Assembly (NCBI RefSeq): GCF_000482865.1
Contig: NZ_AXWW01000015.1
Span: 78,732-142,731, forward strand
Length of the DNA stretch: 64,000 bases
DNA from: Actinokineospora inagensis DSM 44258
GTDB lineage: Bacteria > Actinomycetota > Actinomycetes > Mycobacteriales > Pseudonocardiaceae
Direction of reading: 5' to 3'
Shown: piece by piece, positions 1 through 64,000 of the stretch
Position numbering within the stretch: the first letter of the stretch is position 1
Layout: each line of letters opens with the position of its first letter
The notes under the pieces: model-generated
Seen by the model: the letters and a program-made list of their open reading frames with translations, nothing else
Told to the model about the DNA's origin: nothing
Databases searched by the model: none
Position numbers and translations under genes: made by a program

Positions 1-111
1 ACGTTGTTGCGGCAGCGGTCGCCGCGGTTGGTGGACATCGTGCCTGCTGGTGGTGCTGATGGTCGGGTCGAGTTGTGTCCGCGGCACCGGAGTCCGGTGA
101 TCGCGGTATGA
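1..111 (+). CDS. C-terminal end of an unidentified protein (partial)
   Basis: Frame 1 is open from the window edge to a TGA at 109-111. It gives 36 residues ending in CPRHRSPVIAV. The stop overlaps the ATG at 108 of the next gene in an ATGA arrangement typical of translational coupling, so this is probably the 3' end of the preceding operon gene. The piece is too short to identify. The Cys/His pair could belong to a zinc-binding tail, but that is a guess. Confidence 0.55.
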   Translation, partial: TLLRQRSPRLVDIVPAGGADGRVELCPRHRSPVIAV

Positions 112-1127
112 AGGTGGATGTGTTCGACCCGCGTACCGACCCGGAGCCGGGGTACTGGGCCGGTTTGCGTGCGACCGCGGGGCTTCGGGCTGACTGGGAC
201 TGGCGGGTGTTGGCGGCTCAGGCGTGGGGTGCGCGAACCGTCCAGCTCGTCACGGTACTCAAGGACGGTGACACTCCGAAGGCGGTGGTGAACGCGGCGT
301 GGCTGGGTGCGCCGCTGCACCGGTTTTCCTTCAACGGCGCGCGGTCGCGGCCGTGGTTGGGCGCGTTGCACGTGCGGGGACCGGGTTCCGGCGCGGTGCC
401 GGGCTGGTGGTTGGCCGACGACGTCCCGATCACCGAGTTGACCCGCACCTACGCGCGTGCGATGCGCCGCGAACTCGGTCCCGGTTGCCTGGCCCTGGTG
501 TTGCGGCAGGTGACCGACGAGCAGGCCGCCGCGGTCGGGAAGCTCAAGGTCGTCCGGCCGACCGAGCCGATCTGGACGTTCCCGATCCGGGACTGGACCG
601 ATCCCGAGGCGTGGTTGATGGCGTTGAGCCGCAGCAGGCGCAGCAACATGCGGGCCATCTTCCGGAAGGTGCGGGAGAACGAGAACCTGGAGATCCGCAC
701 CGAGACCGGCACGACCGAGCTGGACGAGGTGCGGGTCGTCGAGGCGATGCGGTGGAACGACGACAAGTACGGCGGTCGCCTGGTGCCGCGGATCCGGGTG
801 CTCAGCGCGTACCTGCGGGCGTTGGCCGAGCAGCCCGATGTCCGGTCGGTCAGCTACCTCGACCGCGACACCGGCAAGCTGATCGCGTTCGGCACCGTGC
901 TCGACCACCCGACCCGGCCGGTGGTGCGGTCGTGGACGCAGCGGCCCGCCGAGGAGGGTGGCGCGAAGTACCTGTACTTCTACCACCTGGCCAAGCAGGT
1001 CGAGTGGGCCATCGCGAACGGCAAGCAGTACGTGGAATTGGGCAAGGGCAAGTCGCAGGAGAAGCAGTCGCTGGGTGCGTTCGAGTCGGCGCAGGCGGCG
1101 ATGGCGGTGCCTATCCGACCGTGGTAG
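108..1127 (+). CDS. FemAB/GNAT-fold acyltransferase-like protein
   Basis: The protein is 339 aa from ATG 108. I prefer this start over GTG 75 because it forms an ATGA overlap with the preceding frame. The C-terminal half has the look of the acetyltransferase_6/FemAB group: a basic helix near residues 180-195 (SRSRRSNMRAIFRKVRE), a substrate-binding middle, and a closing block near residue 310 (YVELGKGKSQEKQSLGAF) that resembles the GNAT acceptor/CoA region. Members of this group transfer amino-acyl or acyl groups to cell-wall precursors or sugars. A second, divergent member lies at 4841-5830, so both probably modify a product of this glycan-like cluster. The substrate cannot be read from sequence. 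Its 3' end overlaps the convergent flippase gene by 17 bp. Confidence 0.75.
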   Translation: MKVDVFDPRTDPEPGYWAGLRATAGLRADWDWRVLAAQAWGARTVQLVTVLKDGDTPKAVVNAAWLGAPLHRFSFNGARSRPWLGALHVRGPGSGAVPGWWLADDVPITELTRTYARAMRRELGPGCLALVLRQVTDEQAAAVGKLKVVRPTEPIWTFPIRDWTDPEAWLMALSRSRRSNMRAIFRKVRENENLEIRTETGTTELDEVRVVEAMRWNDDKYGGRLVPRIRVLSAYLRALAEQPDVRSVSYLDRDTGKLIAFGTVLDHPTRPVVRSWTQRPAEEGGAKYLYFYHLAKQVEWAIANGKQYVELGKGKSQEKQSLGAFESAQAAMAVPIRPW

Positions 1128-2307
1128 GCGCGGTGGCCTCTGTGGACAGTCTGGTGTGGAGCACCGACGCCTTGGTGGCCAGTCCGACCACCAGGGCCAG
1201 GAAGACGCCGACGGCGCCCAGCGGTCCGGTGGCGGCCAGCGCGGCGATGGTGGTCGCGACGAGCGAGGCGACGGCGGCGGACGTCGTCAGCGCCAGCACC
1301 GCGCCGTTGGTGTTCTCCAGCAGGAACACGGCGTAGACCACGGCGCAGAACGACGTCATCTCGACCAGCACGACCAGGCCGAGCAGCACCCGGTTCTCCG
1401 ATACCGGCGCGAGGGAACCGATGACGACGACGGCCACCACGAGCACGCTGTCGACCACCGCCGTCCACCCGGTGATCCGCTTGGCCAGCGCGCGTCCACC
1501 CGAGCCGCTGGTTCCGCGCAGCCGCAACGAGATCGCCGGTTGGATCAGCCGCAGCACCAGCACACCGAACGACCCCAGCGCGCTCGACACGAGGACCAGC
1601 ACGTACACCAGCGCCGTCTCGGCGGGCTTGGCCGCCACCGCCAACACGACGTAGAGGACGGAAACCCCGGCCGCGTCGGCGACATCGGAGAATCCCAGCA
1701 GCAGCACGCGTCGGTTCAGCAGCCCGCCGAGGCCGTCGCGGTTCGGCGACGGCCGGTCGCGGGACACCAGTGCGGCGAGCACGGCGCAGACGACGACGAG
1801 TCCGCCGACCAACGCGAGCAGGTAGCCGTACGGGTGCAGGACACCGGCGACGGCGAGACCGGCCATGCCGACCACCCACGCCGCGTACGCCATGAACGCC
1901 GCCATGTCCCGACCGGGCCGTGCCGCCAGTCGGTGCAGGGCGGCCAGGACCGACAACAATCCCAAACCGGCGGCGTTGGTGGCGGCCGCCGTGTAGAGCG
2001 CGACCGAGCCGCCGACCGGGGCCGTCGCCGCTGTCGCGAGCAGACCGAGCCCGAACGGCGCGGCGGCGCGGCCCAGCAGCATCCGGGTGACCTGCGGGCC
2101 GAGCCGCCGGGTGCGGGGGACGGCGGTGAGCGCGGACTTCTCCACGCCGAGCACGAGCATCTGCAGCCAGGCGAAGGTGCCGGTGGCCGCGACGTAGCGG
2201 CCGAAGTCGTCCGCGCCCCACACCGGCAGCAGGACCAGCATCGACAGTTGGATTCCCGCTCGGGCCGCCCCCCGGCCCGCGATGACCCGCAGGGCGGCCC
2301 ACTTCAT
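1111..2307 (-). CDS. Wzx/MATE-like polysaccharide flippase-type membrane protein
   Basis: A 398-aa protein of alternating hydrophobic segments and short basic loops, with roughly 10-12 transmembrane helices. The N-terminus (RVIAGRGAARAGIQLSMLV, then DDFGRYVAATG) resembles the first helices of Wzx/RfbX-type flippases, where a G-x-Y motif follows helix 1. Such proteins move lipid-linked sugars across the membrane. The gene lies 7 nt downstream of another membrane gene on the same strand, so the two are likely co-transcribed. Nearby epimerase, GT2 and FemAB genes fit a surface-glycan role. It is slightly shorter than typical Wzx (about 400-480 aa). The flippase assignment is inference from topology and context. 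Confidence 0.6.
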   Translation of the reverse strand: MKWAALRVIAGRGAARAGIQLSMLVLLPVWGADDFGRYVAATGTFAWLQMLVLGVEKSALTAVPRTRRLGPQVTRMLLGRAAAPFGLGLLATAATAPVGGSVALYTAAATNAAGLGLLSVLAALHRLAARPGRDMAAFMAYAAWVVGMAGLAVAGVLHPYGYLLALVGGLVVVCAVLAALVSRDRPSPNRDGLGGLLNRRVLLLGFSDVADAAGVSVLYVVLAVAAKPAETALVYVLVLVSSALGSFGVLVLRLIQPAISLRLRGTSGSGGRALAKRITGWTAVVDSVLVVAVVVIGSLAPVSENRVLLGLVVLVEMTSFCAVVYAVFLLENTNGAVLALTTSAAVASLVATTIAALAATGPLGAVGVFLALVVGLATKASVLHTRLSTEATAPTTVG

Positions 2308-2314
2308 CGGCGGG

Positions 2315-3124
2315 TCAGCCCTGCGCGGTCACGGCTGGCTCCTCGGCCTTCGCGCCGCCGTCGACTCCGTTGTCCCCGTTGACTCCGCTGGCCTTGGTGC
2401 CCGAGATCTCGGTGTTCCGGGAGCGGCCGGGGCGGAACCAGCCGCCGATCTTGCGCCAGATCCGGTCCGGCAGGGTCAGGATCAGCACCGCCAGGACGAG
2501 GTGCACGGCGATGAAGACGAACGCCTCGTTCTTGGTGGCCGGGCGGCCGAAGAACACGGTCATGTGGTCGGCCCAGGTCCACACCTGCGGGATCGGCGTC
2601 CAGGCCGGGTCCGTGTGCGGGTTGATGGTCAGGAACGCCAGGTCCTCGATGCCGGACAGTTGCAGCAGGATCATCGCGTAGCCGAGCCTGCGCGCCCCGC
2701 CGGAGGAGCCGCCGCCGAGCCGGAACGACAACGTGAGCGCCAGGATGATGAACGGCGTCAGCGTCAGCACCAGGTAGTAGAAGCTCTTGTCGTTCGCCGC
2801 GGCGAAGAAGATCTGCGGGACGAAGAAGGCGAAGAAGACCAGGAAGCAGAGCGGGATGAACAGCCTGCTGAGCTTCTCCCGCAGCGACTGGCTCAACCGC
2901 ATCGCCGCGATCGCCTCGGTGGCGATCACGAACGGGACCACCTTGACGATCAGCACCCCGATGTTCGGGATGGTCTTCTCGTGCGGGAAGCCGAACCACA
3001 CCGCGCCCGCCGCGGCGAGCGCGAGCACCGTGAGGATGATGAACGCCCTGTGCTCGCGCAGGCCCGCGCCCGCCCCCGTGTCACTGCCCGCCGTGCGATT
3101 GTCCACCATGCGTTTGAACTCCAT
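2315..3124 (-). CDS. Polytopic membrane protein, unknown function
   Basis: A 269-aa protein with about six hydrophobic segments between residues 28 and 210, a Gly/Ser patch in the middle (GGGSSGGARR) and a hydrophilic, charged C-terminal tail of about 50 residues. Notable residues are in an aqueous-loop stretch (SGIEDLAFLTINPHTDPAWTPIPQVWTWADHM) rich in Asp, His and Trp. I do not recognise the family. ATG 3124 is used, but ATG 3109 has a better-spaced GGAG upstream and could be the true start. It sits directly upstream of the flippase-like gene, and it is divergent from the gene at 3247 across 122 bp. Confidence 0.65.
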   Translation of the reverse strand: MEFKRMVDNRTAGSDTGAGAGLREHRAFIILTVLALAAAGAVWFGFPHEKTIPNIGVLIVKVVPFVIATEAIAAMRLSQSLREKLSRLFIPLCFLVFFAFFVPQIFFAAANDKSFYYLVLTLTPFIILALTLSFRLGGGSSGGARRLGYAMILLQLSGIEDLAFLTINPHTDPAWTPIPQVWTWADHMTVFFGRPATKNEAFVFIAVHLVLAVLILTLPDRIWRKIGGWFRPGRSRNTEISGTKASGVNGDNGVDGGAKAEEPAVTAQG

Positions 3125-3246
3125 GCCCCGTGTTTCCCCGATCCAGAATGGGCATAATACGCGGGAATCCCTTGTGCGGAAGGGGGATCGGCACTACGGC
3201 GCAGGCGCGTGGGGCCATTCGGAGCACCCGGACGGGAGGACGGTCG
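3125..3246. promoter_or_regulatory. Divergent promoter region
   Basis: This 122-bp gap separates the start of the minus-strand membrane gene from ATG 3247. It contains a short A/T-rich word, CATAATAC (3153-3160), that stands out from the GC-rich surroundings and could serve as a -10 on either strand. No convincing -35 is visible. GGGAGGA at 3234-3240 is the ribosome-binding site of the plus-strand gene. Confidence 0.3.
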
Positions 3247-3984
3247 ATGGGTTTTTCCCATATCGCCTGGGAACGGGCGGCCGCGGCGGTGGCGGCGCGG
3301 GCCGTGCGGGAGGTCCCGTTCTACCGCGAGCGGCACGCCCGCGGGCTCGGTGTAGCCCCGGTCCCGGCGGCCGAGTTGGAGCGCAGGCTGTGGGCGTTGT
3401 GCCCGCTGTCCCGTCCGTACAGTGCCCAGCGCGAACCGACCCTGTGGACGGGAGATCCGGCGGATCTGGCCGCAGTACTGCGGATTTCGGGTCTCGGCTG
3501 GCCGGTGGTGGAGGTTCGGTCGGCGCTGGTGCCGTGGACCCGGTTGGGGCTGCTCGGGCCGCGCTACGCGCCCGTGTTGTCCGGGTCGGCGATCGCCGTG
3601 GACGTGTCCACCACGGACGGACCGGCGAAAGCGCTGGCGGCTTCGGGGGTCTCGGTTCTCGTGTCGCCGCCCGATGACGTCGCCGACGTGGTCGCCAGGA
3701 TCGGGCATCGGGGACCCGTGGTGCGCAGTCTGGTCAAGGCGGATCAGCCTGATGGTCACGCGGTTCTGCACGACCGGCACCTCGGGTACTTCGCGGAGTG
3801 GTCGACCGACTGCGCACAGTGGCATGTGCCGTGGCGCCGATTCCACGTCGACGCGGGCGAAGGCGGCATTCTGGTGACCGCGTTGCGCCGTCGTCGACCG
3901 ACACTGGTTCGGGTGCTCGTCGATGTCGGGTTGGGCCGGGTGGCCGAATGCCCGGCGCACGGAACCCCGGTTCTCCTGGCCTGA
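3247..3984 (+). CDS. Protein resembling the N-terminal part of PaaK-type acyl-adenylating enzymes
   Basis: A 245-aa protein. ATG 3247 is chosen because GGGAGGA sits 6 nt upstream; the longer upstream reading lacks one. The N-terminus (AVREVPFYRERHARGLG) matches the opening of phenylacetate-CoA-ligase-like adenylate-forming proteins, which typically begin VPFYRE. The family is normally about 430 aa, and the AMP-binding core motifs (SSGTTG-like loop, YGxTE) are not seen. This is therefore a short relative, a degenerate copy, or a coincidence. Convergent with the zinc-ribbon gene, with 5 bp between stops. Function unassigned. Confidence 0.5.
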   Translation: MGFSHIAWERAAAAVAARAVREVPFYRERHARGLGVAPVPAAELERRLWALCPLSRPYSAQREPTLWTGDPADLAAVLRISGLGWPVVEVRSALVPWTRLGLLGPRYAPVLSGSAIAVDVSTTDGPAKALAASGVSVLVSPPDDVADVVARIGHRGPVVRSLVKADQPDGHAVLHDRHLGYFAEWSTDCAQWHVPWRRFHVDAGEGGILVTALRRRRPTLVRVLVDVGLGRVAECPAHGTPVLLA

Positions 3985-3989
3985 ATCAA

Positions 3990-4844
3990 TCAGGCTGTCA
4001 GGGCCGCCAACACCGCCTCGCGCAACGGTTGCGCACCGGATTGGTACGCGGCCACGGCGGCGGTGATCTCGTCGGCGGTGAACAACGCCAGGAGTGCGAC
4101 CGGTCGCGGTCCACCGTCCGTCCCGAACAGTCCGGCCCGCAGCACGGACGCCTCCTCGCGCTCCAGCGGTTCTCCGCGCAGGTATGTCTCGGCGGCCTTC
4201 TCGACCGATTCCGCTGACGGCGGGTTCTCGGTGGCGTGCCGGGACACGATCCAGCACTGGTCCCGCGCCGGTCCGCTCAGCCACCGCCGCGCGTAGTCGA
4301 TCCGTTCCCGGGCGGCGGCATTGGTGTCGGCACTGGTATCGGCACTGGTATCGGCACTGGTATCGGCACTGTCGAGGCCCAGATCGGCCAGCACGAGGTC
4401 GACCCGGTAGCACCGTTCGTGTAACCGGCCGACTACCGCGGAGACAGCCGGTAGGCCATTGTGGACGTTGCGCCCGGCCGTTCGGTCGTACCTGGTGTGG
4501 AGTTGGTAGTAGGCGGAGCGGTCGAGCCGGTCGGCGGCCAGCGCGCGCGGAGCCGTCTTCTTGGCCCAGGCGAGCACCGGCGGCGCCAGGTACCGGGCGT
4601 GCGGCTCGGGTGGCGGTGGTGGGGGCGTGGGAGTCCGCACCGCCGCGAGGTCTCGTGTGGACGCCACCGATTCGCAGTGGGTGCACCAGATCCGTGCCGA
4701 CCGGTGGCTTAACCGATACACGACGGTGGTGTCACCGCGACCGCACTGCGCGCACCGGGCCGTCAGACCGTCTCGCTCCGGCGAACGGCCCAGGGCGGTC
4801 GCGGCCATCCGGGCGTAGCCGCGCAGGCTGTCGAGCGCGCTCAC
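3990..4844 (-). CDS. Zinc-ribbon protein, unknown function
   Basis: A 284-aa protein starting at GTG 4844, which overlaps the stop of the upstream FemAB-like gene (GTGA). Residues about 33-60 hold two CxxC knuckles (CAQC ... CTHC), a likely structural zinc ribbon. A proline run (residues about 78-85) follows, then a helical C-terminal domain of about 190 residues. In its middle a four-residue unit, SADT, is repeated four times from a 12-bp DNA repeat. No catalytic motif is recognised. Tight coupling to the acyltransferase at 4841-5830 suggests a role in the same process. Confidence 0.65.
   Translation of the reverse strand: MSALDSLRGYARMAATALGRSPERDGLTARCAQCGRGDTTVVYRLSHRSARIWCTHCESVASTRDLAAVRTPTPPPPPPEPHARYLAPPVLAWAKKTAPRALAADRLDRSAYYQLHTRYDRTAGRNVHNGLPAVSAVVGRLHERCYRVDLVLADLGLDSADTSADTSADTSADTNAAARERIDYARRWLSGPARDQCWIVSRHATENPPSAESVEKAAETYLRGEPLEREEASVLRAGLFGTDGGPRPVALLALFTADEITAAVAAYQSGAQPLREAVLAALTA
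4323..4370 (-). repeat. Four tandem 12-bp units inside the zinc-ribbon gene
   Basis: On the plus strand the unit GGTATCGGCACT occurs three times in a row (4335-4370), preceded by one variant copy, GGTGTCGGCACT (4323-4334). The period is in frame and encodes SADT x4 in the minus-strand protein. Copy-number change would lengthen or shorten the protein without a frameshift. Confidence 0.85.
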
Positions 4845-5830
4845 CAGCCCACCACCAGGTGGTTGGCGACCGGTCGCGCCCCGAACCGCTCCTTGATCCT
4901 GGCCATGCCCTTGCCCGGTCGCAGGGTCGCCCTGCCCAGGGTGATCGTGTGCTCGACCAGGTCGACGTAGTGGTCGAAGTAGAGGTTGGGCAGTCCGCCG
5001 TCGGCGCGGTCGCGGCTGCCCCAGTAGCTCATGGTCAGGTCGGTGCCGTTGTCGTGCACGGTGGACAGCGCCAGCAGGCCGGAGTCGTCGGTGTAGGTGG
5101 CGAACCGGGTGGTCGGGTCGGCGTTGAGCTGCTCGAAGTAGTGTTCGGGGATCGGGGTGCGGACCACCCCGGGGCGCCGGTGCCGGAACCGGACCAGGTT
5201 CACCAGCCGGGCCGCCTCGACCACCGGGACGGTGTCCACGATGGCCCGCCGCAGGCCCGGCGTCGACCGCACGGTGCTCCGGATGCCGCGCAGTTGCGAC
5301 CGCCACTTCGGCGGCAGTTGCGCCAGATAGCCCTCCACTGTGGACCATTCGGTCGCCAACACGGTGTCCGGGGAGACGCCGACCACCCGCCGGGTCCGGC
5401 CGGTGAAGGCGACCAGGTCGTCGCTTTCGACGTGCCGGTAACAGAACCCGGCCACCAGCCGCCGGGCCCGGACCGCCCGCTCGAAGGCCCGCACCGCGGC
5501 CCGCTTGGCGTCGTAGGTGAGCTCGCGGGCGAACAGGTGGCCCGCCACGGACGCGGGAGCCAACCTGCATTCGACGAATCCGACCCTCGGGGTCGCGCCC
5601 GCGCGGTAGTAGGTGCGGTAGTCGCGCGGGCCGAGAAACCTGGTGTGCAGCAAGGCAACCACGTCCGTGCCGTCACGAACCACGCCCAACACCGTCGCCG
5701 ACTGCGACGCCCAGGCCGCCGTGGTCAACAGCGCCGACCGCCACAACACGGGTGCGCCTGCCCCGGCGGCGAACCGGTCCCAATCCGGCGGGAAGCCGGT
5801 GACCACGGGGTCGAACAGTTCCGCGCGCAT
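4841..5830 (-). CDS. FemAB/GNAT-fold acyltransferase-like protein
   Basis: A 329-aa protein. ATG 5830 is preceded by GGGGGA at a normal distance, so I use it rather than upstream in-frame codons. As in the relative at 108-1127, a basic helix (PPKWRSQLRGIRSTVRST, about residue 170) is followed by a variable region (SYWGSRDRADGGLPNLYFDHY) and a C-terminal block, RPGKGMARIKERFGARP, that resembles the other protein's GKGKSQEKQSLGAF. This supports membership in the same acyl/aminoacyl-transferase fold group. It is first in a two-gene unit with the zinc-ribbon protein. Probable role: adding an acyl or amino-acyl group to a sugar or lipid-linked intermediate. The acceptor is unknown. Confidence 0.7.
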   Translation of the reverse strand: MRAELFDPVVTGFPPDWDRFAAGAGAPVLWRSALLTTAAWASQSATVLGVVRDGTDVVALLHTRFLGPRDYRTYYRAGATPRVGFVECRLAPASVAGHLFARELTYDAKRAAVRAFERAVRARRLVAGFCYRHVESDDLVAFTGRTRRVVGVSPDTVLATEWSTVEGYLAQLPPKWRSQLRGIRSTVRSTPGLRRAIVDTVPVVEAARLVNLVRFRHRRPGVVRTPIPEHYFEQLNADPTTRFATYTDDSGLLALSTVHDNGTDLTMSYWGSRDRADGGLPNLYFDHYVDLVEHTITLGRATLRPGKGMARIKERFGARPVANHLVVGW

Positions 5831-5906
5831 CGATCCCCCGGCTAGGCTCCGCACCCGATTCCCGCGGGAGACACCCGCGTGGGCGCCACTCTCCCGGAGG
5901 ACCACC

Positions 5907-6290
5907 GTGCATGTCCAGGACTGGCAGGCCGACGCCGAGGCGACCATCGACGCGCACCTGCGCGCCGTGGTCGGCCGCGACCTCGACACCTTCGCGGCGA
6001 CCGTCCACCCGGACGTCACTGTGATCATCCCGTCCGGACGGATGCTGCGCGGCGCGGACGAGGTGGTCGGCTTCCACCGGGAGTGGTTCACCGACGGTGA
6101 CTGGACTTACGCCACCGAAACGGTTTCCTCGACAACCACCGGCGCCACGGCGACCCGGGTGCTGCGGGTGACGGTGGTCGGCGAGCCCGGCGCCGAGCCG
6201 TCGACGTTCCTCATGGGACTGACCTTCGTCGCGGAGTCCGGGCGCTGGCTACTCGTTCACGACCAGTGCACTGTCCTCCGTCCGGCGTAG
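5907..6290 (+). CDS. SnoaL/NTF2-like small protein
   Basis: A 127-aa protein from GTG 5907, with CGGAGGA ending 5 nt upstream. The layout is that of the cone-shaped SnoaL/ketosteroid-isomerase-like fold: an N-terminal helix pair (ADAEATIDAHLRAVVGRDLDTFAATVHPDV), then GADEVVGFHREWF, then three to four beta strands ending WLLVHDQCTVLRPA. Family members act as isomerases, cyclases or simple binding proteins, and often sit in biosynthetic clusters. Catalytic residues are not conserved enough to predict chemistry. It stands alone, divergent from the acyltransferase gene across about 76 bp. Confidence 0.7.
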   Translation: MHVQDWQADAEATIDAHLRAVVGRDLDTFAATVHPDVTVIIPSGRMLRGADEVVGFHREWFTDGDWTYATETVSSTTTGATATRVLRVTVVGEPGAEPSTFLMGLTFVAESGRWLLVHDQCTVLRPA

Positions 6291-6338
6291 TTGCCCACCC
6301 CGATCACCGCTGACGGGTATTCGGCTCAACCACAACCC

Positions 6339-6367
6339 TTTTGCGCGGTCAGGGGCGTTGTTATAGT
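6339..6367 (+). promoter_or_regulatory. Candidate promoter upstream of the epimerase operon
   Basis: In the 283-bp gap before the epimerase gene, TATAGT (6362-6367) is the only good -10-like word. A weak -35 (TTTTGC, 6339-6344) lies 17 bp upstream. It would give a leader of about 200 nt. The rest of the gap holds nothing I can identify apart from GAGGAGGGG (6556-6564), the ribosome-binding site. Confidence 0.3.
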
Positions 6368-6573
6368 CCGCGCTACTTCGTGGCAAGTCCGTCTCGCCGA
6401 ACCGGCGCCGAACCCACTTCGGCGCCGATCAGCCGTGCGCGCATCGCGGAACTCGAGGAGTTGAGCGCAGCGTGACCGAACCGCGGGTGTTGCGGTGACC
6501 GCCCACACCGGGTGGGGCCGTTCGACCAGGCGTGACCGACGCCGGGTCCGGGATCGAGGAGGGGTTCGGGGCA

Positions 6574-7581
6574 ATGGGGAAACCGGTCCTGATAACGGGT
6601 GTGGCGGGTTTTCTCGGCAGTCACCTGGCCGATGATTTGCTCGACCGCGGCTACTCCGTTCGCGGTATCGACAACATGATCGACGGATTCAAGGAGAACA
6701 TTCCGGCCGGGGTGGAGTTCCACGAGGTCGACTGCCGGGACGCGCTCGGGCACCCCGAGCTGTTCGAGGGCGTCGAGCTGGTCTACCACTGCGCCGCCGC
6801 CCCGTACGAGGGGCTGTCGGTGTTCTCCCCGTACCTCGTGCACGAGCACACAACCAGTGCCACGGTCGCCATGCTCTCGGCGGCGGCGCGGGCTGAGGTG
6901 GGCCGGTTCGTGCACTGCTCGTCGATGTCGCGCTACGGCGAGCTGGTGCCGCCGTTCACCGAGGACATGGCGCCGCAGCCGCTGACCCCGTACGGCATCG
7001 CCAAGTACGCGGCGGACCTGCAGGTGCGGGCGATCGCCGACGTGCACGGCATGGAGTACAACATCGCCGTCCCGCACAACATCATCGGCCCGCGGCAGCG
7101 GTTCGACGACCCGTACCGCAACGTGGCCGCGATCATGATCAACCGGGTGCTGCGCGGCAAGCAGCCGATCATCTACGGCGACGGCAGCCAGACCCGCTGC
7201 TTCAGCTTCGTCTCGGACGTGGTGTCCTGCCTGACCAAGCTGGGCGTCGAACCGGACATCAGGGGTGAGGTGGTCAACGTCGGGCCGGACGAGGGCGAGA
7301 TCACCGTGCTGACCCTGGCCCAGACCATCTGCTCGATCGTCGGCGTGGACTGCGACCCGATCTTCATGCCCGCCCGGCCGCTGGAGGTGCACCACGCCAC
7401 CTGCAGCTCGGACAAGGCACGCAAGCTGCTGGACTACCGCACCCAGGTCGGGCTGCGCGACGGGCTGACCGAGATGGTCGAGTGGATCGAGCGGGTCGGT
7501 CCGCGCGAGTTCGACTACAACCTGGAGTTGGAGATCGTGAACGAGCTGACCCCGCGGACCTGGTCGAGCAGGCTGATGTGA
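6574..7581 (+). CDS. NAD-dependent sugar epimerase/dehydratase (extended SDR)
   Basis: A 335-aa protein. ATG 6574 follows GAGGAGGGG by 9 nt, and it places the Rossmann motif GVAGFLGS at residues 9-16, as expected. Catalytic features are visible: SSMSRYG near residue 115 and the YxxxK pair in TPYGIAKYA near residue 145. Length and order match UDP/dTDP-sugar 4-epimerases and 4,6-dehydratases, which alter nucleotide-linked sugars in the cytoplasm. It is the first gene of a three-gene unit. Its stop overlaps the start of the GT2 gene (GTGA), so sugar supply and transfer are probably made together. Exact substrate not determinable. Confidence 0.85.
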   Translation: MGKPVLITGVAGFLGSHLADDLLDRGYSVRGIDNMIDGFKENIPAGVEFHEVDCRDALGHPELFEGVELVYHCAAAPYEGLSVFSPYLVHEHTTSATVAMLSAAARAEVGRFVHCSSMSRYGELVPPFTEDMAPQPLTPYGIAKYAADLQVRAIADVHGMEYNIAVPHNIIGPRQRFDDPYRNVAAIMINRVLRGKQPIIYGDGSQTRCFSFVSDVVSCLTKLGVEPDIRGEVVNVGPDEGEITVLTLAQTICSIVGVDCDPIFMPARPLEVHHATCSSDKARKLLDYRTQVGLRDGLTEMVEWIERVGPREFDYNLELEIVNELTPRTWSSRLM

Positions 7582-8558
7582 CCGGCCTGACCGCCATCCT
7601 GCCCTGCTACAACGAGGGCGAGCAGGTCGACGTCGCGTACCGCTCGGTCACCGGGTCGCTCGGCGCGATCGACGGCCTGGAGTTGCTGTTCATCGACGAC
7701 GGCAGCCGCGACGACACCCTCGCCCGGATCCGCGCGCTGGCCGAAAAGGACAGTCGGGTCCGGTATGTCTCGTTCGCCCGCAACTTCGGTCTGGTCGCCG
7801 CGGTGACCGCCGGGTTCCGCTATGCCTCCCGGCCGTGGGCGGTGCAGTTGGACGCGGACCTGCAGTTCCCGGCCGAGGAGACCTGGAAGCTGCTGGACAC
7901 CGCCGCCGAGGGCTACGACGTGGTGTTCGGGGTGCGGCAGGACCGGCAGGACTCGTGGGTGCGCCGGGTGGGTGCGGCGGGGACGCACTCGGTGGCGCGG
8001 AAGGTGTTGGGGATCGAGGTGCCACAAGGGGCGAGTTCGTTCCGGGTGGTGCGCACGGCTGTCGGTCGCACGATCGTCAACCTGCCCACCGCGAACTCGC
8101 ACTTCGTGGCGAAGGCGCCGCAGATCGGCGCCCGGTACACGACGGTCCCGGTCGCGCACCGGCCGCGGACCGCGGGCACGTCCAAGTTCCGGTTCGGCAG
8201 GCTCGCGGGCGACGCCTTCGAGCTGCTGCTCGGTTTCTCCTGGCGCCCGTTGAACTTCCTGTACGGGATGTCGGCGGTCGTGGTCTTCCTCGCGTTGTTG
8301 TTGGGTGTGCTCGGTCTGTTCGGTGTGGTGTCCGCCTCGACCCTGGTCGCGTGTGGACTGTTCGTGAGCGCGCTCGGTGTGGCGTCGACCGCTTTGGTCG
8401 GCCGCTACCTGCACCGCCGCATGCTCGACGCCCGCACCCGGCGGATCTATTACGTCCGTGAGGCCAACTTCCCGGTAGCCGACGAGGACATGCTCGACGG
8501 CGGCACCGCGTCCGTCCCCCCGCCCGCCCGGCGTTTGCCCCTTGAGGTGGCCTCATGA
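7578..8558 (+). CDS. Family 2 glycosyltransferase with two C-terminal membrane helices
   Basis: A 326-aa protein from GTG 7578, overlapping the epimerase stop by 4 nt. The GT-A signature is clear: AILPCYNEG (residues about 6-14), FIDDGSRDDT (about 36-45), and the metal-binding DADLQ (about 92-96). Two hydrophobic segments (FLYGMSAVVVFLALLLGVLGLFG and STLVACGLFVSALGVAST) lie near residues 228-275. This matches DPM1/ArnC-type enzymes, which transfer a sugar to undecaprenyl or dolichyl phosphate at the membrane. It probably uses the nucleotide sugar made by the epimerase. Coupled downstream to the ATP-grasp gene. Confidence 0.85.
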   Translation: MTGLTAILPCYNEGEQVDVAYRSVTGSLGAIDGLELLFIDDGSRDDTLARIRALAEKDSRVRYVSFARNFGLVAAVTAGFRYASRPWAVQLDADLQFPAEETWKLLDTAAEGYDVVFGVRQDRQDSWVRRVGAAGTHSVARKVLGIEVPQGASSFRVVRTAVGRTIVNLPTANSHFVAKAPQIGARYTTVPVAHRPRTAGTSKFRFGRLAGDAFELLLGFSWRPLNFLYGMSAVVVFLALLLGVLGLFGVVSASTLVACGLFVSALGVASTALVGRYLHRRMLDARTRRIYYVREANFPVADEDMLDGGTASVPPPARRLPLEVAS

Positions 8559-9769
8559 GTCCGTCCCTGCTCGTTCTCGGCGCGGGGGAGGAGCAGGTCG
8601 TGCTCTACCGCGAGGCGCGGCGGCGCGGCCTGCGCACGATCGCGGTCGACATGCGCGCCGACCGTCCCGGCATCGAACTCGCCGACCGCTTCCTGCAATT
8701 GTCCACAACGGACCACACGGCGATCATCGATGCGCTGGCGGGCGAGGACATCTCCGGTGTCGTGTCGACGGCCGCCGACACCTGCCTGGAGTCGTGGTAC
8801 CACCTGTCCCGGCACTTCGACACCCCCTGGCAGTTTCCCGAGCTCGCCGCCGCCGTGTCGATGGACAAGTCCGCCTTCCACGCCCTCGCCTCGTCCGTCG
8901 GTGTCCCCGTCTACCGCTGGGCCCAGTCCCACGAGTTGTCGGACCTCGCCGCCGCCGCCAAGGGTTTCGGTCTGCCGCTGGTGGTCAAACCGACCGACGC
9001 CTCGGGTTGCCGGGGTGTGCTGCGGGTGGACGAACTGTCCGAATTGGACGCCGCGCTGCACAACGCCGCCGTGAACTCGCCCAGCGGTCAGGTGATCGTC
9101 GAGGAGTTGTTGCAGGGCACCGACTACACGGTCAACGTGTTCATCCGGAACGGTGACCTGGCGTTCGCCCTCATCACCGAGAAGCAGATCGTCCCCGGCC
9201 CCCGTTTCCTGATCGGCGGCCACACCGCCCCGGCGGCGCTGGACCCGGCCACCGAGACGGCGCTGTTGGCCGACGCGCACACCCTCTGCCTGGCCATGGG
9301 CCTGACCGACGGCCCCGCCAACTTCGACGTCATCGTCGCCGCGGACGGCACCCGCTACATCCTGGAGGTCGGCGCCCGCATGTCCGGCAACGGCTTCCCC
9401 CGCCTCGCGCACGCCGTGGCCGGTGTCGACTGCGTCCAAGCGCTGGTCGACCTGGCTATCGGCACCCCCTTCACCCTGACGCCGACCCACTCGGCCCAGG
9501 CCCACCTGCACGTCATCACCTCCCCGCTGCCGGTACCGGGCGAACTCACGTCCCACGCGCCTCTCGCCGCGATCCGCGCCCTGCCCGGCGTCACCGACGC
9601 CGACCTCTTCGCCGCCCCCGGCGACCTCGTCCACCCGTTCACCGAAGCAGGCCGCAAACTCGGCTGGCTGGTCGTGCACGCCCCCACCCGCCCGGCCCTC
9701 GCCGTCGCCCTCACCAACGCCCTCGCCGCGCTGGACCTCCAGGTCACCCCCGCCATCGTCCCCGTCTAG
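8555..9769 (+). CDS. ATP-grasp carboxylate-amine ligase-like protein
   Basis: A 404-aa protein, ATG 8555, overlapping the GT2 stop (ATGA). The order is that of ATP-grasp ligases: an N-terminal pre-ATP-grasp fold (LLVLGAGEEQVVLYREARRRGL), a central ATP-binding part (PLVVKPTDASGCRGV, near residue 145) with EELLQGTDYTVNVFI, and a catalytic part with ILEVGARMSGNGFP near residue 270, carrying the metal-binding Glu and Asn. Such enzymes join a carboxylate to an amine through an acyl-phosphate. In this operon it may attach an amino acid or amine to the sugar product, which would fit the nearby FemAB-like transferases. That link is inference. Confidence 0.85.
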   Translation: MSPSLLVLGAGEEQVVLYREARRRGLRTIAVDMRADRPGIELADRFLQLSTTDHTAIIDALAGEDISGVVSTAADTCLESWYHLSRHFDTPWQFPELAAAVSMDKSAFHALASSVGVPVYRWAQSHELSDLAAAAKGFGLPLVVKPTDASGCRGVLRVDELSELDAALHNAAVNSPSGQVIVEELLQGTDYTVNVFIRNGDLAFALITEKQIVPGPRFLIGGHTAPAALDPATETALLADAHTLCLAMGLTDGPANFDVIVAADGTRYILEVGARMSGNGFPRLAHAVAGVDCVQALVDLAIGTPFTLTPTHSAQAHLHVITSPLPVPGELTSHAPLAAIRALPGVTDADLFAAPGDLVHPFTEAGRKLGWLVVHAPTRPALAVALTNALAALDLQVTPAIVPV

Positions 9770-9810
9770 CGGCTCGACGTTCTGGGGCATGCCACCACTA
9801 GGGTGGCGGC

Positions 9811-11358
9811 ATGCTTGATCTTCGCCTGCACGGCGCCACGGTCTACCCCGTCTCCGGTCGGGAGGTCGCCCACGAGATCGGGATCTGGCGGGGCCGGGTG
9901 GTCGGGGTCGACGAGCAGATCCGCGGCCTCCCGGCCAAGCAGGAGGTCAACCTGGACGGCGCGACGATCCTCCCCGGGTTCGTCGACCCGCACGTGCACA
10001 TGGTCTGGGCGGGTCTCAAGGAGCGCACCTGGTCGATCGCGCACTGCACGACCGTCGACCAGGCGCTGGCCGTCATCGACGACGCCCGCGCGGAGGCGGA
10101 GTGGCTCGATGTCGTCGGCTACGACCAGCGCCGCCTCGGCAGGCACATCACCGCCCGCGAACTCGACACGGTCGCGCGCGGACGCAAGGTCCTGCTGCTG
10201 CACGACTCCGGTCACGCCTGCGTGGTCAGCAGTTCCGTGCTCGCGGAGCTTGATCACCCCCATGAGGACGGTTTCCTCGCCGAAGGGGGGATGGCGGCCG
10301 TGCGCGCGCTCAGGCAGCCGTACTCCTTGGACGAGATGTCGGAGGCCATCAACACCGCCGCGCTCACCTGCCTCAAGGAGGGCGTCACGACGGTGGCCGA
10401 GGCCGGTGTCGGCGGCGGGCTCATCAGCCACAGCCCGATCGAGATCGCCGCGTACCAGCGCGCCGAGGTCCCGATGCGAATCCAGTTCATGGTGGCCGGG
10501 TCCCTGCTCCGCGACCGGCACGCGCACCGCACGGACGACGTGCCACGGGCGATGGACCTCGGCGTGTACACCGGGTTCGGCGGCGACCGGTTCGGCATCG
10601 GCGCGCTGAAGATCTTCACCGACGGCGGCATGATGGCCCGCACCGCCGCCCTCACCGAGCCGTACGCAGGCGAGGACCACAATGGACAATTGTACGCCGA
10701 CCCGGCCGAGCTGACCGCCCTCATCGTCGACGGCCACCGGGCAGGCTGGCAGTTGGCGATCCACGCCATCGGCGACCGCGCGGTCGACCTGGCGCTCGAC
10801 GCGCTCACCGAGGCGCAGCGGCTGTTCCCGAGGCCCGCGTGCAGGCACCGGATCGAGCACGCGGGCGCGGTCCGGCCCGACCAGTTGGCGCGGTTCGCCG
10901 CGCTCGACCTCACCGCCGTGGTGCAGCCGAACTTCCTCTACTACAACGGCGACGACTACGCGGCGATCATGGGACCGGACCGGGCGCCCTGGCTGTACCG
11001 CGCGCGATCCTTCCTCGACCACGGCGTGAAGCTGGTCGGCAGCTCCGACCGGCCGGTGACCAACGGCGCCCCGCTGCGGGCGATCCAGTTCATGGTCACC
11101 CGGGAGACCGAGCAGGGCACGTCGCTGACGCCGGAAGAGGCCATCACCGTGCCCGAGGCCCTGCGCGCGTTCACCATAGACGCCGCGTACGCGTGCAACC
11201 TGGAGTCCAGCGTCGGGTCGCTCGCCGAGGGCAAGCTCGCCGACATGGTCGTCCTCGCTGACGACCCGCACACGGTCGACCCCGGGCGCATCGGTGACAT
11301 CGAGGTCATCGCCACCGTGTTCGGCGGGGAGATCGCGTACGGGGACGAGTACTGGTGA
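9811..11358 (+). CDS. YtcJ-like amidohydrolase
   Basis: A 515-aa protein. It has the amidohydrolase-3 layout: an N-terminal beta-sandwich strand set (LDLRLHGATVYPVSGREV), the metal-binding motif GFVDPHVHM near residue 55, HxIGDRA near residue 315, RIEHAG near residue 350, and SSDRPVTN near residue 410 carrying the catalytic Asp. The C-terminus returns to the beta sandwich (GKLADMVVLADDP). The family hydrolyses amide or related bonds in cyclic or N-acyl substrates. The exact substrate is unknown. It lies 41 bp after the ATP-grasp gene and 26 bp before the kinase gene; a functional tie to either is unclear. Confidence 0.9.
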   Translation: MLDLRLHGATVYPVSGREVAHEIGIWRGRVVGVDEQIRGLPAKQEVNLDGATILPGFVDPHVHMVWAGLKERTWSIAHCTTVDQALAVIDDARAEAEWLDVVGYDQRRLGRHITARELDTVARGRKVLLLHDSGHACVVSSSVLAELDHPHEDGFLAEGGMAAVRALRQPYSLDEMSEAINTAALTCLKEGVTTVAEAGVGGGLISHSPIEIAAYQRAEVPMRIQFMVAGSLLRDRHAHRTDDVPRAMDLGVYTGFGGDRFGIGALKIFTDGGMMARTAALTEPYAGEDHNGQLYADPAELTALIVDGHRAGWQLAIHAIGDRAVDLALDALTEAQRLFPRPACRHRIEHAGAVRPDQLARFAALDLTAVVQPNFLYYNGDDYAAIMGPDRAPWLYRARSFLDHGVKLVGSSDRPVTNGAPLRAIQFMVTRETEQGTSLTPEEAITVPEALRAFTIDAAYACNLESSVGSLAEGKLADMVVLADDPHTVDPGRIGDIEVIATVFGGEIAYGDEYW

Positions 11359-11384
11359 AGCGACCTGCCCATACAGTGTGACCT

Positions 11385-12530
11385 GTGTGGGACGCGACGG
11401 CGGTGTTGCGGCGGCAAGCGCTTGTCGTGGCGCTCGTGTGTGTGGTGTGTGACAGCGGGGGCGTGATGTTGACGTGCCCGTTGACGCTGATCAGTTGGAC
11501 CGGCTGGGTGATGTGGGGTGCCGCTGTCCTTGTCGACTGCGCGCTGGCGACGCCGACCCGGTGGTCGGGCGCGGTCGCGGTGGCGCACGCCCTGGTGCAG
11601 GGCGCCGGTCCGTGGGTGAACATCAACTTCGCCAGTGCCAACGCGGTGGGGTTGCTCATCGCCGGGTACCGGGCCGGTGCCTGGTTGGGCGCGCGGCAGG
11701 GGGTGGGTGCCCTGGTTGTCATCGCGGCGGGCATCGTCGCGGCGCGGTTGCCGTACCTGTCGGACTGGCGGTTGATCGCCATCAACGTGCTCGACACCGG
11801 CCTCCTGCCCTGGCTGGTGGGGCGACACACGACCGCGCGGCGCGGGTACCTGGCCGAGTTGGAGCAACGGGAGGCGCGCAGGCGGGCCGAGGAACGCGAG
11901 GTGGTCCGTCAAGCTGTCGCCAAGGAGCGGTCGACGATCGCGCGGGACCTGCATGACGTGATCTCCCACCACGTCAGCGCCATCAACGTGCACGCGGGTG
12001 CGGCCAGGTTGGCGCTCAACCACAGCCCGGAGGACCGGGTCCGCACCTCTCTTACCGCGGTCGAGACCGCGAGCCGGTCCGCGATGACCAACCTCCGCAG
12101 CCTGCTCGACCTCTTGCACCACGGCGACGACGGCACCGTTCGCCAGCCCGGCCTGGACGATCTGGACGACCTCGTGGCTCTTACCCGCGCCGCAGGGCTC
12201 CCGACCCATCTGATCACGGCAGGCTCAACGGTCACGATTCCTCGCTCGGTCGACATCGCGCTGTATCGCATCGTCCAAGAGGCCCTGACCAACGCGCTCA
12301 CTCACGGCGGCGGACGTCAGGCAGTGATCGAGCTCGACAGGGGCAAGAGCGCATTGACCCTGACCGTCGTCAACGACCTGGGCGCGGATAGACCAGTTGA
12401 GGTCCGACACCGCGGGCTGGCCGGTATCCGGCACCGCGCCGCGCTGATCAACGCGACCGTAGAGTGCGGACCGGTGGGTGCGGACTGGGTGGTCCGGGTG
12501 ACCGTCCCGCTCGACGGACAGGAGAACTGA
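11385..12530 (+). CDS. Sensor histidine kinase, NarL-partner type (HisKA_3)
   Basis: A 381-aa protein from GTG 11385. Five or six hydrophobic segments fill residues 10-145 with no large extracellular domain. An amphipathic linker (LEQREARRRAEEREVVRQAV) follows, then the HisKA_3 dimer helix ERSTIARDLHDVISHH, whose phospho-acceptor is His190. The ATPase domain has the N-box ALYRIVQEALTNALTHG and a G-box-like HRGLAGIRHRAALI. This matches short membrane kinases of the DesK type, which sense membrane or intramembrane cues. Its stop overlaps the start of the response regulator (TGATG), so the two are a pair. Confidence 0.9.
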   Translation: MWDATAVLRRQALVVALVCVVCDSGGVMLTCPLTLISWTGWVMWGAAVLVDCALATPTRWSGAVAVAHALVQGAGPWVNINFASANAVGLLIAGYRAGAWLGARQGVGALVVIAAGIVAARLPYLSDWRLIAINVLDTGLLPWLVGRHTTARRGYLAELEQREARRRAEEREVVRQAVAKERSTIARDLHDVISHHVSAINVHAGAARLALNHSPEDRVRTSLTAVETASRSAMTNLRSLLDLLHHGDDGTVRQPGLDDLDDLVALTRAAGLPTHLITAGSTVTIPRSVDIALYRIVQEALTNALTHGGGRQAVIELDRGKSALTLTVVNDLGADRPVEVRHRGLAGIRHRAALINATVECGPVGADWVVRVTVPLDGQEN

Positions 12531-13174
12531 TGCCGATCACCGTCCTGCTCGCCGACGACCACGCCCTGTTCCGCTCCGGCCTGCGCGCGGTGCTGGACAC
12601 CCAGCCGGACCTGACCTGCGTCGGTGAGGCGGCCGACGGCGAGGCGGCGGTCGAGCTGGCCGCCCGCCTCACCCCGGACGTCGCGGTGTTGGACGTGCGG
12701 ATGCCACGGCTGGACGGCCTGGCCGCGGTCGGGCCGATCCTGGCCAACGGGCACACCCGGGTCCTCGTCCTCACGACCTATGACCTCGACGAGTACGTCT
12801 ACCGGGGGTTGCAGGCCGGTGTGAGCGGGTTTCTGCTCAAGAGCCTGCCCCCGGAGGAGATGGTGTCGGCGATCAGGGTCGCGGCTCGGGGAGACGCCCT
12901 GATCGACCCCTCGGTCACCAAGCGGCTCGCGGCCCGGTTCACCGACAGCCTGCGCCCGGCGCACGCCGGTCCGGATCGGTTGACCTCGCGGGAGCGGGAG
13001 GTGTTGCTGCTGGTCGCGGACGCGTTGAGCAACGCGGAGATCGCGGTGCGGCTCAACATTGGCGAGGAAACGGTCAAAACCCATGTTTCCCGGGTGCTGG
13101 CGAAACTCGATTTGCGCGACCGGGTCCACGCGGTCGTTTACGCTCACCGGCACGGCTTGGTCCAAGGCCCCTGA
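12530..13174 (+). CDS. NarL/LuxR-family response regulator
   Basis: A 214-aa protein starting at ATG 12530 within the TGATG overlap with the kinase. The receiver domain has acidic residues D9/D10 and phospho-acceptor D55 (VLDVRMPRLDG), followed by the conserved Thr-Thr and Lys (FLLKS). A LuxR-type HTH closes the protein (LTSREREVLLLVADALSNAEIAVRL ... VKTHVSRVLAKL). It should bind DNA when phosphorylated by the adjacent kinase. The YtkA-like operon 86 bp downstream is a plausible target because of position only. Confidence 0.95.
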   Translation: MPITVLLADDHALFRSGLRAVLDTQPDLTCVGEAADGEAAVELAARLTPDVAVLDVRMPRLDGLAAVGPILANGHTRVLVLTTYDLDEYVYRGLQAGVSGFLLKSLPPEEMVSAIRVAARGDALIDPSVTKRLAARFTDSLRPAHAGPDRLTSREREVLLLVADALSNAEIAVRLNIGEETVKTHVSRVLAKLDLRDRVHAVVYAHRHGLVQGP

Positions 13175-13259
13175 CCGGGGCAGTCCCTCGCGCGGGGGAC
13201 AACGAAATCACCTCTTACCGTGACGATTCCTGCGGCTGCACACGGTAATTTTCGCGATC

Positions 13260-14567
13260 GTGGGGAAGGGGATACGGCGTCTCGCCGTAGTGGGGTTGGT
13301 TCTGGTTGGCCTGGTCGGGGTGTCCGGGGTCGCGCGGGCCGATGGGGCGCCGGTCGGCGCGGACGTGGCCGTGGCGCAGACGTTGGGGCCACGTGAGTTG
13401 ACGGTCACCATCCGGCGCACCGACGGTGCGCCTGCCCCGCTGCACGTCGACATCGTCAGCCATGTGGGGGACCCGGTGGGCATCCTGCGGGTGCGCACCG
13501 TGCCGCCCGGCTCGCGGCCGACGAGCGAGGCCACCGCGGCTTTGACCACCGGCGCCACCGGCGTCGACCTGACCGTGGACCGCTTCGGCGCCTGGGAGTT
13601 GGAGCTCGACGACGGCACCAACACCGCCCGTATCCCGTTCACCGTGCCGCAGCGCGTTGTTCCCGCCTGGGAGCGGGTTGTCTACGGCGGGTTCGTGGCC
13701 ACGGGCGCGTTCCTGTTGGTGGCACTGGTTTTCGCCGCGCGGGGCGGCCGATTCGTGCTCGTTCCCGCTGGGGGAGTGGTGGTGTCGTTGTCGGTAGCGG
13801 TAACGGCGGCGTTGCTGTCATCCACGATCCCGCCTCCGACAACACAAAACGTCGCGAGACCACCGGTGAGTCTTGTCGTGTCGGCGAACGGTCTCACCAC
13901 CGGTCACCCGACCAACCTCGTACTGTCGTTGACAGATAGCGCTACCGGGCTACCCGTGGACGACTTGCTCGTGAACCACGGCGCCCTCGTCCACCTGATG
14001 GTGATGACCCCCACCGGTGACCTCGTCCACCTGCATCCCGTGCGCGTGGCCCCCGGCGACTACCGAGTCCAGTTCACCCCAACAGCAAGTGGTACATACC
14101 CGATGGCGGCCGAGCTGGCGCGTGTCGGCGGCGGCACACAGTTGGTGCGCGCCGAGGTCCAGATCACCGGGACCACAGTGGACAGTAAGAGGAAATCAGA
14201 CGGGACTGTGGAAGCAGTGGAAGCAGACGCGCTCACCGCCGGTAACCCCGTCACGCTCACCGCCGATTTCACCGGCCCCGACAACTTGCAGCCGTGGCTG
14301 GGGATGCGCGGTCACCTCATCATCGTGGGTCCGTTGCCGTCGCAGGCCGTATGGGCACACGTGCACGCGATGACCACACCGACAGTGAACTCCCTCGGTT
14401 CCCAGCCCGACGAGACCGTGGCCGCCTACCCGGCGAAAGTGCCGTTCACCTTCACCTTCCCCGAACCAGGCCGCTATCACGCCTGGTTCCAGTCGGAACG
14501 CGGTTTCGAGATCCTCACCATTCCCGTCACCTTCGACGTTGGGGCTGCCCATGACACGACGCGGTAA
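13260..14567 (+). CDS. Secreted/membrane protein with YtkA-like beta domains
   Basis: A 435-aa protein from GTG 13260. An N-terminal signal peptide (residues 1-27, ending VSGVARADG) leads into a beta domain of about 100 residues. Two hydrophobic segments follow (about 145-190), then an outer part with two FixH/YtkA-like beta-sandwich stretches. The second is rich in His and Met: LVNHGALVHLMVMTPTGDLVHLHP (about residues 238-260) and HLIIVGPLPSQAVWAHVHAM. Such His/Met-rich sandwiches occur in proteins of copper or redox handling at the cell surface. The metal link is inference. It overlaps the next, shorter YtkA-like gene by 17 bp. Confidence 0.65.
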   Translation: MGKGIRRLAVVGLVLVGLVGVSGVARADGAPVGADVAVAQTLGPRELTVTIRRTDGAPAPLHVDIVSHVGDPVGILRVRTVPPGSRPTSEATAALTTGATGVDLTVDRFGAWELELDDGTNTARIPFTVPQRVVPAWERVVYGGFVATGAFLLVALVFAARGGRFVLVPAGGVVVSLSVAVTAALLSSTIPPPTTQNVARPPVSLVVSANGLTTGHPTNLVLSLTDSATGLPVDDLLVNHGALVHLMVMTPTGDLVHLHPVRVAPGDYRVQFTPTASGTYPMAAELARVGGGTQLVRAEVQITGTTVDSKRKSDGTVEAVEADALTAGNPVTLTADFTGPDNLQPWLGMRGHLIIVGPLPSQAVWAHVHAMTTPTVNSLGSQPDETVAAYPAKVPFTFTFPEPGRYHAWFQSERGFEILTIPVTFDVGAAHDTTR

Positions 14568-14958
14568 GACCGTGGTGGCGGCGGTGCTGGTACTCGTGGC
14601 CGGGGTCGTCGGATTCCTCATGTGGGGCCGATCCAGCAGCAGTGTGTTCGACCAGCGCTCGGGCTCGGCGAACTACTCCGTCCACCTCACCATCGACTCC
14701 CCGCGCGTCGGGGACAACACCGTGCAACTCGATGTCTCGGATCTGTCTGGGACACCGGTAAAAGCGGACGAGGTCACCGTTGAGCCTGTCATGGTCGACA
14801 TGGGTCACGCGCTCACTCCGACGACAGCCCTACCGGCTCAACAAGGGAACTACCGCGCCGAGCACACCGACCTCCCCATGGCGGGTCGGTGGGAACTGAC
14901 CATCGCCATCCGCCGCGCCCACACCACCGAGCGCGTCACCTTCGCGCTAGTCCTCTAA
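14551..14958 (+). CDS. Small membrane-anchored YtkA-like protein
   Basis: A 135-aa protein. ATG 14551 is used; a TTG at 14539 is also possible. One N-terminal membrane helix (TVVAAVLVLVAGVVGFLMWG) anchors an external domain of about 105 residues. Its pattern (YSVHLTIDSPRVGDNTVQLDVSDLSGTPV, then PVMVDMGHALTPTTALPAQQGNYRAE) is that of the YtkA/FixH-like sandwich, with the typical M-x-M-GH box reduced to VDMGHAL. It overlaps the 3' end of the larger YtkA-like gene and precedes the polytopic membrane gene, so all belong to one operon. Possible metal-handling role at the outer membrane face. Confidence 0.7.
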   Translation: MTRRGKTVVAAVLVLVAGVVGFLMWGRSSSSVFDQRSGSANYSVHLTIDSPRVGDNTVQLDVSDLSGTPVKADEVTVEPVMVDMGHALTPTTALPAQQGNYRAEHTDLPMAGRWELTIAIRRAHTTERVTFALVL

Positions 14959-14961
14959 TCG

Positions 14962-14995
14962 AGAGGGGAAGACCATGAAGAGGGGAAGACCATGA
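14962..14995 (+). repeat. Perfect 17-bp tandem duplication of a ribosome-binding site and start
   Basis: AGAGGGGAAGACCATGA occurs twice back to back, at 14962-14978 and 14979-14995. Each copy contains a GAGGGGA ribosome-binding site and an ATG. The second ATG (14992) starts the polytopic membrane gene. The unit length is not a multiple of three, so the first ATG opens a different frame. Confidence 0.9.
14975..14995 (+). other. Six-codon minicistron coupled to the membrane gene
   Basis: ATG 14975 begins a reading frame of six codons, MKRGRP, ending at TGA 14993-14995. Its stop overlaps the ATG at 14992 (ATGA), the usual arrangement for translational re-initiation. It arises directly from the 17-bp duplication. 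Whether it is translated is unknown. Confidence 0.4.
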
Positions 14996-16086
14996 CGACC
15001 GCATCCGCGACGACCGCAACGGCGCCCAACACCCGCGGTCTCACCGCCGCGGTCGTGTTGCTGGCCGGTGCCCTGTGCACTCTCGTCGGCCTCACCTGGG
15101 ACGTCCAGTGGCATTCCGACGTCGGCCCGGACACCTTCTTCACCCTGCCGCACCTGTTCCTCTACGCGGGGAGCGCCATTTCCGGGTTCGCCAGCCTGGC
15201 CGCCGTCCTCGTGACCACGGCGGCCAGACGCGCGGGCAAGGAGGTCGACCCGACGCTGGGCGGGGTCCCCGTCGGCGTGTTCGGCCGGGTCTTCACCGCC
15301 CCGCTCGGCTACCTGGTCGCGGGGTGTGGCGCGGCGTCGTTCCTGCTGTACGGCCTGTGGGACCAGTGGTGGCACGGGCTCTACGGGTTCGACGCGGTCA
15401 TCGACTCACCCCCGCACATCGGTCTTCTGTTGTCGGTAGCGGTAACGCTCGTCGGTACGGTCATCGTGTTCGCCGCCGCGCGTGACCAACTGTGGGGTCG
15501 CGTGGGTGTGTTCACCTCTCTCGCCGCGTTGGCCGCGTTCACCACCGTCATCGCGTTGGCCTTCGCGAGCGTCCCCGCGCGGACGGTGATAGCCGTGCAC
15601 GTCGCGATGGCGTTCCTGGTGGTGTTGTGCGCGTTCACCGGTGCGGCTGCCGTGCGCAAGGGCGGGATCGGCGTTGCTTTGGGGCTCGTTGTCGTACAAG
15701 CGTTGACCTGGGTATTCACACCGTGGGCCACTCGCGCTTACGCCAATGCGGCAGGTCTGCCGATTCGTGATTACATCACTGGTGTTCCCGCCATGCCCGC
15801 GTTGCTGCCGATGTGCCTCATTCTCGTCACCGCGCTCGTCTACCCGTTGACCACGATCCGCGCGAAATGGATGCCCCCCGTCGCCGGTGCCGTGTCCGCC
15901 GCGGTGGTGGCCGGTTTGCAGAGCGTCCAGAACGCGATCGTCTACGACGTCCACGTGCCCACACTCGGCAGGCTGCTGCCCACGGTGGCCGTCGCCGCCG
16001 CCGTCGGGCTGCTCGCGGGCCACCTCGGCTGGCGGTTCGGCCACATGCTGCGCCTGTCCTCGACCGCTCGACCGGAAGGAGCGTGA
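14992..16086 (+). CDS. Polytopic membrane protein with conserved Trp/His/Asp pairs
   Basis: A 364-aa protein with about nine or ten hydrophobic segments. Features that could be functional are polar residues at membrane edges: LTWDVQWHSDVGPDTFFTLPH (about residues 34-53) and LWDQWWHGLYG followed by DSPPH (about 120-140). Paired W-D-x-W-H motifs like these could bind metal or heme, but I do not recognise the family. It is the third gene of the YtkA-like operon. Its start lies in a duplicated ribosome-binding site, and its stop overlaps the next start (GTGA). Confidence 0.65.
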   Translation: MTTASATTATAPNTRGLTAAVVLLAGALCTLVGLTWDVQWHSDVGPDTFFTLPHLFLYAGSAISGFASLAAVLVTTAARRAGKEVDPTLGGVPVGVFGRVFTAPLGYLVAGCGAASFLLYGLWDQWWHGLYGFDAVIDSPPHIGLLLSVAVTLVGTVIVFAAARDQLWGRVGVFTSLAALAAFTTVIALAFASVPARTVIAVHVAMAFLVVLCAFTGAAAVRKGGIGVALGLVVVQALTWVFTPWATRAYANAAGLPIRDYITGVPAMPALLPMCLILVTALVYPLTTIRAKWMPPVAGAVSAAVVAGLQSVQNAIVYDVHVPTLGRLLPTVAVAAAVGLLAGHLGWRFGHMLRLSSTARPEGA

Positions 16087-16622
16087 CCGTGCGCGTCGCC
16101 GCCACCCTCGTCACCGCCGCCGCCCTGTTCGTCACCGCCGCCCCGGCCGCCAACGCCTACCAGCCGGTCGAGGTCGTGCACACCGAACAGGTCAAGGCGG
16201 GGCCCTACTCGATCGTCGTCGGGTTCAGCACCTGGCCGGTGCGGGCCATGCAGTCGCTCGACTTCACCTTCGACCCCGACGGCGGCGTGGCGGGCAAGTC
16301 CGGCACCCTCGTCGTCACCCCGCTGTCCCAACCGGACCAGGCCTGGGACGAGCCGCTGGCCCGCCACCCGCGCAAGCGCGAGGTCTGGGGCCTGGACGTG
16401 CGGTCCCTGCCGGACCCCGGCGACTACCGCCTCCAGTTCGTCGTGGACGGTCCACAGGGGCACGGCGACGGCGAGTTGCCCCGGCTGCACGTGCTCGACC
16501 AGCCGGGGCCGCCGATGGCGCTGAGCTGGTCCATCAGCGCCCTGCCCGCGCTCGGTCTCGGCGCCTTCCTGGTCGTCGCCTGGCGGCGGACCCGGCGGCG
16601 GCTGGTCGAGGTGCCCGCCTGA
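16083..16622 (+). CDS. Secreted protein with C-terminal membrane anchor
   Basis: A 179-aa protein from GTG 16083, in a GTGA overlap with the previous gene. The N-terminus is a signal peptide (residues 3-22, ending APAANA). An external beta-rich domain of about 120 residues follows, then a single membrane helix (LSWSISALPALGLGAFLVVAW) and a short Arg-rich cytoplasmic tail. The external domain (GPYSIVVGFSTWPVRAMQSLDFTFDPDGGV) recalls the beta sandwiches of the two YtkA-like proteins in this operon. The four genes therefore seem to encode a surface assembly of beta domains around one polytopic protein. Confidence 0.65.
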   Translation: MTVRVAATLVTAAALFVTAAPAANAYQPVEVVHTEQVKAGPYSIVVGFSTWPVRAMQSLDFTFDPDGGVAGKSGTLVVTPLSQPDQAWDEPLARHPRKREVWGLDVRSLPDPGDYRLQFVVDGPQGHGDGELPRLHVLDQPGPPMALSWSISALPALGLGAFLVVAWRRTRRRLVEVPA

Positions 16623-16680
16623 CACCCGGTGGGCGGCCCGCCCGTGGTCGCCCACCACCGGACCGGCATGATTGGCCGCC

Positions 16681-17670
16681 ATGCCCAGCCTGTCCGACGC
16701 CCTCGACCGCGCGCTGGCCGACGCCCTGGCCGAGGCCCGGTACCCGACCAAGCGGCTCGCGGACTCGGCGCAGGCGCTCAGCCACCGGTACCGCGCAGGC
16801 GTGGACCCCACGTCCGTCGTGCTCGACGCCGACATCGCCGCGGCCGCCTACGCCGCCTACCGGATGCCCGCCACGCACGCCGCCGTGGTCGCCGCGCTCA
16901 GCGAGGTCGCCGCGCTCGCCCCGGACTTCGCGCCCCGGACCGTGGTTGACATCGGCGGCGGCACCGGCGCGGCGGTGTGGGCGGCCGCGCGGGTGTGGCC
17001 GTCGCTGGCTGAGGCGACCGTGCTCGACCACTCCGCGCAGGCCATGTCGCTGGGGCGACGGCTGGCGGAGCGGGCCGACAGCGAGGCGGTCCGCCGTACC
17101 CGGTGGCAGCGCGCGTCCCTCGGCAACACCGAGCTACCGCCGACGGACATCGCCACCTTGTCCTATGTGCTCAGCGAGCTCACCGAGAAGGCCAGGGGCT
17201 CCACGGTCCGCGCGATGGCAGGGGCCACCCTCGCCGTTGTCATCGAGCCCGGTACGCCCGCCGGGTACGAGCGGGTCATGGCCGCGCGGGACGAACTCAT
17301 CGCCGCCGGTATGCACGTCGTGGCCCCCTGCCCGCACAGTGGCACCTGCCCCATCCCGCGCGGGCAGGACTGGTGCCACTTCGCCGCCCGCCTCGGCCGC
17401 AGCGCCCTGCACCAGCGCCTCAAGACCGCCACGCTCAACTTCGAGGACGAGAAGTTCGCCTACGTCGCCGCCGCCCGCGAGCCGTGGCCCACCGCCCCCG
17501 CCCGGGTCGTGCGGCACCCGCTCAAGCGCAAGGGGCTGGTGTCGCTGCGGCTGTGCGGGGCCGACGGTCTGGCCGACAGCATCGTCAGCAAGCGGGATCC
17601 GGCCGCGTACCGGACGGCCCGCGACACCTCGTGGGGCGACCCGTGGGTAACTGGCGGTAACGACCGGTAG
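16681..17670 (+). CDS. Rsm22-like ribosomal small-subunit methyltransferase
   Basis: A 329-aa protein from ATG 16681; a TTG three codons upstream is possible. It has a class I SAM-binding motif, VVDIGGGTGAAVWAA (about residues 87-101). Further on it has the Rsm22 hallmark, a cysteine cluster followed by a basic C-terminus: APCPHSGTCPIPRGQDWCHF (about residues 218-237). In this family the cysteines bind an iron-sulfur cluster. Mitochondrial Rsm22 acts on the small ribosomal subunit; bacterial relatives are less studied. It stands alone 58 bp after the YtkA operon. Confidence 0.85.
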   Translation: MPSLSDALDRALADALAEARYPTKRLADSAQALSHRYRAGVDPTSVVLDADIAAAAYAAYRMPATHAAVVAALSEVAALAPDFAPRTVVDIGGGTGAAVWAAARVWPSLAEATVLDHSAQAMSLGRRLAERADSEAVRRTRWQRASLGNTELPPTDIATLSYVLSELTEKARGSTVRAMAGATLAVVIEPGTPAGYERVMAARDELIAAGMHVVAPCPHSGTCPIPRGQDWCHFAARLGRSALHQRLKTATLNFEDEKFAYVAAAREPWPTAPARVVRHPLKRKGLVSLRLCGADGLADSIVSKRDPAAYRTARDTSWGDPWVTGGNDR

Positions 17671-17690
17671 ATCAACCGGCACTGTCCGTT

Positions 17691-18029
17691 GTGAACTCCC
17701 GGCTCGTGCCTGGTTGGGAAAAATCGCACGTCGGTTGCGTCATGGGTGCTCGCCGGGTGCGTCTCCAGTGCATGCGGACGCCCAAGACTCCCCACGGTCG
17801 ACGGCTCGTGCTCCCGGTGCCCCGGCGCGACGGGAACGACCCGATGGCCGTGTTGACCCCGTTGCAGTTGCGCATCCTGCGACTGCGCGTGGTCGACGGC
17901 AAGACGGCCGAGGAAGTCGCCGTCAAGCTCGACATGTCGCCCACCGCGGTGCGCATCACCCAGCACCGCGCCCTGGAGCGGCTGCGCGAGCGGCTCGGCT
18001 ACGACCCCGACGAAGACGCGACGGACTGA
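17691..18029 (+). CDS. Small protein with sigma-region-4-like helix-turn-helix
   Basis: A protein of up to 112 aa from GTG 17691. The start is uncertain: ATG 17742 and ATG 17772 are in frame, and none has a good ribosome-binding site. The C-terminal 60 residues (LTPLQLRILRLRVVDGKTAEEVAVKLDMSPTAVRITQHRALERLRERLG) match region 4 of sigma-70-type factors. There is no region 2, so it is not a complete sigma factor. It may be a DNA-binding accessory protein or the remnant of an ECF factor. Confidence 0.6.
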   Translation: MNSRLVPGWEKSHVGCVMGARRVRLQCMRTPKTPHGRRLVLPVPRRDGNDPMAVLTPLQLRILRLRVVDGKTAEEVAVKLDMSPTAVRITQHRALERLRERLGYDPDEDATD

Positions 18030-18116
18030 GCGGGGCCGACCGGGTCGGACCACCTGACCGGGTGGATCTTGCTCCCGCCAGTCCCCGAGGCGCGCCCCCG
18101 TCCCTAGCGTGACGGC

Positions 18117-18536
18117 GTGAACGCCACGACCATCCACCGGCAGCACTGGCAGACCATCCAGACCTACGACTGGGAAGCCATGCGCGCCCGCTACCACCCC
18201 GACTACGTCTACACCGACGTCACCGGCACCCGGCACCGCGAGACCGACACCCCCGTCGAGGTCATGCGCACGCTGCACGCCGCCTTCCCCGACGTCGTGT
18301 TCAGCTACGACGAGTTCCACCCCAGCGCGGACGGCGGCACGTCGTTCGTCGAGGTGCGCTGCGTCGGCCACCACCTCGGCCCGCTCGGTCCGCTGCCGCC
18401 GACCGGCCGCCGGGTGGCCAGCTTCGCCTGCCACGTGATCGAGGCCCGCGACGGGTTGATCTTCCGCGAGCGCGACTACTTCGACATGGCGGCCATCGAC
18501 CGGCAGATCGCGGGCGAACTCGTCGTCGAGATCTGA
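18117..18536 (+). CDS. SnoaL-like protein
   Basis: A 139-aa protein from GTG 18117. Signature stretches of the SnoaL-like fold are present: HWQTIQTYDWEAMRARYHPDYVYTD at the N-terminus, TLHAAFPDVVFSYDEF in the middle, and the closing strand pair VASFACHVIEARDGLIFRERDYFDMA. This ending (xxExRDGxIxxxRxYxD) is typical of the SnoaL polyketide-cyclase-like group. It probably binds or isomerises a small molecule. It is followed by a gene-free stretch and is not clearly tied to an operon. Confidence 0.75.
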   Translation: MNATTIHRQHWQTIQTYDWEAMRARYHPDYVYTDVTGTRHRETDTPVEVMRTLHAAFPDVVFSYDEFHPSADGGTSFVEVRCVGHHLGPLGPLPPTGRRVASFACHVIEARDGLIFRERDYFDMAAIDRQIAGELVVEI

Positions 18537-18700
18537 CCGGTCCGGCGCGTATTGTGTGATCGCCGGTCCCCACCGTTCACACCTTTCACCGTTAATTCTG
18601 TGAAACACGGCGCTGCCATTTCTGGATACGCTCATCCTGGTCGCCGTACCCCACGATTGCCCTGGTCCGGCTGGTTGAACCGGCCGTTGAGCCATTCGGC

Positions 18701-18732
18701 GCATCACATAGTGCTATAGCTGAATGTGATGC
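18701..18732 (+). promoter_or_regulatory. Inverted repeat upstream of the M6 protease
   Basis: In the 302-bp gap before the protease gene, GCATCACAT (18701-18709) and ATGTGATGC (18724-18732) form perfect 9-bp arms around a 14-nt A/T-rich spacer. The spacing suits a dimeric regulator. The 60 bp after it are unusually A/T-rich, with a possible promoter (TTGGCT 18738-18743, 17 bp, then ATACCT). Nothing else in the gap is identifiable. Confidence 0.45.
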
Positions 18733-18838
18733 CCGAATTGGCTCTTGTAATCATGTTGTGATACCTGCACACGAGGTCACTCATCTACTGTTTCGCGAGG
18801 CTTCACCCGGAGTCGTCCCCACGAAATTGGAGGAATGA

Positions 18839-21232
18839 GTGCGCCGAAGATTGGTCGCCGCGATCGCCGCGGCGGCGGTGGTCGGGGCCGGGGTGCTGGT
18901 GGTCAGCGGTGCCGCCGACGCGGCCCCCGCGACGCCGCAGGGCTCCCCGGCCGCCAAGAGCGCCGCGGAGCAGTCCGACGAGATCGTCAACCCGCTGGAG
19001 GCCAAGCGCCGCGCCCTGCGCCAGGAGGGGCTGTCCAAGGTCCTCTCCGGCGGCGCGCAGGTGGAGCAGCGCGGGGCGAGCACCGTGGTCAAGGTCGGTG
19101 CCGCGCCCGCGGCCAAGGGCGGCAAGAAGGACGCCGACCAGTACGTCGAACTGGGCAGGGAGAAGACGGACAAGATCTTCGTCATCCTCGCCGAGTTCGG
19201 TGACCAGCGGCACCCGGACTTCCCCGACCAGGACACCAGCCCGGCGACCCCGGGCCCGACCAAGTTCGACGGTCCGCTGCACAACCAGATCCCCAAGCCC
19301 GACCGCTCGGTCGACAACAAGACCATCTGGCAGTCGGACTTCTCGAAGCAGCACTACCAGGACATCTACTTCGGCCAGGGCCCGAACGTCGAGTCGTTGA
19401 AGACCTTCTACGAGAAGGCCTCCTCGGGTCGGTACTCGGTCGACGGCGAGGTCACCGACTGGGTGAAGGTGCCCTACAACGAGGCCCGGTACGGCCGTTC
19501 CGACGGCCAGCCGTGCGCGGGCAAGATCTGCGGCAACTCCTGGTACCTCATCCAGGACGCCATCAACAAGTGGGTGTCCGACCGCAAGGCGCAGGGCGCG
19601 ACCGACGCCGACATCAAGGCCGACCTCGCCTCTTACGACCAGTGGGACCGCTACGACTACGACCACGACGGCAACTTCAACGAGCCCGACGGGTACATCG
19701 ACCACTTCCAGATCGTGCACGCGGGCGCGGACCAGTCCGACGGTGACCCGCTCTACGGCGAGGACGCCATCTGGGCGCACCGCTGGTACGCGTTCTCCAA
19801 CTCCACCACCGGCCCGGCCGACAACAAGCTGGGTGGTGTGCAGATCGGCAACACCGGTCTGTGGGTCGGCGACTACACGATGCAGCCGGAGAACGGCGGC
19901 CTCGGCGTGTTCGCCCACGAGTACGGGCACGACCTGGGTCTGCCGGACAACTACGACACCGTCGGACCGGGTGGCGCGCAGGAGAACGGCATCAACTGGT
20001 GGTCCATCATGGGCCAGAGCCGCGTGTCGCTGGCCAACGAGCCGATCGGTCTGCGCGCCAACGACTTCTCCCCGTGGGACAAGCTGCAGTTGGGCTGGCT
20101 GGACTACGAGACCGTCGTGGCCGGTCAGGATCGGAAGATCGATCTAGGCCCGGCCGCGTACAACACCAACAAGGCTCAAGGGGCGGTGGTTGTCCTACCG
20201 GACAAGACAAAAACCACGACCTATGGGCCACCGTTCGCCGGTAAGAACATGTGGTGGAGCGACAAGGGTGACAACCTCACCAACACGCTGACCCGTTCGG
20301 TCGACCTTACCGGGAAGACCGCCGCGGAGCTCAAGCTCAAGGCGCGCTACGACATCGAGGACTGCGACTGCGACTTCCTGTTCGTGGAAGCGTCCACCGA
20401 CGGCGGTGCCAACTGGACCGCTCTTGACGGCACGGCCAACGGCAAGCCGTTCATCCACAACGCGGTCGGCACCCCGGCCATCACGAACTCGACCAACAAC
20501 CAATGGGTCGACGTCGCGGTGCCGCTCAACGCTTACGCGGGCAAGAACATCAAGCTGCGGCTGAACTACCGCACTGACGGCGGCTTCGCGCTCAACGGCT
20601 TCTTCGCCGACGAGATCTACGTGAACGCCGACGGCGCCGCGCTGTTCACCGACGGCGCGGAGAACGGCAACAACGGCTGGACCCCGGCCGGGTTCCGGAT
20701 CACCACCGGCACCGAGACCGCGACGTTCGACAACTTCTACATCGCGGCCAACCGCGCCTACGTCGGGTTCGACAAGTACCTGCAGATGGGTCCTTACGAC
20801 TACGGGTTCCCGGACCGGCCGAACTACTCGGTCCGCTTCCCGTACCAGCAGGGCCTGTTGGTGTCGTACTGGGACACCTCCCAGACCGACAACAACACGT
20901 CGGTGCACCCGGGCGAGTCGCTGTTCTCCATCGTCGACGCGCACCCGGACCCGATCTACAACCTGCAGGGCCAGCCGTGGCGGCCCCGCATCGCGGGTTA
21001 CGACGCGCCGTTCTCGCTGAACAAGTCCGACTCGTTCACCCTGTACGCGGGTGGCCGGGCGAGCTACGTCCGCGGGACCCCGGCGCAGCCGGTGTTCGAC
21101 GACACGAAGTCCTACTTCAACGCCGCCCAGCCGACCGCGGGCGTCAAGCTTCCGGCCGTCGGGGTGGGCATCAAGGTCTTGAAGCAGGACGGGCCGTCGA
21201 TGACCATCCGGGTCTACTCGACCAAGAAGTGA
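18839..21232 (+). CDS. Secreted M6-family metalloprotease (immune inhibitor A-like)
   Basis: A 797-aa protein. GTG 18839 is preferred because GGAGG lies 5 nt upstream and the frame opens with a signal peptide (RRRLVAAIAAAAVVGAGVLVVSG, cleaved near ADAAPA). A propeptide follows, then the M6 catalytic domain with zinc motif HEYGHDLGLPD (His360, Glu361, His364) and a downstream WWSIMGQSR Met-turn. The C-terminal half has beta-sandwich stretches (YDIEDCDCDFLFVEASTDGGANW), as in InhA-type enzymes. It should be exported and degrade extracellular proteins. A strong hairpin follows the stop. The protein contains all expected catalytic residues. Confidence 0.92.
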   Translation: MRRRLVAAIAAAAVVGAGVLVVSGAADAAPATPQGSPAAKSAAEQSDEIVNPLEAKRRALRQEGLSKVLSGGAQVEQRGASTVVKVGAAPAAKGGKKDADQYVELGREKTDKIFVILAEFGDQRHPDFPDQDTSPATPGPTKFDGPLHNQIPKPDRSVDNKTIWQSDFSKQHYQDIYFGQGPNVESLKTFYEKASSGRYSVDGEVTDWVKVPYNEARYGRSDGQPCAGKICGNSWYLIQDAINKWVSDRKAQGATDADIKADLASYDQWDRYDYDHDGNFNEPDGYIDHFQIVHAGADQSDGDPLYGEDAIWAHRWYAFSNSTTGPADNKLGGVQIGNTGLWVGDYTMQPENGGLGVFAHEYGHDLGLPDNYDTVGPGGAQENGINWWSIMGQSRVSLANEPIGLRANDFSPWDKLQLGWLDYETVVAGQDRKIDLGPAAYNTNKAQGAVVVLPDKTKTTTYGPPFAGKNMWWSDKGDNLTNTLTRSVDLTGKTAAELKLKARYDIEDCDCDFLFVEASTDGGANWTALDGTANGKPFIHNAVGTPAITNSTNNQWVDVAVPLNAYAGKNIKLRLNYRTDGGFALNGFFADEIYVNADGAALFTDGAENGNNGWTPAGFRITTGTETATFDNFYIAANRAYVGFDKYLQMGPYDYGFPDRPNYSVRFPYQQGLLVSYWDTSQTDNNTSVHPGESLFSIVDAHPDPIYNLQGQPWRPRIAGYDAPFSLNKSDSFTLYAGGRASYVRGTPAQPVFDDTKSYFNAAQPTAGVKLPAVGVGIKVLKQDGPSMTIRVYSTKK

Positions 21233-21308
21233 CCCGGCAGGCCGTGGTCGTCCGGTGCGGTGGCGGGGCATGCCATCGTTCCACAGTGGACTGATCACGG
21301 CAGGAGCG

Positions 21309-21350
21309 ACCAGGGCCGGTGGTGGGGTCAACCCCACCACCGGCCCTGGT
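21309..21350 (+). terminator. Strong hairpin terminator after the M6 protease
   Basis: Perfect 19-bp arms (21309-21327 and 21332-21350) enclose a 4-nt loop, TCAA. No U-run follows, which is common in actinobacteria. It lies 77 nt after the protease stop and should end its transcript. Confidence 0.85.
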
Positions 21351-21396
21351 GCGTGCAGGCTGTCCCGGGGTCCGCGCGGTTCCTAGCGTGATCATC

Positions 21397-22059
21397 ATGA
21401 CCTGGCTGACGACCAAGGCGACCCGCGCGCCGTGGGTGCTCCCGGTTGGGGCACTCATCGCCGTATTCCTGGTGTACTCGCTACCGCCGTACCTGACCTT
21501 CGACCCGGCTCTTTCCCGCGTGCCCGCGGGGTTCTGGTTGCACTACCCGACCCTCTTACTGCACATCACCTTCGGCTCCGTGGCGATGGTGGGCGGCTTC
21601 CTGCAAGTGTGGCCGTGGTTCCGTTCAGCCCACCCGCGCCTACACGCGAAAGTCGGCCGGATCTATGTATTCGGGGGAGTCTTACCGGCCGCCACCATGG
21701 CGTTCATCCTCGGCTTCACCTCGCCCTTCGGCCCCATCACCCGCGCGAGCGACATGCTCGGGGCCGTCCTGTGGTTCACCGCGACTCTTATCGGCTACCG
21801 CAAGGCCCGCGCCAAGGACTTCCGCGCCCACCGCACCTGGATGGTCCGCAGCTACGTCTTGACCCTCTCCACGATCACCAACCGCCTCTGGGGCCCGATC
21901 GTCGCCCTCGTCCTCGCCCCCGGCCTGGACACCACCTTCGGCGGCAGCGAACTGGCCATGGGTCAGGCGATCGCGGGCATCACCGCCTGGCTGGGCTGGA
22001 CGGTCCCGCTGGTGCTCTTGGAGTGGTTTGGCACCCGCAGACGGCAGGTTGCTCGGTAG
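21397..22059 (+). CDS. DUF2306-like membrane protein
   Basis: A 220-aa protein. ATG 21397 is chosen because the upstream in-frame part lies in the terminator. There are about six to seven membrane helices. Histidines sit near helix ends: PAGFWLHYPTLLLHITFGSVAMVGGFLQ and HPRLHAKVGRIYVFGG (about residues 45-95), plus DFRAHRTWMVRSY. This His pattern matches the DUF2306 family, thought to be heme- or redox-associated membrane proteins; the function is not established. It is monocistronic by position. Confidence 0.7.
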   Translation: MTWLTTKATRAPWVLPVGALIAVFLVYSLPPYLTFDPALSRVPAGFWLHYPTLLLHITFGSVAMVGGFLQVWPWFRSAHPRLHAKVGRIYVFGGVLPAATMAFILGFTSPFGPITRASDMLGAVLWFTATLIGYRKARAKDFRAHRTWMVRSYVLTLSTITNRLWGPIVALVLAPGLDTTFGGSELAMGQAIAGITAWLGWTVPLVLLEWFGTRRRQVAR

Positions 22060-22318
22060 TCTTACCGGTGTGGGGGAGAAAGTCCTGTTCACATAGCGGG
22101 GGACCTGGGCCGGTGGTCGCCTTCGCGGTGGTGGTGCGCAAGGCCCGCCCGCGCCGGGCGGCCGGGATTGCCGTCGTGGGCTCGGCGGACTTCGCCGCAC
22201 TGGGGCCGGGCACGGCGGCCTCTACGGGGTCCGCACCACTCCCGCGCCACGGCAGGTGGACCTCGACGCGATCACCGCGGCCGTCGCCGCTGCGGCGGAC
22301 ATCCTGGGCGCCGCGTGA
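22060..22318. other. Gene-free stretch with possible coding remnant
   Basis: About 260 bp between the DUF2306 gene and the convergent sigma-factor gene. A short plus-strand frame ending at TGA 22316-22318 reads VDLDAITAAVAAAADILGAA, which looks like a real helical C-terminus. No start or clear upstream continuation in the same frame is found. It may be the tail of a decayed gene. Confidence 0.3.
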
Positions 22319-22801
22319 TCAGGCGGCGAGGGCGGACTCGCGGAGGGCGCGCAGCGCGTAGTGCAGGCGGCTTTTCACCGTGCCGACCGGGACCTGGAGG
22401 GTGATGGCGGCGGCAGCGGCGGTGCGGTCGGCGAAGTAGACCTCGACCACGGTCTTGCGGTGCGGCTCGGGGAGGGCTTCGAGGGCGGCGTCCACCACGA
22501 CCTTGTCGAGGACCTCGTCGGTGCGGGCGGGGGCGCTGGTGACGTCGACCTCGGGGAGTTCGACCTCGGCGGGGCGGGCGGCGCGGCCGCGGTGCTGGTC
22601 GACGGCGATGTTGTGGGCGACGCGCATGAGCCAGGAGCGAACGGAGCCGCGGTCCTCGGTGAGTTTCTCGCGGTGGCGCCAGGCGCGGATCCAGGTTTCC
22701 TGCACCACGTCCTCCGCGCGGTGCGGGTCACCGGTGACGCGGCGGGCGTAGGAGAGCAGGGCGGCGCGGTGGGTGGCGACGAGGGTGTCGAACTCGGCCA
22801 T
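22319..22801 (-). CDS. ECF-type RNA polymerase sigma factor
   Basis: A 160-aa protein from ATG 22801, with AAGGAGAAG just upstream. Region 2 is visible as DPHRAEDVVQETWIRAWRHREKL, followed by GSVRSWLMRVAHNIAVDQHR. Region 4 is ALPEPHRKTVVEVYFADRTAAAAAITLQVPVGTVKSRLHYALRALRE. Spacing and length are typical of ECF factors of the SigK/SigL type. No anti-sigma gene with a zinc-finger or membrane domain is adjacent. It precedes the mycosin gene on the same strand across 139 bp but is probably transcribed away from it, downstream. Confidence 0.9.
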   Translation of the reverse strand: MAEFDTLVATHRAALLSYARRVTGDPHRAEDVVQETWIRAWRHREKLTEDRGSVRSWLMRVAHNIAVDQHRGRAARPAEVELPEVDVTSAPARTDEVLDKVVVDAALEALPEPHRKTVVEVYFADRTAAAAAITLQVPVGTVKSRLHYALRALRESALAA

Positions 22802-22940
22802 CGGACTTCTCCTTGCGTCGTGCTTTCCGTTGTGACACAAGGTTCTCGCTTCTTACCCCCGGTTTCGCTGGGTCAATCCCGCCAACCGCGGGGGTGGTCC
22901 CGCCCTTCTCGTGGGGGCCACCCCCTGGGGATATCCCTAC

Positions 22941-24062
22941 CTACGCTGCTTTCCACCGTCGCCGTCGGGCACGCATGACGGCCAGGGCGGTGCCACCGCC
23001 CACGACAGCGGCACCGCCGAGCGCGGCCACGAACAGCAGGGCGGCCCGTGCGGGTCCACGGTCTTCCACCGGTGGCAACGCCACTACGACGTGTTCCTTG
23101 GACGGCGGCGCCTTCGTTTGTCCGCTCAAGAGCGTGGTCACGGCGGCGACGGGGTCCACGATCCCGTACCCGACAACAGGGTGCGGTACCTGCCCGGCTG
23201 GCTTGTCCGCGGTCGCGGTAAGACGTTTGATGACGTCGGCGGCTGACATGTCCGGATACTGCCCACGCACCAAAGCAGCGCTACCGGCCACGAACGCCAC
23301 CGCCAGCTCCGGCCCCGCCGCCAACCGATGCCCAGGCCCGGACGGTCCGATCCCAACCAACTGATCGGCCGGGGCCGCCAGCATCGGTTGCGCCCCCAAC
23401 GTCACCGTCTTGGCTGGCCCATCCGGTCCGACAGGGGCAACGGCCACGACACCATCCATCGATGCCGGGTACGCCCGCTGTTTGGGTTGTCTTACCGCCG
23501 CGGGCGCCACTACTACGACGTCCCGCGTCCTCGCGTAGTCCACGGCGGCCTGCAACTCAGGTGTGCTCACCGTGTTCAGGACGCCGATGGCGACAACGCG
23601 CGCCCCACTGTCGACCGCTACCCGGATTCCCGCCGCCAACGCGGCCGGGTCCACCTTGCCCGGGTCGCTGGTCACCCGCACCGGGATGATCTGGGCGTCC
23701 GGTGCCACTCCCGCGAACGCCGTCTTCGGTTGCGGCCGGGACGCGATCAGCCCGGCCAAGAACGTCCCGTGACCAGCGCAGTCGCTGTCCGCGGCACCTC
23801 CGGCGACGTCCGCTCCCGCGGTCACCGCGCCCGCCAGCGAGGGCGCCGCGGCGCTGACCCCGGTGTCGACCACCGCGACCGCGACCCCGCCGCGCGTCAT
23901 CGGCCACACCCGCTCCGCCCCGAGTCGCTTCTGCGCCCACGGCTCCGGCTGCGCCACCGTGTTCTCCGGCGGCGCGCACTGCCCTTGCTGCTGCGCGGAC
24001 GCCTGCTGCGGTAGCGCTACCGCCATGATCACCGCGATAGCCCCGACGAGTGCCGCCCTCAT
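22941..24062 (-). CDS. mycP: Mycosin-like subtilase of the type VII secretion locus, catalytically degenerate
   Basis: A 373-aa protein. ATG 24062 has GGAGGA 5 nt upstream and overlaps the EccC stop (ATGA). It has a signal peptide (to about residue 23, ASAQQQ), an S8 domain, and a C-terminal membrane helix with a basic tail (ALLFVAALGGAAVVGGGTALAVMRARRRRW), the mycosin layout. The catalytic Asp (AVVDTGV) and His (GHGTFLAGL) are present. The Ser motif, normally GTSxAAP, reads GPELAVAF, and the oxyanion Asn site, normally AAGN, reads APAAV. The protein is therefore unlikely to cut peptides. Mycosins are known to stabilise the ESX membrane complex independently of protease activity, and this one may have kept only that job. 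Confidence 0.88.
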   Translation of the reverse strand: MRAALVGAIAVIMAVALPQQASAQQQGQCAPPENTVAQPEPWAQKRLGAERVWPMTRGGVAVAVVDTGVSAAAPSLAGAVTAGADVAGGAADSDCAGHGTFLAGLIASRPQPKTAFAGVAPDAQIIPVRVTSDPGKVDPAALAAGIRVAVDSGARVVAIGVLNTVSTPELQAAVDYARTRDVVVVAPAAVRQPKQRAYPASMDGVVAVAPVGPDGPAKTVTLGAQPMLAAPADQLVGIGPSGPGHRLAAGPELAVAFVAGSAALVRGQYPDMSAADVIKRLTATADKPAGQVPHPVVGYGIVDPVAAVTTLLSGQTKAPPSKEHVVVALPPVEDRGPARAALLFVAALGGAAVVGGGTALAVMRARRRRWKAA

Positions 24063-27000
24063 GACGGCTCCTCCGTCCACCCGATCTGCAGCGAGGTCAT
24101 GTCGCGGCGGGTGACCAGCAGCGCCCGACCGGGCGGGAGCTGACGACCACGCTGGCCGTTGAGCAGCGGCATCTCGTTCGGCGGCACCGACAGCGCCAGG
24201 TCCGGCGTGTTCGACTCCTGCAACCGGCGGACCACCGCGTCCATCGACATCCGACCCGATCCGGCGGCCGCGCGGGCCAGGACCACGTGCAACCCGATGT
24301 CACCGGCCTGCGGCAGCAGTTCCACCAGCGGGTCCAGCGGCCCACCGGCGCCGTTGTTGAGCAGGTCGTAGTCGTCGACGACCACGAAGTACTCCGGGCC
24401 GGACCACCAGTCCCGCTCGCGCAGCCTGCTCGGGGCGATGTCGGCGCCGGGCACCCGGGTCTTCAGCTCGGCGGCCAGCGGCCGGATCAGCTCGGCGGCC
24501 GGACCGGCGGCGACGGCCACCCCGTGCCGGTACTCCTCCGGCACCGAGTCCAGCAGCGCCCGCCGCGAGTCCAGCAGCACGATCCTGGCCTCGTCCGGGG
24601 CGTACACGCGGGGGATGGCCTGGGTGATCAGGCGCAGCACGGCCGTCTTACCGCTACCGGTGTCACCGAGCACGGTCAGGTGCGGGCGGGCGGCGAAGTC
24701 GTGCCAGACCGGCTTGAGATCCAGTTCGCCCGCGCCCAACGCGACCCGCATCCGTCCGTCCGGCTCGGGCAGGTCCGCGGCGGGCAGCACGCCCGGCAGG
24801 GTCCGCACCTCGGGGGCCGACGGGCCGGACCAGCACTCGGCGACCGAGCGGGCCAGCTCCCTGGTCGCCTCGGCGAGGCCGTCGGCGGCGGCCTGGCCGT
24901 CGACCCGGGGCACGGCGGCGAGGAAGTGCAGCTTGTCCTGGGTCAGGCCGCGCCCAGGCAACCGCGGCACCTGGCCCGCCTTGCGCATGTCGATCACCGA
25001 GTCGATCGCGTCGCCCAGTCGCAGCTCCAGTCGGGTGCCGAGCTGGTCGCGCAGCGCCGAGTGCACATCGGACCAGCGGCCCGCGGTCAGCACCAGGTGC
25101 ACGCCGTAGGCGAGGCCGCGCACAGTGAGCTGGCGGATGGTCTGGTCGTGCTGCTCGAAGTCCGCGCGCAGCGACCCCCACCCGTCGACCACGAGGAACA
25201 CGTCGCCGTGCGGGTCGTCGGCGAACTCGCCCGCCGCGCGCCGCTCCCGGTAGGCGGCCATGCTCTCGATGCCGTGTTCGGCGAACACCTTCTCGCGTTG
25301 TGCCAAGACGGCCTTGACTTCGGCGATAGTGCGGCCGACTCGCTCCGGTTGCAGGCGGCCACACACACCGCCCACGTGCGGGAGCCCTTCGAGGACGGAC
25401 AAGGTACCGCCACCGAAGTCCAGGCAGTAGAACTGGATCTCGGTCGGTGTGTGTGTCAGCGCCAACGCCGTGATGACCGTGCGCAGCAAGGTGCTCTTAC
25501 CGGACTGGGTACCGCCCGCGATACCGATGTGCCCACCGGAGCCGGACAGGTCCACCATGTGCAGATCGCGGACCTGCTCGAACGGCTTGTCCACCACCCC
25601 CACCGGGATCTTCAGCCCGCCCCGACCGGGCCAGTCTGCGGCGGTAAGACCCAACCGGGGGTGCGGCACCAGCGGCGGGAGGAGCTGGTCCAGCGGGGGC
25701 GGGTTGTCCAGCGGCGGCAACCACACCTGGTGCGCGGGCGGCCCCTGCCCCAGCAGCTTGTCCACCGCCACGTCCAACACCGTGTCCACGTGCTCGTCGG
25801 CGACCGGTACGGCGGTGACCGCGGCGACCTCGGTGGCCGAGGGCAGCCTGCCCGCCCCGAACGCCACGACCTGCCTACGAACTTCCTCCTGCCGCTGCTC
25901 CTTCGTGCGCCGCTGGTAGCGGCCTGACACGTACGCGGCCTTAAAGCGGACGAGAGTGGCCACGTCACTGCGCAGGTAACCGTTGCCCGGCGCGCTCGGC
26001 AGTTGGTAGGCGTCCGGCACGCCGATCACCGAGCGGCTCTCCATCGCGGAGAACGTGCGCAGACCGATCCGGTACGACAGGTGGGATTCGAGCTTGTGCA
26101 TGCGGCCGTCGTCGATGCGCTGCGACGCCAGCAGCAGGTGCACGCCCAGCGACCGGCCCAGGCGGCCGATCATGACGAACAGCTCGGCGAAGTCCGGGTT
26201 GGCCGCCAACAGCTCGCTGAACTCGTCGACGATGAGGAACAGCGTGGGCAACGGGTCCAGCGCCGCGCCCGCCTGGCGGGCCCGCTCGTAGTCCAGCAGC
26301 GAGCTGTAGTTGCCCGCCGCGCGCAACAGCTCCTGGCGGCGCACCATCTCGCCGTGCAGCGAGTCCTGCATCCGGGTCACCAGCGGCGCCTCGTCGGCGA
26401 GGTTCGTGATCACCGCCGAGGTGTGCGGCAGCCGGTCAAGGCCGAGGAAGGTCGCGCCGCCCTTGAAGTCGACCAGCACGAAGTTGAGGATCTCCGACGA
26501 GTGCGTCATCGCCATGCCCAGCACGAGCGTGCGCAGCAGCTCGGACTTGCCGGAGCCGGTGGCGCCGATCAGCAGGCCGTGCGGGCCCATGCCGCCCTGC
26601 GCGGACTCCTTGATGTCCAGCTCGACGGTCGAACCGTCCTCGGCGATGCCCAGCGGGATGCGGAACCGCTCGGCGCCCATCCCGGTGCGCCACAGCGACT
26701 TCGGGTCGAGCATGTCCAAGTCGCTTACGCCCAGCAGCCGCGGTAGGTCGAAGTCGGCGACCATCGGTTCGGCCACATCACCGGACGAGTTGAGGCGATA
26801 AGGAGAGATCACCCGGGCAAGAGCGCCTGCGCGCGCGACGCTAAGAGTGTCCGGACGGCCCAACAGGGTCCGTACCTGCTGGCCGGTGCGGTCGGTGCGC
26901 ACGGTGTGCAAATCCTCTGGCGTCACCTCCAGCCGTAGCCGCGAACGGCCCGCGGACCCGTCGAGCGCACCGGAGATGTCCAGCACGACCGTGTTCCGGT

Positions 27001-28006
27001 AGCCCGCCGCGGCCAACCGCGACTCCGCGGGCACCTCGACCCCGTCGAGCACCACCACGACGTACGGCTCCTCGCGGCTGGGGGTCGCCGCCGACTCGAA
27101 CCGGGCGCGCTCGTCGAGCTCGGCCGCGAGCAGCTCGGTCAGCGCGTCGACTCCGTCGGCGAGCAACCGCACCTGACCGGCCCCGTCCTGCTCCACCGGG
27201 TGCTGCGCGTGCGGGAGCCACTTCACCCAATCCCACTCGGGCAGCCGGTCCGGGCTCGCGCACACGGCGACCCGCAGGTCCTCGGGGGAGTGGAAGGTCA
27301 CCAACTGGGCCAGCAACGCCCGCACGGCGCCGCGGCCGGTGTCCTCGTCGCCGGAGAGCCGCACCTGGGCGAACCCACGCAGGAACAGCGCGGTCGGCTG
27401 GTCGGCGAGGGTGGTGTAGGCGTTGATGAACCGGCGCAGCGCCCGCGCGGACAGCGGCTCCAGGTCGGCCACCGGCTTGGTCTGCATCGGCGTCATGGCC
27501 ATCGCCAGCCGCTGTTGCCCGACCCCGATCCGCACCTCGGCGAAGTCCGCGTGCGCGGCCCGCCGCTCCCACAACCGGCCGGTCATCGCGACCGACCAGA
27601 GCGCTGCGGGCTCCGGGTGCCGCCAGCCGAGCGCGGTCCGCTGCTGGTCGGCCACCGCGCGGACCTGCTTGCGGGTGCCGGACAGGTAGCGCAGGTAGTC
27701 CCGGCGCTCGCCGCGCAGCCGCTGCCTGCGGTCGGCGCCGCCCCGGCCGAGCTGGTTGAACACCATCATGACGCCCATCAGGCCCATCATCCCGGCCATC
27801 ATCAGCGCCATCTGCGGGTTCTGCGGCCCCATGAAGAACAACATGGCCGCGCCGCCGCCGACGGTCATCGGCAGGTACATGAGCATGCCGCCCATGCCGC
27901 CGCCGATGGTCTCGGGCAACACCGGCGGCTCCTGCAGGGACAGCTCACCGCCGGGCATCTCCGGCGGCTTCTCCCTGGCCTGCCTGCGAAACAGCGTGGT
28001 GCTCAT
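24059..28006 (-). CDS. eccC: EccC-type ATPase of type VII secretion
   Basis: A 1315-aa protein from ATG 28006 with GGGAG upstream. Two N-terminal membrane helices (MLMYLPMTVGGGAAMLFFMG and MALMMAGMMGLMGVMMVF) are followed by three FtsK/SpoIIIE ATPase domains. Their Walker A motifs are all intact: GATGSGKSE (about residue 480), GGTQSGKST (about 832) and GDTGSGKTA (about 1115). Walker B-type strands are FVLVDFKGG and FYCLDFGGG. It is a single-chain EccCa/EccCb fusion, the motor that recognises WXG100 substrates and drives export. It is the first gene of a minus-strand unit with the mycosin and divergent from eccD. Confidence 0.95.
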   Translation of the reverse strand: MSTTLFRRQAREKPPEMPGGELSLQEPPVLPETIGGGMGGMLMYLPMTVGGGAAMLFFMGPQNPQMALMMAGMMGLMGVMMVFNQLGRGGADRRQRLRGERRDYLRYLSGTRKQVRAVADQQRTALGWRHPEPAALWSVAMTGRLWERRAAHADFAEVRIGVGQQRLAMAMTPMQTKPVADLEPLSARALRRFINAYTTLADQPTALFLRGFAQVRLSGDEDTGRGAVRALLAQLVTFHSPEDLRVAVCASPDRLPEWDWVKWLPHAQHPVEQDGAGQVRLLADGVDALTELLAAELDERARFESAATPSREEPYVVVVLDGVEVPAESRLAAAGYRNTVVLDISGALDGSAGRSRLRLEVTPEDLHTVRTDRTGQQVRTLLGRPDTLSVARAGALARVISPYRLNSSGDVAEPMVADFDLPRLLGVSDLDMLDPKSLWRTGMGAERFRIPLGIAEDGSTVELDIKESAQGGMGPHGLLIGATGSGKSELLRTLVLGMAMTHSSEILNFVLVDFKGGATFLGLDRLPHTSAVITNLADEAPLVTRMQDSLHGEMVRRQELLRAAGNYSSLLDYERARQAGAALDPLPTLFLIVDEFSELLAANPDFAELFVMIGRLGRSLGVHLLLASQRIDDGRMHKLESHLSYRIGLRTFSAMESRSVIGVPDAYQLPSAPGNGYLRSDVATLVRFKAAYVSGRYQRRTKEQRQEEVRRQVVAFGAGRLPSATEVAAVTAVPVADEHVDTVLDVAVDKLLGQGPPAHQVWLPPLDNPPPLDQLLPPLVPHPRLGLTAADWPGRGGLKIPVGVVDKPFEQVRDLHMVDLSGSGGHIGIAGGTQSGKSTLLRTVITALALTHTPTEIQFYCLDFGGGTLSVLEGLPHVGGVCGRLQPERVGRTIAEVKAVLAQREKVFAEHGIESMAAYRERRAAGEFADDPHGDVFLVVDGWGSLRADFEQHDQTIRQLTVRGLAYGVHLVLTAGRWSDVHSALRDQLGTRLELRLGDAIDSVIDMRKAGQVPRLPGRGLTQDKLHFLAAVPRVDGQAAADGLAEATRELARSVAECWSGPSAPEVRTLPGVLPAADLPEPDGRMRVALGAGELDLKPVWHDFAARPHLTVLGDTGSGKTAVLRLITQAIPRVYAPDEARIVLLDSRRALLDSVPEEYRHGVAVAAGPAAELIRPLAAELKTRVPGADIAPSRLRERDWWSGPEYFVVVDDYDLLNNGAGGPLDPLVELLPQAGDIGLHVVLARAAAGSGRMSMDAVVRRLQESNTPDLALSVPPNEMPLLNGQRGRQLPPGRALLVTRRDMTSLQIGWTEEPS

Positions 28007-28188
28007 CCGTCCACTCCCTGACATCTCACGGCGGCTGCTGCGGCCCGTCGACACCTGCAGGCCCTACACGGCTGTCCGCGCCGGAGGAGTTCACCGGAGT
28101 TTTCCGGCCGCGTCCGGTCCACCCGATGTTCACCGAACCCGCCCGAACCCGGGTGAACCGTCCCCGGGCCGCCACCCGTGTGCTGGGC
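28007..28188. promoter_or_regulatory. Divergent promoter region of the type VII secretion locus
   Basis: The 182-bp gap separates the eccC and eccD starts, so both halves of the locus are probably expressed from here. The words GTTCACCGGAGTT (28087-28099) and GTTCACCGAAC (28128-28138) share GTTCACCG and could be regulator half-sites. No clear -10/-35 pair is visible. Confidence 0.35.
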
Positions 28189-29571
28189 ATGGCCACCACC
28201 GCAGCGGCGGGTTCCGGCGAGATGTGCAGGCTGACCATCTGCGGGCCTGCTTCCCGTGTCGAACTCGCCGTCCCAGCCCACGTTCCCCTCGCCGACCTGA
28301 TGCCGACCGTGCTCGGCCACCTGGACCCCGCGCTGGCCACCACCGGCCTCGCGCACGGGGGTTGGGTGCTGCAGCGCCTCGGTGAACCGCCGCTGGACGA
28401 GGACCAGGGCACCGCCGCCCTCGGCCTCTACGACGGCGACCTGCTGCACCTGCGCCCCCGCGACGCCCTGTTGCCCCTGGTCGACTTCGACGACCTCGTC
28501 GACGGCATCCACACCGGACTGTCCACACGGGACGATGTGTGGCGCCCGGCGTACACCCGGCGCGTATTCGTCGCCCTGATGGGTCTTGCCGTTGTCGCAG
28601 GCGTTGTCACCGCCGGAGCCAACCCCATCTACGCCGGTAGCCTCGCCGCGGTGCTGCTCGCAGCAGCAGCGACCGCCAGCCGGGCACTGGGCGACCGCGT
28701 CTCCGCGTTGGTCTTGGCCGGTGTCGGGGTTGTCTCGGCTGCCTTGGCCGGTTTGGGGGTTCCGACCGGCGAGCACCCGTTGGGCGGTCTTATGACCGGG
28801 CCGGGGGTGATGGCGGGCGCCGCCGCCGCGACCGTTGCTGTCGTCATCGCGCGAGTGGCCGTGGGCGGGCGGGACGCGCTGTTCATCGCGGTCGGGTTGG
28901 CGACGCTTCTCGCCACCATCGGCGGAGGCGTGGCCACCGCGACAGGCTGGGGTTCCGCTGCGGCGTCCTCGGTAGCGCTAGTCGTCGCTCTTATCCTCAT
29001 CAGGGTCGCGCCACTGACAGCGGCCAAGTTGGCTGGGCTGCAGGTCGACCAGGTGCCGACGAGCGCGGCCGAGTTCCAGCAAGACCTCGATCCGCAACCC
29101 AGTGCCACAGTGCTCGACAGCGCCAACCGCGCGGACGCCTATCTCACAGCGTTCTTCGTCGCCCTGGGCACGGTTTCCGCAGTCTCTATGGTCATCCTGG
29201 CGATGAACGACAAGTGGGACGCCAAGACTCTTACCGGTGTCGCGGCCGCGCTGCTGTTGTTGCACGCCAGGGAGCTCACCGCCATCGCACATCGACTGGC
29301 CTCGCTTGTACCGGCGCTGATGGGTCTTTTCTCCCTCTTGCTGGTCGGCATAGCCGATGTGTCACAACAGTTCCACCCGTTGGTACTCGGCGGACTCGTA
29401 GTCGTCGCGGGACTCACGTTGGTAGGCGCGCACCTGACCCCCGGTCGCAAGCTCGTGCCGATGTGGGGCCGGTGGGGTGACCTCTTGCACTGGGCCACCG
29501 CCCTCGCCGTGATCCCGTTGGCCCTGTCCGTCATGGGTGTCTACACCGCGCTCATGGCCGCTTGGCACTGA
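28189..29571 (+). CDS. eccD: EccD-type membrane channel protein of type VII secretion
   Basis: A 460-aa protein if ATG 28189 is the start; GTG 28153 is also in frame, and no ribosome-binding site settles it. The N-terminus is a ubiquitin-like cytoplasmic domain (CRLTICGPASRVELAVPAHVPLADLMPTVLGHL ... DGDLLHLRP), as in EccD. About eleven membrane helices follow from residue 125 to the end. EccD forms the central membrane pore of the ESX complex as a dimer within each protomer. Neighbouring eccB and the WXG100 genes confirm the assignment. Confidence 0.92.
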   Translation: MATTAAAGSGEMCRLTICGPASRVELAVPAHVPLADLMPTVLGHLDPALATTGLAHGGWVLQRLGEPPLDEDQGTAALGLYDGDLLHLRPRDALLPLVDFDDLVDGIHTGLSTRDDVWRPAYTRRVFVALMGLAVVAGVVTAGANPIYAGSLAAVLLAAAATASRALGDRVSALVLAGVGVVSAALAGLGVPTGEHPLGGLMTGPGVMAGAAAATVAVVIARVAVGGRDALFIAVGLATLLATIGGGVATATGWGSAAASSVALVVALILIRVAPLTAAKLAGLQVDQVPTSAAEFQQDLDPQPSATVLDSANRADAYLTAFFVALGTVSAVSMVILAMNDKWDAKTLTGVAAALLLLHARELTAIAHRLASLVPALMGLFSLLLVGIADVSQQFHPLVLGGLVVVAGLTLVGAHLTPGRKLVPMWGRWGDLLHWATALAVIPLALSVMGVYTALMAAWH

Positions 29572-29675
29572 GAAAACCCTTAGACCGCAAGATTCCGTGA
29601 ACCATCCGGCGCCCGGTAGCCGTGTCCAAGGCAGACGGTGCGCACGACAACCCGAGGAACGAGAGGAGGCAGGTC

Positions 29676-31019
29676 ATGTACAGCAGGCGCGACCAGGTCC
29701 AGGCCCACTCGTTCCTCGTCGGCAGGTTGAACAGCGCGGTCCTGCGGGTCGACCCCGACGCGCTGGAGCGGCCGATGCGGCGGACGGTGGCCGGGCTGGC
29801 AGGCGGCACCGCCGTCGCCGGGCTGGTGCTGGCCGGGACGCTGGTGGTCAACCTGATCGCCCCGGGCAGCGGCACCGCCTGGCGGGAGCCGGGCGCGCTG
29901 ATCGTCGACGAGGGCACCGGCGGCCGGTACCTGATGGTCGACGGCAAGCTCCGCCCGGTCCTCAACTACGCCTCCGCCCGCCTGCTGCTCGGCGCCAACC
30001 CCAAGGTCGCCACCGTCACCGCCGCCGACATCACCGGTGTGCCGCAGGGCGGCCCGATCGGCATCATGGGCGCCCCGGACTCGCTGCCCAACCCGGGCGG
30101 CGCGCAACGCACCTGGACCGTCTGCGCGATGACCACCCCGGACGGACCGGGCGTCGCGCTCGCCATTGGCGTGGGCGGCACGCCGCAGCCACCGGTGGAC
30201 GGGGCGCTGCTGGTCCGCGCCCCCAACGGGGGCCTGCACCTGGCCTGGCGCGACCGGCGGCTGCGGGTCACCGCGACATGGGTGCCCGCCGCGCTCGGAC
30301 TCGACCCGACCGCCGCGGTCCCGGTCACCGAGTCCTGGCTCAACGCCCTCCCCGAGGGCCCCGACCTCGGCTCGCCGAAGATCAGCCGAGGTGGTTCCGG
30401 CCCGACCATCGGGGGAGAGCCCACCACCGTCGGTCAACTCCTGCAGGTCCCCGAAGCCGTTGTCGGTGAACGGTTCTACCTGGTTCAGGCCGGGGGACTG
30501 ATGCCCGTCAGTGCTACCGTCGCCGCTTTGCTCGTCGCGGATCCGGCCTCGCCGCAGCCATCACGCAAGATAGCGGCGGCGGACTTGGCGACCGCGACTA
30601 TGCTGCCCGCCCCCGACTGGCAGACGGGCCTACCGCCAGAGCCACCACACCAGATCGACCTCGCCGACGGCGCTAACAGCGCCCCTTGCGTGCGATGGAC
30701 CGGCGACACCGCCACGCTCACCGTCGGCCCCCGCCTCACCGGCGACCCGGACCCGGCCGTGCAAGGCACCGACCACGACAACCGCACCGCCGACCATGTC
30801 ACCGTCGCCCCCGGCGCGGGGCTCCTCGTGCGGACCCGACCGGCACCCGGTGTCCCCGGCGCGGGCATGTACCTCGTCACCGACGCGGGTACCAAGTTCC
30901 CCGTCGCCAGCGGCGACGCCGCGACCGCGTTGGGACAACCCGTCGAGGGCGCCGCCGCGGTTCCCGCCGACCTCATCGCACTACTGCCCACCGGTCCCGT
31001 ACTGGACCGGCTCAAGTAG
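29676..31019 (+). CDS. eccB: EccB-type membrane protein of type VII secretion
   Basis: A 447-aa protein. ATG 29676 follows GAGAGGAGG by 6 nt. The N-terminus (MYSRRDQVQAHSFLVGRLNSAVLRVDPDALERPMRR) is the classical EccB opening, followed by one membrane helix (GTAVAGLVLAGTLVVNLIAPG, about residues 45-65). A large external domain follows, with repeats such as YLMVDGKLRPVLNYASARLLLG near the start and GAGMYLVTDAGTKFPVASGDAATALG near the end. EccB caps the pore on the outer side. The gene lies 104 bp after eccD and 36 bp before the first WXG100 gene. Confidence 0.93.
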   Translation: MYSRRDQVQAHSFLVGRLNSAVLRVDPDALERPMRRTVAGLAGGTAVAGLVLAGTLVVNLIAPGSGTAWREPGALIVDEGTGGRYLMVDGKLRPVLNYASARLLLGANPKVATVTAADITGVPQGGPIGIMGAPDSLPNPGGAQRTWTVCAMTTPDGPGVALAIGVGGTPQPPVDGALLVRAPNGGLHLAWRDRRLRVTATWVPAALGLDPTAAVPVTESWLNALPEGPDLGSPKISRGGSGPTIGGEPTTVGQLLQVPEAVVGERFYLVQAGGLMPVSATVAALLVADPASPQPSRKIAAADLATATMLPAPDWQTGLPPEPPHQIDLADGANSAPCVRWTGDTATLTVGPRLTGDPDPAVQGTDHDNRTADHVTVAPGAGLLVRTRPAPGVPGAGMYLVTDAGTKFPVASGDAATALGQPVEGAAAVPADLIALLPTGPVLDRLK

Positions 31020-31055
31020 ATCGCCCAACCCATCGCCCAACCCGAGGAGAACACC

Positions 31056-31358
31056 ATGACCACGCCCAACCGCTACGGCTACGACGACGCCACCCTGCAG
31101 GGCATCATCAACGCCACCGAGACCAGCCTGCAGCAGATGGCCCAGCTCAACCAGAACGTGCTCAACATCCAGGCGATGCTGCCGCAGGTCAACAACTCCA
31201 CCTCCGGCATGAAGCTGGCCACCGCGATCGGCGAGTGGTCCGGCGACTTCAACGTGGTGAAGAACCAGCTCGACGGCCTCAACGCCAAGGCCACCGGCCT
31301 GCTGCAGACCAACCGCTCCGCCAACAACGACGCCGACAGCGCCTCCAACGGCCGCTGA
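31056..31358 (+). CDS. WXG100-family small secreted protein
   Basis: A 100-aa, mostly helical, Cys-free protein. Two helices (ATLQGIINATETSLQQMAQLNQNVLNIQAM and DFNVVKNQLDGLNAKATGLLQ) flank a turn containing EWSGD, the W-x-G motif (Trp63 region). Size, motif and position directly after eccB indicate an ESAT-6/CFP-10-like substrate exported as a helical hairpin dimer, probably with the next gene's product. Confidence 0.85.
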   Translation: MTTPNRYGYDDATLQGIINATETSLQQMAQLNQNVLNIQAMLPQVNNSTSGMKLATAIGEWSGDFNVVKNQLDGLNAKATGLLQTNRSANNDADSASNGR

Positions 31359-31454
31359 AGTATTTTCTCCCACCACCCACCCCCTCTTCCCCGCCCGGCA
31401 TCGTTCCCGGCTTCGCGGGTTCGGGTCTTTTGCGGGTCTTCGAAAGGAAACGTC

Positions 31455-31745
31455 ATGACCGCGTTCGACATCGACCACGACGGCTACCTGGAGCTCAACG
31501 AGCAGCTCTACATGTACGTCAAGCAGCTCGGTGACATCCTGACCAACCTCAACGCCTCGCTGAAGAACATCGAGGTCGCCACGCACGGCAAGGCGACGCC
31601 GCTGTGGCAGGAGGCGCAAGCGCAGTGGACGCTGACCTACTCCGACATGGAGACCAAGCTCAACGCCCACTCGCTGGCCTCGATCAACGTGCACGAGATC
31701 TTCGCCGAGGGCGACTCCCGCGGCCAGGGGATCATGCTCGGCTGA
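31455..31745 (+). CDS. WXG100-like partner protein
   Basis: A 96-aa helical protein, with ribosome-binding site AAAGGAAA 6 nt before ATG 31455. Helices YLELNEQLYMYVKQLGDILTNLNASLKNIE and QAQWTLTYSDMETKLNAH flank a turn, PLWQEAQAQW, where the W-x-G motif is replaced by W-x-E. A short, hydrophilic tail follows. It is probably the heterodimer partner of the preceding WXG100 protein. The 5' intergenic segment resembles the one before the 759-aa substrate gene. Confidence 0.8.
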   Translation: MTAFDIDHDGYLELNEQLYMYVKQLGDILTNLNASLKNIEVATHGKATPLWQEAQAQWTLTYSDMETKLNAHSLASINVHEIFAEGDSRGQGIMLG

Positions 31746-31828
31746 CCGGCCGGGCCCCGCGCACGTCCACCGTGGACAGCGGCGCGGGGCCCCGGTCCCC
31801 GGCCAACCCAACCCAGCAGGAGGAACCC

Positions 31829-32203
31829 ATGTCGAACATCACCTTCGACGAGCAGCGCTACAACCAGCTCATCGGCGTCCTGGACAACATCGAGAACGCC
31901 CTGCTGCACACCGCGACCGCGTCCGACACGAACCCGCTGGACGCCGACTTCACCCTGCAGCCCGGCACCCAGAAGTGGGCGCTGGCGATCAGCCTGGTCA
32001 GCAAGGGCAAGACCTTCGGCGGCTCGGTCGCCCAGCAGAACGAGCAGATCCGCCAGGCCGTGGTCAAGTTCCGCAACGCCCTGGTCGCCGCCAAGGGCGT
32101 GTTCAAGGAGACCGACGACCTGTCCCAGTACGACATCAGCCGCTTCATCGCCGAGTACCCCGACTTCAACGCGGGCGGCGGCTTCAGCGGCACCCCGCAC
32201 TGA
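31829..32203 (+). CDS. Small helical ESX-associated protein
   Basis: A 124-aa protein. ATG 31829 follows AGGAGGAA. It is helical throughout and lacks cysteine (YNQLIGVLDNIENALLHTATASD ... GGSVAQQNEQIRQAVVKFRNALVAAKGVFKETDDL), with an unstructured end (YPDFNAGGGFSGTPH). No W-x-G turn is seen. Position and size suggest a substrate or secretion partner for the 759-aa protein encoded next, in the way that PE and PPE proteins pair. That pairing is inference. Confidence 0.7.
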   Translation: MSNITFDEQRYNQLIGVLDNIENALLHTATASDTNPLDADFTLQPGTQKWALAISLVSKGKTFGGSVAQQNEQIRQAVVKFRNALVAAKGVFKETDDLSQYDISRFIAEYPDFNAGGGFSGTPH

Positions 32204-32290
32204 TCCACTCTCCCCCGCCACCCGCCCCCTCGTCCCCACCCGGCGTCGTCCCCGACTGGGCGCGGGTCCGTTACGTTTGGAGACACGGCC

Positions 32291-34570
32291 ATGGCCGACC
32301 CCACGATCCCCGCCACCGGGGACTTCACCACCGCCAGCTACGAGCAGATCCTTTTCGCGATCACCGGCCTGGGCAGCGACCTCATGGGCATGCTCGACAG
32401 CGGTGGCGGGATCGGGGAGTCGCCCAACACGTGGTTCACCTTCACCCCGCCCGGCTCGGCGGCGAACTCCATCTCTTACCACGCCTGGGACAAGTACTAC
32501 TTCGGCGCGGACTTCAACATGGCCGCGTTCAACTCGTGGTACGCGGCGTGGCACGCGATCGACGACGCGGTGACCCAGGCGTGGTACGGCAAGTCCGGCC
32601 TGATGGACGTGCAGTTGCTGCGCGACTCCAAGACCGTCACCGACAACTACCTGACGTTCCTGACCGAGAGCCTTAACACCACGAAGTCCTGGGGGGACAG
32701 CCTCGACAGCGACGACAGCGCGTTCAAGGGAAAGGCCGCCTTCGCGATCCAGGTGAACCTGCGCAGGCTCGCGTTCACGTTCAACGACCTGCACGACCAG
32801 ATCACCCTGGACCGCACCCCGTCCACCCCCACCGGCATCGACGACGCGGCCACCGCGCTGTCCACCTTCGGCAAGAACATGTGGCAGATCTGGTCCGACA
32901 GCCGCGACTTCCTGCTCAACGCGCCGATGAACACCGCGAACACCTTCGTCGCCAACGTCATCGCGCACATCAAGCACCAGGGCCTGGATGTCAGCACCAA
33001 GGGCATGGAGAGCTGGGGCGAGCCGTCGTACCTGCTCGACCAGTGGAGCGCCAAGGACCGCGGCAAGGCCGAGCAGTACATCCGCGACTCGATGGCGCTC
33101 TACGCGTCCAACCGGGTCACCCCGCCCGCCATGCCCACCGGGTTCCCCGTCGTGGACGGCGACCTGACCCGGGCCGAGACCTGGAACGCGGCGAACAACT
33201 CGATCAGCGAGGTCGCCCGGGTCGAGCTGCGCAAGATGGCCGTCAAGGCCCGTACCGAGCTCGCCACCCTGGAGGCCGCCTACCGCAAGGCCGGCCGCAG
33301 CCTCGGCGACCTGAAGACCAACCAGCCGCCGACGATCGGCAGCCCGCCGCCGGACCCCAACACCAACCCCAACGGTCCCGGCAGCGGCGACCCCAACATC
33401 CCGCCCCCGCCGAACGGGGACACCAACGTCCCACCGCCGCCCAACGGCGACACGAACGTGCCCCCGCCGCCGAACGGCGGGATCGACGGCCCCGGCGGTC
33501 CCAACCCGAACGACTTCCCCAACGGCTCCGGGTCCGGCAGCGGCCTGCCCGACGGGTTCAGCAACCTGTCCAACGACCCCAGCAAACTCGGCGATCCGCC
33601 CAACGGCGGCACCAACTTCCCCGGTCTCAACGACGCGTTGAACCCCAACGGCGGTACCAACGGCGGGGGCCTGCCCGGCGGCGGCGACGGCGGAACGGGT
33701 CTGCCCTTCCTGCCGAACCTGCCCAACGGCGGCAAGAACAGCAACGGTGGTGCCAACGGCGGCACGAACCTGCCCAACCTCCCGAACGTCGAGAACCCCG
33801 GCGACGGTCACATCGGCGACGACGGGTGGGAACCGAACCAGCCGAACGGTTCCACGCACCTGCCCGGCGGCACGAACCTGCCCGGGTCGAACGGCGGCGT
33901 GCCCGGGTTCCCCGGCGGTGCCCCGGGCGGCCCCGCCAACGGCGGGATCGGTCTTGGCCCCGGTTCCCTCCCCGGTACCGGCCCGGTCACGGGGCTCAAT
34001 GGCATCGGCGGCCTGCCCGGCGCGGACGGCTCCATCGGCGGCGCGGGCGGCGGCCTCGACTCGTGGGGCGCGGCAGGCGGCGGTGCCGGGGTCGGCGCGG
34101 ACGGTTCGTTCGGCGCGGGTGGCGGCTTCGGTGCGAACGGCGGTGCGGGCACGGGTGCCGGTTCGCCGTTCGGGACCGGGTCGGAGACCGGTTGGTCGGA
34201 CTGGTCCGGCCACGGGTCGGACGGCGCCAACGCCGCCGGTGGGCCCGGTGGCGCCGGTGCCGAGCACGACCAGCGCGGCGGCATGCCGTTCTTCCCGCCG
34301 ATGATGGGTGGGATGGGCGGCATGGGTGGCCGCGGCAGCGAGGAGAAGGAACGCGAGCGCACCACCTGGCTCTCGGAGGACGAGAAGATCTGGGGCACCG
34401 ACACGGAGATCGGTTTCGGCGTCATCGGCCGACCCGACTCCGGCGCCCCGGAGATCGACGAGCCGCTGGTCACCACGCACGTCCACCTCCGGTCGACCAC
34501 GTCGAGCACCCGCCAGGTCGAGCGCGAGACCCGCCAAGAGGCCGAGGGCACCGCGACCGCCAACGGCTGA
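32291..34570 (+). CDS. Large PPE/EspB-like type VII secretion substrate
   Basis: A 759-aa protein. Residues 1-345 are helical (SYEQILFAITGLGSDLMGMLD ... SISEVARVELRKMAVKARTELATLEAAYRKAG). Then comes a low-complexity region of about 330 residues rich in Asn, Gly and Pro, with units such as NGDTNVPPPP (33400-33480) and poly-Gly stretches. The C-terminal 90 residues contain TTWLSEDEKIWGTD followed by GFGVIGRPD, a closing motif I know from other actinobacterial ESX substrates. It probably forms an extracellular helical scaffold with a flexible linker. Its gene follows the small partner gene by 87 bp. Confidence 0.8.
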   Translation: MADPTIPATGDFTTASYEQILFAITGLGSDLMGMLDSGGGIGESPNTWFTFTPPGSAANSISYHAWDKYYFGADFNMAAFNSWYAAWHAIDDAVTQAWYGKSGLMDVQLLRDSKTVTDNYLTFLTESLNTTKSWGDSLDSDDSAFKGKAAFAIQVNLRRLAFTFNDLHDQITLDRTPSTPTGIDDAATALSTFGKNMWQIWSDSRDFLLNAPMNTANTFVANVIAHIKHQGLDVSTKGMESWGEPSYLLDQWSAKDRGKAEQYIRDSMALYASNRVTPPAMPTGFPVVDGDLTRAETWNAANNSISEVARVELRKMAVKARTELATLEAAYRKAGRSLGDLKTNQPPTIGSPPPDPNTNPNGPGSGDPNIPPPPNGDTNVPPPPNGDTNVPPPPNGGIDGPGGPNPNDFPNGSGSGSGLPDGFSNLSNDPSKLGDPPNGGTNFPGLNDALNPNGGTNGGGLPGGGDGGTGLPFLPNLPNGGKNSNGGANGGTNLPNLPNVENPGDGHIGDDGWEPNQPNGSTHLPGGTNLPGSNGGVPGFPGGAPGGPANGGIGLGPGSLPGTGPVTGLNGIGGLPGADGSIGGAGGGLDSWGAAGGGAGVGADGSFGAGGGFGANGGAGTGAGSPFGTGSETGWSDWSGHGSDGANAAGGPGGAGAEHDQRGGMPFFPPMMGGMGGMGGRGSEEKERERTTWLSEDEKIWGTDTEIGFGVIGRPDSGAPEIDEPLVTTHVHLRSTTSSTRQVERETRQEAEGTATANG

Positions 34571-34729
34571 TGGCAGCACGGCCGCCCGGGATTTCCCGGG
34601 CGGCCGTGAACCCTGCCCCGTCCCCTGATCGTGTGATGTGTGTGCCCGCCCGTCCGGGGCGGGGCTCTGTTTCAGCGCGACCGGGCACAGCCCCGGCAAC
34701 CCAATCCCGGCACCCGAGAGGACGAGACC

Positions 34730-35137
34730 GTGTCCACGCCACTGCACAACGAGTTGGCCGCCGCCGTGGCCGAACTGCGCGAGCAACAGGAGAAGATCAA
34801 CGCCGCGGTCGCCAAGGTCGCCGCGGCCACCACCACCCTGGCCACCGAGGACCACATGGTCGAGGCCACCGTGGACGGTCAGGGCAAGCTCACCGGCCTC
34901 AAGTTCCACGGCCGCCGCTGGCGCGACCTCGCCCCCGCCGAACTGGCCACCCGCCTGGTCGAGCTGATCGGCAAGGCCCAGGACCAGTCCGCGCGGACGA
35001 CGGCCACCCTGTTCGCCGAGATCATGCCCGCCGGTGCGGGCGTGCCCGACCTGGCCACCCTGTCCGACCCGGACGCCCTCACCGCCGAGATCGACGCCAT
35101 GATCAACGCCGTTGTCCGCGAGGAGACCAGCCGATGA
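34730..35137 (+). CDS. YbaB/EbfC-like DNA-binding or chaperone-type protein
   Basis: A 135-aa protein from GTG 34730. The helix-strand pattern (LHNELAAAVAELREQQEKINAAVAKVAAATTTLATEDHMVEATVDGQGKLTGLKFHGRRWRDLAPAELATRLVELIGKAQ) is that of the YbaB fold: a long helix, then a beta hairpin with GxLTGLxF, then a second helix. Actinobacterial ESX loci often carry YbaB-like genes; their role there is unclear. The stop overlaps the next start (ATGA). Confidence 0.8.
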   Translation: MSTPLHNELAAAVAELREQQEKINAAVAKVAAATTTLATEDHMVEATVDGQGKLTGLKFHGRRWRDLAPAELATRLVELIGKAQDQSARTTATLFAEIMPAGAGVPDLATLSDPDALTAEIDAMINAVVREETSR

Positions 35138-35439
35138 GCCACCTGTCGGTCGACCCGGAGAAGCTCCGCCTCGGCGGCGTCAACATCGACCACACGGTCG
35201 ACCTGGCCGTGGAGATCTGCAACGACCTCTACCTCGCCACCGACCAGAACCGCGGCGCGGGCGGCACCGGCGAGATGGGCAAGAAGTTCGACTCCGGCTA
35301 CCGCCCCGGCGAGCAGGAGGCCCTGAAGTTCCTGCGCCTCATGCAGAAGACCATCGGCGAGGCCAGCGCCCGCACCATCAAGACCGCGGGCGTCTTCACC
35401 GAGACCAACGAGGACGCGGACAGCACGGTCCGCCCTTGA
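35134..35439 (+). CDS. Small WXG100-like protein
   Basis: A 101-aa protein, ATG 35134 within an ATGA overlap with the YbaB-like gene. It is helical, Cys-poor (one Cys) and of WXG100 size: LSVDPEKLRLGGVNIDHTVDLAVEICNDLYLATDQ ... YRPGEQEALKFLRLMQKTIGEASARTIKTAGVFTETNEDAD. The central W is absent; a Gly-rich turn (GAGGTGEMG) stands in its place. It may help export the giant effector encoded 222 bp downstream. Confidence 0.7.
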   Translation: MSHLSVDPEKLRLGGVNIDHTVDLAVEICNDLYLATDQNRGAGGTGEMGKKFDSGYRPGEQEALKFLRLMQKTIGEASARTIKTAGVFTETNEDADSTVRP

Positions 35440-35481
35440 CGTCCTGACAAGACGATGTCCTGACAAGACTTCCGAGTACCC

Positions 35482-35558
35482 GAGGGGAGGGTCGACCGAC
35501 GGCCTTGGTGCTGCCGGACAAGAGTGGACGGCTGTTGTTGATGATGGCGGGCCGCTGA
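35482..35558 (+). pseudogene. Vestigial second copy of the giant effector's start region
   Basis: GAGGGGAGGG at 35482 and the following bases match the ribosome-binding site and start of the giant gene at 35645 almost base for base. The equivalent start codon is ACG (35499). The next codons read ALVLPDKSGRLLLMMAGR before a TGA, against AMTVPDEVRGLFLVLTGD in the intact gene. A second short open stretch (35560-35637) ends just before the intact copy. This is a decayed duplicate of the 5' end. Confidence 0.6.
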
Positions 35559-35661
35559 GCGGCGAAATGCCGCAGTGGACGCCTGTGCGGTTGTTCGGCG
35601 AGCTGGGTGGTTTCGATTCTGGTGCGAGTTCACAGTGAGTGCGTGAGGGGAGGGTTGACCG

Positions 35662-38600
35662 ATGGCGATGACGGTGCCGGACGAGGTCCGCGGGCTGTTC
35701 CTGGTGCTGACCGGCGATGAGTGGCCGGATGCCAACGAGGACAAGCTGCGTGCGCTGGCGGACGCGTGGGACCGGGCGGCGGACCGGCTCAGCGGCGAGT
35801 TGGCGCCGGAGTTGCGCACGGCGGTCAACGCGATCCGCTCGACCTTCCGGGGTGCCGCGGAACTGGCGTTCGCCAACCGGATGGCGCCGTTCGTCGAGGG
35901 CGGGGACAACTACATCGCGGTGGCGGACCAGCAGTTCAAGGTACTCGCGAAGTTCCTGCGCGACCTGGCGCTGGAGGTCGAGTACACCAAGCTGGTCTCC
36001 ATCCTCTCGATCATCGCCCTGATCGCGGAGATCGCCTGGGCCATCGCGAACGCCTTCTTCACCGCGGGCGCCAGCATGGCCTGGCTGGCGGCGCGGATGG
36101 CGATCGTGCGGTTCCTGCTCAAGTCGCTGCTGGGCAGGCTGCTGCTCAAGGTCATCCAGGCCGAGGTCATCGGCATCGCCTTCCAGTTGATCATCGACAT
36201 CGCGGCGCAGCTCATCCAGTTCGCCATGGGCACCCGGCACGAGTGGAACACCCAGTACACCGCCAGTGCCGCCGCCGTCGGTGCCCTCGGCGGCGCGCTC
36301 ACCCTGCCACTGGCGGGCATCGGCCACGTCATCTCGCACCTGACCACGCACGGCCTGGACTCCTGGCTCGGCAAGGTCGCCAAGAACAAGTTCGACTGGC
36401 ACCACGCCATCCCGGAGAACGTCGTCGAGATCGGCGTTGAGGCCTTCCACGAAACCCTCACCGAGGCCCTCTACAAGTACGCCACCGAGGGCGAGTTCGT
36501 GATGAACCCGTTCTCCGCCACCTCCGGCGCCATCTCCGGCGTGGGCGGCGTCGTCGGCGCCGCCATCGGCAACTCCGTCGCCACCTCCCTCGGCGTCGTC
36601 AAACCCCCCGCCCACACCCCGCAGTCCAAACCCACCACCCAGATCGACGGCACCCGCGGCCCCGCCCCCACCCCGCCCCCCACGACAACCACGACCACGA
36701 CCACAACCACTCCGATCCCCACCCCACCCGTGGTCGACCAGGTCACCGGCCCCAACGGCATCCCCACCCCGACCTCGTCGACCACCATCCCCACCCACAC
36801 CCCGACCACCACAACCACGTCCGCCACCACAACCACGTCCGCCACCACAACCACGTCGACCGGCACCACGTCCACCGGCACGTCTTCCACCAGCACGACG
36901 ACAAGCACCACGCCGTCCACCCACTCGACAACCACCACCTCGACGAGCGCCACCACGCCGTCCACCACCACGCCGTCCACCTCGACGCCGTCCACCACCA
37001 CGCCGTCCACCACCACGCCGTCCACCACCACGCCGTCCACCTCGACGACGAGCACCAGCCACTCCACCGTGCTTCCGTCGAGCACGAACACCCACACCCC
37101 CGGCCAATCCGGCCCGGTCACCACCACAACCCAGTCGTCCACCACGTCAACGTCATCGACGAGCCAGTCCACCCCTGGCCAGTCGAGCACCACCGGCGCC
37201 CAGTCGACCACCAGCAGGCCCACCCCCTCGACGACAAGCACCGGAACGAACACCACCAGCACGACGTCCACGACCACGAGCTCCACGCACACCACTCCGA
37301 CTGGGACGAGCTCCAACCCAGCCACCAGCGCCACCACAACCTCCAGTACCGCCAACTCCACCACGTCTTCAACTACCGCGTCTTCAAGCACCACCTCTTC
37401 AACCAGCACCAGTTCGACCACCACGAACTCGAACAGCACGAACTCGAACACCGGCTCGCAGACCGCCACCACCAAGTCCCCGGCCACCCAGGCTCAGACC
37501 AGCACGACTCAGACCAGCACGACTCAATCCGGCACGACTCAGTCCAGTTCAACGCAGTCCAGCTCAACGCAATCGAGCACGACCCAGTCCGGCTCGACCC
37601 AGTCGAACACCACCCAGTCGAACACCACCCAGTCGAACACCACCCAGTCGAACGCAGGCCAGGCCAAGACCACCGAGACGACCACCGGTCAGGGCAAGCA
37701 GAACCCGAGCACCACCGTCGCCAGCACGACCGCCCCCAAGTCGCCGACCTCCACACCGAATCCCGTCACCGCCACCGCGACCGCCGGGCAATCGCAGACC
37801 GCGAAGACCCCCGCCGCGCCCACCGAGTCCGCCCGACCCACCACGACCACCAGACCGACCACGACCACCGGCTCCACCAAGGTCACCAGGCCACAAGAGT
37901 CCACAAAGGTCTCGAAGCCCGCGACGACCTCCACCACCGAGGCCCCCAACCAGGTCGCGAAACCGGTCAAGCCCCAGCAGGCCACCGCCACGGCCACCGT
38001 CGGTGTCACCCCGGCGAAACGACCCCGCCGCGAAGGGCCCGCTGTCCCGCCGAAGGCGAAGAAGACCGGCGAGCGGTTCACCGACTTCCGCCGGTGGGTC
38101 GGCGGTATCAACAACGCCAAGGGAACCGTCAACTGCGTCAACGCGGCCGTGGCGTTCCACGAGACCTGGCGTGGCAACCCGAGCAGCGCCGGTCCGGATC
38201 GAGCGGGCACCGCGCACGCCAGTGAGCGCACCGGGTACGCGCCGCAGTTCCTCGGGGAGGGCAGGCGTGCGGTCAACGAGGTCGTCAAGCGCGTTCGCGC
38301 GGGTGGGCACGGGTCGGACGCGATCGTGTTCACCACGCCGCCGGGCGCCAAGGACGGGCACGCCTGGAACGTGGTGAACCACAACGGCGAGGTGTTCCAC
38401 GTGGACGCCCAGGACGGGACGTGGTCGACCGACATCCCGCCGTCGGGCAAGGTGTGGGCGATCGTGCAGGACCCGCAGGGCTCCTTCATCGACGGCACCA
38501 CCGTCGACAACTACGGCAGCACGGGTCCGCAGGCGATCGGTGACTCATTCGGTGTCCGACCGCCCAACAACATCGTCGCTGTCGCGCAGCAGGGTGTCCG

Positions 38601-41600
38601 CGACGCGCAGGGGCATGTGGACACCGCGGCCGATCAGGTGCGGCGGGCCGAGTTGTCCCAGCGGTCGGCGCGGGCGCAGGAGTTCGCGGCGGAGGAGTCG
38701 AACCGGCAGGCGCAGGCCGCCGTCGTCCCGGCGAACACGGCCGCGGCGCCGGTGATGCAGCAGTTGAACCACGTGCGCAACCAGATCAACACCGCGATCG
38801 GCACGTTGACCAACCAGATCAACGCCGAGGGCTTGCTGCAGAACCAGGTCGACACCGCCGACGACGCCGAGGCCGACGCCCGCGACGACGTGCGAGACGC
38901 ACAGCAGGTCCTCGACAACGCCGCCCCCGACGACGTGGCCAACGCCCGGCGCGCACGGGACGGAAGGCAGGCCGCGCTCGACACCCTCGTCACCAACCAC
39001 GGGCCGCTCCGCCTCCAACTGCAGACGGCCACGCAGACCCGCCAGGCCACCCAGGTCACCATCGCGAACCTGCGCGTCCAGGAGGGCGCCGCGCACGCCG
39101 CCGCGCGTGGACCGCACGCGTCGGCCACCCGGGCGCTGACCAACGCCAACACCGCGAACACCCAACTGCAGAACGCCACCCAGGCGGCCACCGACACCGC
39201 CACCCAGGTGCAGACCGCGCGGACCCAGCGGCAGAACGCGGCGACCGAGCACGCCACCGTCACCCGGCTCGCCCAGGAGATCCAGCACCACTCCGGGTTG
39301 GAGACCGCCGCGCACAACACCGCCGTGCTGTCGAACGCGGCCGCGACGAACGAGGAGAACCGGGCCACCGGGCTCGAACAGCAGGTCCAGCAGCTCGACC
39401 GGCAAATCGGCACGCTGCAGGACCAGGTCAACACCAACACCCTCGAGGTGGCCCGGCAGCGGCGCGAGGTCGCCGAGGCCCGCGCCGAGCTCGCGCGCCA
39501 ACACGCCGCCAGCCAGGCCGCAGGCCAGGGCACCAGCCAGGCAGGTGCCAACCAAGCGGCCGCCACCCCGGCCCCGCAGACCACCCCGGCGATCACCCAG
39601 CAGGAAGCCGCGATCACCCGGCTGGAACAGCAGATCACCCAGGACCAGGCCCAGATCGTCACCCTCACCGGCCAGCGCAACACGACCAACGGCCAGGCGG
39701 GCACGGCCCGCACCCAGGCCACCCGGTTGCGCACCCAGGCCGACCTCGACCAGCAGGCCGCCGACGCCGCCGCCGACGAGGTCAACAACCGGCACACCGA
39801 GCTCACCACCGCGCTCGGCCGCGCCCAGCAGGCCGCCCAGAACGCCACCGCCGCCGCCCAGACCGCCGCGACCCGGGCCAGGGACACCGCCACCGCGGCC
39901 ACCGCGGTCAAGAACGCGGCCAAGCAGGGCAACGTCGAGCGCGGGCTCACCATGCTCGGCGACGGCCCGTTCGCCGACCGGATCGTCGTCGAGGAACTGG
40001 GCGACACCACCGGCGTGGTGAACTCCGTGGCCGGTCTGTTCGGCGACCACCCCGGCGTCGCGAACCAGGCCGGTCGGACCGCGGCGACCGCCGTGGAGCG
40101 GCACCTGACCGAGATCATCAACCACGGCCACGAGATCACCGTGGACCTGCCCAACGGCAACCAGGCGCGGGTGCTGCTCACCGGCAGGCCCAAGCGCCCC
40201 GAGGACACCCGGGGCTCGTCGACCGTCAACGCGGTGCCCAACGCGCACCCGGACATCGTCAAGACCACCCGCGACGACCAGCACAACCCGGTCACCGTCA
40301 CCGGGTCCAGCAGCCTGCCCATCCGCATCCCGCTGATCTCGTTGGCCCCGATCGTCGACACAGTGCCGTTCCTGCGGCCGAACGCGTCGGTCGGGTTCAC
40401 CGCCCGCCGCAACCAGGGCGAGACGTCCAACAACTCCAGCAGGCCGGGTGTGCGGACCGGCGACCGGCCGTGGGTGAACGCCGACATCGAGATCGTCGCC
40501 ACCCGGATCGGCAACCCGAACCCGGCGACCAGCACGGTCCACGCGGGCATGCGGGTCCCGGCCGTCGTGCCCGCGGTGGCCAACGCGCAGCCGCTGCCCG
40601 TCAACGGCCGCGACCAGTTGACCTCGGACGCGACCCACGTGCCGGTTCCGTTCACCGACGCGGTCAACACCGCGCTGGGTGGACAGCACCGGGGCGACGT
40701 CACCGACCTGCTCAAGTCCCAGCAGGTGCGGCGGATGGCCAACAACGGCCAGGTCAACACGACCATCGGCGGCACCGGCGTCAACGTCACGGCCACCGGG
40801 GCACCGCAGGTCACCTTGGTCGGGCCGTCCAACCGGGTCGACGAGCAGCGCACCGCGCACGTCCCGTCGTCGGTGGTCACCAAGGGCAGTGACGTCACCG
40901 CGGGACTGGGCATGGCGGCGGGCATGGACACCGGCACCCTGCAGTGGTTCGTCGGCCTGTTCAGCGACTTCTCCAGTTCCCGCAACGGCGGCTACAACCG
41001 GGGCAACGAGTCCGCCGTCGAGCGCAACGCCACCCAGGCCGAGCTGGTCTACCGGATCACCCGGCCGCTGCAGGTCACCGTGGCGGGTCAGCCGCCGACC
41101 AACGGCACCATCACCGAGCTGGTCACCGTCCCGGTGGACGTGGCGCGGAACCTGAACCTGGACATCCCGCAGCAACTGGACCCGACCGCGGTACAGCCCC
41201 GGCCGCCGGGCAACCAGCCGTACATGATCGGCACCGACGACATCACCGCCGTGCCCGGCAAGGCGCAGGTGCTGACCTTCATCAACACCGGTCTGGACGC
41301 GACCGGGCAGGCCGCGGTGAACGAGAAGTTCGACACCGACCCCAAGACCGTTACCGCGATCTTCAACGCCATGCACGGCGGCGAGGAGGTCACCTGGGTC
41401 GAGGGGGGGCAACTGCACAAGCTGGACATCTACGTCAAGATCCGCCCGCCCGCCAACACCTTCGCCTCCGGCCAGGCCAAGGCGACCGTGCAGGACCACG
41501 TCACCTCGCAGCGCAGGCGCACCGACCAGATCGGCCGTACCGCGCGGCTCGGCGTCGGCGGCGAGGTCCGCCCCACCTTCGGCGACCGGCCACCGGCGAG

Positions 41601-44600
41601 CGAGCACCCCAAGGGCGGCGCGACGACCTCAACCGCTCTGCCCCGCGTCGTCGTGTCCGGCACTTACGAACGCACTCGGGCCTCCGCGGTCGGCACCAAC
41701 GGCCGCGACGGCCGCATCACCGCGTACGGCGGCGAGTACCGCGGCTTCGACGGCGACATGGAGGTCGTCGTCGTGCACCGGCAGACCCCGGTCCCCAACT
41801 GGTTCCGCCGGGTGTTCCTGGGCGGCCGGATGACCTTCGGCACGGCCTCGCCCGACCGGCTCAACGAGCCGACCAGCGCGGCGATCGACACCGCGCGGAC
41901 CATGAACACCAACCCGGTCAACACCCCCCAGTTGCGCAAGCAGACCGTGCCCGCCGCCGTCACCGTCTCCGCGCCGGTGGACAAGCTCGCCTGGTCCGAC
42001 CGGCCACCCGCGCCATCCACGATGAACGCTGGCCTCTACGTCGGCACCGCGCCCGCCATGGCCCACGGCACCGTCGTGGTGGACCCGGAGCTGTTCGGCG
42101 AGTTCGCGGGTGTCGAGCACGTGCGGGTCACCCCGAACAGCACCGAGGCCGTCAACATCGCGCTGGCCAAGAGCGTGCGGCAGATCCCCCCGCCCGGCGC
42201 GCCCGGTCGGCCGCCCGCGCCGGAACGCACATCCCCCGGGATGCTGAGCGGGACCTGGCCGTCCTGGGGCACCAGGACCGTCACCGAGTCCAACCGCGGT
42301 GGGGTGAACCAACGCCAGTTCAGCTACAAGCTCTCCACACTGACCAAACCCGGCACCACCGCGGGCGACGCGATCCGCGGGTTCGTCTCCCAGGCGGGCA
42401 GGCGCGGTCTGGCGGTGCTCGGCCTCAACGGCGAGCAGGGCGGCCCGCACAAGCTGTACGAGCCGGGGCGGCTCACCGACATGAACGGGTCGATCAGCGC
42501 CGCCGCCACCTACTCGTCCCCGCGCGTTGTCGACGTCCGCAAGGACGGCCAGTTGCAGCGGCGGCAGGACGGCGACCTGGTCGTGAACAACAACAAGCAG
42601 CGCCAGTTCGGCGTGGAGGCCGAACTGGCCGTCGACGTGCTGCCCCGGCGGCTGACCAAGTTCGGCAACCGGGTCCGGCTCGCCTTCGGCGGCAACCGGC
42701 GCGGCGGCCGGGCCAACATCGACGAGCTCACCCCGGGCGGCCGCCAGCTCTACAACTACAAGGGTCCGACGGTGTGGCTGACCATGGACGTCCGCTACAA
42801 CTACACGGGCAACCTGAACATCCGCAACAGCGTCAAGACCTCGACCGCCGACCCGGTGTCGGTCTTCGTCGACGAGCCGGACGGCATCCTCGTCCAGTTG
42901 CCCGCGCGGACCGCCGCGGAGATGTTCACCGCCAACGGTTTGCCGGTCCCGCCGGAGATCCAGGCCGTGCTGCCGCCCGCCCCGGCGCCCGCGCCGCCCG
43001 CGACCACGCAGACCCTGCTCAGCGACCCGGCCAACCCCGCGTACAACAACTACGTCTCGCACGGCACCACCACCGTGTTCAACTCCCGCCTGCACGGGAT
43101 CAACCCGCTGCAGGACGCGCGGACCCGGCTCACCACGATCGGTGTCACCGGCAAGTGGCAGGCCGACGTGATCGAGCGGATCACCGAACTGCTGTCCAGC
43201 CCGCGCGGTCACCTCTCGCTCAAGGACGTGCTCAGCGACACCGGGGTGATCTCCATCCCGAACAACGACCCGTTCTACGCCGACGTGGTCGACGTCCGGA
43301 TCGTCGCGACACCGACCCAGGCCGCCCCGGCGCACGCCGCGCGGCCCGCGCCGCAGAACACCCCGCTGACCCCGAACTCGCAGACCACCTACTCCTACAT
43401 CAACACCGTCGACTCCGTGCAGAAGACCAAGTCGCACGCCTACGCGGCCGGTATCCAGAACGACCTCATCATCCGCGAGGCCGCCCCGCGCGTCACCCAG
43501 CCCGACGGCAGTGTCGTCGTCCAACCGGGCTCGACGGCGGGCAACCTGGGTGCCCTGCTCGGTGTCGGCAAGCAGGTGTCGGAGTCGGAGACCCTGCCGG
43601 GCAGCACGCAGCTCAAACCCATGCGGCTGTTGACCTTCGACCAGCTCGACCGGTCCACCCACGACGTGACCTACTCGCTGGAGATCTCCCGCATCCGCAC
43701 CCCGATGCCCGCCCCGGACGCGTTGACCCTCACCGCGATCCGCCACTTCAACCGCGACGAGATCGCCACCGCCCCGGTCCACGCCTACGGTTCGGTCGAC
43801 CTGGTCGCCCCCAAGCCGCGGTCGTCACCGCCGATGAACGCCCCGGTCGCGCCCACCTTCGACGTGCTCACCACCAACCCGCTGAACCTGCCCGCCGCCG
43901 ACCCGAACCGGGTCAACCAGCGGGTGCTCGACCCGGACGGCATGTGGCACATCGAGTCCCTCGGGTCGTCGACGGCGAGGGCCATCCGGGACGCCGCCTA
44001 CGCCCAGGCCTCCGCGGCACCGGTCGCGGTGGGCAACAACGTGCCGCAGGGCAACTTCGTCAACGCCCGCAACAATCCCTCGACCTACACCAGCAAGGGC
44101 ACCACCTCCGAGTACGCCGTGCACACCCTCACCACCGGCACCGGTCTGCACAACGGCGGCTGGTCGATGTTCACCGGCGACTCGTACTCCACCAAGGGCA
44201 TCGTCGGCGCCAAGCACACCTTCCACGACGACCTGCTCGACGTCTCCGTGCAGGGCCGGTTCGTGCCGGGCTCGTTCACCCTGGTGCCGCTGAACAACCC
44301 GGGCAAGGTCGACCACGGCCGCGAGACCGAGGACATCACGCTCACCGGTTCCTCCCGCACCGTCACCTGGTCCCGGGGCGCCACCGCCGCCGGTCTGGGC
44401 GGCGGCACGGCGCGGCACCCGAGCGACACGCTCACACCGGGGCCGGTGAACCTGCAGACCACGCCGACCATGGGCGCGGAGAGCGCCACCGGCGTGCCGG
44501 AGGCCCAGACCAACGCGGTCTTCGACCTGACCGTGGTCGCCCAGGGCGGGCGGTCCTACCTGTTCGACGCCAACGCCGAGTTCTACGTGCAGACCACGCC

Positions 44601-46446
44601 GCGCGCGTCCAACAGCGTCATCCCCAAGATCAAGGGCTGGTTCGGCCGCAGGCCCGCCCCGACCACGGTCAAGATCACCGCCACCAACGACGTCCGGGTC
44701 CGCGTCTGGGAGGCCGACGCCCTCCGCGAGGGCCTGATCAGCCTGGGCGACGTCTACGCGACCACCAACCCGACCGTGCCCGGCGGCCTGGCCGTCACCC
44801 GCTCCAACGACGGCGCGATCCTGCACCCGAACACCGGCCCGGCGCCCGCGGTCGTCGCCCCGGCGGTCGGCCGGGAAGACCAGGGGCGCACGCTGCACAT
44901 CGCGCCCGGCGTCACCCAGAACGAGGTGGTCGACTTCGTGCACGGGTTGCCGATCGACACCCGCCCGCACACCTTCGTCGTGCCCAACGGGTCGACGTTC
45001 ACCGCGCAGGACATCGCGGACGGAGTGGCGGCCCGGTCCGCGCCGGGGGACGTGACCGTCAACCCGACCCAGCCGGACCCCGTTGTCCCGCCGCGGGCTC
45101 CGCGTGTCCGCGCGCCGCGGGTGCGATTCGCCCAGGCCAACCCGAACGGCGCCACCGACACGGTCACCGGGCCGTGGAGCGAGAGCGCGCACACCGGACC
45201 CGAGTCGGCAAGCACAGATCAATCCACAGTGGACAACTCCGGCGATCGGGGGTCACGGGGGACCAAGCGGTCGAGGGACGAGTTCGAGTCCGACGCCGGA
45301 CCGGTCACCCACCCCGAACCGCCGGGCACCCGGTCCAGCCAAGACGTGCTCACCCCGGCGTCCACCCAGGACTTGGCGGCCCTCACCGCCGCCGTGCCGC
45401 CCGGGAGCCGGTTCACCGACCCCAGTGGCTGGGTCGACCTGATCAACGGGGATCGCACCGTGCCCGGTCGGGACGTCAACTGCGTGGACGCGGCGGTGGC
45501 CTTCCACTCGACCTACCACGGTGAACCGCGGGTCGCCGGGATCGGCATGCCGGGGCAGGCGCCCCGCGGCGCGGTGAGCCGGGCCGCCGAGTGGACCTCG
45601 TACGCGCCGGAGTTCGTCGGCATCGGCCCGGACGCGTTCGCCGAGGTGATCGACCGCGTCACCCGGGCCGGGCACGGAGCCGACGCGTTGCTGATCGCCT
45701 TCGGCGCCAACAGCGGTCGCGGGCACGCCTGGAACGTGGTCAACCACAACGGGCAGGTCCTGCTGGTCGATCCACAACAGGGGACCGTCGTGCCCGCGAG
45801 CCCCGACGCCATCCCGGGGGTGGGGCGGGTGCACGCGATCCCGCTCGACGCGAACAACCAGTTCATCCGCGGCAACCAGGTCCCCGGCCTACCCAGCGGT
45901 CTGCCCACCGGGATCGCCGCCGGTCACGCCGCGACCGCCGCCTCGGACACGCCGAACTGGTCCGCGCACATCGACGACGTCGGCCACGAACTCGACACGC
46001 TCCTGGACGTGGTGGACGACTCGCCGGTGGCGCGCGCCCAGGCCGAGGCGCTGTCGCTGCACCTGCGGGACACCGACATCCAGCGCATGCGGTCGCTGTC
46101 GGAGCGGAGCGAGATCATCACGTTACGCGGGTCGACCGACCGGCTGGTCCCGTTCCGCGACGGCTACCTGCTCGAGTCGGACGGGCCGGTCGACCCCGGA
46201 TTCGTCGCCGAGCTGGCGGCCGCGATCCTGCGCAAGCGGATCATCGCCCTGGTCATCGGGCCCGACGCGGAACTCCCGGACGTGCTGGAGTTCCCGCCAC
46301 GCGGCCGCCCGCTGCCGATCGACGAGTCCGACCTGGTCACCGACAGTGATATCGAGGACGATCTCGGCATCGACCCGAACGGAGACGACGACCAGAACAG
46401 CGGTGACCACGACCCGGTGCCGGTGGGCTCCGGGAAGGGTGACTGA
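35662..46446 (+). CDS. Giant (3594 aa) ESX effector with two papain-fold/glutamine-deamidase-like domains
   Basis: Residues 1-110 form a WXG100-like helical head. Two hydrophobic blocks (about 110-190) and Gly-rich segments follow. About 340-745 is a Thr/Ser/Pro linker. Domain 1 (about 800-930) has VNCVNAAVAF (Cys825), GHAWNVVNHNG (His900) and VDAQDG (Asp915). A coiled-coil region covers about 960-1430. Some 1750 residues that I cannot assign follow. Domain 2 (about 3240-3400) has VNCVDAAVAF (Cys3274), GHAWNVVNHNG (His3355) and VDPQQG (Asp3370). Both domains match the Tox-PL/toxin-glutamine-deamidase type, so this is probably a polymorphic toxin exported by the adjacent ESX system. The tail is acidic. 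No obvious immunity gene is adjacent except perhaps the minus-strand gene at 46454. Confidence 0.85.
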   Translation: MAMTVPDEVRGLFLVLTGDEWPDANEDKLRALADAWDRAADRLSGELAPELRTAVNAIRSTFRGAAELAFANRMAPFVEGGDNYIAVADQQFKVLAKFLRDLALEVEYTKLVSILSIIALIAEIAWAIANAFFTAGASMAWLAARMAIVRFLLKSLLGRLLLKVIQAEVIGIAFQLIIDIAAQLIQFAMGTRHEWNTQYTASAAAVGALGGALTLPLAGIGHVISHLTTHGLDSWLGKVAKNKFDWHHAIPENVVEIGVEAFHETLTEALYKYATEGEFVMNPFSATSGAISGVGGVVGAAIGNSVATSLGVVKPPAHTPQSKPTTQIDGTRGPAPTPPPTTTTTTTTTTPIPTPPVVDQVTGPNGIPTPTSSTTIPTHTPTTTTTSATTTTSATTTTSTGTTSTGTSSTSTTTSTTPSTHSTTTTSTSATTPSTTTPSTSTPSTTTPSTTTPSTTTPSTSTTSTSHSTVLPSSTNTHTPGQSGPVTTTTQSSTTSTSSTSQSTPGQSSTTGAQSTTSRPTPSTTSTGTNTTSTTSTTTSSTHTTPTGTSSNPATSATTTSSTANSTTSSTTASSSTTSSTSTSSTTTNSNSTNSNTGSQTATTKSPATQAQTSTTQTSTTQSGTTQSSSTQSSSTQSSTTQSGSTQSNTTQSNTTQSNTTQSNAGQAKTTETTTGQGKQNPSTTVASTTAPKSPTSTPNPVTATATAGQSQTAKTPAAPTESARPTTTTRPTTTTGSTKVTRPQESTKVSKPATTSTTEAPNQVAKPVKPQQATATATVGVTPAKRPRREGPAVPPKAKKTGERFTDFRRWVGGINNAKGTVNCVNAAVAFHETWRGNPSSAGPDRAGTAHASERTGYAPQFLGEGRRAVNEVVKRVRAGGHGSDAIVFTTPPGAKDGHAWNVVNHNGEVFHVDAQDGTWSTDIPPSGKVWAIVQDPQGSFIDGTTVDNYGSTGPQAIGDSFGVRPPNNIVAVAQQGVRDAQGHVDTAADQVRRAELSQRSARAQEFAAEESNRQAQAAVVPANTAAAPVMQQLNHVRNQINTAIGTLTNQINAEGLLQNQVDTADDAEADARDDVRDAQQVLDNAAPDDVANARRARDGRQAALDTLVTNHGPLRLQLQTATQTRQATQVTIANLRVQEGAAHAAARGPHASATRALTNANTANTQLQNATQAATDTATQVQTARTQRQNAATEHATVTRLAQEIQHHSGLETAAHNTAVLSNAAATNEENRATGLEQQVQQLDRQIGTLQDQVNTNTLEVARQRREVAEARAELARQHAASQAAGQGTSQAGANQAAATPAPQTTPAITQQEAAITRLEQQITQDQAQIVTLTGQRNTTNGQAGTARTQATRLRTQADLDQQAADAAADEVNNRHTELTTALGRAQQAAQNATAAAQTAATRARDTATAATAVKNAAKQGNVERGLTMLGDGPFADRIVVEELGDTTGVVNSVAGLFGDHPGVANQAGRTAATAVERHLTEIINHGHEITVDLPNGNQARVLLTGRPKRPEDTRGSSTVNAVPNAHPDIVKTTRDDQHNPVTVTGSSSLPIRIPLISLAPIVDTVPFLRPNASVGFTARRNQGETSNNSSRPGVRTGDRPWVNADIEIVATRIGNPNPATSTVHAGMRVPAVVPAVANAQPLPVNGRDQLTSDATHVPVPFTDAVNTALGGQHRGDVTDLLKSQQVRRMANNGQVNTTIGGTGVNVTATGAPQVTLVGPSNRVDEQRTAHVPSSVVTKGSDVTAGLGMAAGMDTGTLQWFVGLFSDFSSSRNGGYNRGNESAVERNATQAELVYRITRPLQVTVAGQPPTNGTITELVTVPVDVARNLNLDIPQQLDPTAVQPRPPGNQPYMIGTDDITAVPGKAQVLTFINTGLDATGQAAVNEKFDTDPKTVTAIFNAMHGGEEVTWVEGGQLHKLDIYVKIRPPANTFASGQAKATVQDHVTSQRRRTDQIGRTARLGVGGEVRPTFGDRPPASEHPKGGATTSTALPRVVVSGTYERTRASAVGTNGRDGRITAYGGEYRGFDGDMEVVVVHRQTPVPNWFRRVFLGGRMTFGTASPDRLNEPTSAAIDTARTMNTNPVNTPQLRKQTVPAAVTVSAPVDKLAWSDRPPAPSTMNAGLYVGTAPAMAHGTVVVDPELFGEFAGVEHVRVTPNSTEAVNIALAKSVRQIPPPGAPGRPPAPERTSPGMLSGTWPSWGTRTVTESNRGGVNQRQFSYKLSTLTKPGTTAGDAIRGFVSQAGRRGLAVLGLNGEQGGPHKLYEPGRLTDMNGSISAAATYSSPRVVDVRKDGQLQRRQDGDLVVNNNKQRQFGVEAELAVDVLPRRLTKFGNRVRLAFGGNRRGGRANIDELTPGGRQLYNYKGPTVWLTMDVRYNYTGNLNIRNSVKTSTADPVSVFVDEPDGILVQLPARTAAEMFTANGLPVPPEIQAVLPPAPAPAPPATTQTLLSDPANPAYNNYVSHGTTTVFNSRLHGINPLQDARTRLTTIGVTGKWQADVIERITELLSSPRGHLSLKDVLSDTGVISIPNNDPFYADVVDVRIVATPTQAAPAHAARPAPQNTPLTPNSQTTYSYINTVDSVQKTKSHAYAAGIQNDLIIREAAPRVTQPDGSVVVQPGSTAGNLGALLGVGKQVSESETLPGSTQLKPMRLLTFDQLDRSTHDVTYSLEISRIRTPMPAPDALTLTAIRHFNRDEIATAPVHAYGSVDLVAPKPRSSPPMNAPVAPTFDVLTTNPLNLPAADPNRVNQRVLDPDGMWHIESLGSSTARAIRDAAYAQASAAPVAVGNNVPQGNFVNARNNPSTYTSKGTTSEYAVHTLTTGTGLHNGGWSMFTGDSYSTKGIVGAKHTFHDDLLDVSVQGRFVPGSFTLVPLNNPGKVDHGRETEDITLTGSSRTVTWSRGATAAGLGGGTARHPSDTLTPGPVNLQTTPTMGAESATGVPEAQTNAVFDLTVVAQGGRSYLFDANAEFYVQTTPRASNSVIPKIKGWFGRRPAPTTVKITATNDVRVRVWEADALREGLISLGDVYATTNPTVPGGLAVTRSNDGAILHPNTGPAPAVVAPAVGREDQGRTLHIAPGVTQNEVVDFVHGLPIDTRPHTFVVPNGSTFTAQDIADGVAARSAPGDVTVNPTQPDPVVPPRAPRVRAPRVRFAQANPNGATDTVTGPWSESAHTGPESASTDQSTVDNSGDRGSRGTKRSRDEFESDAGPVTHPEPPGTRSSQDVLTPASTQDLAALTAAVPPGSRFTDPSGWVDLINGDRTVPGRDVNCVDAAVAFHSTYHGEPRVAGIGMPGQAPRGAVSRAAEWTSYAPEFVGIGPDAFAEVIDRVTRAGHGADALLIAFGANSGRGHAWNVVNHNGQVLLVDPQQGTVVPASPDAIPGVGRVHAIPLDANNQFIRGNQVPGLPSGLPTGIAAGHAATAASDTPNWSAHIDDVGHELDTLLDVVDDSPVARAQAEALSLHLRDTDIQRMRSLSERSEIITLRGSTDRLVPFRDGYLLESDGPVDPGFVAELAAAILRKRIIALVIGPDAELPDVLEFPPRGRPLPIDESDLVTDSDIEDDLGIDPNGDDDQNSGDHDPVPVGSGKGD
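36661..37910 (+). repeat. Thr/Ser/Pro low-complexity tract in the giant effector
   Basis: About 1.2 kb encodes almost only Thr, Ser, Pro and some Gln and Asn. Short DNA repeats are visible: CCGTCCACCACCACG-type units (about 36950-37045), AACACCACCCAGTCG units (about 37605-37655) and ACCACAACCACGTCC units (about 36808-36860). It is a flexible, possibly glycosylated spacer between the membrane-associated head and the first enzymatic domain. Copy number could vary in frame. Confidence 0.85.
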
Positions 46447-46453
46447 TCGCTGG

Positions 46454-46891
46454 TCAGGCCGCCCAGGTGACGGCGGGGGAGCGGAACTCGTCCACCAGGC
46501 CGTCCAAGCCGGTCGGCTCGCGCAGCAGTGGGGGCTCGGTCACGCCCACGGTCAGGCCGCGCTGGAGGGCGTTGACGAACCGGGCGACCGCACCGGCGGT
46601 CGGCGTCGCCGCGCCGCCCAGGTAGCACAGCACGATGAGGTCCTCGCCCGAGTACGTCTCGATCGCGGCCGCCCAGCCGGACCGCTCGTCCCAGAGCAGG
46701 GCGACGTCACGGCCGGGGTGGCTGGGCAGGGTCACGTCGAGGGCGAGGTAGGCCGACACCGGGGTGTCCAGGTCGACGGTGACCGACTCCAAGCCCACGC
46801 CGACCTGCGCCGCCACCCCGTGCAGGTACTCCCGCAGGGCGCGGTGGGCCGGGTGCTGGTAGCCGAGGGACAACTCGAGGACCGCGGTCAC
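46454..46891 (-). CDS. DUF6292-like small protein
   Basis: A 145-aa protein from GTG 46891, with GAAAGG upstream. The pattern HPAHRALREYLHGVAAQVGVGLESVTVDLDTPVSAYLALD, then GRDVALLWDERSGWAAAIETYSGEDLIVLCYLGG, matches, from memory, an actinobacterial family of unknown function (DUF6292). It is acidic and soluble. It is convergent with the giant effector, with 7 bp between stops, and divergent from the catalase. Position invites the idea of an immunity protein, but it is on the opposite strand and the family is found elsewhere without toxins. Confidence 0.65.
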   Translation of the reverse strand: MTAVLELSLGYQHPAHRALREYLHGVAAQVGVGLESVTVDLDTPVSAYLALDVTLPSHPGRDVALLWDERSGWAAAIETYSGEDLIVLCYLGGAATPTAGAVARFVNALQRGLTVGVTEPPLLREPTGLDGLVDEFRSPAVTWAA

Positions 46892-47080
46892 GGTGGAACC
46901 CTTTCTCGGATTGGTGGTGCGCCCTCCTAGTGCCCCGTTTCCCGCAGGCCTAAGCCGACCAGGGCACGGATCACCCGGTCCGGGTGACCGGCAACACCTG
47001 CTGTGACCGGTTGACCCGCCGATCGTGTCGTTTCCACCAGCCCGGCGGCGGGGTAGCCGCCAGCGACGAAGGGACCAGCG

Positions 47081-48700
47081 ATGACCAGTGAGCACGTGCT
47101 GACCGATCGGCAGGGCCACCCCGTCCACGACAACCAGAACCAGCGCACGATCGGCCCGCGCGGCCCGGCGACGCTGGAGAACTACCAGTTCCTGGAGAAG
47201 ATCGCGCACTTCGACCGGGAGCGGATCCCGGAGCGGGTGGTGCACGCCAGGGGCGCGACCGCGTTCGGCTACTTCGAGACCTACGGCACCTGGGGCGACC
47301 AGCCGGTGGAGGGGTTCACCCGGGCCAAGCTGTTCTCCGGTCCGGGCAAGCGGACCCCGGTGGCGGTGCGGTTCTCCACGGTGATCGGCGGCCGCGACTC
47401 GTCCGAGGTGGCCAGGGACCCGCGCGGGTTCGCGGTGAAGTTCTACACCGAGGACGGCAACTGGGACCTGGTCGGCAACAACCTGGCGGTGTTCTTCATC
47501 CGGGACGCGATCAAGTTCCCCGACGTGATCCACGCGCTCAAACCGGACCCGGTGACCTTCCGGCAGCAGCCGAACCGGATCTTCGACTTCATGTCGCAGA
47601 CCCCGGAGTCGATGCACATGCTGGTGAACCTGTTCAGCCCGCGCGGTATCCCGGCCGACTACCGGCACATGCAGGGCTTCGGCGTGAACACCTACAAGTG
47701 GGTCGCCGCGGACGCGACCACGCACCTGGTCAAGTACCACTGGTACCCGAAGGTCGGGGTGGCCAGCATGACCGCGGCCGACGCCGCCGCGGTGCAGGCC
47801 GACGACCTCGGGCACGCGACGCGGGACCTGCGGGAGGCCATCGAGCGCGGCGAGTACCCGGAGTGGGAGCTGCGGGTGCAGTTGATGAGCGACGACGAGC
47901 ACCCGGAGCTGGACTTCGACCCGCTCGACGACACGAAGGTCTGGCCGGAGCACGAGTTCCCGCCGCAGCCGGTGGGGCGGATCCTGCTCAACCGCGCCGT
48001 CGAGGACACCTTCACCGAGAACGAGCAGATCGCTTTCGGCACCGGGGTGCTGGTCGACGGCCTCGACTTCTCCGACGACAAGATGCTCGTCGGCCGCACG
48101 TTCTCCTACAGCGACACCCAGCGCCACCGGGTCGGCCCCAACTACCTGCAGCTCCCGGTCAACCAGCCCAAGACGGCCGTGCGCACCAACCAGCGCGACG
48201 GGGCGATGGCGTACTCCACCGACGTTGATGGCGGGAACCCGCACGTCAACTACGAACCATCGATCACCGGTGGCCTCCCCGAGGCCCGGCCGCCCGCGCC
48301 CGACGAGCGGGGCCCGTTCATCGAGGGCCGACTGACCCGTCGCCGCATTCCGCGGACGAATGACTACGCGCAGGCAGGTCAGCGTTACCTGTTGATGGAG
48401 CAATGGGAACGCGACGACCTGGTCGACAATTTGTCGGTACAGCTCGCGGAATGTGACCGGCCCATTCAGGAACGCATGGTGTGGCATTTCCTGCTGGTGG
48501 AGGACGAGCTCGGCACCAGGGTCGGTGAACGCCTCGGAATCAGTCCCGGCGATGTGTCCCGGTTGCCGCCGCTGGCAACGCAAACACTCGGCCCGGCCGA
48601 GCAGAAGCGCCTCGCCGCCCTCGGTTCCAACGGTCCCCGACCGACCGATCGCCTCACGATGACCCACTGCGTACCCAACGACCACGCAAAACGCGTCTGA
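47081..48700 (+). CDS. katA: Monofunctional heme catalase
   Basis: A 539-aa protein; ATG 47081 follows GAAGGGA. It has the active-site motif [16 protein letters not shown] (His55), the Asn motif [17 protein letters not shown], and the heme-ligand motif [16 protein letters not shown] (Tyr343). Length fits small-subunit clade 3 catalases with a slightly extended tail. It breaks hydrogen peroxide into water and oxygen in the cytoplasm. The 190-bp region before it is shared with the divergent DUF6292-like gene and holds its promoter. No adjacent Fur/CatR-type regulator is present. Confidence 0.97.
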
Positions 48701-48956
48701 ACCCATCCCCGACCACCCGACGACTGAGCCGACAGTGGTCCGCGCCGATAGCGCGGTGTCCCTCAATGCCCCCCTCGGCCGATATGCCCGACCCGCCCCC
48801 GCGGGGGTCGACCCACCCGTCCCGCCGGTTGCCTGTGACAGCCACCCGCCTGGCTAGGATCCTTCGCGAACAACTCCCGCGTTGAGCAGCCAGCGCCGGA
48901 CCGGGTGTGAGCCGGGGCCCCCGTGGCCCCGCAGTCGGAGCTGGAGGGCAGGCGGC

Positions 48957-49697
48957 GTGGCTGTGGGCAAGGAGTCGGAGGACCTGGGCGTCCTGGCGAG
49001 CCAGTTGGTGCGGTTGACCGAGGACCTGCTCGCCGCGGGCAGCCTGGTCGACGTGCTGGAGCGGGTGGTGCAGACCACCAAGGACGTGGTGGGTCCGGTC
49101 GACCTGGTGAGCGTGACGCTCCGCTCACCCGATGGCAGTTTTCACACTCCCGTGCTCACCGACCTGGTGGCTGCGGACCTGGACCTGTTGCAGTACGAGT
49201 TCGGCGAGGGCTGCTGCGTGGAGTGCGCCCGCCCGGACGGTCCCGCCGCCGCGCACAGCTCCGACCTGGGCACCGACACCAGGTGGCCGCGGTTCGGCCC
49301 CGCAGCCGCCGAGCGCGGGTTCCACTCGCTGGCCTCGGTCGCGCTGCTGCCGGAGGTCCGCGCGCCGCGGTTGTCCGGCGCGCTCAACGCGTACTCGCGC
49401 GAGCGCGGCGGGTTCGACCCGTCCGATCGGGACGCGCTGATGCTGCTGGCCACGCACGCCTCGCTGGCCCTCGCCGCGAGCGAGGGCGTCACCAGGGAGC
49501 AGTTGCGGATCGAGCAGTTGCGCGCCGCGCTGGACACCAGGGACGTCATCGGCCAGGCCAAGGGCATCCTGATGGCCCGCCGCGGCATCGACGCCGACGA
49601 GGCGTTCGACACGCTGCGCCGGACGTCGCAGAACATCAACGTCAAGCTGCGCGACCTGGCAAAGACGCTGGTCAACCGGCACCACCTGCTGGACTGA
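48957..49697 (+). CDS. GAF-ANTAR regulator
   Basis: A 246-aa protein. GTG 48957 is chosen because GGAGGG lies 9 nt upstream. Residues about 20-165 form a GAF domain (VDVLERVVQTTKDVVGPVDLVSVTLRSPDG ... RGFHSLASVALLPEVRAPRLSGALNAYSRERGGFD). The C-terminus is an ANTAR RNA-binding domain (LRAALDTRDVIGQAKGILMARRGIDADEAFDTLRRTSQNINVKLRDLAKTL). ANTAR proteins bind paired hairpins in transcripts and prevent termination. The GAF domain has CCVEC, so redox or ligand control is possible. A strong hairpin follows the gene. Confidence 0.93.
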   Translation: MAVGKESEDLGVLASQLVRLTEDLLAAGSLVDVLERVVQTTKDVVGPVDLVSVTLRSPDGSFHTPVLTDLVAADLDLLQYEFGEGCCVECARPDGPAAAHSSDLGTDTRWPRFGPAAAERGFHSLASVALLPEVRAPRLSGALNAYSRERGGFDPSDRDALMLLATHASLALAASEGVTREQLRIEQLRAALDTRDVIGQAKGILMARRGIDADEAFDTLRRTSQNINVKLRDLAKTLVNRHHLLD

Positions 49698-49716
49698 GGG
49701 CCCGCGCGGCCGATGG

Positions 49717-49750
49717 GACCGTCCGCCGGGCCGCGGCCCGACGGACGGTC
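49717..49750 (+). terminator. Hairpin terminator after the GAF-ANTAR gene
   Basis: Arms at 49717-49731 and 49736-49750 pair over 15 bp with one mismatch around a CGCG loop. It starts 20 nt after the stop codon and is followed by TTACATT. Confidence 0.75.
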
Positions 49751-50160
49751 TTACATTGAGCCCCCGTGCTGCTGCTTAACACGCGAGGCTCAAGACCAGC
49801 GGGCCAACGCGCGCACGAGGACGCCCCAGACATACCCAGTCGCTGATCTTCCACACCACGGGTTCACCCCCGTCCGTGTGACGCGGGCGACACGGACGTT
49901 GGTAAAGTTTCGACAAAGGGTTGTCAAGTGATCGATAAAGTATAATTCGATGGTCGTGTTGATAAATTTTCCTGCATATTTGCCTCGATATGGTGGCGCG
50001 CTATGGGAAATGCCATTTCGGCACACTGGCAACTGTGAAGTTCCGGCGAATCGCCCACCGGCGGTGTGGGCTGGGCTGATTTCATTGACGACGTTATTGA
50101 TGGCCCATACATTGACCGTCCGAGTTCTTCGGTATTCCCTGCATGCCTGAGGAGTTTGGC
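49751..50160 (+). promoter_or_regulatory. A/T-rich upstream region of the M4 protease
   Basis: This 410-bp gene-free stretch is much more A/T-rich than the rest of the window, mainly from 49880 to 50145. A good -10, TATAAT (49941-49946), is present, and TTGTCA (49921-49926) could be a -35, although the 14-bp spacing is short. The untranslated leader would be about 210 nt. No open frame looks coding. TGAGGAG (50148-50154) is the ribosome-binding site for TTG 50161. Confidence 0.45.
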
Positions 50161-52497
50161 TTGAAACGCACCATTGTCGCCCTGGTTGCCGCGGGCGCGG
50201 CCACCACGGCGGTCTACGCGGTGACCTCCACCGCGACCGCGGCCCCGGCCGCGCCCCAAGCGCCCGCTGCCGCACAGACCCCGGTGGCCCTCGCGGTCGC
50301 CGCCGCCGACAAGGCCGCGGCCTCCGGTCTGGACGCCCTGGCCAAGGGTCCGGACGAGCAGTTCACCCGTCGCCAGGTCTACACCGGCGGCATCCCGGGT
50401 CGTAAGGACCTGTTCTACGTGTCCTACGACCGCACCTACAAGGGCCTGCCGGTCGTCGGCGGCGACGCCGTCGTCGCCACCGACGCGGCGGGCAACACCC
50501 TGGACACCGTGGCCGCCCACCAGGGCGCCATCGCCGTGTCCACCAGCCCGAAGCTCTCCGCGGCCCAGGCCGAGAAGGTCGCCCGCGGCGAGCTGTCCTC
50601 CGTGGACAAGGTCCTGTCCAACGACCTGAAGGTCTACGCGGCGGGCAAGGGCACGCTGGTCTACGAGACCGTCGTGACCGGTGTGCGCAAGGGCATCCCC
50701 AGCCACCTGCACGTCTACACCGACGCCCAGACCGGCGCCGTCGTCGACACCACCGACGACGTCCGCGCGGGCACCGGCCAGTCGCAGTGGAACGGCCCGA
50801 ACCCGCTGAACATCGACACGAGCAACCACCAGACGGTCGACTCGACCCGTCCGGGTCTGAGCTGCGTCGACCTCTCGACCAAGCAGCCGTTCACCAAGTC
50901 GAACGACAGCTTCGGCACCGGCAACGCCTCCTCCAAGGAGACCGGCTGCGTCGACGTGCTGTGGTCCACCCAGCACGAGTGGGACATGCTCAAGAACTGG
51001 CTGGGCCGCAGCGGCATCGACGGCAACGGCCGCGGTGTCCAGGTCCAGGTCGGCCTGGCCGACATCAACGCCTACTGGACCGGTGACCACATCGAGGTCG
51101 GCCATAACCAGGCCAACCAGTGGATCGCCTCCATGGACGTCGTCGGCCACGAGCACGGCCACGCGATCGACCAGTACACCCCGGGTGGCGCGGGCACCGA
51201 GGCGGGCCTGGGCGAGGGCACCGGTGACATCTTCGGCGCGCTGACCGAGGCGTACACCAACGAGCCCGCCCCCTACGACACCCCGGACTACACCGTGGGT
51301 GAGTCGGTGAACCTGGTCGGCCAGGGCCCGATCCGCAACATGAAGAACCCGTCGCAGGTCAACAACGACCCGAACTGCTACTCCTCCAAGATCCCCAGCA
51401 CCGAGGTGCACGCCGCCGCGGGCCCGCTGAACCACTGGTTCTACCTGCTGGCCGAGGGCTCGGCGTCGGGTAGCCCGACCTGCAACAGCTCCACCGTGTC
51501 CGGCATCGGCATCCAGGCCGCGGGCCGCGTGTTCTACAACGCCATGCTGCTCAAGACCTCCGGCATGAGCTACTACAAGTACCGCACCGCGACGCTGACC
51601 GCGGCGAAGAACCTGGACCCGACCTGCGCGCAGTACAACGCCACCAAGGCCGCTTGGGCCGCGGTCAGCGTTCCGGCGCAGTCCGGTGAGCCCACCTGCA
51701 CCAGCCAGCCGGGCAACGACTTCTCGCTGTCGCTGAACCCGTCGTCGGCCACCGTGCAGAAGGGGTCGTCCGCGACGACCACCGTGTCGACGCAGACCAC
51801 CTCGGGCAGCGCCCAGACCGTCGCGCTGACCGCGACCGGCCAGCCCTCGGGCGTGACCGTCGCGTTCAACCCGGCCTCGGTGCAGTCCGGCTCGTCCTCG
51901 ACCGCGACCATCACCGTCGGCGCCAACGTCGCCAACGGCACCTACCCGATCACGGTCAAGGGCGCGGGCACCGCGACGCACACCGTGACCTACAACCTGA
52001 CCGTCAGCGGTGGGCAACCGCCCACCAACGACTTCTCGCTGTCGCTGAACCCGGCCTCGGGCAACTCGGCCGCGGGCGGCACGGTCAGCAGCACCGTCAG
52101 CACCGCCACCACCACTGGCTCCGCCCAGACGGTGGCCCTGAGCGCCTCCGGCCTGCCCTCGGGCGTGACCGCGACGTTCAGCCCCACCTCGGTCCAGTCC
52201 GGTAGCTCGTCGAGCCTCACCCTGTCGGTCGGCGCCAGCGCCGCCGCGGGTACCTACTCGATCACCGTGACCGGCACCGGCTCGGCCGCCCACTCGGCGA
52301 CCTTCACCCTCACCGTGACCGGCGGCAACCCCGGCGGCTGCGGCAGCGTGACGGCGTGGTCCTCGTCCCAGGCCTACGTGCCGGGCGATGAGGTCTCGTA
52401 CAACTCGCACAAGTGGAAGTCCACTTGGTACTCCACTGGTGCCGAGCCGGGTGCGCCTGGTTCGTGGGCTGTGTGGCAGGACGAGGGCGCTTGCTGA
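50161..52497 (+). CDS. Secreted M4 (thermolysin-type) metalloprotease with chitin-binding tail
   Basis: A 778-aa protein. TTG 50161 is used because TGAGGAG lies 6 nt upstream and a signal peptide follows ([20 protein letters not shown], cleaved near TATAAPA). A FTP/PepSY-type propeptide (about 50-200) precedes the M4 domain with HEHGHAID (His330, Glu331, His334) and Glu352 in [10 protein letters not shown]. Two similar beta domains of about 95 residues follow, each opening NDFSLSLNP. The end is a CBM5/12 chitin-binding module ([25 protein letters not shown]). It should be exported and work on protein in chitin-rich material such as fungal walls or arthropod remains. Confidence 0.93.
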
Positions 52498-52518
52498 GTT
52501 GAGTTGATCGCACTTCAG

Positions 52519-52547
52519 GACCCCGCGGCTGTTGTGGCCGCGGGGTC
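52519..52547 (+). terminator. Hairpin terminator after the M4 protease
   Basis: Perfect 11-bp arms (52519-52529 and 52537-52547) around a 7-nt loop, TGTTGTG, beginning 22 nt after the stop. TTGG follows. Confidence 0.85.
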
Positions 52548-52645
52548 TTGGCGTGTGGGGGTTACTGGGCCTCGGGTGCGCCTCGGGGTTCGGCCTGGTC
52601 GCCTTCGGCGACGCCGGCCTGGGGCGCCGGATTTTTCGGGCTGTG

Positions 52646-52792
52646 CCCGCTGGGGTGAAGTTGTTTTGTTTGGGGCCCCTAGCGGTGGCCTGGGTAAGGC
52701 TAAAAGGCGGGGCCACTGGAAAGACGTGGCCTTACCCGCCTGCCGGCTTAGGCCACCGCTCCCCCCAAACAAAACAACTTCACCCCAGCGGG
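52646..52792. repeat. 147-bp inverted-repeat element
   Basis: The outer 30 bp at each end are perfect inverted copies (52646-52675 and 52763-52792). Each arm contains the T/A-rich word GAAGTTGTTTTGTTTGGGG or its complement, unusual in this genome. A second inner arm pair, AGCGGTGGCCT (52680-52690) and AGGCCACCGCT (52750-52760), lies just inside, and GGGTAAGGC/GCCTTACCC deeper still. No protein is encoded convincingly and no target-site duplication is seen. It sits between convergent genes. It may be a non-autonomous mobile element (MITE-like), a genus-specific palindromic repeat, or a bidirectional terminator. Confidence 0.8.
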
Positions 52793-52847
52793 CGGTTGGG
52801 ATCGGCGGCTTCCGAGGAGCGCGGTGCAAGTGTCGTGTGGTGGGTTG

Positions 52848-53384
52848 TCATAGGCGGTTGTGTTGGGGTGTGGGGGCGGTCGTGTCCTGGTTGTTGGTGG
52901 GTCGTTCGAACTCGATCTGGGGTAAGGGGTTGCCGTCGCCGAAGTCGCGGGGGTGGGTGGCGCCGGTTTTGGTGAAGCCGCATTTGGTGTAGAAGCGGAG
53001 GGATTGTGGGGTGTCGCGCAGGGTCCATAGGTGGACGTGTGAGTACTTGTCGGCGCGCAGTGTGGCCAACAGGCCGTCCATAAGGACCTTTGCGACGCCC
53101 GAGCCCCAGGCGGCGGGGTGGGCGTAGAAGCTGTAGATCTCGGCTGAGCCGGGGCGGGTTTCGGAGGGGACGGCGTAGGTGAAGGCCAGGGGGCGGGTGT
53201 CGACGGCGGCGAGCAGGAGGTGGCCGGTGCCGACGCGGGGGTGCCATCGCGTTCGTCTACTTGCGACTTCTCGGGTGGCGAACTCCGCGTCGAAGAACGG
53301 GGCGTAGGCGGCTTGCCAGGATGCGGCGTGGATTTCGCCGATCACGGTTCCGTCGGCGGGGGTGGCTTCGCGTACCTCGATCAT
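52848..53384 (-). CDS. GNAT-family N-acetyltransferase
   Basis: A 178-aa protein from ATG 53384, overlapping the TetR gene stop (ATGA). GNAT features: IEVREATPADGTVIGEIHAASWQAAYAPFF at the N-terminus, motif A-like YAHPAAWGSGVAKVLMDGLLATLRAD (about residues 95-120; the usual R/Q-G-x-G-x-G/A is modified to AWGSGVAK), and LRFYTKCGFTKTG near the end. It probably acetylates a small amine. The tail after residue 160 is unstructured. Co-expressed with the TetR regulator. Confidence 0.85.
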   Translation of the reverse strand: MIEVREATPADGTVIGEIHAASWQAAYAPFFDAEFATREVASRRTRWHPRVGTGHLLLAAVDTRPLAFTYAVPSETRPGSAEIYSFYAHPAAWGSGVAKVLMDGLLATLRADKYSHVHLWTLRDTPQSLRFYTKCGFTKTGATHPRDFGDGNPLPQIEFERPTNNQDTTAPTPQHNRL

Positions 53385-53962
53385 GCGGACGACGGTAGCC
53401 GGGGGGTACGACACAAACCGTCGATCAGGAGGTCGACCATGCGTCGGGCGTGCCCCGGACGGGTGATGTCGTCGAAGAAACACAGGTTTGCCACGGCGGG
53501 GAGCAGGTCGTCGGGGTCCACATCGGGCCGTGCTTGTCCGGCGGCGACGGCGGTGTCCAGGAGGGACTTGAGGGCGGGGCGCAGGTGGTGGTCGAAGTAG
53601 CCGGGGAGGGCGTCGAAGGCGGGGTCGCCGGAGTGCAGGGCGGCGGCGAGGCCGCGTTTGGTGGCGATGAACTCGGTGTAGCGCCGCAGCCAGCGGGCCA
53701 GGGCCTCGCCAGGGGTGTGCTCGGCGGCCAACTCCGCGGCGGCGGCTGTGCAGGCGTCGACCTCGTGCTGGAAGACGGCGACGACCAGGTCGGAGCGCTG
53801 GGGGAAGTGGCGGTACACGGTGCCGACGCCGACGCCTGCACGGGCGGCGATGTCGCGTACGGGGGCGTCCACGCCGGAGTCCGCGAAGGCTGCCTTGGCG
53901 GCGGCCAGCAGCGCGTCGATGTTGCGTCGGGCGTCGGCCCGCACCGGTCGTGACCTGGTCAT
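53381..53962 (-). CDS. TetR-family repressor
   Basis: A 193-aa protein from ATG 53962 with GAGGGAG upstream. The HTH is standard: ARRNIDALLAAAKAAFADSGVDAPVRDIAARAGVGVGTVYRHFPQRSDLVVAVF. The C-terminal ligand domain includes ALARWLRRYTEFIATKRGLAAALHSG, typical of the group that controls oxidoreductase genes. It lies divergent from the aldo/keto reductase, and two matching palindromes lie in the gap, so it probably represses both that gene and its own operon. Confidence 0.93.
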   Translation of the reverse strand: MTRSRPVRADARRNIDALLAAAKAAFADSGVDAPVRDIAARAGVGVGTVYRHFPQRSDLVVAVFQHEVDACTAAAAELAAEHTPGEALARWLRRYTEFIATKRGLAAALHSGDPAFDALPGYFDHHLRPALKSLLDTAVAAGQARPDVDPDDLLPAVANLCFFDDITRPGHARRMVDLLIDGLCRTPRLPSSA

Positions 53963-53985
53963 ACCGCTCCCTCGGTTGCCAAAGC

Positions 53986-54021
53986 GGAACATAGTTCCGT
54001 ATAGTTCCGGAACGTTGTTCC
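53986..54021. promoter_or_regulatory. Paired TetR operators
   Basis: Two copies of GGAAC-N3-GTTCC occur at 53986-53998 (spacer ATA) and 54009-54021 (spacer GTT), with centres 23 bp apart, about two helical turns. GTTCCGGAAC links them. They lie between the divergent tetR and aldo/keto reductase genes and overlap where both promoters must be. Confidence 0.8.
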
Positions 54022-54047
54022 GATTGATCGTACGGGAGGAACGCACG

Positions 54048-55091
54048 ATGCAGTACCGCGCACTCGGCCGCACCGGCATCCAGGTCAGCCCCTACTGCCT
54101 GGGGGCCATGATGTTCGGCTCGCTCGGCAACCCCGACCACGACGCCGCGATCCGGATCATCCACCGGGCGCTTGACGCGGGGATCAACTTCATCGACACC
54201 GCCGACGTCTACTCGCGCGGGGAGTCCGAGGAGATCGTCGGCAAGGCGCTCAAGGGGCGCCGTGACGACGTCGTCCTCGCGACCAAGGCACGCCTGCCCA
54301 TGGGCGACGACCCCAACCGGCAGGGCGCGTCGCGTCGCTGGCTGGTCCGCGCGCTCGACGACTCACTGCGCAGGCTTGGCACCGACCACGTGGACCTCTA
54401 CCAGATCCACCGCCCCGACGACTCGGTCGACGTCGAGGAGACCCTGTCCGCGCTGTCCGACCTGATCCGCGCGGGCAAGGTCCGCGCGGTCGGTTCGTCT
54501 TCGTTCCCGGCCTCGGACATCGTCGAGTCGCACTGGGTCTCGGAGCGCCGTGGCCTGGAGCGGTTCCGCACCGAGCAGCCGGTCTACTCGATCCTCAACC
54601 GCGGCATCGAGCGCGAGGTCCTACCCGTGTGTGAGCGGTACGGCATGGGTGTGCTGGTGTGGAGTCCCCTCGCGGGTGGCATGCTCACCGGCCGTTACCG
54701 CAAGGGCCAGGCCGCCGACACCCACCGGTCACGGTTCGGCTTCCGTCAACTGACCGACGACCAGCGGTTGGACGTTGTGGAGCAGTTGATCCCGGTGGCC
54801 GACGAGGCCGGGATGTCCCTGACCCACCTGGCCCTGGCCTTCGCCATCGCCCACCCCGGCGTCACCTCGGCGATCATCGGGCCCCGCACCGCCGACCACC
54901 TCGACGACCTCTTGGCGAGTGTGGACACCGCTCTCACGGACGACATCCTGGACCGCGTCGACGCGATTGTCCCGCCGGGCACGGACATCGGCGTCCTCGA
55001 CACCGCCCACACCCCACCGTCGATCACCGACCCCGCCCTCCGCCGCCGCCCCATCGCACACCGGTCGGCTGGGTCTACGCAGGCCGCTTAA
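54048..55091 (+). CDS. Aldo/keto reductase
   Basis: A 347-aa protein; GGGAGGAA lies 6 nt before ATG 54048. The AKR tetrad is visible: FIDTADVYSRGESEEIVGKAL (Asp and Tyr, about residues 51-57), VLATKA (Lys, about 84) and DLYQIHRPD (His, about 124). NADPH-binding residues follow in SPLAGGMLTGRYRKG and IIGPRTADHLDD. It reduces an aldehyde or ketone, substrate unknown. It is controlled by the divergent TetR protein through the paired operators. Its last 17 bp overlap the convergent MFS gene. Confidence 0.93.
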   Translation: MQYRALGRTGIQVSPYCLGAMMFGSLGNPDHDAAIRIIHRALDAGINFIDTADVYSRGESEEIVGKALKGRRDDVVLATKARLPMGDDPNRQGASRRWLVRALDDSLRRLGTDHVDLYQIHRPDDSVDVEETLSALSDLIRAGKVRAVGSSSFPASDIVESHWVSERRGLERFRTEQPVYSILNRGIEREVLPVCERYGMGVLVWSPLAGGMLTGRYRKGQAADTHRSRFGFRQLTDDQRLDVVEQLIPVADEAGMSLTHLALAFAIAHPGVTSAIIGPRTADHLDDLLASVDTALTDDILDRVDAIVPPGTDIGVLDTAHTPPSITDPALRRRPIAHRSAGSTQAA

Positions 55092-56409
55092 GGGCCTGCT
55101 TTGCTTGGGCTACCTGCTTAACCACGGCGATACCAACTGCCACGACGATCAGGGCCGCCGCGACGGCGAAGGTGACGTGCATACCGGTCGCGACAGCGTC
55201 ACCGGACGCGGTGGTCACGTCGTGCGTAGAGGCGCCAAGGGCGAATACGGCGCCCATGACGGAGGTGCCGGTGATGAGGCCGAGGTTGCGTGACAGGTTG
55301 AGCATCCCGGACACCACTCCCCGCTGGTCCGCACTTACCCCCGCCATCACGGTCGTGTTGTTGGCGGCCTGGAACTGGGCGTAACCGCACGTGGTGACGA
55401 CAAGAGGCACCAGGTAGCCGAGGAGGGTCTTTGGCATAAGAGCCAAAGCGAGGCAACCGACGACCATGGCCGTTAGACCGACGACGGTCATGGTCGCGGC
55501 TCCTATCCGGTCGACCACGCGACCGGCTGGGATGCCGGTGAGCGCGGAGACCACGGGACCGGCTGACATCGCCAGGCCCACTGCGGCGGGCTCCAGGTTG
55601 AGTGACCGCGACAGGTAGAACGGTCCGACGACGAGGGTCGACATGACCACGGTCGACACCAGGAAGCTCATGGCCAGGGCGGGGTCGTGTAGTGCTGAGA
55701 GGCGTACGAGGGGTGCGGTCGTGCGGGACTCCACTACGACGAAGACCCCGGCGGCCACGACTGCCGCGACGAGTAGGAGGACCGTGTGCCCCACCGTCAT
55801 CGCGAGGGCGTAGGCGGTAAGAGTGATGGCCAAGAGAACCGTGCCCAGGCTGTCGAACCTGGTGGGTGTGCGCTCACTGGACGACAGCGCGCGAATGAGA
55901 AGCAAGACCACCACGCCCAGGACAGCCGTAACGACGAAGATGCCGCGCCAACCCACTACGGCGATGGTGAGGCCACCCAGCGTCGGACCACCGGCGGTGC
56001 CTACGGCCGACATCGTGCCTAGAAGTCCCATAGCGCTACCGGTCTTCTCGCGCGGCACGGTGCTACCGATAAGAGCCATGCTGAGCGCCAGCATCACCGC
56101 GGCCCCGAGTCCCTGACCCACCCGCGCCACTACGAGCACGCTGAGGGACGGCGCCACCGCGCACACGACTGACGCGACGGTGAACAGGGCGGTTCCGGCT
56201 CGCAGGAGCCGCCCACGGCCGATGATGTCGCCGAGCCTGCCGACGCTGACCAACAAGACCGTGCCGGCCAGCAGGTACGCGAGCACCACCCACTGCACGG
56301 CCTGGAAGGTCGCGCCCAGTTGGTGCGACAGCGTCGGCAACGCGACGTTCGCGACGCTGGTCCCCAGGGAGGACAGCAGCACCGCCAGTGCGAGCCCCGT
56401 TTTCGTCAT
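55075..56409 (-). CDS. MFS drug exporter, DHA2 (14-helix) type
   Basis: A 444-aa protein from ATG 56409; ATG 56427 is equally possible and neither has a strong ribosome-binding site. Motif A is GRLGDIIGRGRLLRAGTALF, and motif C-like GLLGTMSAVGTAGGPTLGGL lies near residue 135. Helix count is 13-14. Proteins of this type export drugs or metabolites using the proton gradient. It is divergent from the XRE-cupin regulator across about 50 bp, so that regulator probably controls it. Confidence 0.9.
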   Translation of the reverse strand: MTKTGLALAVLLSSLGTSVANVALPTLSHQLGATFQAVQWVVLAYLLAGTVLLVSVGRLGDIIGRGRLLRAGTALFTVASVVCAVAPSLSVLVVARVGQGLGAAVMLALSMALIGSTVPREKTGSAMGLLGTMSAVGTAGGPTLGGLTIAVVGWRGIFVVTAVLGVVVLLLIRALSSSERTPTRFDSLGTVLLAITLTAYALAMTVGHTVLLLVAAVVAAGVFVVVESRTTAPLVRLSALHDPALAMSFLVSTVVMSTLVVGPFYLSRSLNLEPAAVGLAMSAGPVVSALTGIPAGRVVDRIGAATMTVVGLTAMVVGCLALALMPKTLLGYLVPLVVTTCGYAQFQAANNTTVMAGVSADQRGVVSGMLNLSRNLGLITGTSVMGAVFALGASTHDVTTASGDAVATGMHVTFAVAAALIVVAVGIAVVKQVAQAKQALKRPA

Positions 56410-56459
56410 GCGCACAGCGTGCGCCATCTCGGCAACCACCGCGAAGTAAAGTTGCGGAT

Positions 56460-57044
56460 ATGGCAAACGACGACGAGGACGTCCTGGCGTCGGTCGGCCA
56501 CCGCCTGCGCACCCTGCGCAAGCGCCGCGGCACGACCCTGGCCCAGCTCGCGGAGACCACCGGCATCTCCGTCAGCACCCTCTCCCGCCTCGAATCCGGC
56601 GAACGCAAACCCAACCTGGAGCTGCTGCTCCCGCTCGCCCGCGCCCACCAGGTCTCCCTCGACGACCTCGTCGGCGCCCCACCCGTCGAAGACCCCCGCG
56701 TCCGCCTCAAGCCCTACACGAAAGGAGGCGCCACGATCTACCCGCTCACCCAGTACCCCGGCGGCCTCCAGGCGTACAAAATGGTCATCCCGGCCGCCCG
56801 CTCCACCCCGGACCTCCGAACCCACACCGGCTACGAATGGCTCTACGTCCTGTCCGGCCGCCTCCGCCTCGTCCTCGCCGACCACGACGTCGTGCTGAAA
56901 ACCGGCGAGGCCGCCGAATTCGACACCCGCCTACCCCATTGGTTCGGCTCGACCGGCGAAATGCCCGTGGAAGTCTTGAGTCTTTTCGGCCCCCAGGGCG
57001 AGAAAATGCACGTCCGCGCCCGCCCGCGCGGTGGTGAGAACTGA
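56460..57044 (+). CDS. XRE-family regulator with cupin domain
   Basis: A 194-aa protein, ATG 56460. The HTH covers residues about 10-65 (VGHRLRTLRKRRGTTLAQLAETTGISVSTLSRLESGERKPNLELLLPLARAHQVSLDDL). A cupin sensor domain follows (TYEWLYVLSGRLRLVLADHDVVLKTGEAAEFDTRLPHWFGSTG, read from residue about 120). HTH-cupin proteins bind a small ligand in the cupin and regulate neighbouring genes. The divergent MFS exporter, 50 bp away, is the obvious target. Confidence 0.92.
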   Translation: MANDDEDVLASVGHRLRTLRKRRGTTLAQLAETTGISVSTLSRLESGERKPNLELLLPLARAHQVSLDDLVGAPPVEDPRVRLKPYTKGGATIYPLTQYPGGLQAYKMVIPAARSTPDLRTHTGYEWLYVLSGRLRLVLADHDVVLKTGEAAEFDTRLPHWFGSTGEMPVEVLSLFGPQGEKMHVRARPRGGEN

Positions 57045-57051
57045 AGAACGG

Positions 57052-57843
57052 TCAGCCCGTGACGACGGGGTCGGCCAGGGCGGCGAGGAGGTCGCGGCTG
57101 CGGTCGGGGGTGAGGCAACTGTCGGTGAGTTGGGTGGCGGTCTTGGTGTAGCGGTTGATGGTGGGGAGGGCTTCGAGGAAGAGGGCGGCGCCGGTGAGGT
57201 CGAGGTGGATGACGGGGCCGTGGTCGGTGACGGTGATGAGGCGGAACGGGATGTCGTGGGTGAGGACGGTGTGCGGGATCACCTGAATGGTGACGTTCGC
57301 GCGCGTTGATTCCCAGAAGAGGTGGCGGGCCTGTTCTTGGATTACCTGCGGGGGCAGCGCAGCGGGGGTGAGGGATTGGCGGCTGATGAGGAAGTGCCAG
57401 TTCGTCGGGAGGTCGCTGTCCAGGGTGTGCCTGCGCGGGGTGGTGCCGAGCATGGCGGCGTATTCGTCGGTTTGGAGTTGGGTGGGGAGGGTGGCCGGGG
57501 TGAATGCCGTGATGGCGTCGGACTGGGATTCGAGTTCGTCGAGGGTCAGGGAGTACAGCGGGGACTCGTTGCTGTCGTGCCACCACTCGTCGCGGCGGGC
57601 GTCGGTGTTCAGGTCGAGGTAATGCTGGCGTTGGGCGCGCGTGTCGACGCCGCAGGTGTAGAGGAGTAGGCCGAGTTCGGGGTTGGGGATGCCGCGCTGG
57701 CCGTTGAGGAAGCGGGACAGGTCGGAGCGGTGCCAGTTCAACTGCTTGGCGATGTCGCGGTGCGGGATGCCGGTGCTGTCGATCAGGGAACGCAGGCGGC
57801 GGCCGAGCAGCCAGGTGCGCAGCGAGGGGATGCGGGAGGTCAA
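57052..57843 (-). CDS. XRE/DUF5753 (Scr1-type) transcription regulator
   Basis: A 263-aa protein from TTG 57843, with AAAGGA 10 nt upstream; no better start is in frame. An N-terminal HTH (LGRRLRSLIDSTGIPHRDIAKQLNWHRSDLSRFLNGQRGIPNPE) is followed by the DUF5753 domain (DSNESPLYSLTLDELESQSDAITAFTPATLPTQLQTDEYAAMLG ... VTIQVIPHTV). These regulators are abundant in actinobacteria, usually next to DUF397 genes. A second member lies at 58466. It is convergent with the XRE-cupin gene, with 7 bp between. Confidence 0.88.
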   Translation of the reverse strand: MTSRIPSLRTWLLGRRLRSLIDSTGIPHRDIAKQLNWHRSDLSRFLNGQRGIPNPELGLLLYTCGVDTRAQRQHYLDLNTDARRDEWWHDSNESPLYSLTLDELESQSDAITAFTPATLPTQLQTDEYAAMLGTTPRRHTLDSDLPTNWHFLISRQSLTPAALPPQVIQEQARHLFWESTRANVTIQVIPHTVLTHDIPFRLITVTDHGPVIHLDLTGAALFLEALPTINRYTKTATQLTDSCLTPDRSRDLLAALADPVVTG

Positions 57844-57875
57844 CGCGGGGGTCCTTTCTCGGGGAGTGGCCACGA

Positions 57876-57909
57876 ACCGGTCCGCGCGGGGAAGGTCGCG
57901 CGGACCGGT
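57876..57909 (-). terminator. Hairpin between two minus-strand genes
   Basis: Perfect 13-bp arms (57876-57888 and 57897-57909) around an 8-nt loop, 33 bp upstream of TTG 57843. It lies in the leader of the XRE/DUF5753 gene and could be an attenuator or the second half of a double terminator. Confidence 0.5.
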
Positions 57910-57978
57910 CGGTGGACGCCGGTCTCCGCGGGCCGGGCCGCCGGGGCATGACGGGCCGGGGGAGCGACGGCGGGGGAG

Positions 57979-58014
57979 CGGCGCGCGGGCGGGGAGGTAG
58001 TCGCCCGCGCGCCG
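57979..58014 (-). terminator. Terminator hairpin of the 81-aa gene
   Basis: Perfect 12-bp arms (57979-57990 and 58003-58014) with a 12-nt loop, starting 4 nt after the stop codon of the minus-strand gene at 58019. Confidence 0.7.
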
Positions 58015-58018
58015 CGGG

Positions 58019-58264
58019 TCACGGGTGGTCCAGGGCGGTGCAGCTAAGAGCAGCATCCCGGAGCGCGGCACGCAATCTGCCTACTCTCAACGGGTGAATC
58101 AACCACGGACCCGGGGTCGACGAGGTCACCACGACGCCGTCCTTGGCGATCTCGACCGTGATCGACGCGCGGTTGCCGGACCCGTCCCGGCAGGGGATCG
58201 ACCATGCGTCCGGATGTTGCCGCCATCCCCACCGGGACAGCAATTCCTGCACCTTGCTGGTCAC
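58019..58264 (-). CDS. Small unknown protein (81 aa)
   Basis: GTG 58264 is chosen because GAGGA lies 4 nt upstream; a longer frame from TTG 58324 lacks one. The sequence opens VTSKVQELLSRWGWRQHP and continues with a beta-rich middle (ASITVEIAKDGVVVTSSTPGPWLI) and a basic helix at the end (LRVGRLRAALRDAAL). It looks like a compact soluble domain. I do not recognise the family. It is divergent from the second Scr-type regulator across 201 bp and may be part of that module. Confidence 0.55.
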   Translation of the reverse strand: MTSKVQELLSRWGWRQHPDAWSIPCRDGSGNRASITVEIAKDGVVVTSSTPGPWLIHPLRVGRLRAALRDAALSCTALDHP

Positions 58265-58382
58265 CGGGTCCTCGCTGGGGAAACGGGGGGTCGGTGTTCG
58301 GGACGTCGTACGCCGGGTGTCCAATAGCTAGCCATGGCGGCGCTCACCACCTCATACGGGGAACTGGGTCGCTGAGAGTAGA

Positions 58383-58441
58383 CCGTACGGCACGTACGTA
58401 CGCCACGAAAATACCTCGATCGTGTGACTACCGTACGTATG
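58383..58441. promoter_or_regulatory. GTAC-containing palindromes upstream of the Scr-type regulator
   Basis: CCGTACGG (58383-58390), CGTACGTACG (58393-58402) and CGTACGTATG (58432-58441) are closely spaced palindromic or near-palindromic words in a short A/T-richer stretch just before ATG 58466. They are candidate operators for the XRE protein encoded next to them. Confidence 0.45.
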
Positions 58442-58465
58442 TGAGCGACCGGCACACTGTGCGCC

Positions 58466-59317
58466 ATGAGTGAATCCGATGACCTGACCCCAGGCTCCCT
58501 GGTGCGTCGGTGGCGGCTCGGCAAGCAGTTGCGCGAGCTCCGCGAGGCCGCGGGCAAGTCCCAGGACGACGCCGCGGACTACCTCGGCGTCAAGCGACCA
58601 ACAATCAGCCGCATCGAGAACGGCAGGCACTCGATCCTGCCGAAGAACGTCCGGTTCCTCTGCCAGCTCTACGAGATCGGCGCCCCCCAGGTGGACACGC
58701 TGATCCGGCAGGCCGAGGAGAGCAACGAGCGTGGCTGGTGGGTTAGCCACAGCGACACCATGCCCGACTGGCACGAGACCTACGTCGGTTTCGAGGCCGA
58801 CGCCAAGGCGATCTGCGTCTACGAATCGGAGCTGGTCTACGGCCTGCTCCAGGTCCCCGGCTACACCCGCGCGGTGCGCTCCGCGTTCGTGGACCAGATC
58901 GACGAGGCCGAGCTGTCCAGGTTCCTCGGCTTCAGGGAAGAACGGCAGAAGCGCCTGGACAACAGGCAGCCCAACCTGCGCGTGATTCTCAACGAGACCG
59001 TGGTGCGGCGTCAGGTGGGCGACATGCGCGAGCAGTTGCTGCACCTGGTGAAGGCTTCCGAGTGGCCCTACCTGACGCTGCAGGTCCTGCCGTTCGCGGC
59101 CGGTCCGCACCCTGGCATGACCAATTCGTTCTCGCTTCTCACGCTGCCGGAGGAGCCCGCCCCGAACTTCGTGTATCTCGAACACGCAGATGGGGCGATC
59201 TACCTGGAGCGCCCCGCGGATCTGAAGCTGTACGCCGCCAACTTCGACCGGATGTCGGAGCAGGCGTTGTCACCGGATGACACGCGGGCCTTCTTGGTTA
59301 GCCTGGTCGACGGTTAG
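58466..59317 (+). CDS. XRE/DUF5753 (Scr1-type) transcription regulator
   Basis: A 283-aa protein. The HTH (LGKQLRELREAAGKSQDDAADYLGVKRPTISRIENGRHSILPKNVRFL) spans residues about 18-65. The DUF5753 domain follows, with conserved blocks YESELVYGLLQVPGYTRAV and LTLQVLPFAAGPHPGMTNSFSLLTLPEEPAPNFVYLEH. Proteins of this type pair with DUF397 proteins, and the DUF397 gene starts 25 bp downstream. In Streptomyces such pairs influence development and antibiotic production. Confidence 0.95.
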   Translation: MSESDDLTPGSLVRRWRLGKQLRELREAAGKSQDDAADYLGVKRPTISRIENGRHSILPKNVRFLCQLYEIGAPQVDTLIRQAEESNERGWWVSHSDTMPDWHETYVGFEADAKAICVYESELVYGLLQVPGYTRAVRSAFVDQIDEAELSRFLGFREERQKRLDNRQPNLRVILNETVVRRQVGDMREQLLHLVKASEWPYLTLQVLPFAAGPHPGMTNSFSLLTLPEEPAPNFVYLEHADGAIYLERPADLKLYAANFDRMSEQALSPDDTRAFLVSLVDG

Positions 59318-59342
59318 GCCAGTGCTACCAGGGAGGACACAG

Positions 59343-59651
59343 ATGGATCAGGACAGGTGGCGCAAGAGCTCCTTCAGCGGCGGCAACAACGGCAACTGTG
59401 TCGAGGTCACCATGTGGCGTAAGAGCAGCTTCAGCAGCGGCAACGGCGGCCAATGCGTCGAGGTCAACCTGTGGCGCAAGAGCACCTTCAGCGGCGGCAA
59501 CAACGGCGAGTGCATCGAGCTGGCCCCCACCCTCGGCGGCGTCCGCGACAGCAAGAACCCATCCGGCCCCATCATCACCGCCCGCATCGACGCCCTCATC
59601 ACCGCCGTCAAGCACGACCAGGTCCGTCACGCCCGCAGCATCGTCAGGTAG
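59343..59651 (+). CDS. DUF397 protein with a threefold internal repeat
   Basis: A 102-aa protein; GGGAGGA ends 5 nt before ATG 59343. DUF397 proteins normally have one WRKSSFS-type N-terminal block followed by GVRDSK and a closing helix. Here the block occurs three times with an exact 19-residue period (Trp6, Trp25, Trp44): WRKSSFSGGNNGNCVEV, WRKSSFSSGNGGQCVEV, WRKSTFSGGNNGECIEL. One ordinary GVRDSKNPSGP ending follows. It probably binds or antagonises the adjacent DUF5753 regulator. The 3' end overlaps a decayed methyltransferase gene on the other strand. Confidence 0.92.
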   Translation: MDQDRWRKSSFSGGNNGNCVEVTMWRKSSFSSGNGGQCVEVNLWRKSTFSGGNNGECIELAPTLGGVRDSKNPSGPIITARIDALITAVKHDQVRHARSIVR

Positions 59652-60065
59652 ACGAACCCCAGCACGTCCCGCCACCAGGCGGTCCGGTGCGCGTCCGCCT
59701 GCCGCACCTCGTCGCACTCCGGCGCGCCCGGATTCGCCGCCAGCCAGCAACCGCCCGCCGACGTCCAAGACCTCGGCGGCCTTCGCCAACGTCGTCGCCG
59801 TGTGTTCCGCCTCCGGCCCACCTCAGATGTGCGTGGCTCCGTTGACCACCAGCACATCGGCCCGGCCCGCCCACGTGCTCGCGTCGCCAACCTCCTAGGT
59901 GACCGCCAGATCTCCCACCCGGCTCCGCCCGTACTCGATCGCCTCCGCATCGAGGTCACCCCCGTACCCCGTTGCCCCGCGGGCACTCGCGACCGTGCGC
60001 AGCAACAGTTCCGCCCGCCCGCACCCCAGGTCGACCCGACCGCGCGCGCCGTCTACGGCGGCGGC
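59627..60065 (-). pseudogene. Decayed SAM-dependent methyltransferase
   Basis: Three frames carry recognisable pieces in the right order. Motif I, VDLGCGRAELLLR, lies near 60000-60035. The strand-4 region ADVLVVNGATHI lies near 59825-59861 in another frame, followed by VLDVGGRLLAG. A typical C-terminus, WLAANPGAPECDEVRQADAH ... VLGFVYLTMLRA, ends at stop 59627. At least two frameshifts and a deletion of about 100 codons separate them, and the N-terminus is missing. The gene is inactive. Confidence 0.65.
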
Positions 60066-60323
60066 GAGGTCACCCGGCACGAACTGCTGGGCAAGTGGGA
60101 CACCGTGCCGCACTGGACCGTGACCCATACCTCCGATGACGTCGTGGTCGCCAACCCCGGGAAGTTCTTGAACGCCAACGTATCCGTGTCGTTGCTCGCC
60201 GCGGGACCCGGCATCAAGCCGTGGATCGACGACAACCAGAAGGCGGGAAACCTCCTCGGTCAACTCTGCAACCGGGACCGCCTCGTCGACGGTGACGCGT
60301 TCTACGTGCACATCAACCCCTGA
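60051..60323 (+). pseudogene. C-terminal gene fragment, unknown
   Basis: About 90 residues read naturally (EVTRHELLGKWDTVPHWTV ... LLAAGPGIKPWIDDNQKAGNLLGQL ... DAFYVHINP), with no good start codon; the upstream continuation of the frame lies antisense to the methyltransferase remnant. It is probably the tail of a gene whose 5' part was lost, in the same decayed patch. I do not recognise the family. Confidence 0.4.
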
Positions 60324-60385
60324 GTAGGCTGGTTCGTCGGGGCGTGGTGTGGGGCGCTCCGACGAACCAGCGGCAGGAGGCGCCC

Positions 60386-60580
60386 ATGTCGGCACTCGGG
60401 GAGTTCCTGGTCCTCGCCGACCGCAAAATGCTCTCCTTCCACGACCCCGCCGTGGACGCCCTCGCCCCGGACCTCGCCCTCCGCCGTGGCGCGGTCGTCG
60501 CCGACACCGACCGGTTGTGCCTGCGCACGGCCCGGGACGACACCCGGATCCGGCTGGTTCTGCACGTCGGGCGGGCGTGA
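60386..60580 (+). CDS. Small unknown protein (64 aa)
   Basis: ATG 60386 has GCAGGAGG 5 nt upstream, a strong site. The protein (MSALGEFLVLADRKMLSFHD ... LRRGAVVADTDRLCLRTARDDTRIRLVLHVGRA) looks like a compact alpha/beta domain. I do not recognise it. The stop overlaps the ATG of the next membrane gene (TGATG), so the two are translated together. Confidence 0.6.
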   Translation: MSALGEFLVLADRKMLSFHDPAVDALAPDLALRRGAVVADTDRLCLRTARDDTRIRLVLHVGRA

Positions 60581-61089
60581 TGGTCGCCAGGGGATGGGTG
60601 CTCATCGGCCTGTTCGGGCTGCTGGTGCTCGGCGCCGCGTTCGTGCCCGCGGACACGCCGGTTCGCTTCCAGGACTACCAACCGCTGTCAATGTCCCATG
60701 TGGACTGGTACTGGATCGCGGCGACGGTGGTGGGCGGCGTGGTCGCCGCGTTCTCGTTGACCCCCCGTCGCTGGTGGGCGCTCGTCGTGGTGGCCGGGCT
60801 GGCGGTGGCGGGGATCTTCCTGCAACCCGGACCGTATGCGCTGGCCGCGTTGTTGGCCGCCGTCGCGCTCAACAACCGGGACATCGCGGTCGGGGTGGCC
60901 GCCGTGGTGCTGGCCGCCGTCCGCTTCTTCACCCGACCGGACTCGTCGAGCGGCATGACCTTCATCAGCCGGGACGAGTTCACCACCGGCCACGGGCCGC
61001 TCATCCCGGGCATCGCCGTACTGGTCGTCGCCGTGATCACGCTCCTGTGGCGGGTCGGTACCGGAGGTTCACCCCGGCGTTCGGGGTGA
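60580..61089 (+). CDS. Membrane protein, unknown function
   Basis: A 169-aa protein from ATG 60580 in a TGATG overlap. There are four to five membrane helices (WVLIGLFGLLVLGAAFVPA, WYWIAATVVGGVVAAFSL, WWALVVVAGLAVAGIFL and others). A polar loop, DSSSGMTFISRDEFTTGHGPL, lies near residue 125. No family is recognised. It forms a two-gene unit with the 64-aa protein. Its last 53 bp overlap the convergent DHFR-like gene, a large overlap but both frames look real. Confidence 0.65.
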   Translation: MVARGWVLIGLFGLLVLGAAFVPADTPVRFQDYQPLSMSHVDWYWIAATVVGGVVAAFSLTPRRWWALVVVAGLAVAGIFLQPGPYALAALLAAVALNNRDIAVGVAAVVLAAVRFFTRPDSSSGMTFISRDEFTTGHGPLIPGIAVLVVAVITLLWRVGTGGSPRRSG

Positions 61090-61576
61090 GGTGGATCGGG
61101 GTGCCGCCCGGGTTGTCGTAGAGGCGGATGCCGTCACCGAGCAGAACGGGCGCGACGTGGATGTCGATCTCGTCGATCAGGCCCTCGGCGAGCAGTTGGC
61201 GGCCGATGGTGGGCGAGAAGACCTCCAGGTTCTTGCCCGCCGCCGCCCCGAGCCCGATCTGGACTGCCTCGGCGGCGGAGCAGTCGAGGAACGTGACGCC
61301 CGGGGTGGGCGTGGCGTCCTCGGGGTGGTGGGTGAGGATGAAGATCGGCCCAGCCCAGGCCCCGCCGTACGGCCGAGCGCCGCTGATCTTGTCCCACCCC
61401 GCGCGACCGCCGAGGACCGCACCGGTGGTCGCGGTGTACTCGGCGATCAAGCCGGGTCGGGTGGTGAGGCCGGACAGCCAGTCCATGCTGTGACCAGGCC
61501 CGGCGACGAACCCGTCGAGGGACATCGTGAAGTGCCAGAGAACCTTGCCGGACGCGGTCTGCGGCGGGAACTCCAT
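61037..61576 (-). CDS. Dihydrofolate reductase/RibD C-terminal family protein
   Basis: A 179-aa protein from ATG 61576 with GGAGGGG upstream. Family blocks are present: VLWHFTMSLDGFVAGPGHSMDWL at the N-terminus, YTATTGAVLGGRAGWDKI, and LEVFSPTIGRQLLAEGLIDEIDIHVAPVLLGDGIRLYDN. Such proteins are NADPH-binding reductases of unknown substrate, widespread in actinobacteria. No neighbour indicates its pathway. Confidence 0.88.
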   Translation of the reverse strand: MEFPPQTASGKVLWHFTMSLDGFVAGPGHSMDWLSGLTTRPGLIAEYTATTGAVLGGRAGWDKISGARPYGGAWAGPIFILTHHPEDATPTPGVTFLDCSAAEAVQIGLGAAAGKNLEVFSPTIGRQLLAEGLIDEIDIHVAPVLLGDGIRLYDNPGGTPIHLTPNAGVNLRYRPATGA

Positions 61577-61618
61577 GGACCCCTCCTGGGGTGCTCGCGG
61601 TGTACGACCGGCCGGACC

Positions 61619-61717
61619 CTAGTGCAGGTGTTCGACAACCCAGGCGATCACCGCCTTGACGATCCCGGAGACCACACCCGCGATCACAGCGCGGCGGACG
61701 GGGTGACGCTCTTTCAT
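61619..61717 (-). CDS. 32-residue hydrophobic peptide
   Basis: ATG 61717 has AGGAGGT about 4 nt upstream, one of the best ribosome-binding sites in the window. The peptide opens with a basic stretch (MKERHPVRRAV), continues as a hydrophobic helix (IAGVVSGIVKAVIAWVV) and ends EHLH before TAG. Size and layout resemble small membrane-active peptides such as type I toxins, but also ordinary small membrane proteins. It is divergent from the STAND NTPase gene, with starts 151 bp apart. Confidence 0.55.
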   Translation of the reverse strand: MKERHPVRRAVIAGVVSGIVKAVIAWVVEHLH

Positions 61718-61868
61718 CGCTACCTCCTGGTTGGGTGCCGCCAGGGTTCCCCGCTGCGCCGTTCGGGTGGCCGATTCCCGGTCGAACCCGGTCGGCACGA
61801 GTGCGTGCGCTGGTCAGCGCTAGATTCCTGCCTGGGACTCCGGTCAAGTCCGGTCAGGGGGGACGGTA

Positions 61869-64000
61869 GTGCGCGGCCTGATCGACTCCTTCGCCACCGA
61901 CCTGCGTGAACTGGTCCGCTCAGCGGGAAGTCCGAGCTTGCGGGATCTCGCCAAGGCGAGCGGGGTGCCCGGGTCGACCTTGGGAGACCTGCTGGCGGGG
62001 CGGTTCACCCGGGTGCCGCCGTGGGATCGGGTACGGGCAGTCGTCGAAGCCTGCGGGCGAGGTGAAGACCTCGGTTGGTGGCGGAAGCGGCACGGGAGCC
62101 TGGAACGCGACCTGAGCCGATTCGAAACCAACTCGCATCCGCCGATTCGGACCCGCTATCTCCACCAAGTCGCCCGCATCGCTCCGCCGGAACTTCTCGG
62201 CCGTGAGACGGAGTTGTCCGACCTGGCGGCCTTCTGCGCTGGTGACGAGTGGTACCAGTGGTGGCGGGCGCCTGCGTGGGCGGGGAAGTCGGCGCTGATG
62301 TCGTGGTTCGTGTTGAACCCGCCGCCGGGAGTGCGGGTGGTGGCGTTCTTCGTCACCGCGCGGTTGGCCGGCCAGGCGGACCGGGTGGCGTTCGTGGACA
62401 ACGTGCTGGAGCAGTTGTTCGCGTTGTCGGGGGAGCAACCGCCGCAACTCCTGTCGGCCGCGACCCGGGAATCGCACCTCCTCGGGTTGCTGACCGATGC
62501 TGCCGCGCGATGTCGGAAACGCGGGGAGGTCTTGGCCCTCGTTGTCGATGGGCTCGACGAAGACCGCGGGATCACCACCGCACCGGACTCGCACAGCATC
62601 GCCGCACTGCTGCCCGCGCATCCGATCGACGGTCTGCGGGTTGTTGTCGCCGGACGCCCTGACCCGCCCGTCCCCGCTGATGTTCCGCCGGACCACCCCT
62701 TACGTGATCGGTCGATCGTCCGGGAGCTGTCGGTGTCTCCGCGCGCGAACGCCCTGCGCGTGGAGATGGAGCGTGACCTCCGACATCTCGTGCACGGCTC
62801 GCCCCTGCAGCGGGACCTGCTTGGCCTCCTCGTTGCCGCAGGCGGCGGCCTGACCGCCGACGACCTCGCCGTCCTCACCGACTCCAGCACCTGGGAAGTC
62901 CAAGACCACCTCAACACGGTGACCGGCCGCAGCTTCACCCGCCGCGACGACGCCTACCTCCTGGCACACGAAGAACTCCACCGCACAGCCACCGACATGC
63001 TCGGCCGCCACCTGGACACCTACCGCGATCGCCTCCACGGCTGGGCCGACGGGTACCTCGCCGCCGGATGGCCTGTCGACACCCCGGACTACCTTCTCCG
63101 CGCTTACCACACCACCCTCCTCTCGGCAGGCGACCTGGCCCGCGCCACGACCCTGTGCCTTGACAAGTCCCGCCGTGAGCGCATGCTCGAATCGACCTCC
63201 GGCGACCACGTTTGCCTGGCCCAGATCGTGGCCACGATCGACGCCCACGTCGCTCTTGATCCTCCCGATCTGGTCACGATCAGCCGACTGGCCGTCCACC
63301 GCGACCACCTCGTCGACCGCAACGCCCACATCCCGGTGGAACTCCCCGCCCTCTGGGCGCGGTTGGGCAACCCGAGGCGGGGCATCGCCCTGGCCCGCTC
63401 GATCTCCGACGACCGTGCGCGTGTGTGGGCCCTGGTCGCCTTGCTGCCCGAGTTGGCCAAAGCCGCTGCCCTGTCGGATGAACTGATCGATGAGTACATT
63501 GTGGAGGCTCAACAGTGGAGCGGCGGGAACAAGGTGTCCGCGGTGGCCCGAACCCTGGCCACCGCCGGTCAAGTCGACCGAGCGGTGGAACTCGCCCGGT
63601 CGACACCCGATCCCGACGAGGCCGCGTTGTGGGGCGTGGTCGACATGGCGGTGGCGGCGGGTCAGGTCTCACGTGCGGTGGAGATCGCCCAGTCACTGGA
63701 GATACCGGTGTGGCGGGCCAATGCGCTGGCACGGGTAGCTCCGCACCGGCCGGAGTTGCTGGAGGACGCGATGGCGGCAGCCTGCGTGATCACGGAGCCG
63801 TTGGCGCGGGATGAGACGCTGATGTCGGTGGCGCGGGTACTGGCCGAGTGCGGTCACCGTGACCGGGCTGAGCACGTGGCACGGTCGATCCACCAACCCC
63901 GCTCACTGTGTTACGCGCTCTTGGCGGTGGCGAAGGCGTCGACCAACGCGGGCGAACCCGATGTCGCCCGCCGCCTGCTGGATGAGTTGGCCAGCCAGGC
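61869..64000 (+). CDS. STAND-type NTPase with N-terminal HTH and C-terminal helical repeats (partial)
   Basis: The frame is open from GTG 61869 (GGGGGGA 5 nt upstream) to the window edge, at least 710 residues. Residues about 1-60 look like an XRE-type HTH (DLRELVRSAGSPSLRDLAKASGVPGSTLGDLLAGRF). A NACHT/STAND-like ATPase follows: a Walker A variant PAWAGKSALM (Lys140), Walker B LALVVDGLDED (Asp227) and VVVAGRPDP. From about residue 470 the chain is made of helical repeats (AGQVDRAVELARSTPDPDEAALWGVVDMAVA and the like), as in TPR/HEAT sensor regions. STAND proteins of this layout are often immune sensors or signalling switches. The function of this one is unknown. Confidence 0.82.
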   Translation, partial: MRGLIDSFATDLRELVRSAGSPSLRDLAKASGVPGSTLGDLLAGRFTRVPPWDRVRAVVEACGRGEDLGWWRKRHGSLERDLSRFETNSHPPIRTRYLHQVARIAPPELLGRETELSDLAAFCAGDEWYQWWRAPAWAGKSALMSWFVLNPPPGVRVVAFFVTARLAGQADRVAFVDNVLEQLFALSGEQPPQLLSAATRESHLLGLLTDAAARCRKRGEVLALVVDGLDEDRGITTAPDSHSIAALLPAHPIDGLRVVVAGRPDPPVPADVPPDHPLRDRSIVRELSVSPRANALRVEMERDLRHLVHGSPLQRDLLGLLVAAGGGLTADDLAVLTDSSTWEVQDHLNTVTGRSFTRRDDAYLLAHEELHRTATDMLGRHLDTYRDRLHGWADGYLAAGWPVDTPDYLLRAYHTTLLSAGDLARATTLCLDKSRRERMLESTSGDHVCLAQIVATIDAHVALDPPDLVTISRLAVHRDHLVDRNAHIPVELPALWARLGNPRRGIALARSISDDRARVWALVALLPELAKAAALSDELIDEYIVEAQQWSGGNKVSAVARTLATAGQVDRAVELARSTPDPDEAALWGVVDMAVAAGQVSRAVEIAQSLEIPVWRANALARVAPHRPELLEDAMAAACVITEPLARDETLMSVARVLAECGHRDRAEHVARSIHQPRSLCYALLAVAKASTNAGEPDVARRLLDELASQ

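Follow-up and report, generated by a model that had tools for sequence, protein, structure and literature searches.

The ESX locus of the soil actinobacterium Actinokineospora inagensis DSM 44258 encodes a mycosin homologue that appears, from its residues, to be a natural pseudoprotease. We consider it probable, by analogy with studied systems, that the protein has been kept to cap an ESX-4-like system that lacks EccE, where it would stabilise EccB. The gene lies in one locus with eccB, eccC and eccD within the window, by which we mean the whole stretch of 64,000 nucleotides that was analyzed (Table 1).

Table 1. Features of the window, in positions counted from its first letter. Codon coordinates of residues 66, 98, 190, and 252 were calculated by hand from the ORF coordinates.
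Feature	Coordinates	Strand	Basis or remark
ECF sigma factor gene	22319..22840	-	Downstream of mycosin
Degenerate mycosin homologue, 373 aa from ATG	22941..24062	-	ATG at 24062, stop at 22941
C-terminal helix, residues 336-367, then basic residues	22962..23057	-	Predicted helix; membrane anchor by eye
Glu252 codon GAG, catalytic Ser position	23307..23309	-	Motif AAGPELAVAF; profile and pairwise alignment
Val190 codon, oxyanion Asn position	23493..23495	-	Motif VVVAPAAV; profile alignment
His98 codon, catalytic-position His	23769..23771	-	Motif CAGHGTFLAGL; profile alignment
Asp66 codon, catalytic-position Asp	23865..23867	-	Motif VAVVDTGV; profile alignment
N-terminal hydrophobic leader, about residues 1-23	23994..24062	-	Signal peptide by eye
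Alternative mycosin start GTG	24080	-	ORF reading
eccC, fused EccCa-EccCb ATPase	24059..28054	-	P-loop pattern at residues 497 and 1130
eccD	28126..29571	+	Opposite direction to eccC-mycosin pair; profile matches
eccB	29622..31019	+	Opposite direction to eccC-mycosin pair; profile matches
WXG100-sized protein 1, 100 aa	31056..31358	+	Equivalent position in related loci
WXG100-sized protein 2, 96 aa	31455..31745	+	Equivalent position in related loci
759-aa ORF	32291..34570	+	Between small genes and giant ORF
Giant ORF, 3594 aa	35662..46446	+	WXG100-like N-terminal domain
ORF resembling a helix-turn-helix regulator	58466..59317
ORF with WRKSSFS-type segments	59277..59651	+	After ORF 58466..59317

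Catalytic residues and locus layout

An active S8 protease carries an Asp-His-Ser triad and an oxyanion-hole Asn. Profile alignment agreed with the preliminary description that the window protein has retained the Asp and His and lost the other two residues: Asp66 and His98 are kept, and the Ser and Asn positions are held by Glu252 and Val190. In pairwise alignments, GPEL falls on GTSM of thermitase and on GTSF of MycP1. The Ser of the substrate groove (position 160) is replaced by Gly. The protein matched the Pfam model Peptidase_S8 with 75.9 bits (cut-off 21.8) and the NCBIfam model T7SS_mycosin (TIGR03921) with 258.3 bits across profile positions 2 to 353 of 353, against a curated cut-off of 278.75. 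It is a T7SS_mycosin homologue below the equivalog line, and that cut-off is also missed by some mycosins with all four key residues (DHNS, in the order Asp, His, Asn, Ser), such as the L172 match at 261.4 bits. The disulfide cysteines are retained, and structure modelling predicted an intact subtilase fold, similar to MycP among the best fold matches listed.

The gene is coupled to eccC as previously described: the mycosin starts within an ATGA that also contains the TGA stop of eccC. Neither of the two small genes matched a Pfam or NCBIfam model, and their Esx identity is putative, by size and place. In gene content, the locus can be likened to ESX-4, which in the parts of the source covered comprises eccB, eccC, eccD, and mycP together with two small genes (PMC4791881). 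As in ESX-4, an EccE match is absent: there is no PF11203 match within the window, and the single EccE match of the genome lies at another ESX locus (C44). The locus differs from ESX-4 in its degenerate mycosin and in the coupled eccC-mycosin pair, which is divergent from eccD-eccB.

Several neighboring genes were also recorded. The ECF sigma factor gene may regulate the ESX system; in seven of eight close loci (L037-L042 and L049; not L043), a gene resembling it occurs at most 4 kb downstream in the same orientation. A Padloc scan of three neighbours returned no match. The 759-aa ORF is a possible secreted substrate, with 27.2 bits to the NCBIfam AAWKG family, below the cut-off of 70, and no Pfam match. 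The giant ORF combines its WXG100-like domain (PF25547) with two matches to PF15644, the papain-fold glutamine-deamidase toxin family, at about residues 824-919 and near the C-terminus. It resembles a polymorphic toxin and may be a candidate export substrate of this ESX system. Farther along, the ORF that follows the putative helix-turn-helix regulator contains at least two WRKSSFS-type segments, which we take to be reminiscent of DUF397 repeats.

Conservation of the loss among relatives

Related genomes carry the same Ser and Asn loss, with GPEL present in eight of eight relatives (55-74% identity). Because the identical motif occurs in separate genomes, a sequencing error at the Ser codon is excluded, and recurrence of the signature in homologues from separate genomes points to more than chance. 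A displaced Ser nucleophile is excluded as well, as the nine-row alignment holds no conserved candidate: its only invariant Ser is S70, four residues past the Asp. Also invariant there are two Cys (C29 and C95), the motifs GPEL and GHGTF, and Asp66, His98, and Glu252.

The closest named relatives of the window protein come from Actinokineospora species (67-75% identity). Within the genus, matches at E ≤ 1e-30 occurred in 12 of 16 genomes, and a degenerate copy is present in 9 of 16. The Ser motif reads GPEL(A/G)V in L022-L028, L034, and L033, the last of which is the second copy in A. inagensis itself (C18). It reads GAELAV in L031 and GTS in L029, L030, L032, L035, and L036. Estimates of dN/dS for the mycosin ranged from 0.14 to 0.28 (seven pairs, Nei-Gojobori, custom script), compared with 0.06-0.16 for EccC, 0.13-0.30 for EccD, and 0.14-0.35 for EccB. 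Conservation of the loss among relatives, purifying selection, conservation that has lapsed near the catalytic positions and the groove, absence of an alternative Ser, and a fold predicted to be intact together give good sequence support to the earlier proposal of a natural pseudoprotease.

Three ESX loci were found in the genome: that of the window (C11), C18, and C44. The first two both have degenerate mycosins, and the C18 EccC matches the window EccC at 85%; C44 encodes an EccC matching at 46% and a mycosin that is intact by its key residues, which answers the earlier question of whether a second mycosin exists elsewhere in the genome. Of the other Pseudonocardiaceae genomes covered that hold a degenerate copy, 20 of 20 carry a DHNS mycosin as well (21 of 21 including A. 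inagensis). The intact C44 mycosin could in principle act in trans on substrates of the window system.

The co-occurrence of an intact mycosin and an EccE gene at C44 with a second degenerate copy at C18 might indicate that the window system is redundant with the intact ESX and that its mycosin is simply being lost. In one relative, L034 (genome G002), the reading frame does not include the N-terminal portion of the domain, as would fit such decay. We regard this explanation as very improbable, given that the frames are intact with the dN/dS values reported above, the motif is identical across species, and gene order is conserved.

Survey and phylogeny of degenerate mycosins

The survey profile, derived from 24 mycosins of both the intact and the degenerate type, yielded 270 matches of at least 140 bits in the examined loci, which became 192 distinct mycosins after duplicates were dropped. 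Matches below 140 bits were dropped, as were those below 200 bits in an earlier locus listing, and 16 of 60 places in one match list, plus many from two others, were left out. All four key residues were present in 139 mycosins ("intact"), and 53 were degenerate; this ratio is not a frequency, since most degenerate rows came from searches with a degenerate-biased query. In the class sample (L134-L225), 6 of 92 mycosins were degenerate, three of them from one locus; this set was selected on mycosin-model score, which favors intact forms. In the model alignment, rows after the first start at in-frame points upstream of homology rather than at proven starts.

All 53 degenerate mycosins have lost the Asn and 46 the Ser, whose position is occupied by Glu (23), Gly (8), Ala (8), Asp (3), Pro (2), or Gln (2), with Ser in the other seven. 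One key residue is missing in 4, two in 23, three in 19, and four in 7, counting the gap at the Asp position of L034 as a loss. The four that lost the Asn alone (DHPS, DHAS) have a complete triad and may keep weak activity. In degenerate mycosins, the surroundings of the catalytic residues and the substrate groove are no longer conserved. Among rows with all four positions changed are L258 (7363-9066, GIDA), L259 (8086-9519, GIEA), L261 (7682-9412, STDA), L257 (8422-9765, GQGE), and L223 (8525-11920, GDDG, with uncertain Asp and His columns). The L223 gene adjoins an intact (DHNS) one on the same strand. Three loci (L052, L059, and L205) hold three degenerate mycosins together (DHAD or DHPD, DTTE, and DRDA) and none intact in the stretch, and a heteromeric cap is possible there.

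The invariance of Asp66, His98, and Glu252 in the nine-row alignment could mean that the protein has remained a hydrolase with an atypical catalytic site, such as Asp-His-Glu or one that uses a metal. The nucleophile, the oxyanion Asn, and groove Ser160 are all lost, however, and among 48 main-group rows His98 is replaced by Arg in 14, Thr in 4, and Ser in 1, which makes such an activity barely credible.

A tree of the 192 mycosins, with columns within two of each key residue removed, grouped 48 of the 53 degenerate rows into a single clade free of intact mycosins (SH-aLRT 98). L258/L259/L261, L257, and L223 fell apart from this main clade, giving four changes. A thinned tree of 100 rows (35 degenerate, 65 intact), from which groove columns were also removed and for which ultrafast bootstraps were used, needed six changes, and the starred branches force five. 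It recovered the window protein in a clade of 20 rows, all degenerate (99/96), and a Streptomyces-Micromonospora clade of 9 rows (99/89); the remaining separate degenerate lineages were L048, L258/L259/L261, L257, and L223. Constraining the two largest groups together (29 rows) was not rejected (p-AU 0.289). A single origin of all losses is too simple: a first 100-row tree gave one change (SH-aLRT 93), but the larger tree gave four. Four to six losses would account for these trees. The pseudoprotease reading of the preliminary description stands at the level of sequence, and the phenomenon is wider than it stated, comprising a clade plus separate losses.

In a tree of 80 EccC proteins (37 of them taken from loci whose mycosins are all degenerate), 32 of 33 main-group EccCs formed one clade without intact-mycosin loci (SH-aLRT 98), which indicates that degenerate mycosins have mostly been inherited alongside an EccC lineage of their own. 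The EccCs of L257, L258, L259, and L261 were placed outside the main degenerate clade. Strict co-inheritance of mycosin and EccC nearly holds, except that L048 (Catellatospora) falls among intact rows, both in the EccC tree and in the thinned mycosin tree. Same-strand coupling to EccC is not a general mark of degeneracy. Among rows with an EccC in their context, EccC lay on the same strand with a gap below 400 in 23 of 45 degenerate rows, on the opposite strand in 11, and on the same strand but farther away in 11; the corresponding numbers for 51 intact rows were 2, 43, and 6.

Probable structural role and biological meaning

The structural role proposed in the preliminary description agrees with published work, in the parts of it covered, on mycobacterial systems. 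Variants of MycP1 and MycP5 without catalytic activity still restore secretion in M. marinum, and secretion increases with MycP1 S354A (PMC5082899). In ESX-5, the EccB5 chamber is capped by a trimer of MycP5, whose active sites face the lumen; this trimer stabilises EccB5 and enables its assembly (PMC8131196). By analogy, the pseudo-mycosin, coupled to EccC, probably acts as a periplasmic cap that joins EccB dimers into a stable ring, and this ring would surround the secretion pore of the ESX-4-like type VII system without EccE. With the nucleophile, oxyanion Asn, and groove Ser lost, no peptide-bond cleavage would be expected, and substrates would leave the window's ESX machine unclipped. MycP5 Trp523 is buried at the EccB5 interface (PMC8131196, in part). 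Aligned with MycP1, the window protein has Thr where a Trp follows DPVAALT, and so does the intact mycosin of the genome, so the EccB interface may differ.

The window protein resembles MycP1, MycP3, and MycP5 of mycobacterial ESX systems in its fold, its putative leader and C-terminal anchor, and its place beside eccC, eccD, and eccB, but lacks their Ser, Asn, and groove Ser and scores below the TIGR03921 cut-off. It shares the missing nucleophile with the M. marinum mutants MycP1 S354A and MycP5 S461A, which support secretion according to the parts of PMC5082899 covered. Those mutants each carry one engineered change in a protein that is active or presumed to be so, whereas the changes here are natural, multiple, and conserved across species. 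CspA and CspC of C. difficile are likewise subtilases without catalytic residues that keep a critical non-enzymatic role (PMC6636752, in part). Unlike the window protein, they are spore germination proteins with a prodomain and jelly roll and have no role in a secretion system. Mycosins that are inactive by nature were not reported in the parts covered of the open-access literature (including PMC3482391, PMC10924467, PMC5156307, PMC4791881, and PMC4182475), a body of work with few subscription papers. Several mycP genes are described in Micromonospora lupini, with no active-site analysis in the parts of that source covered (PMC4182475).

Retention of Asp66 and His98 in all nine aligned rows is more than a pure scaffold needs and counts against a cap-only reading, although in A. 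fastidiosa (L049) the Asp position is occupied by Ser. The active site may instead have been re-used, with residues 98 (His or Arg) and 252 (Glu) forming a structural ion pair, or with the pocket binding a ligand or the substrate tail and gating the pore. The invariant GPEL and GHGTF motifs are consistent with re-use, as are the 98/252 pairs in the 20-row clade of the window protein (His-Glu in 12, Arg-Glu in 6, and Thr-Gln or Ser-Gln in 2). There is also a precedent in CspC, a subtilase pseudoprotease with Asp, Thr, and Gly at the triad positions that has been proposed to sense germinants (PMC6636752, in part). However, the two rows with Gln are sisters and hence represent one event, Thr occurs with Glu in three rows of another branch (L052, L059, and L205), and Gly, Ala, or Pro stands at the Ser position in other branches. 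We judge re-use to be unlikely and retain the EccB-stabilising cap as the probable function.

A broader scenario, which we offer tentatively and hold to be somewhat doubtful, is that proteolysis is optional in type VII secretion and has been dropped at least four times by actinobacteria. One of these losses would have founded a long-lived, EccC-linked ESX lineage in Pseudonocardiaceae, Thermomonosporaceae, Micromonosporaceae, and perhaps also Streptomycetaceae. In that lineage the mycosin would serve as a pore cap and nothing else, and its emptied, lumen-facing site would have been rebuilt as a new structural or substrate-sensing element.

An annotation as "mycosin" or "S8 peptidase" does not equal a working protease. 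The degenerate systems are candidates for structural work without proteolysis, and A. inagensis offers a paired comparison in one bacterium, with two degenerate systems and one intact. ESX secretion poses the puzzle of needing the mycosin protease yet not its activity. Long-standing natural machines without the catalytic residues would be an evolutionary answer, namely that the non-catalytic role is the conserved one. Similar losses across other actinobacterial families suggest that the protein is used there as a structural component and not for catalysis.
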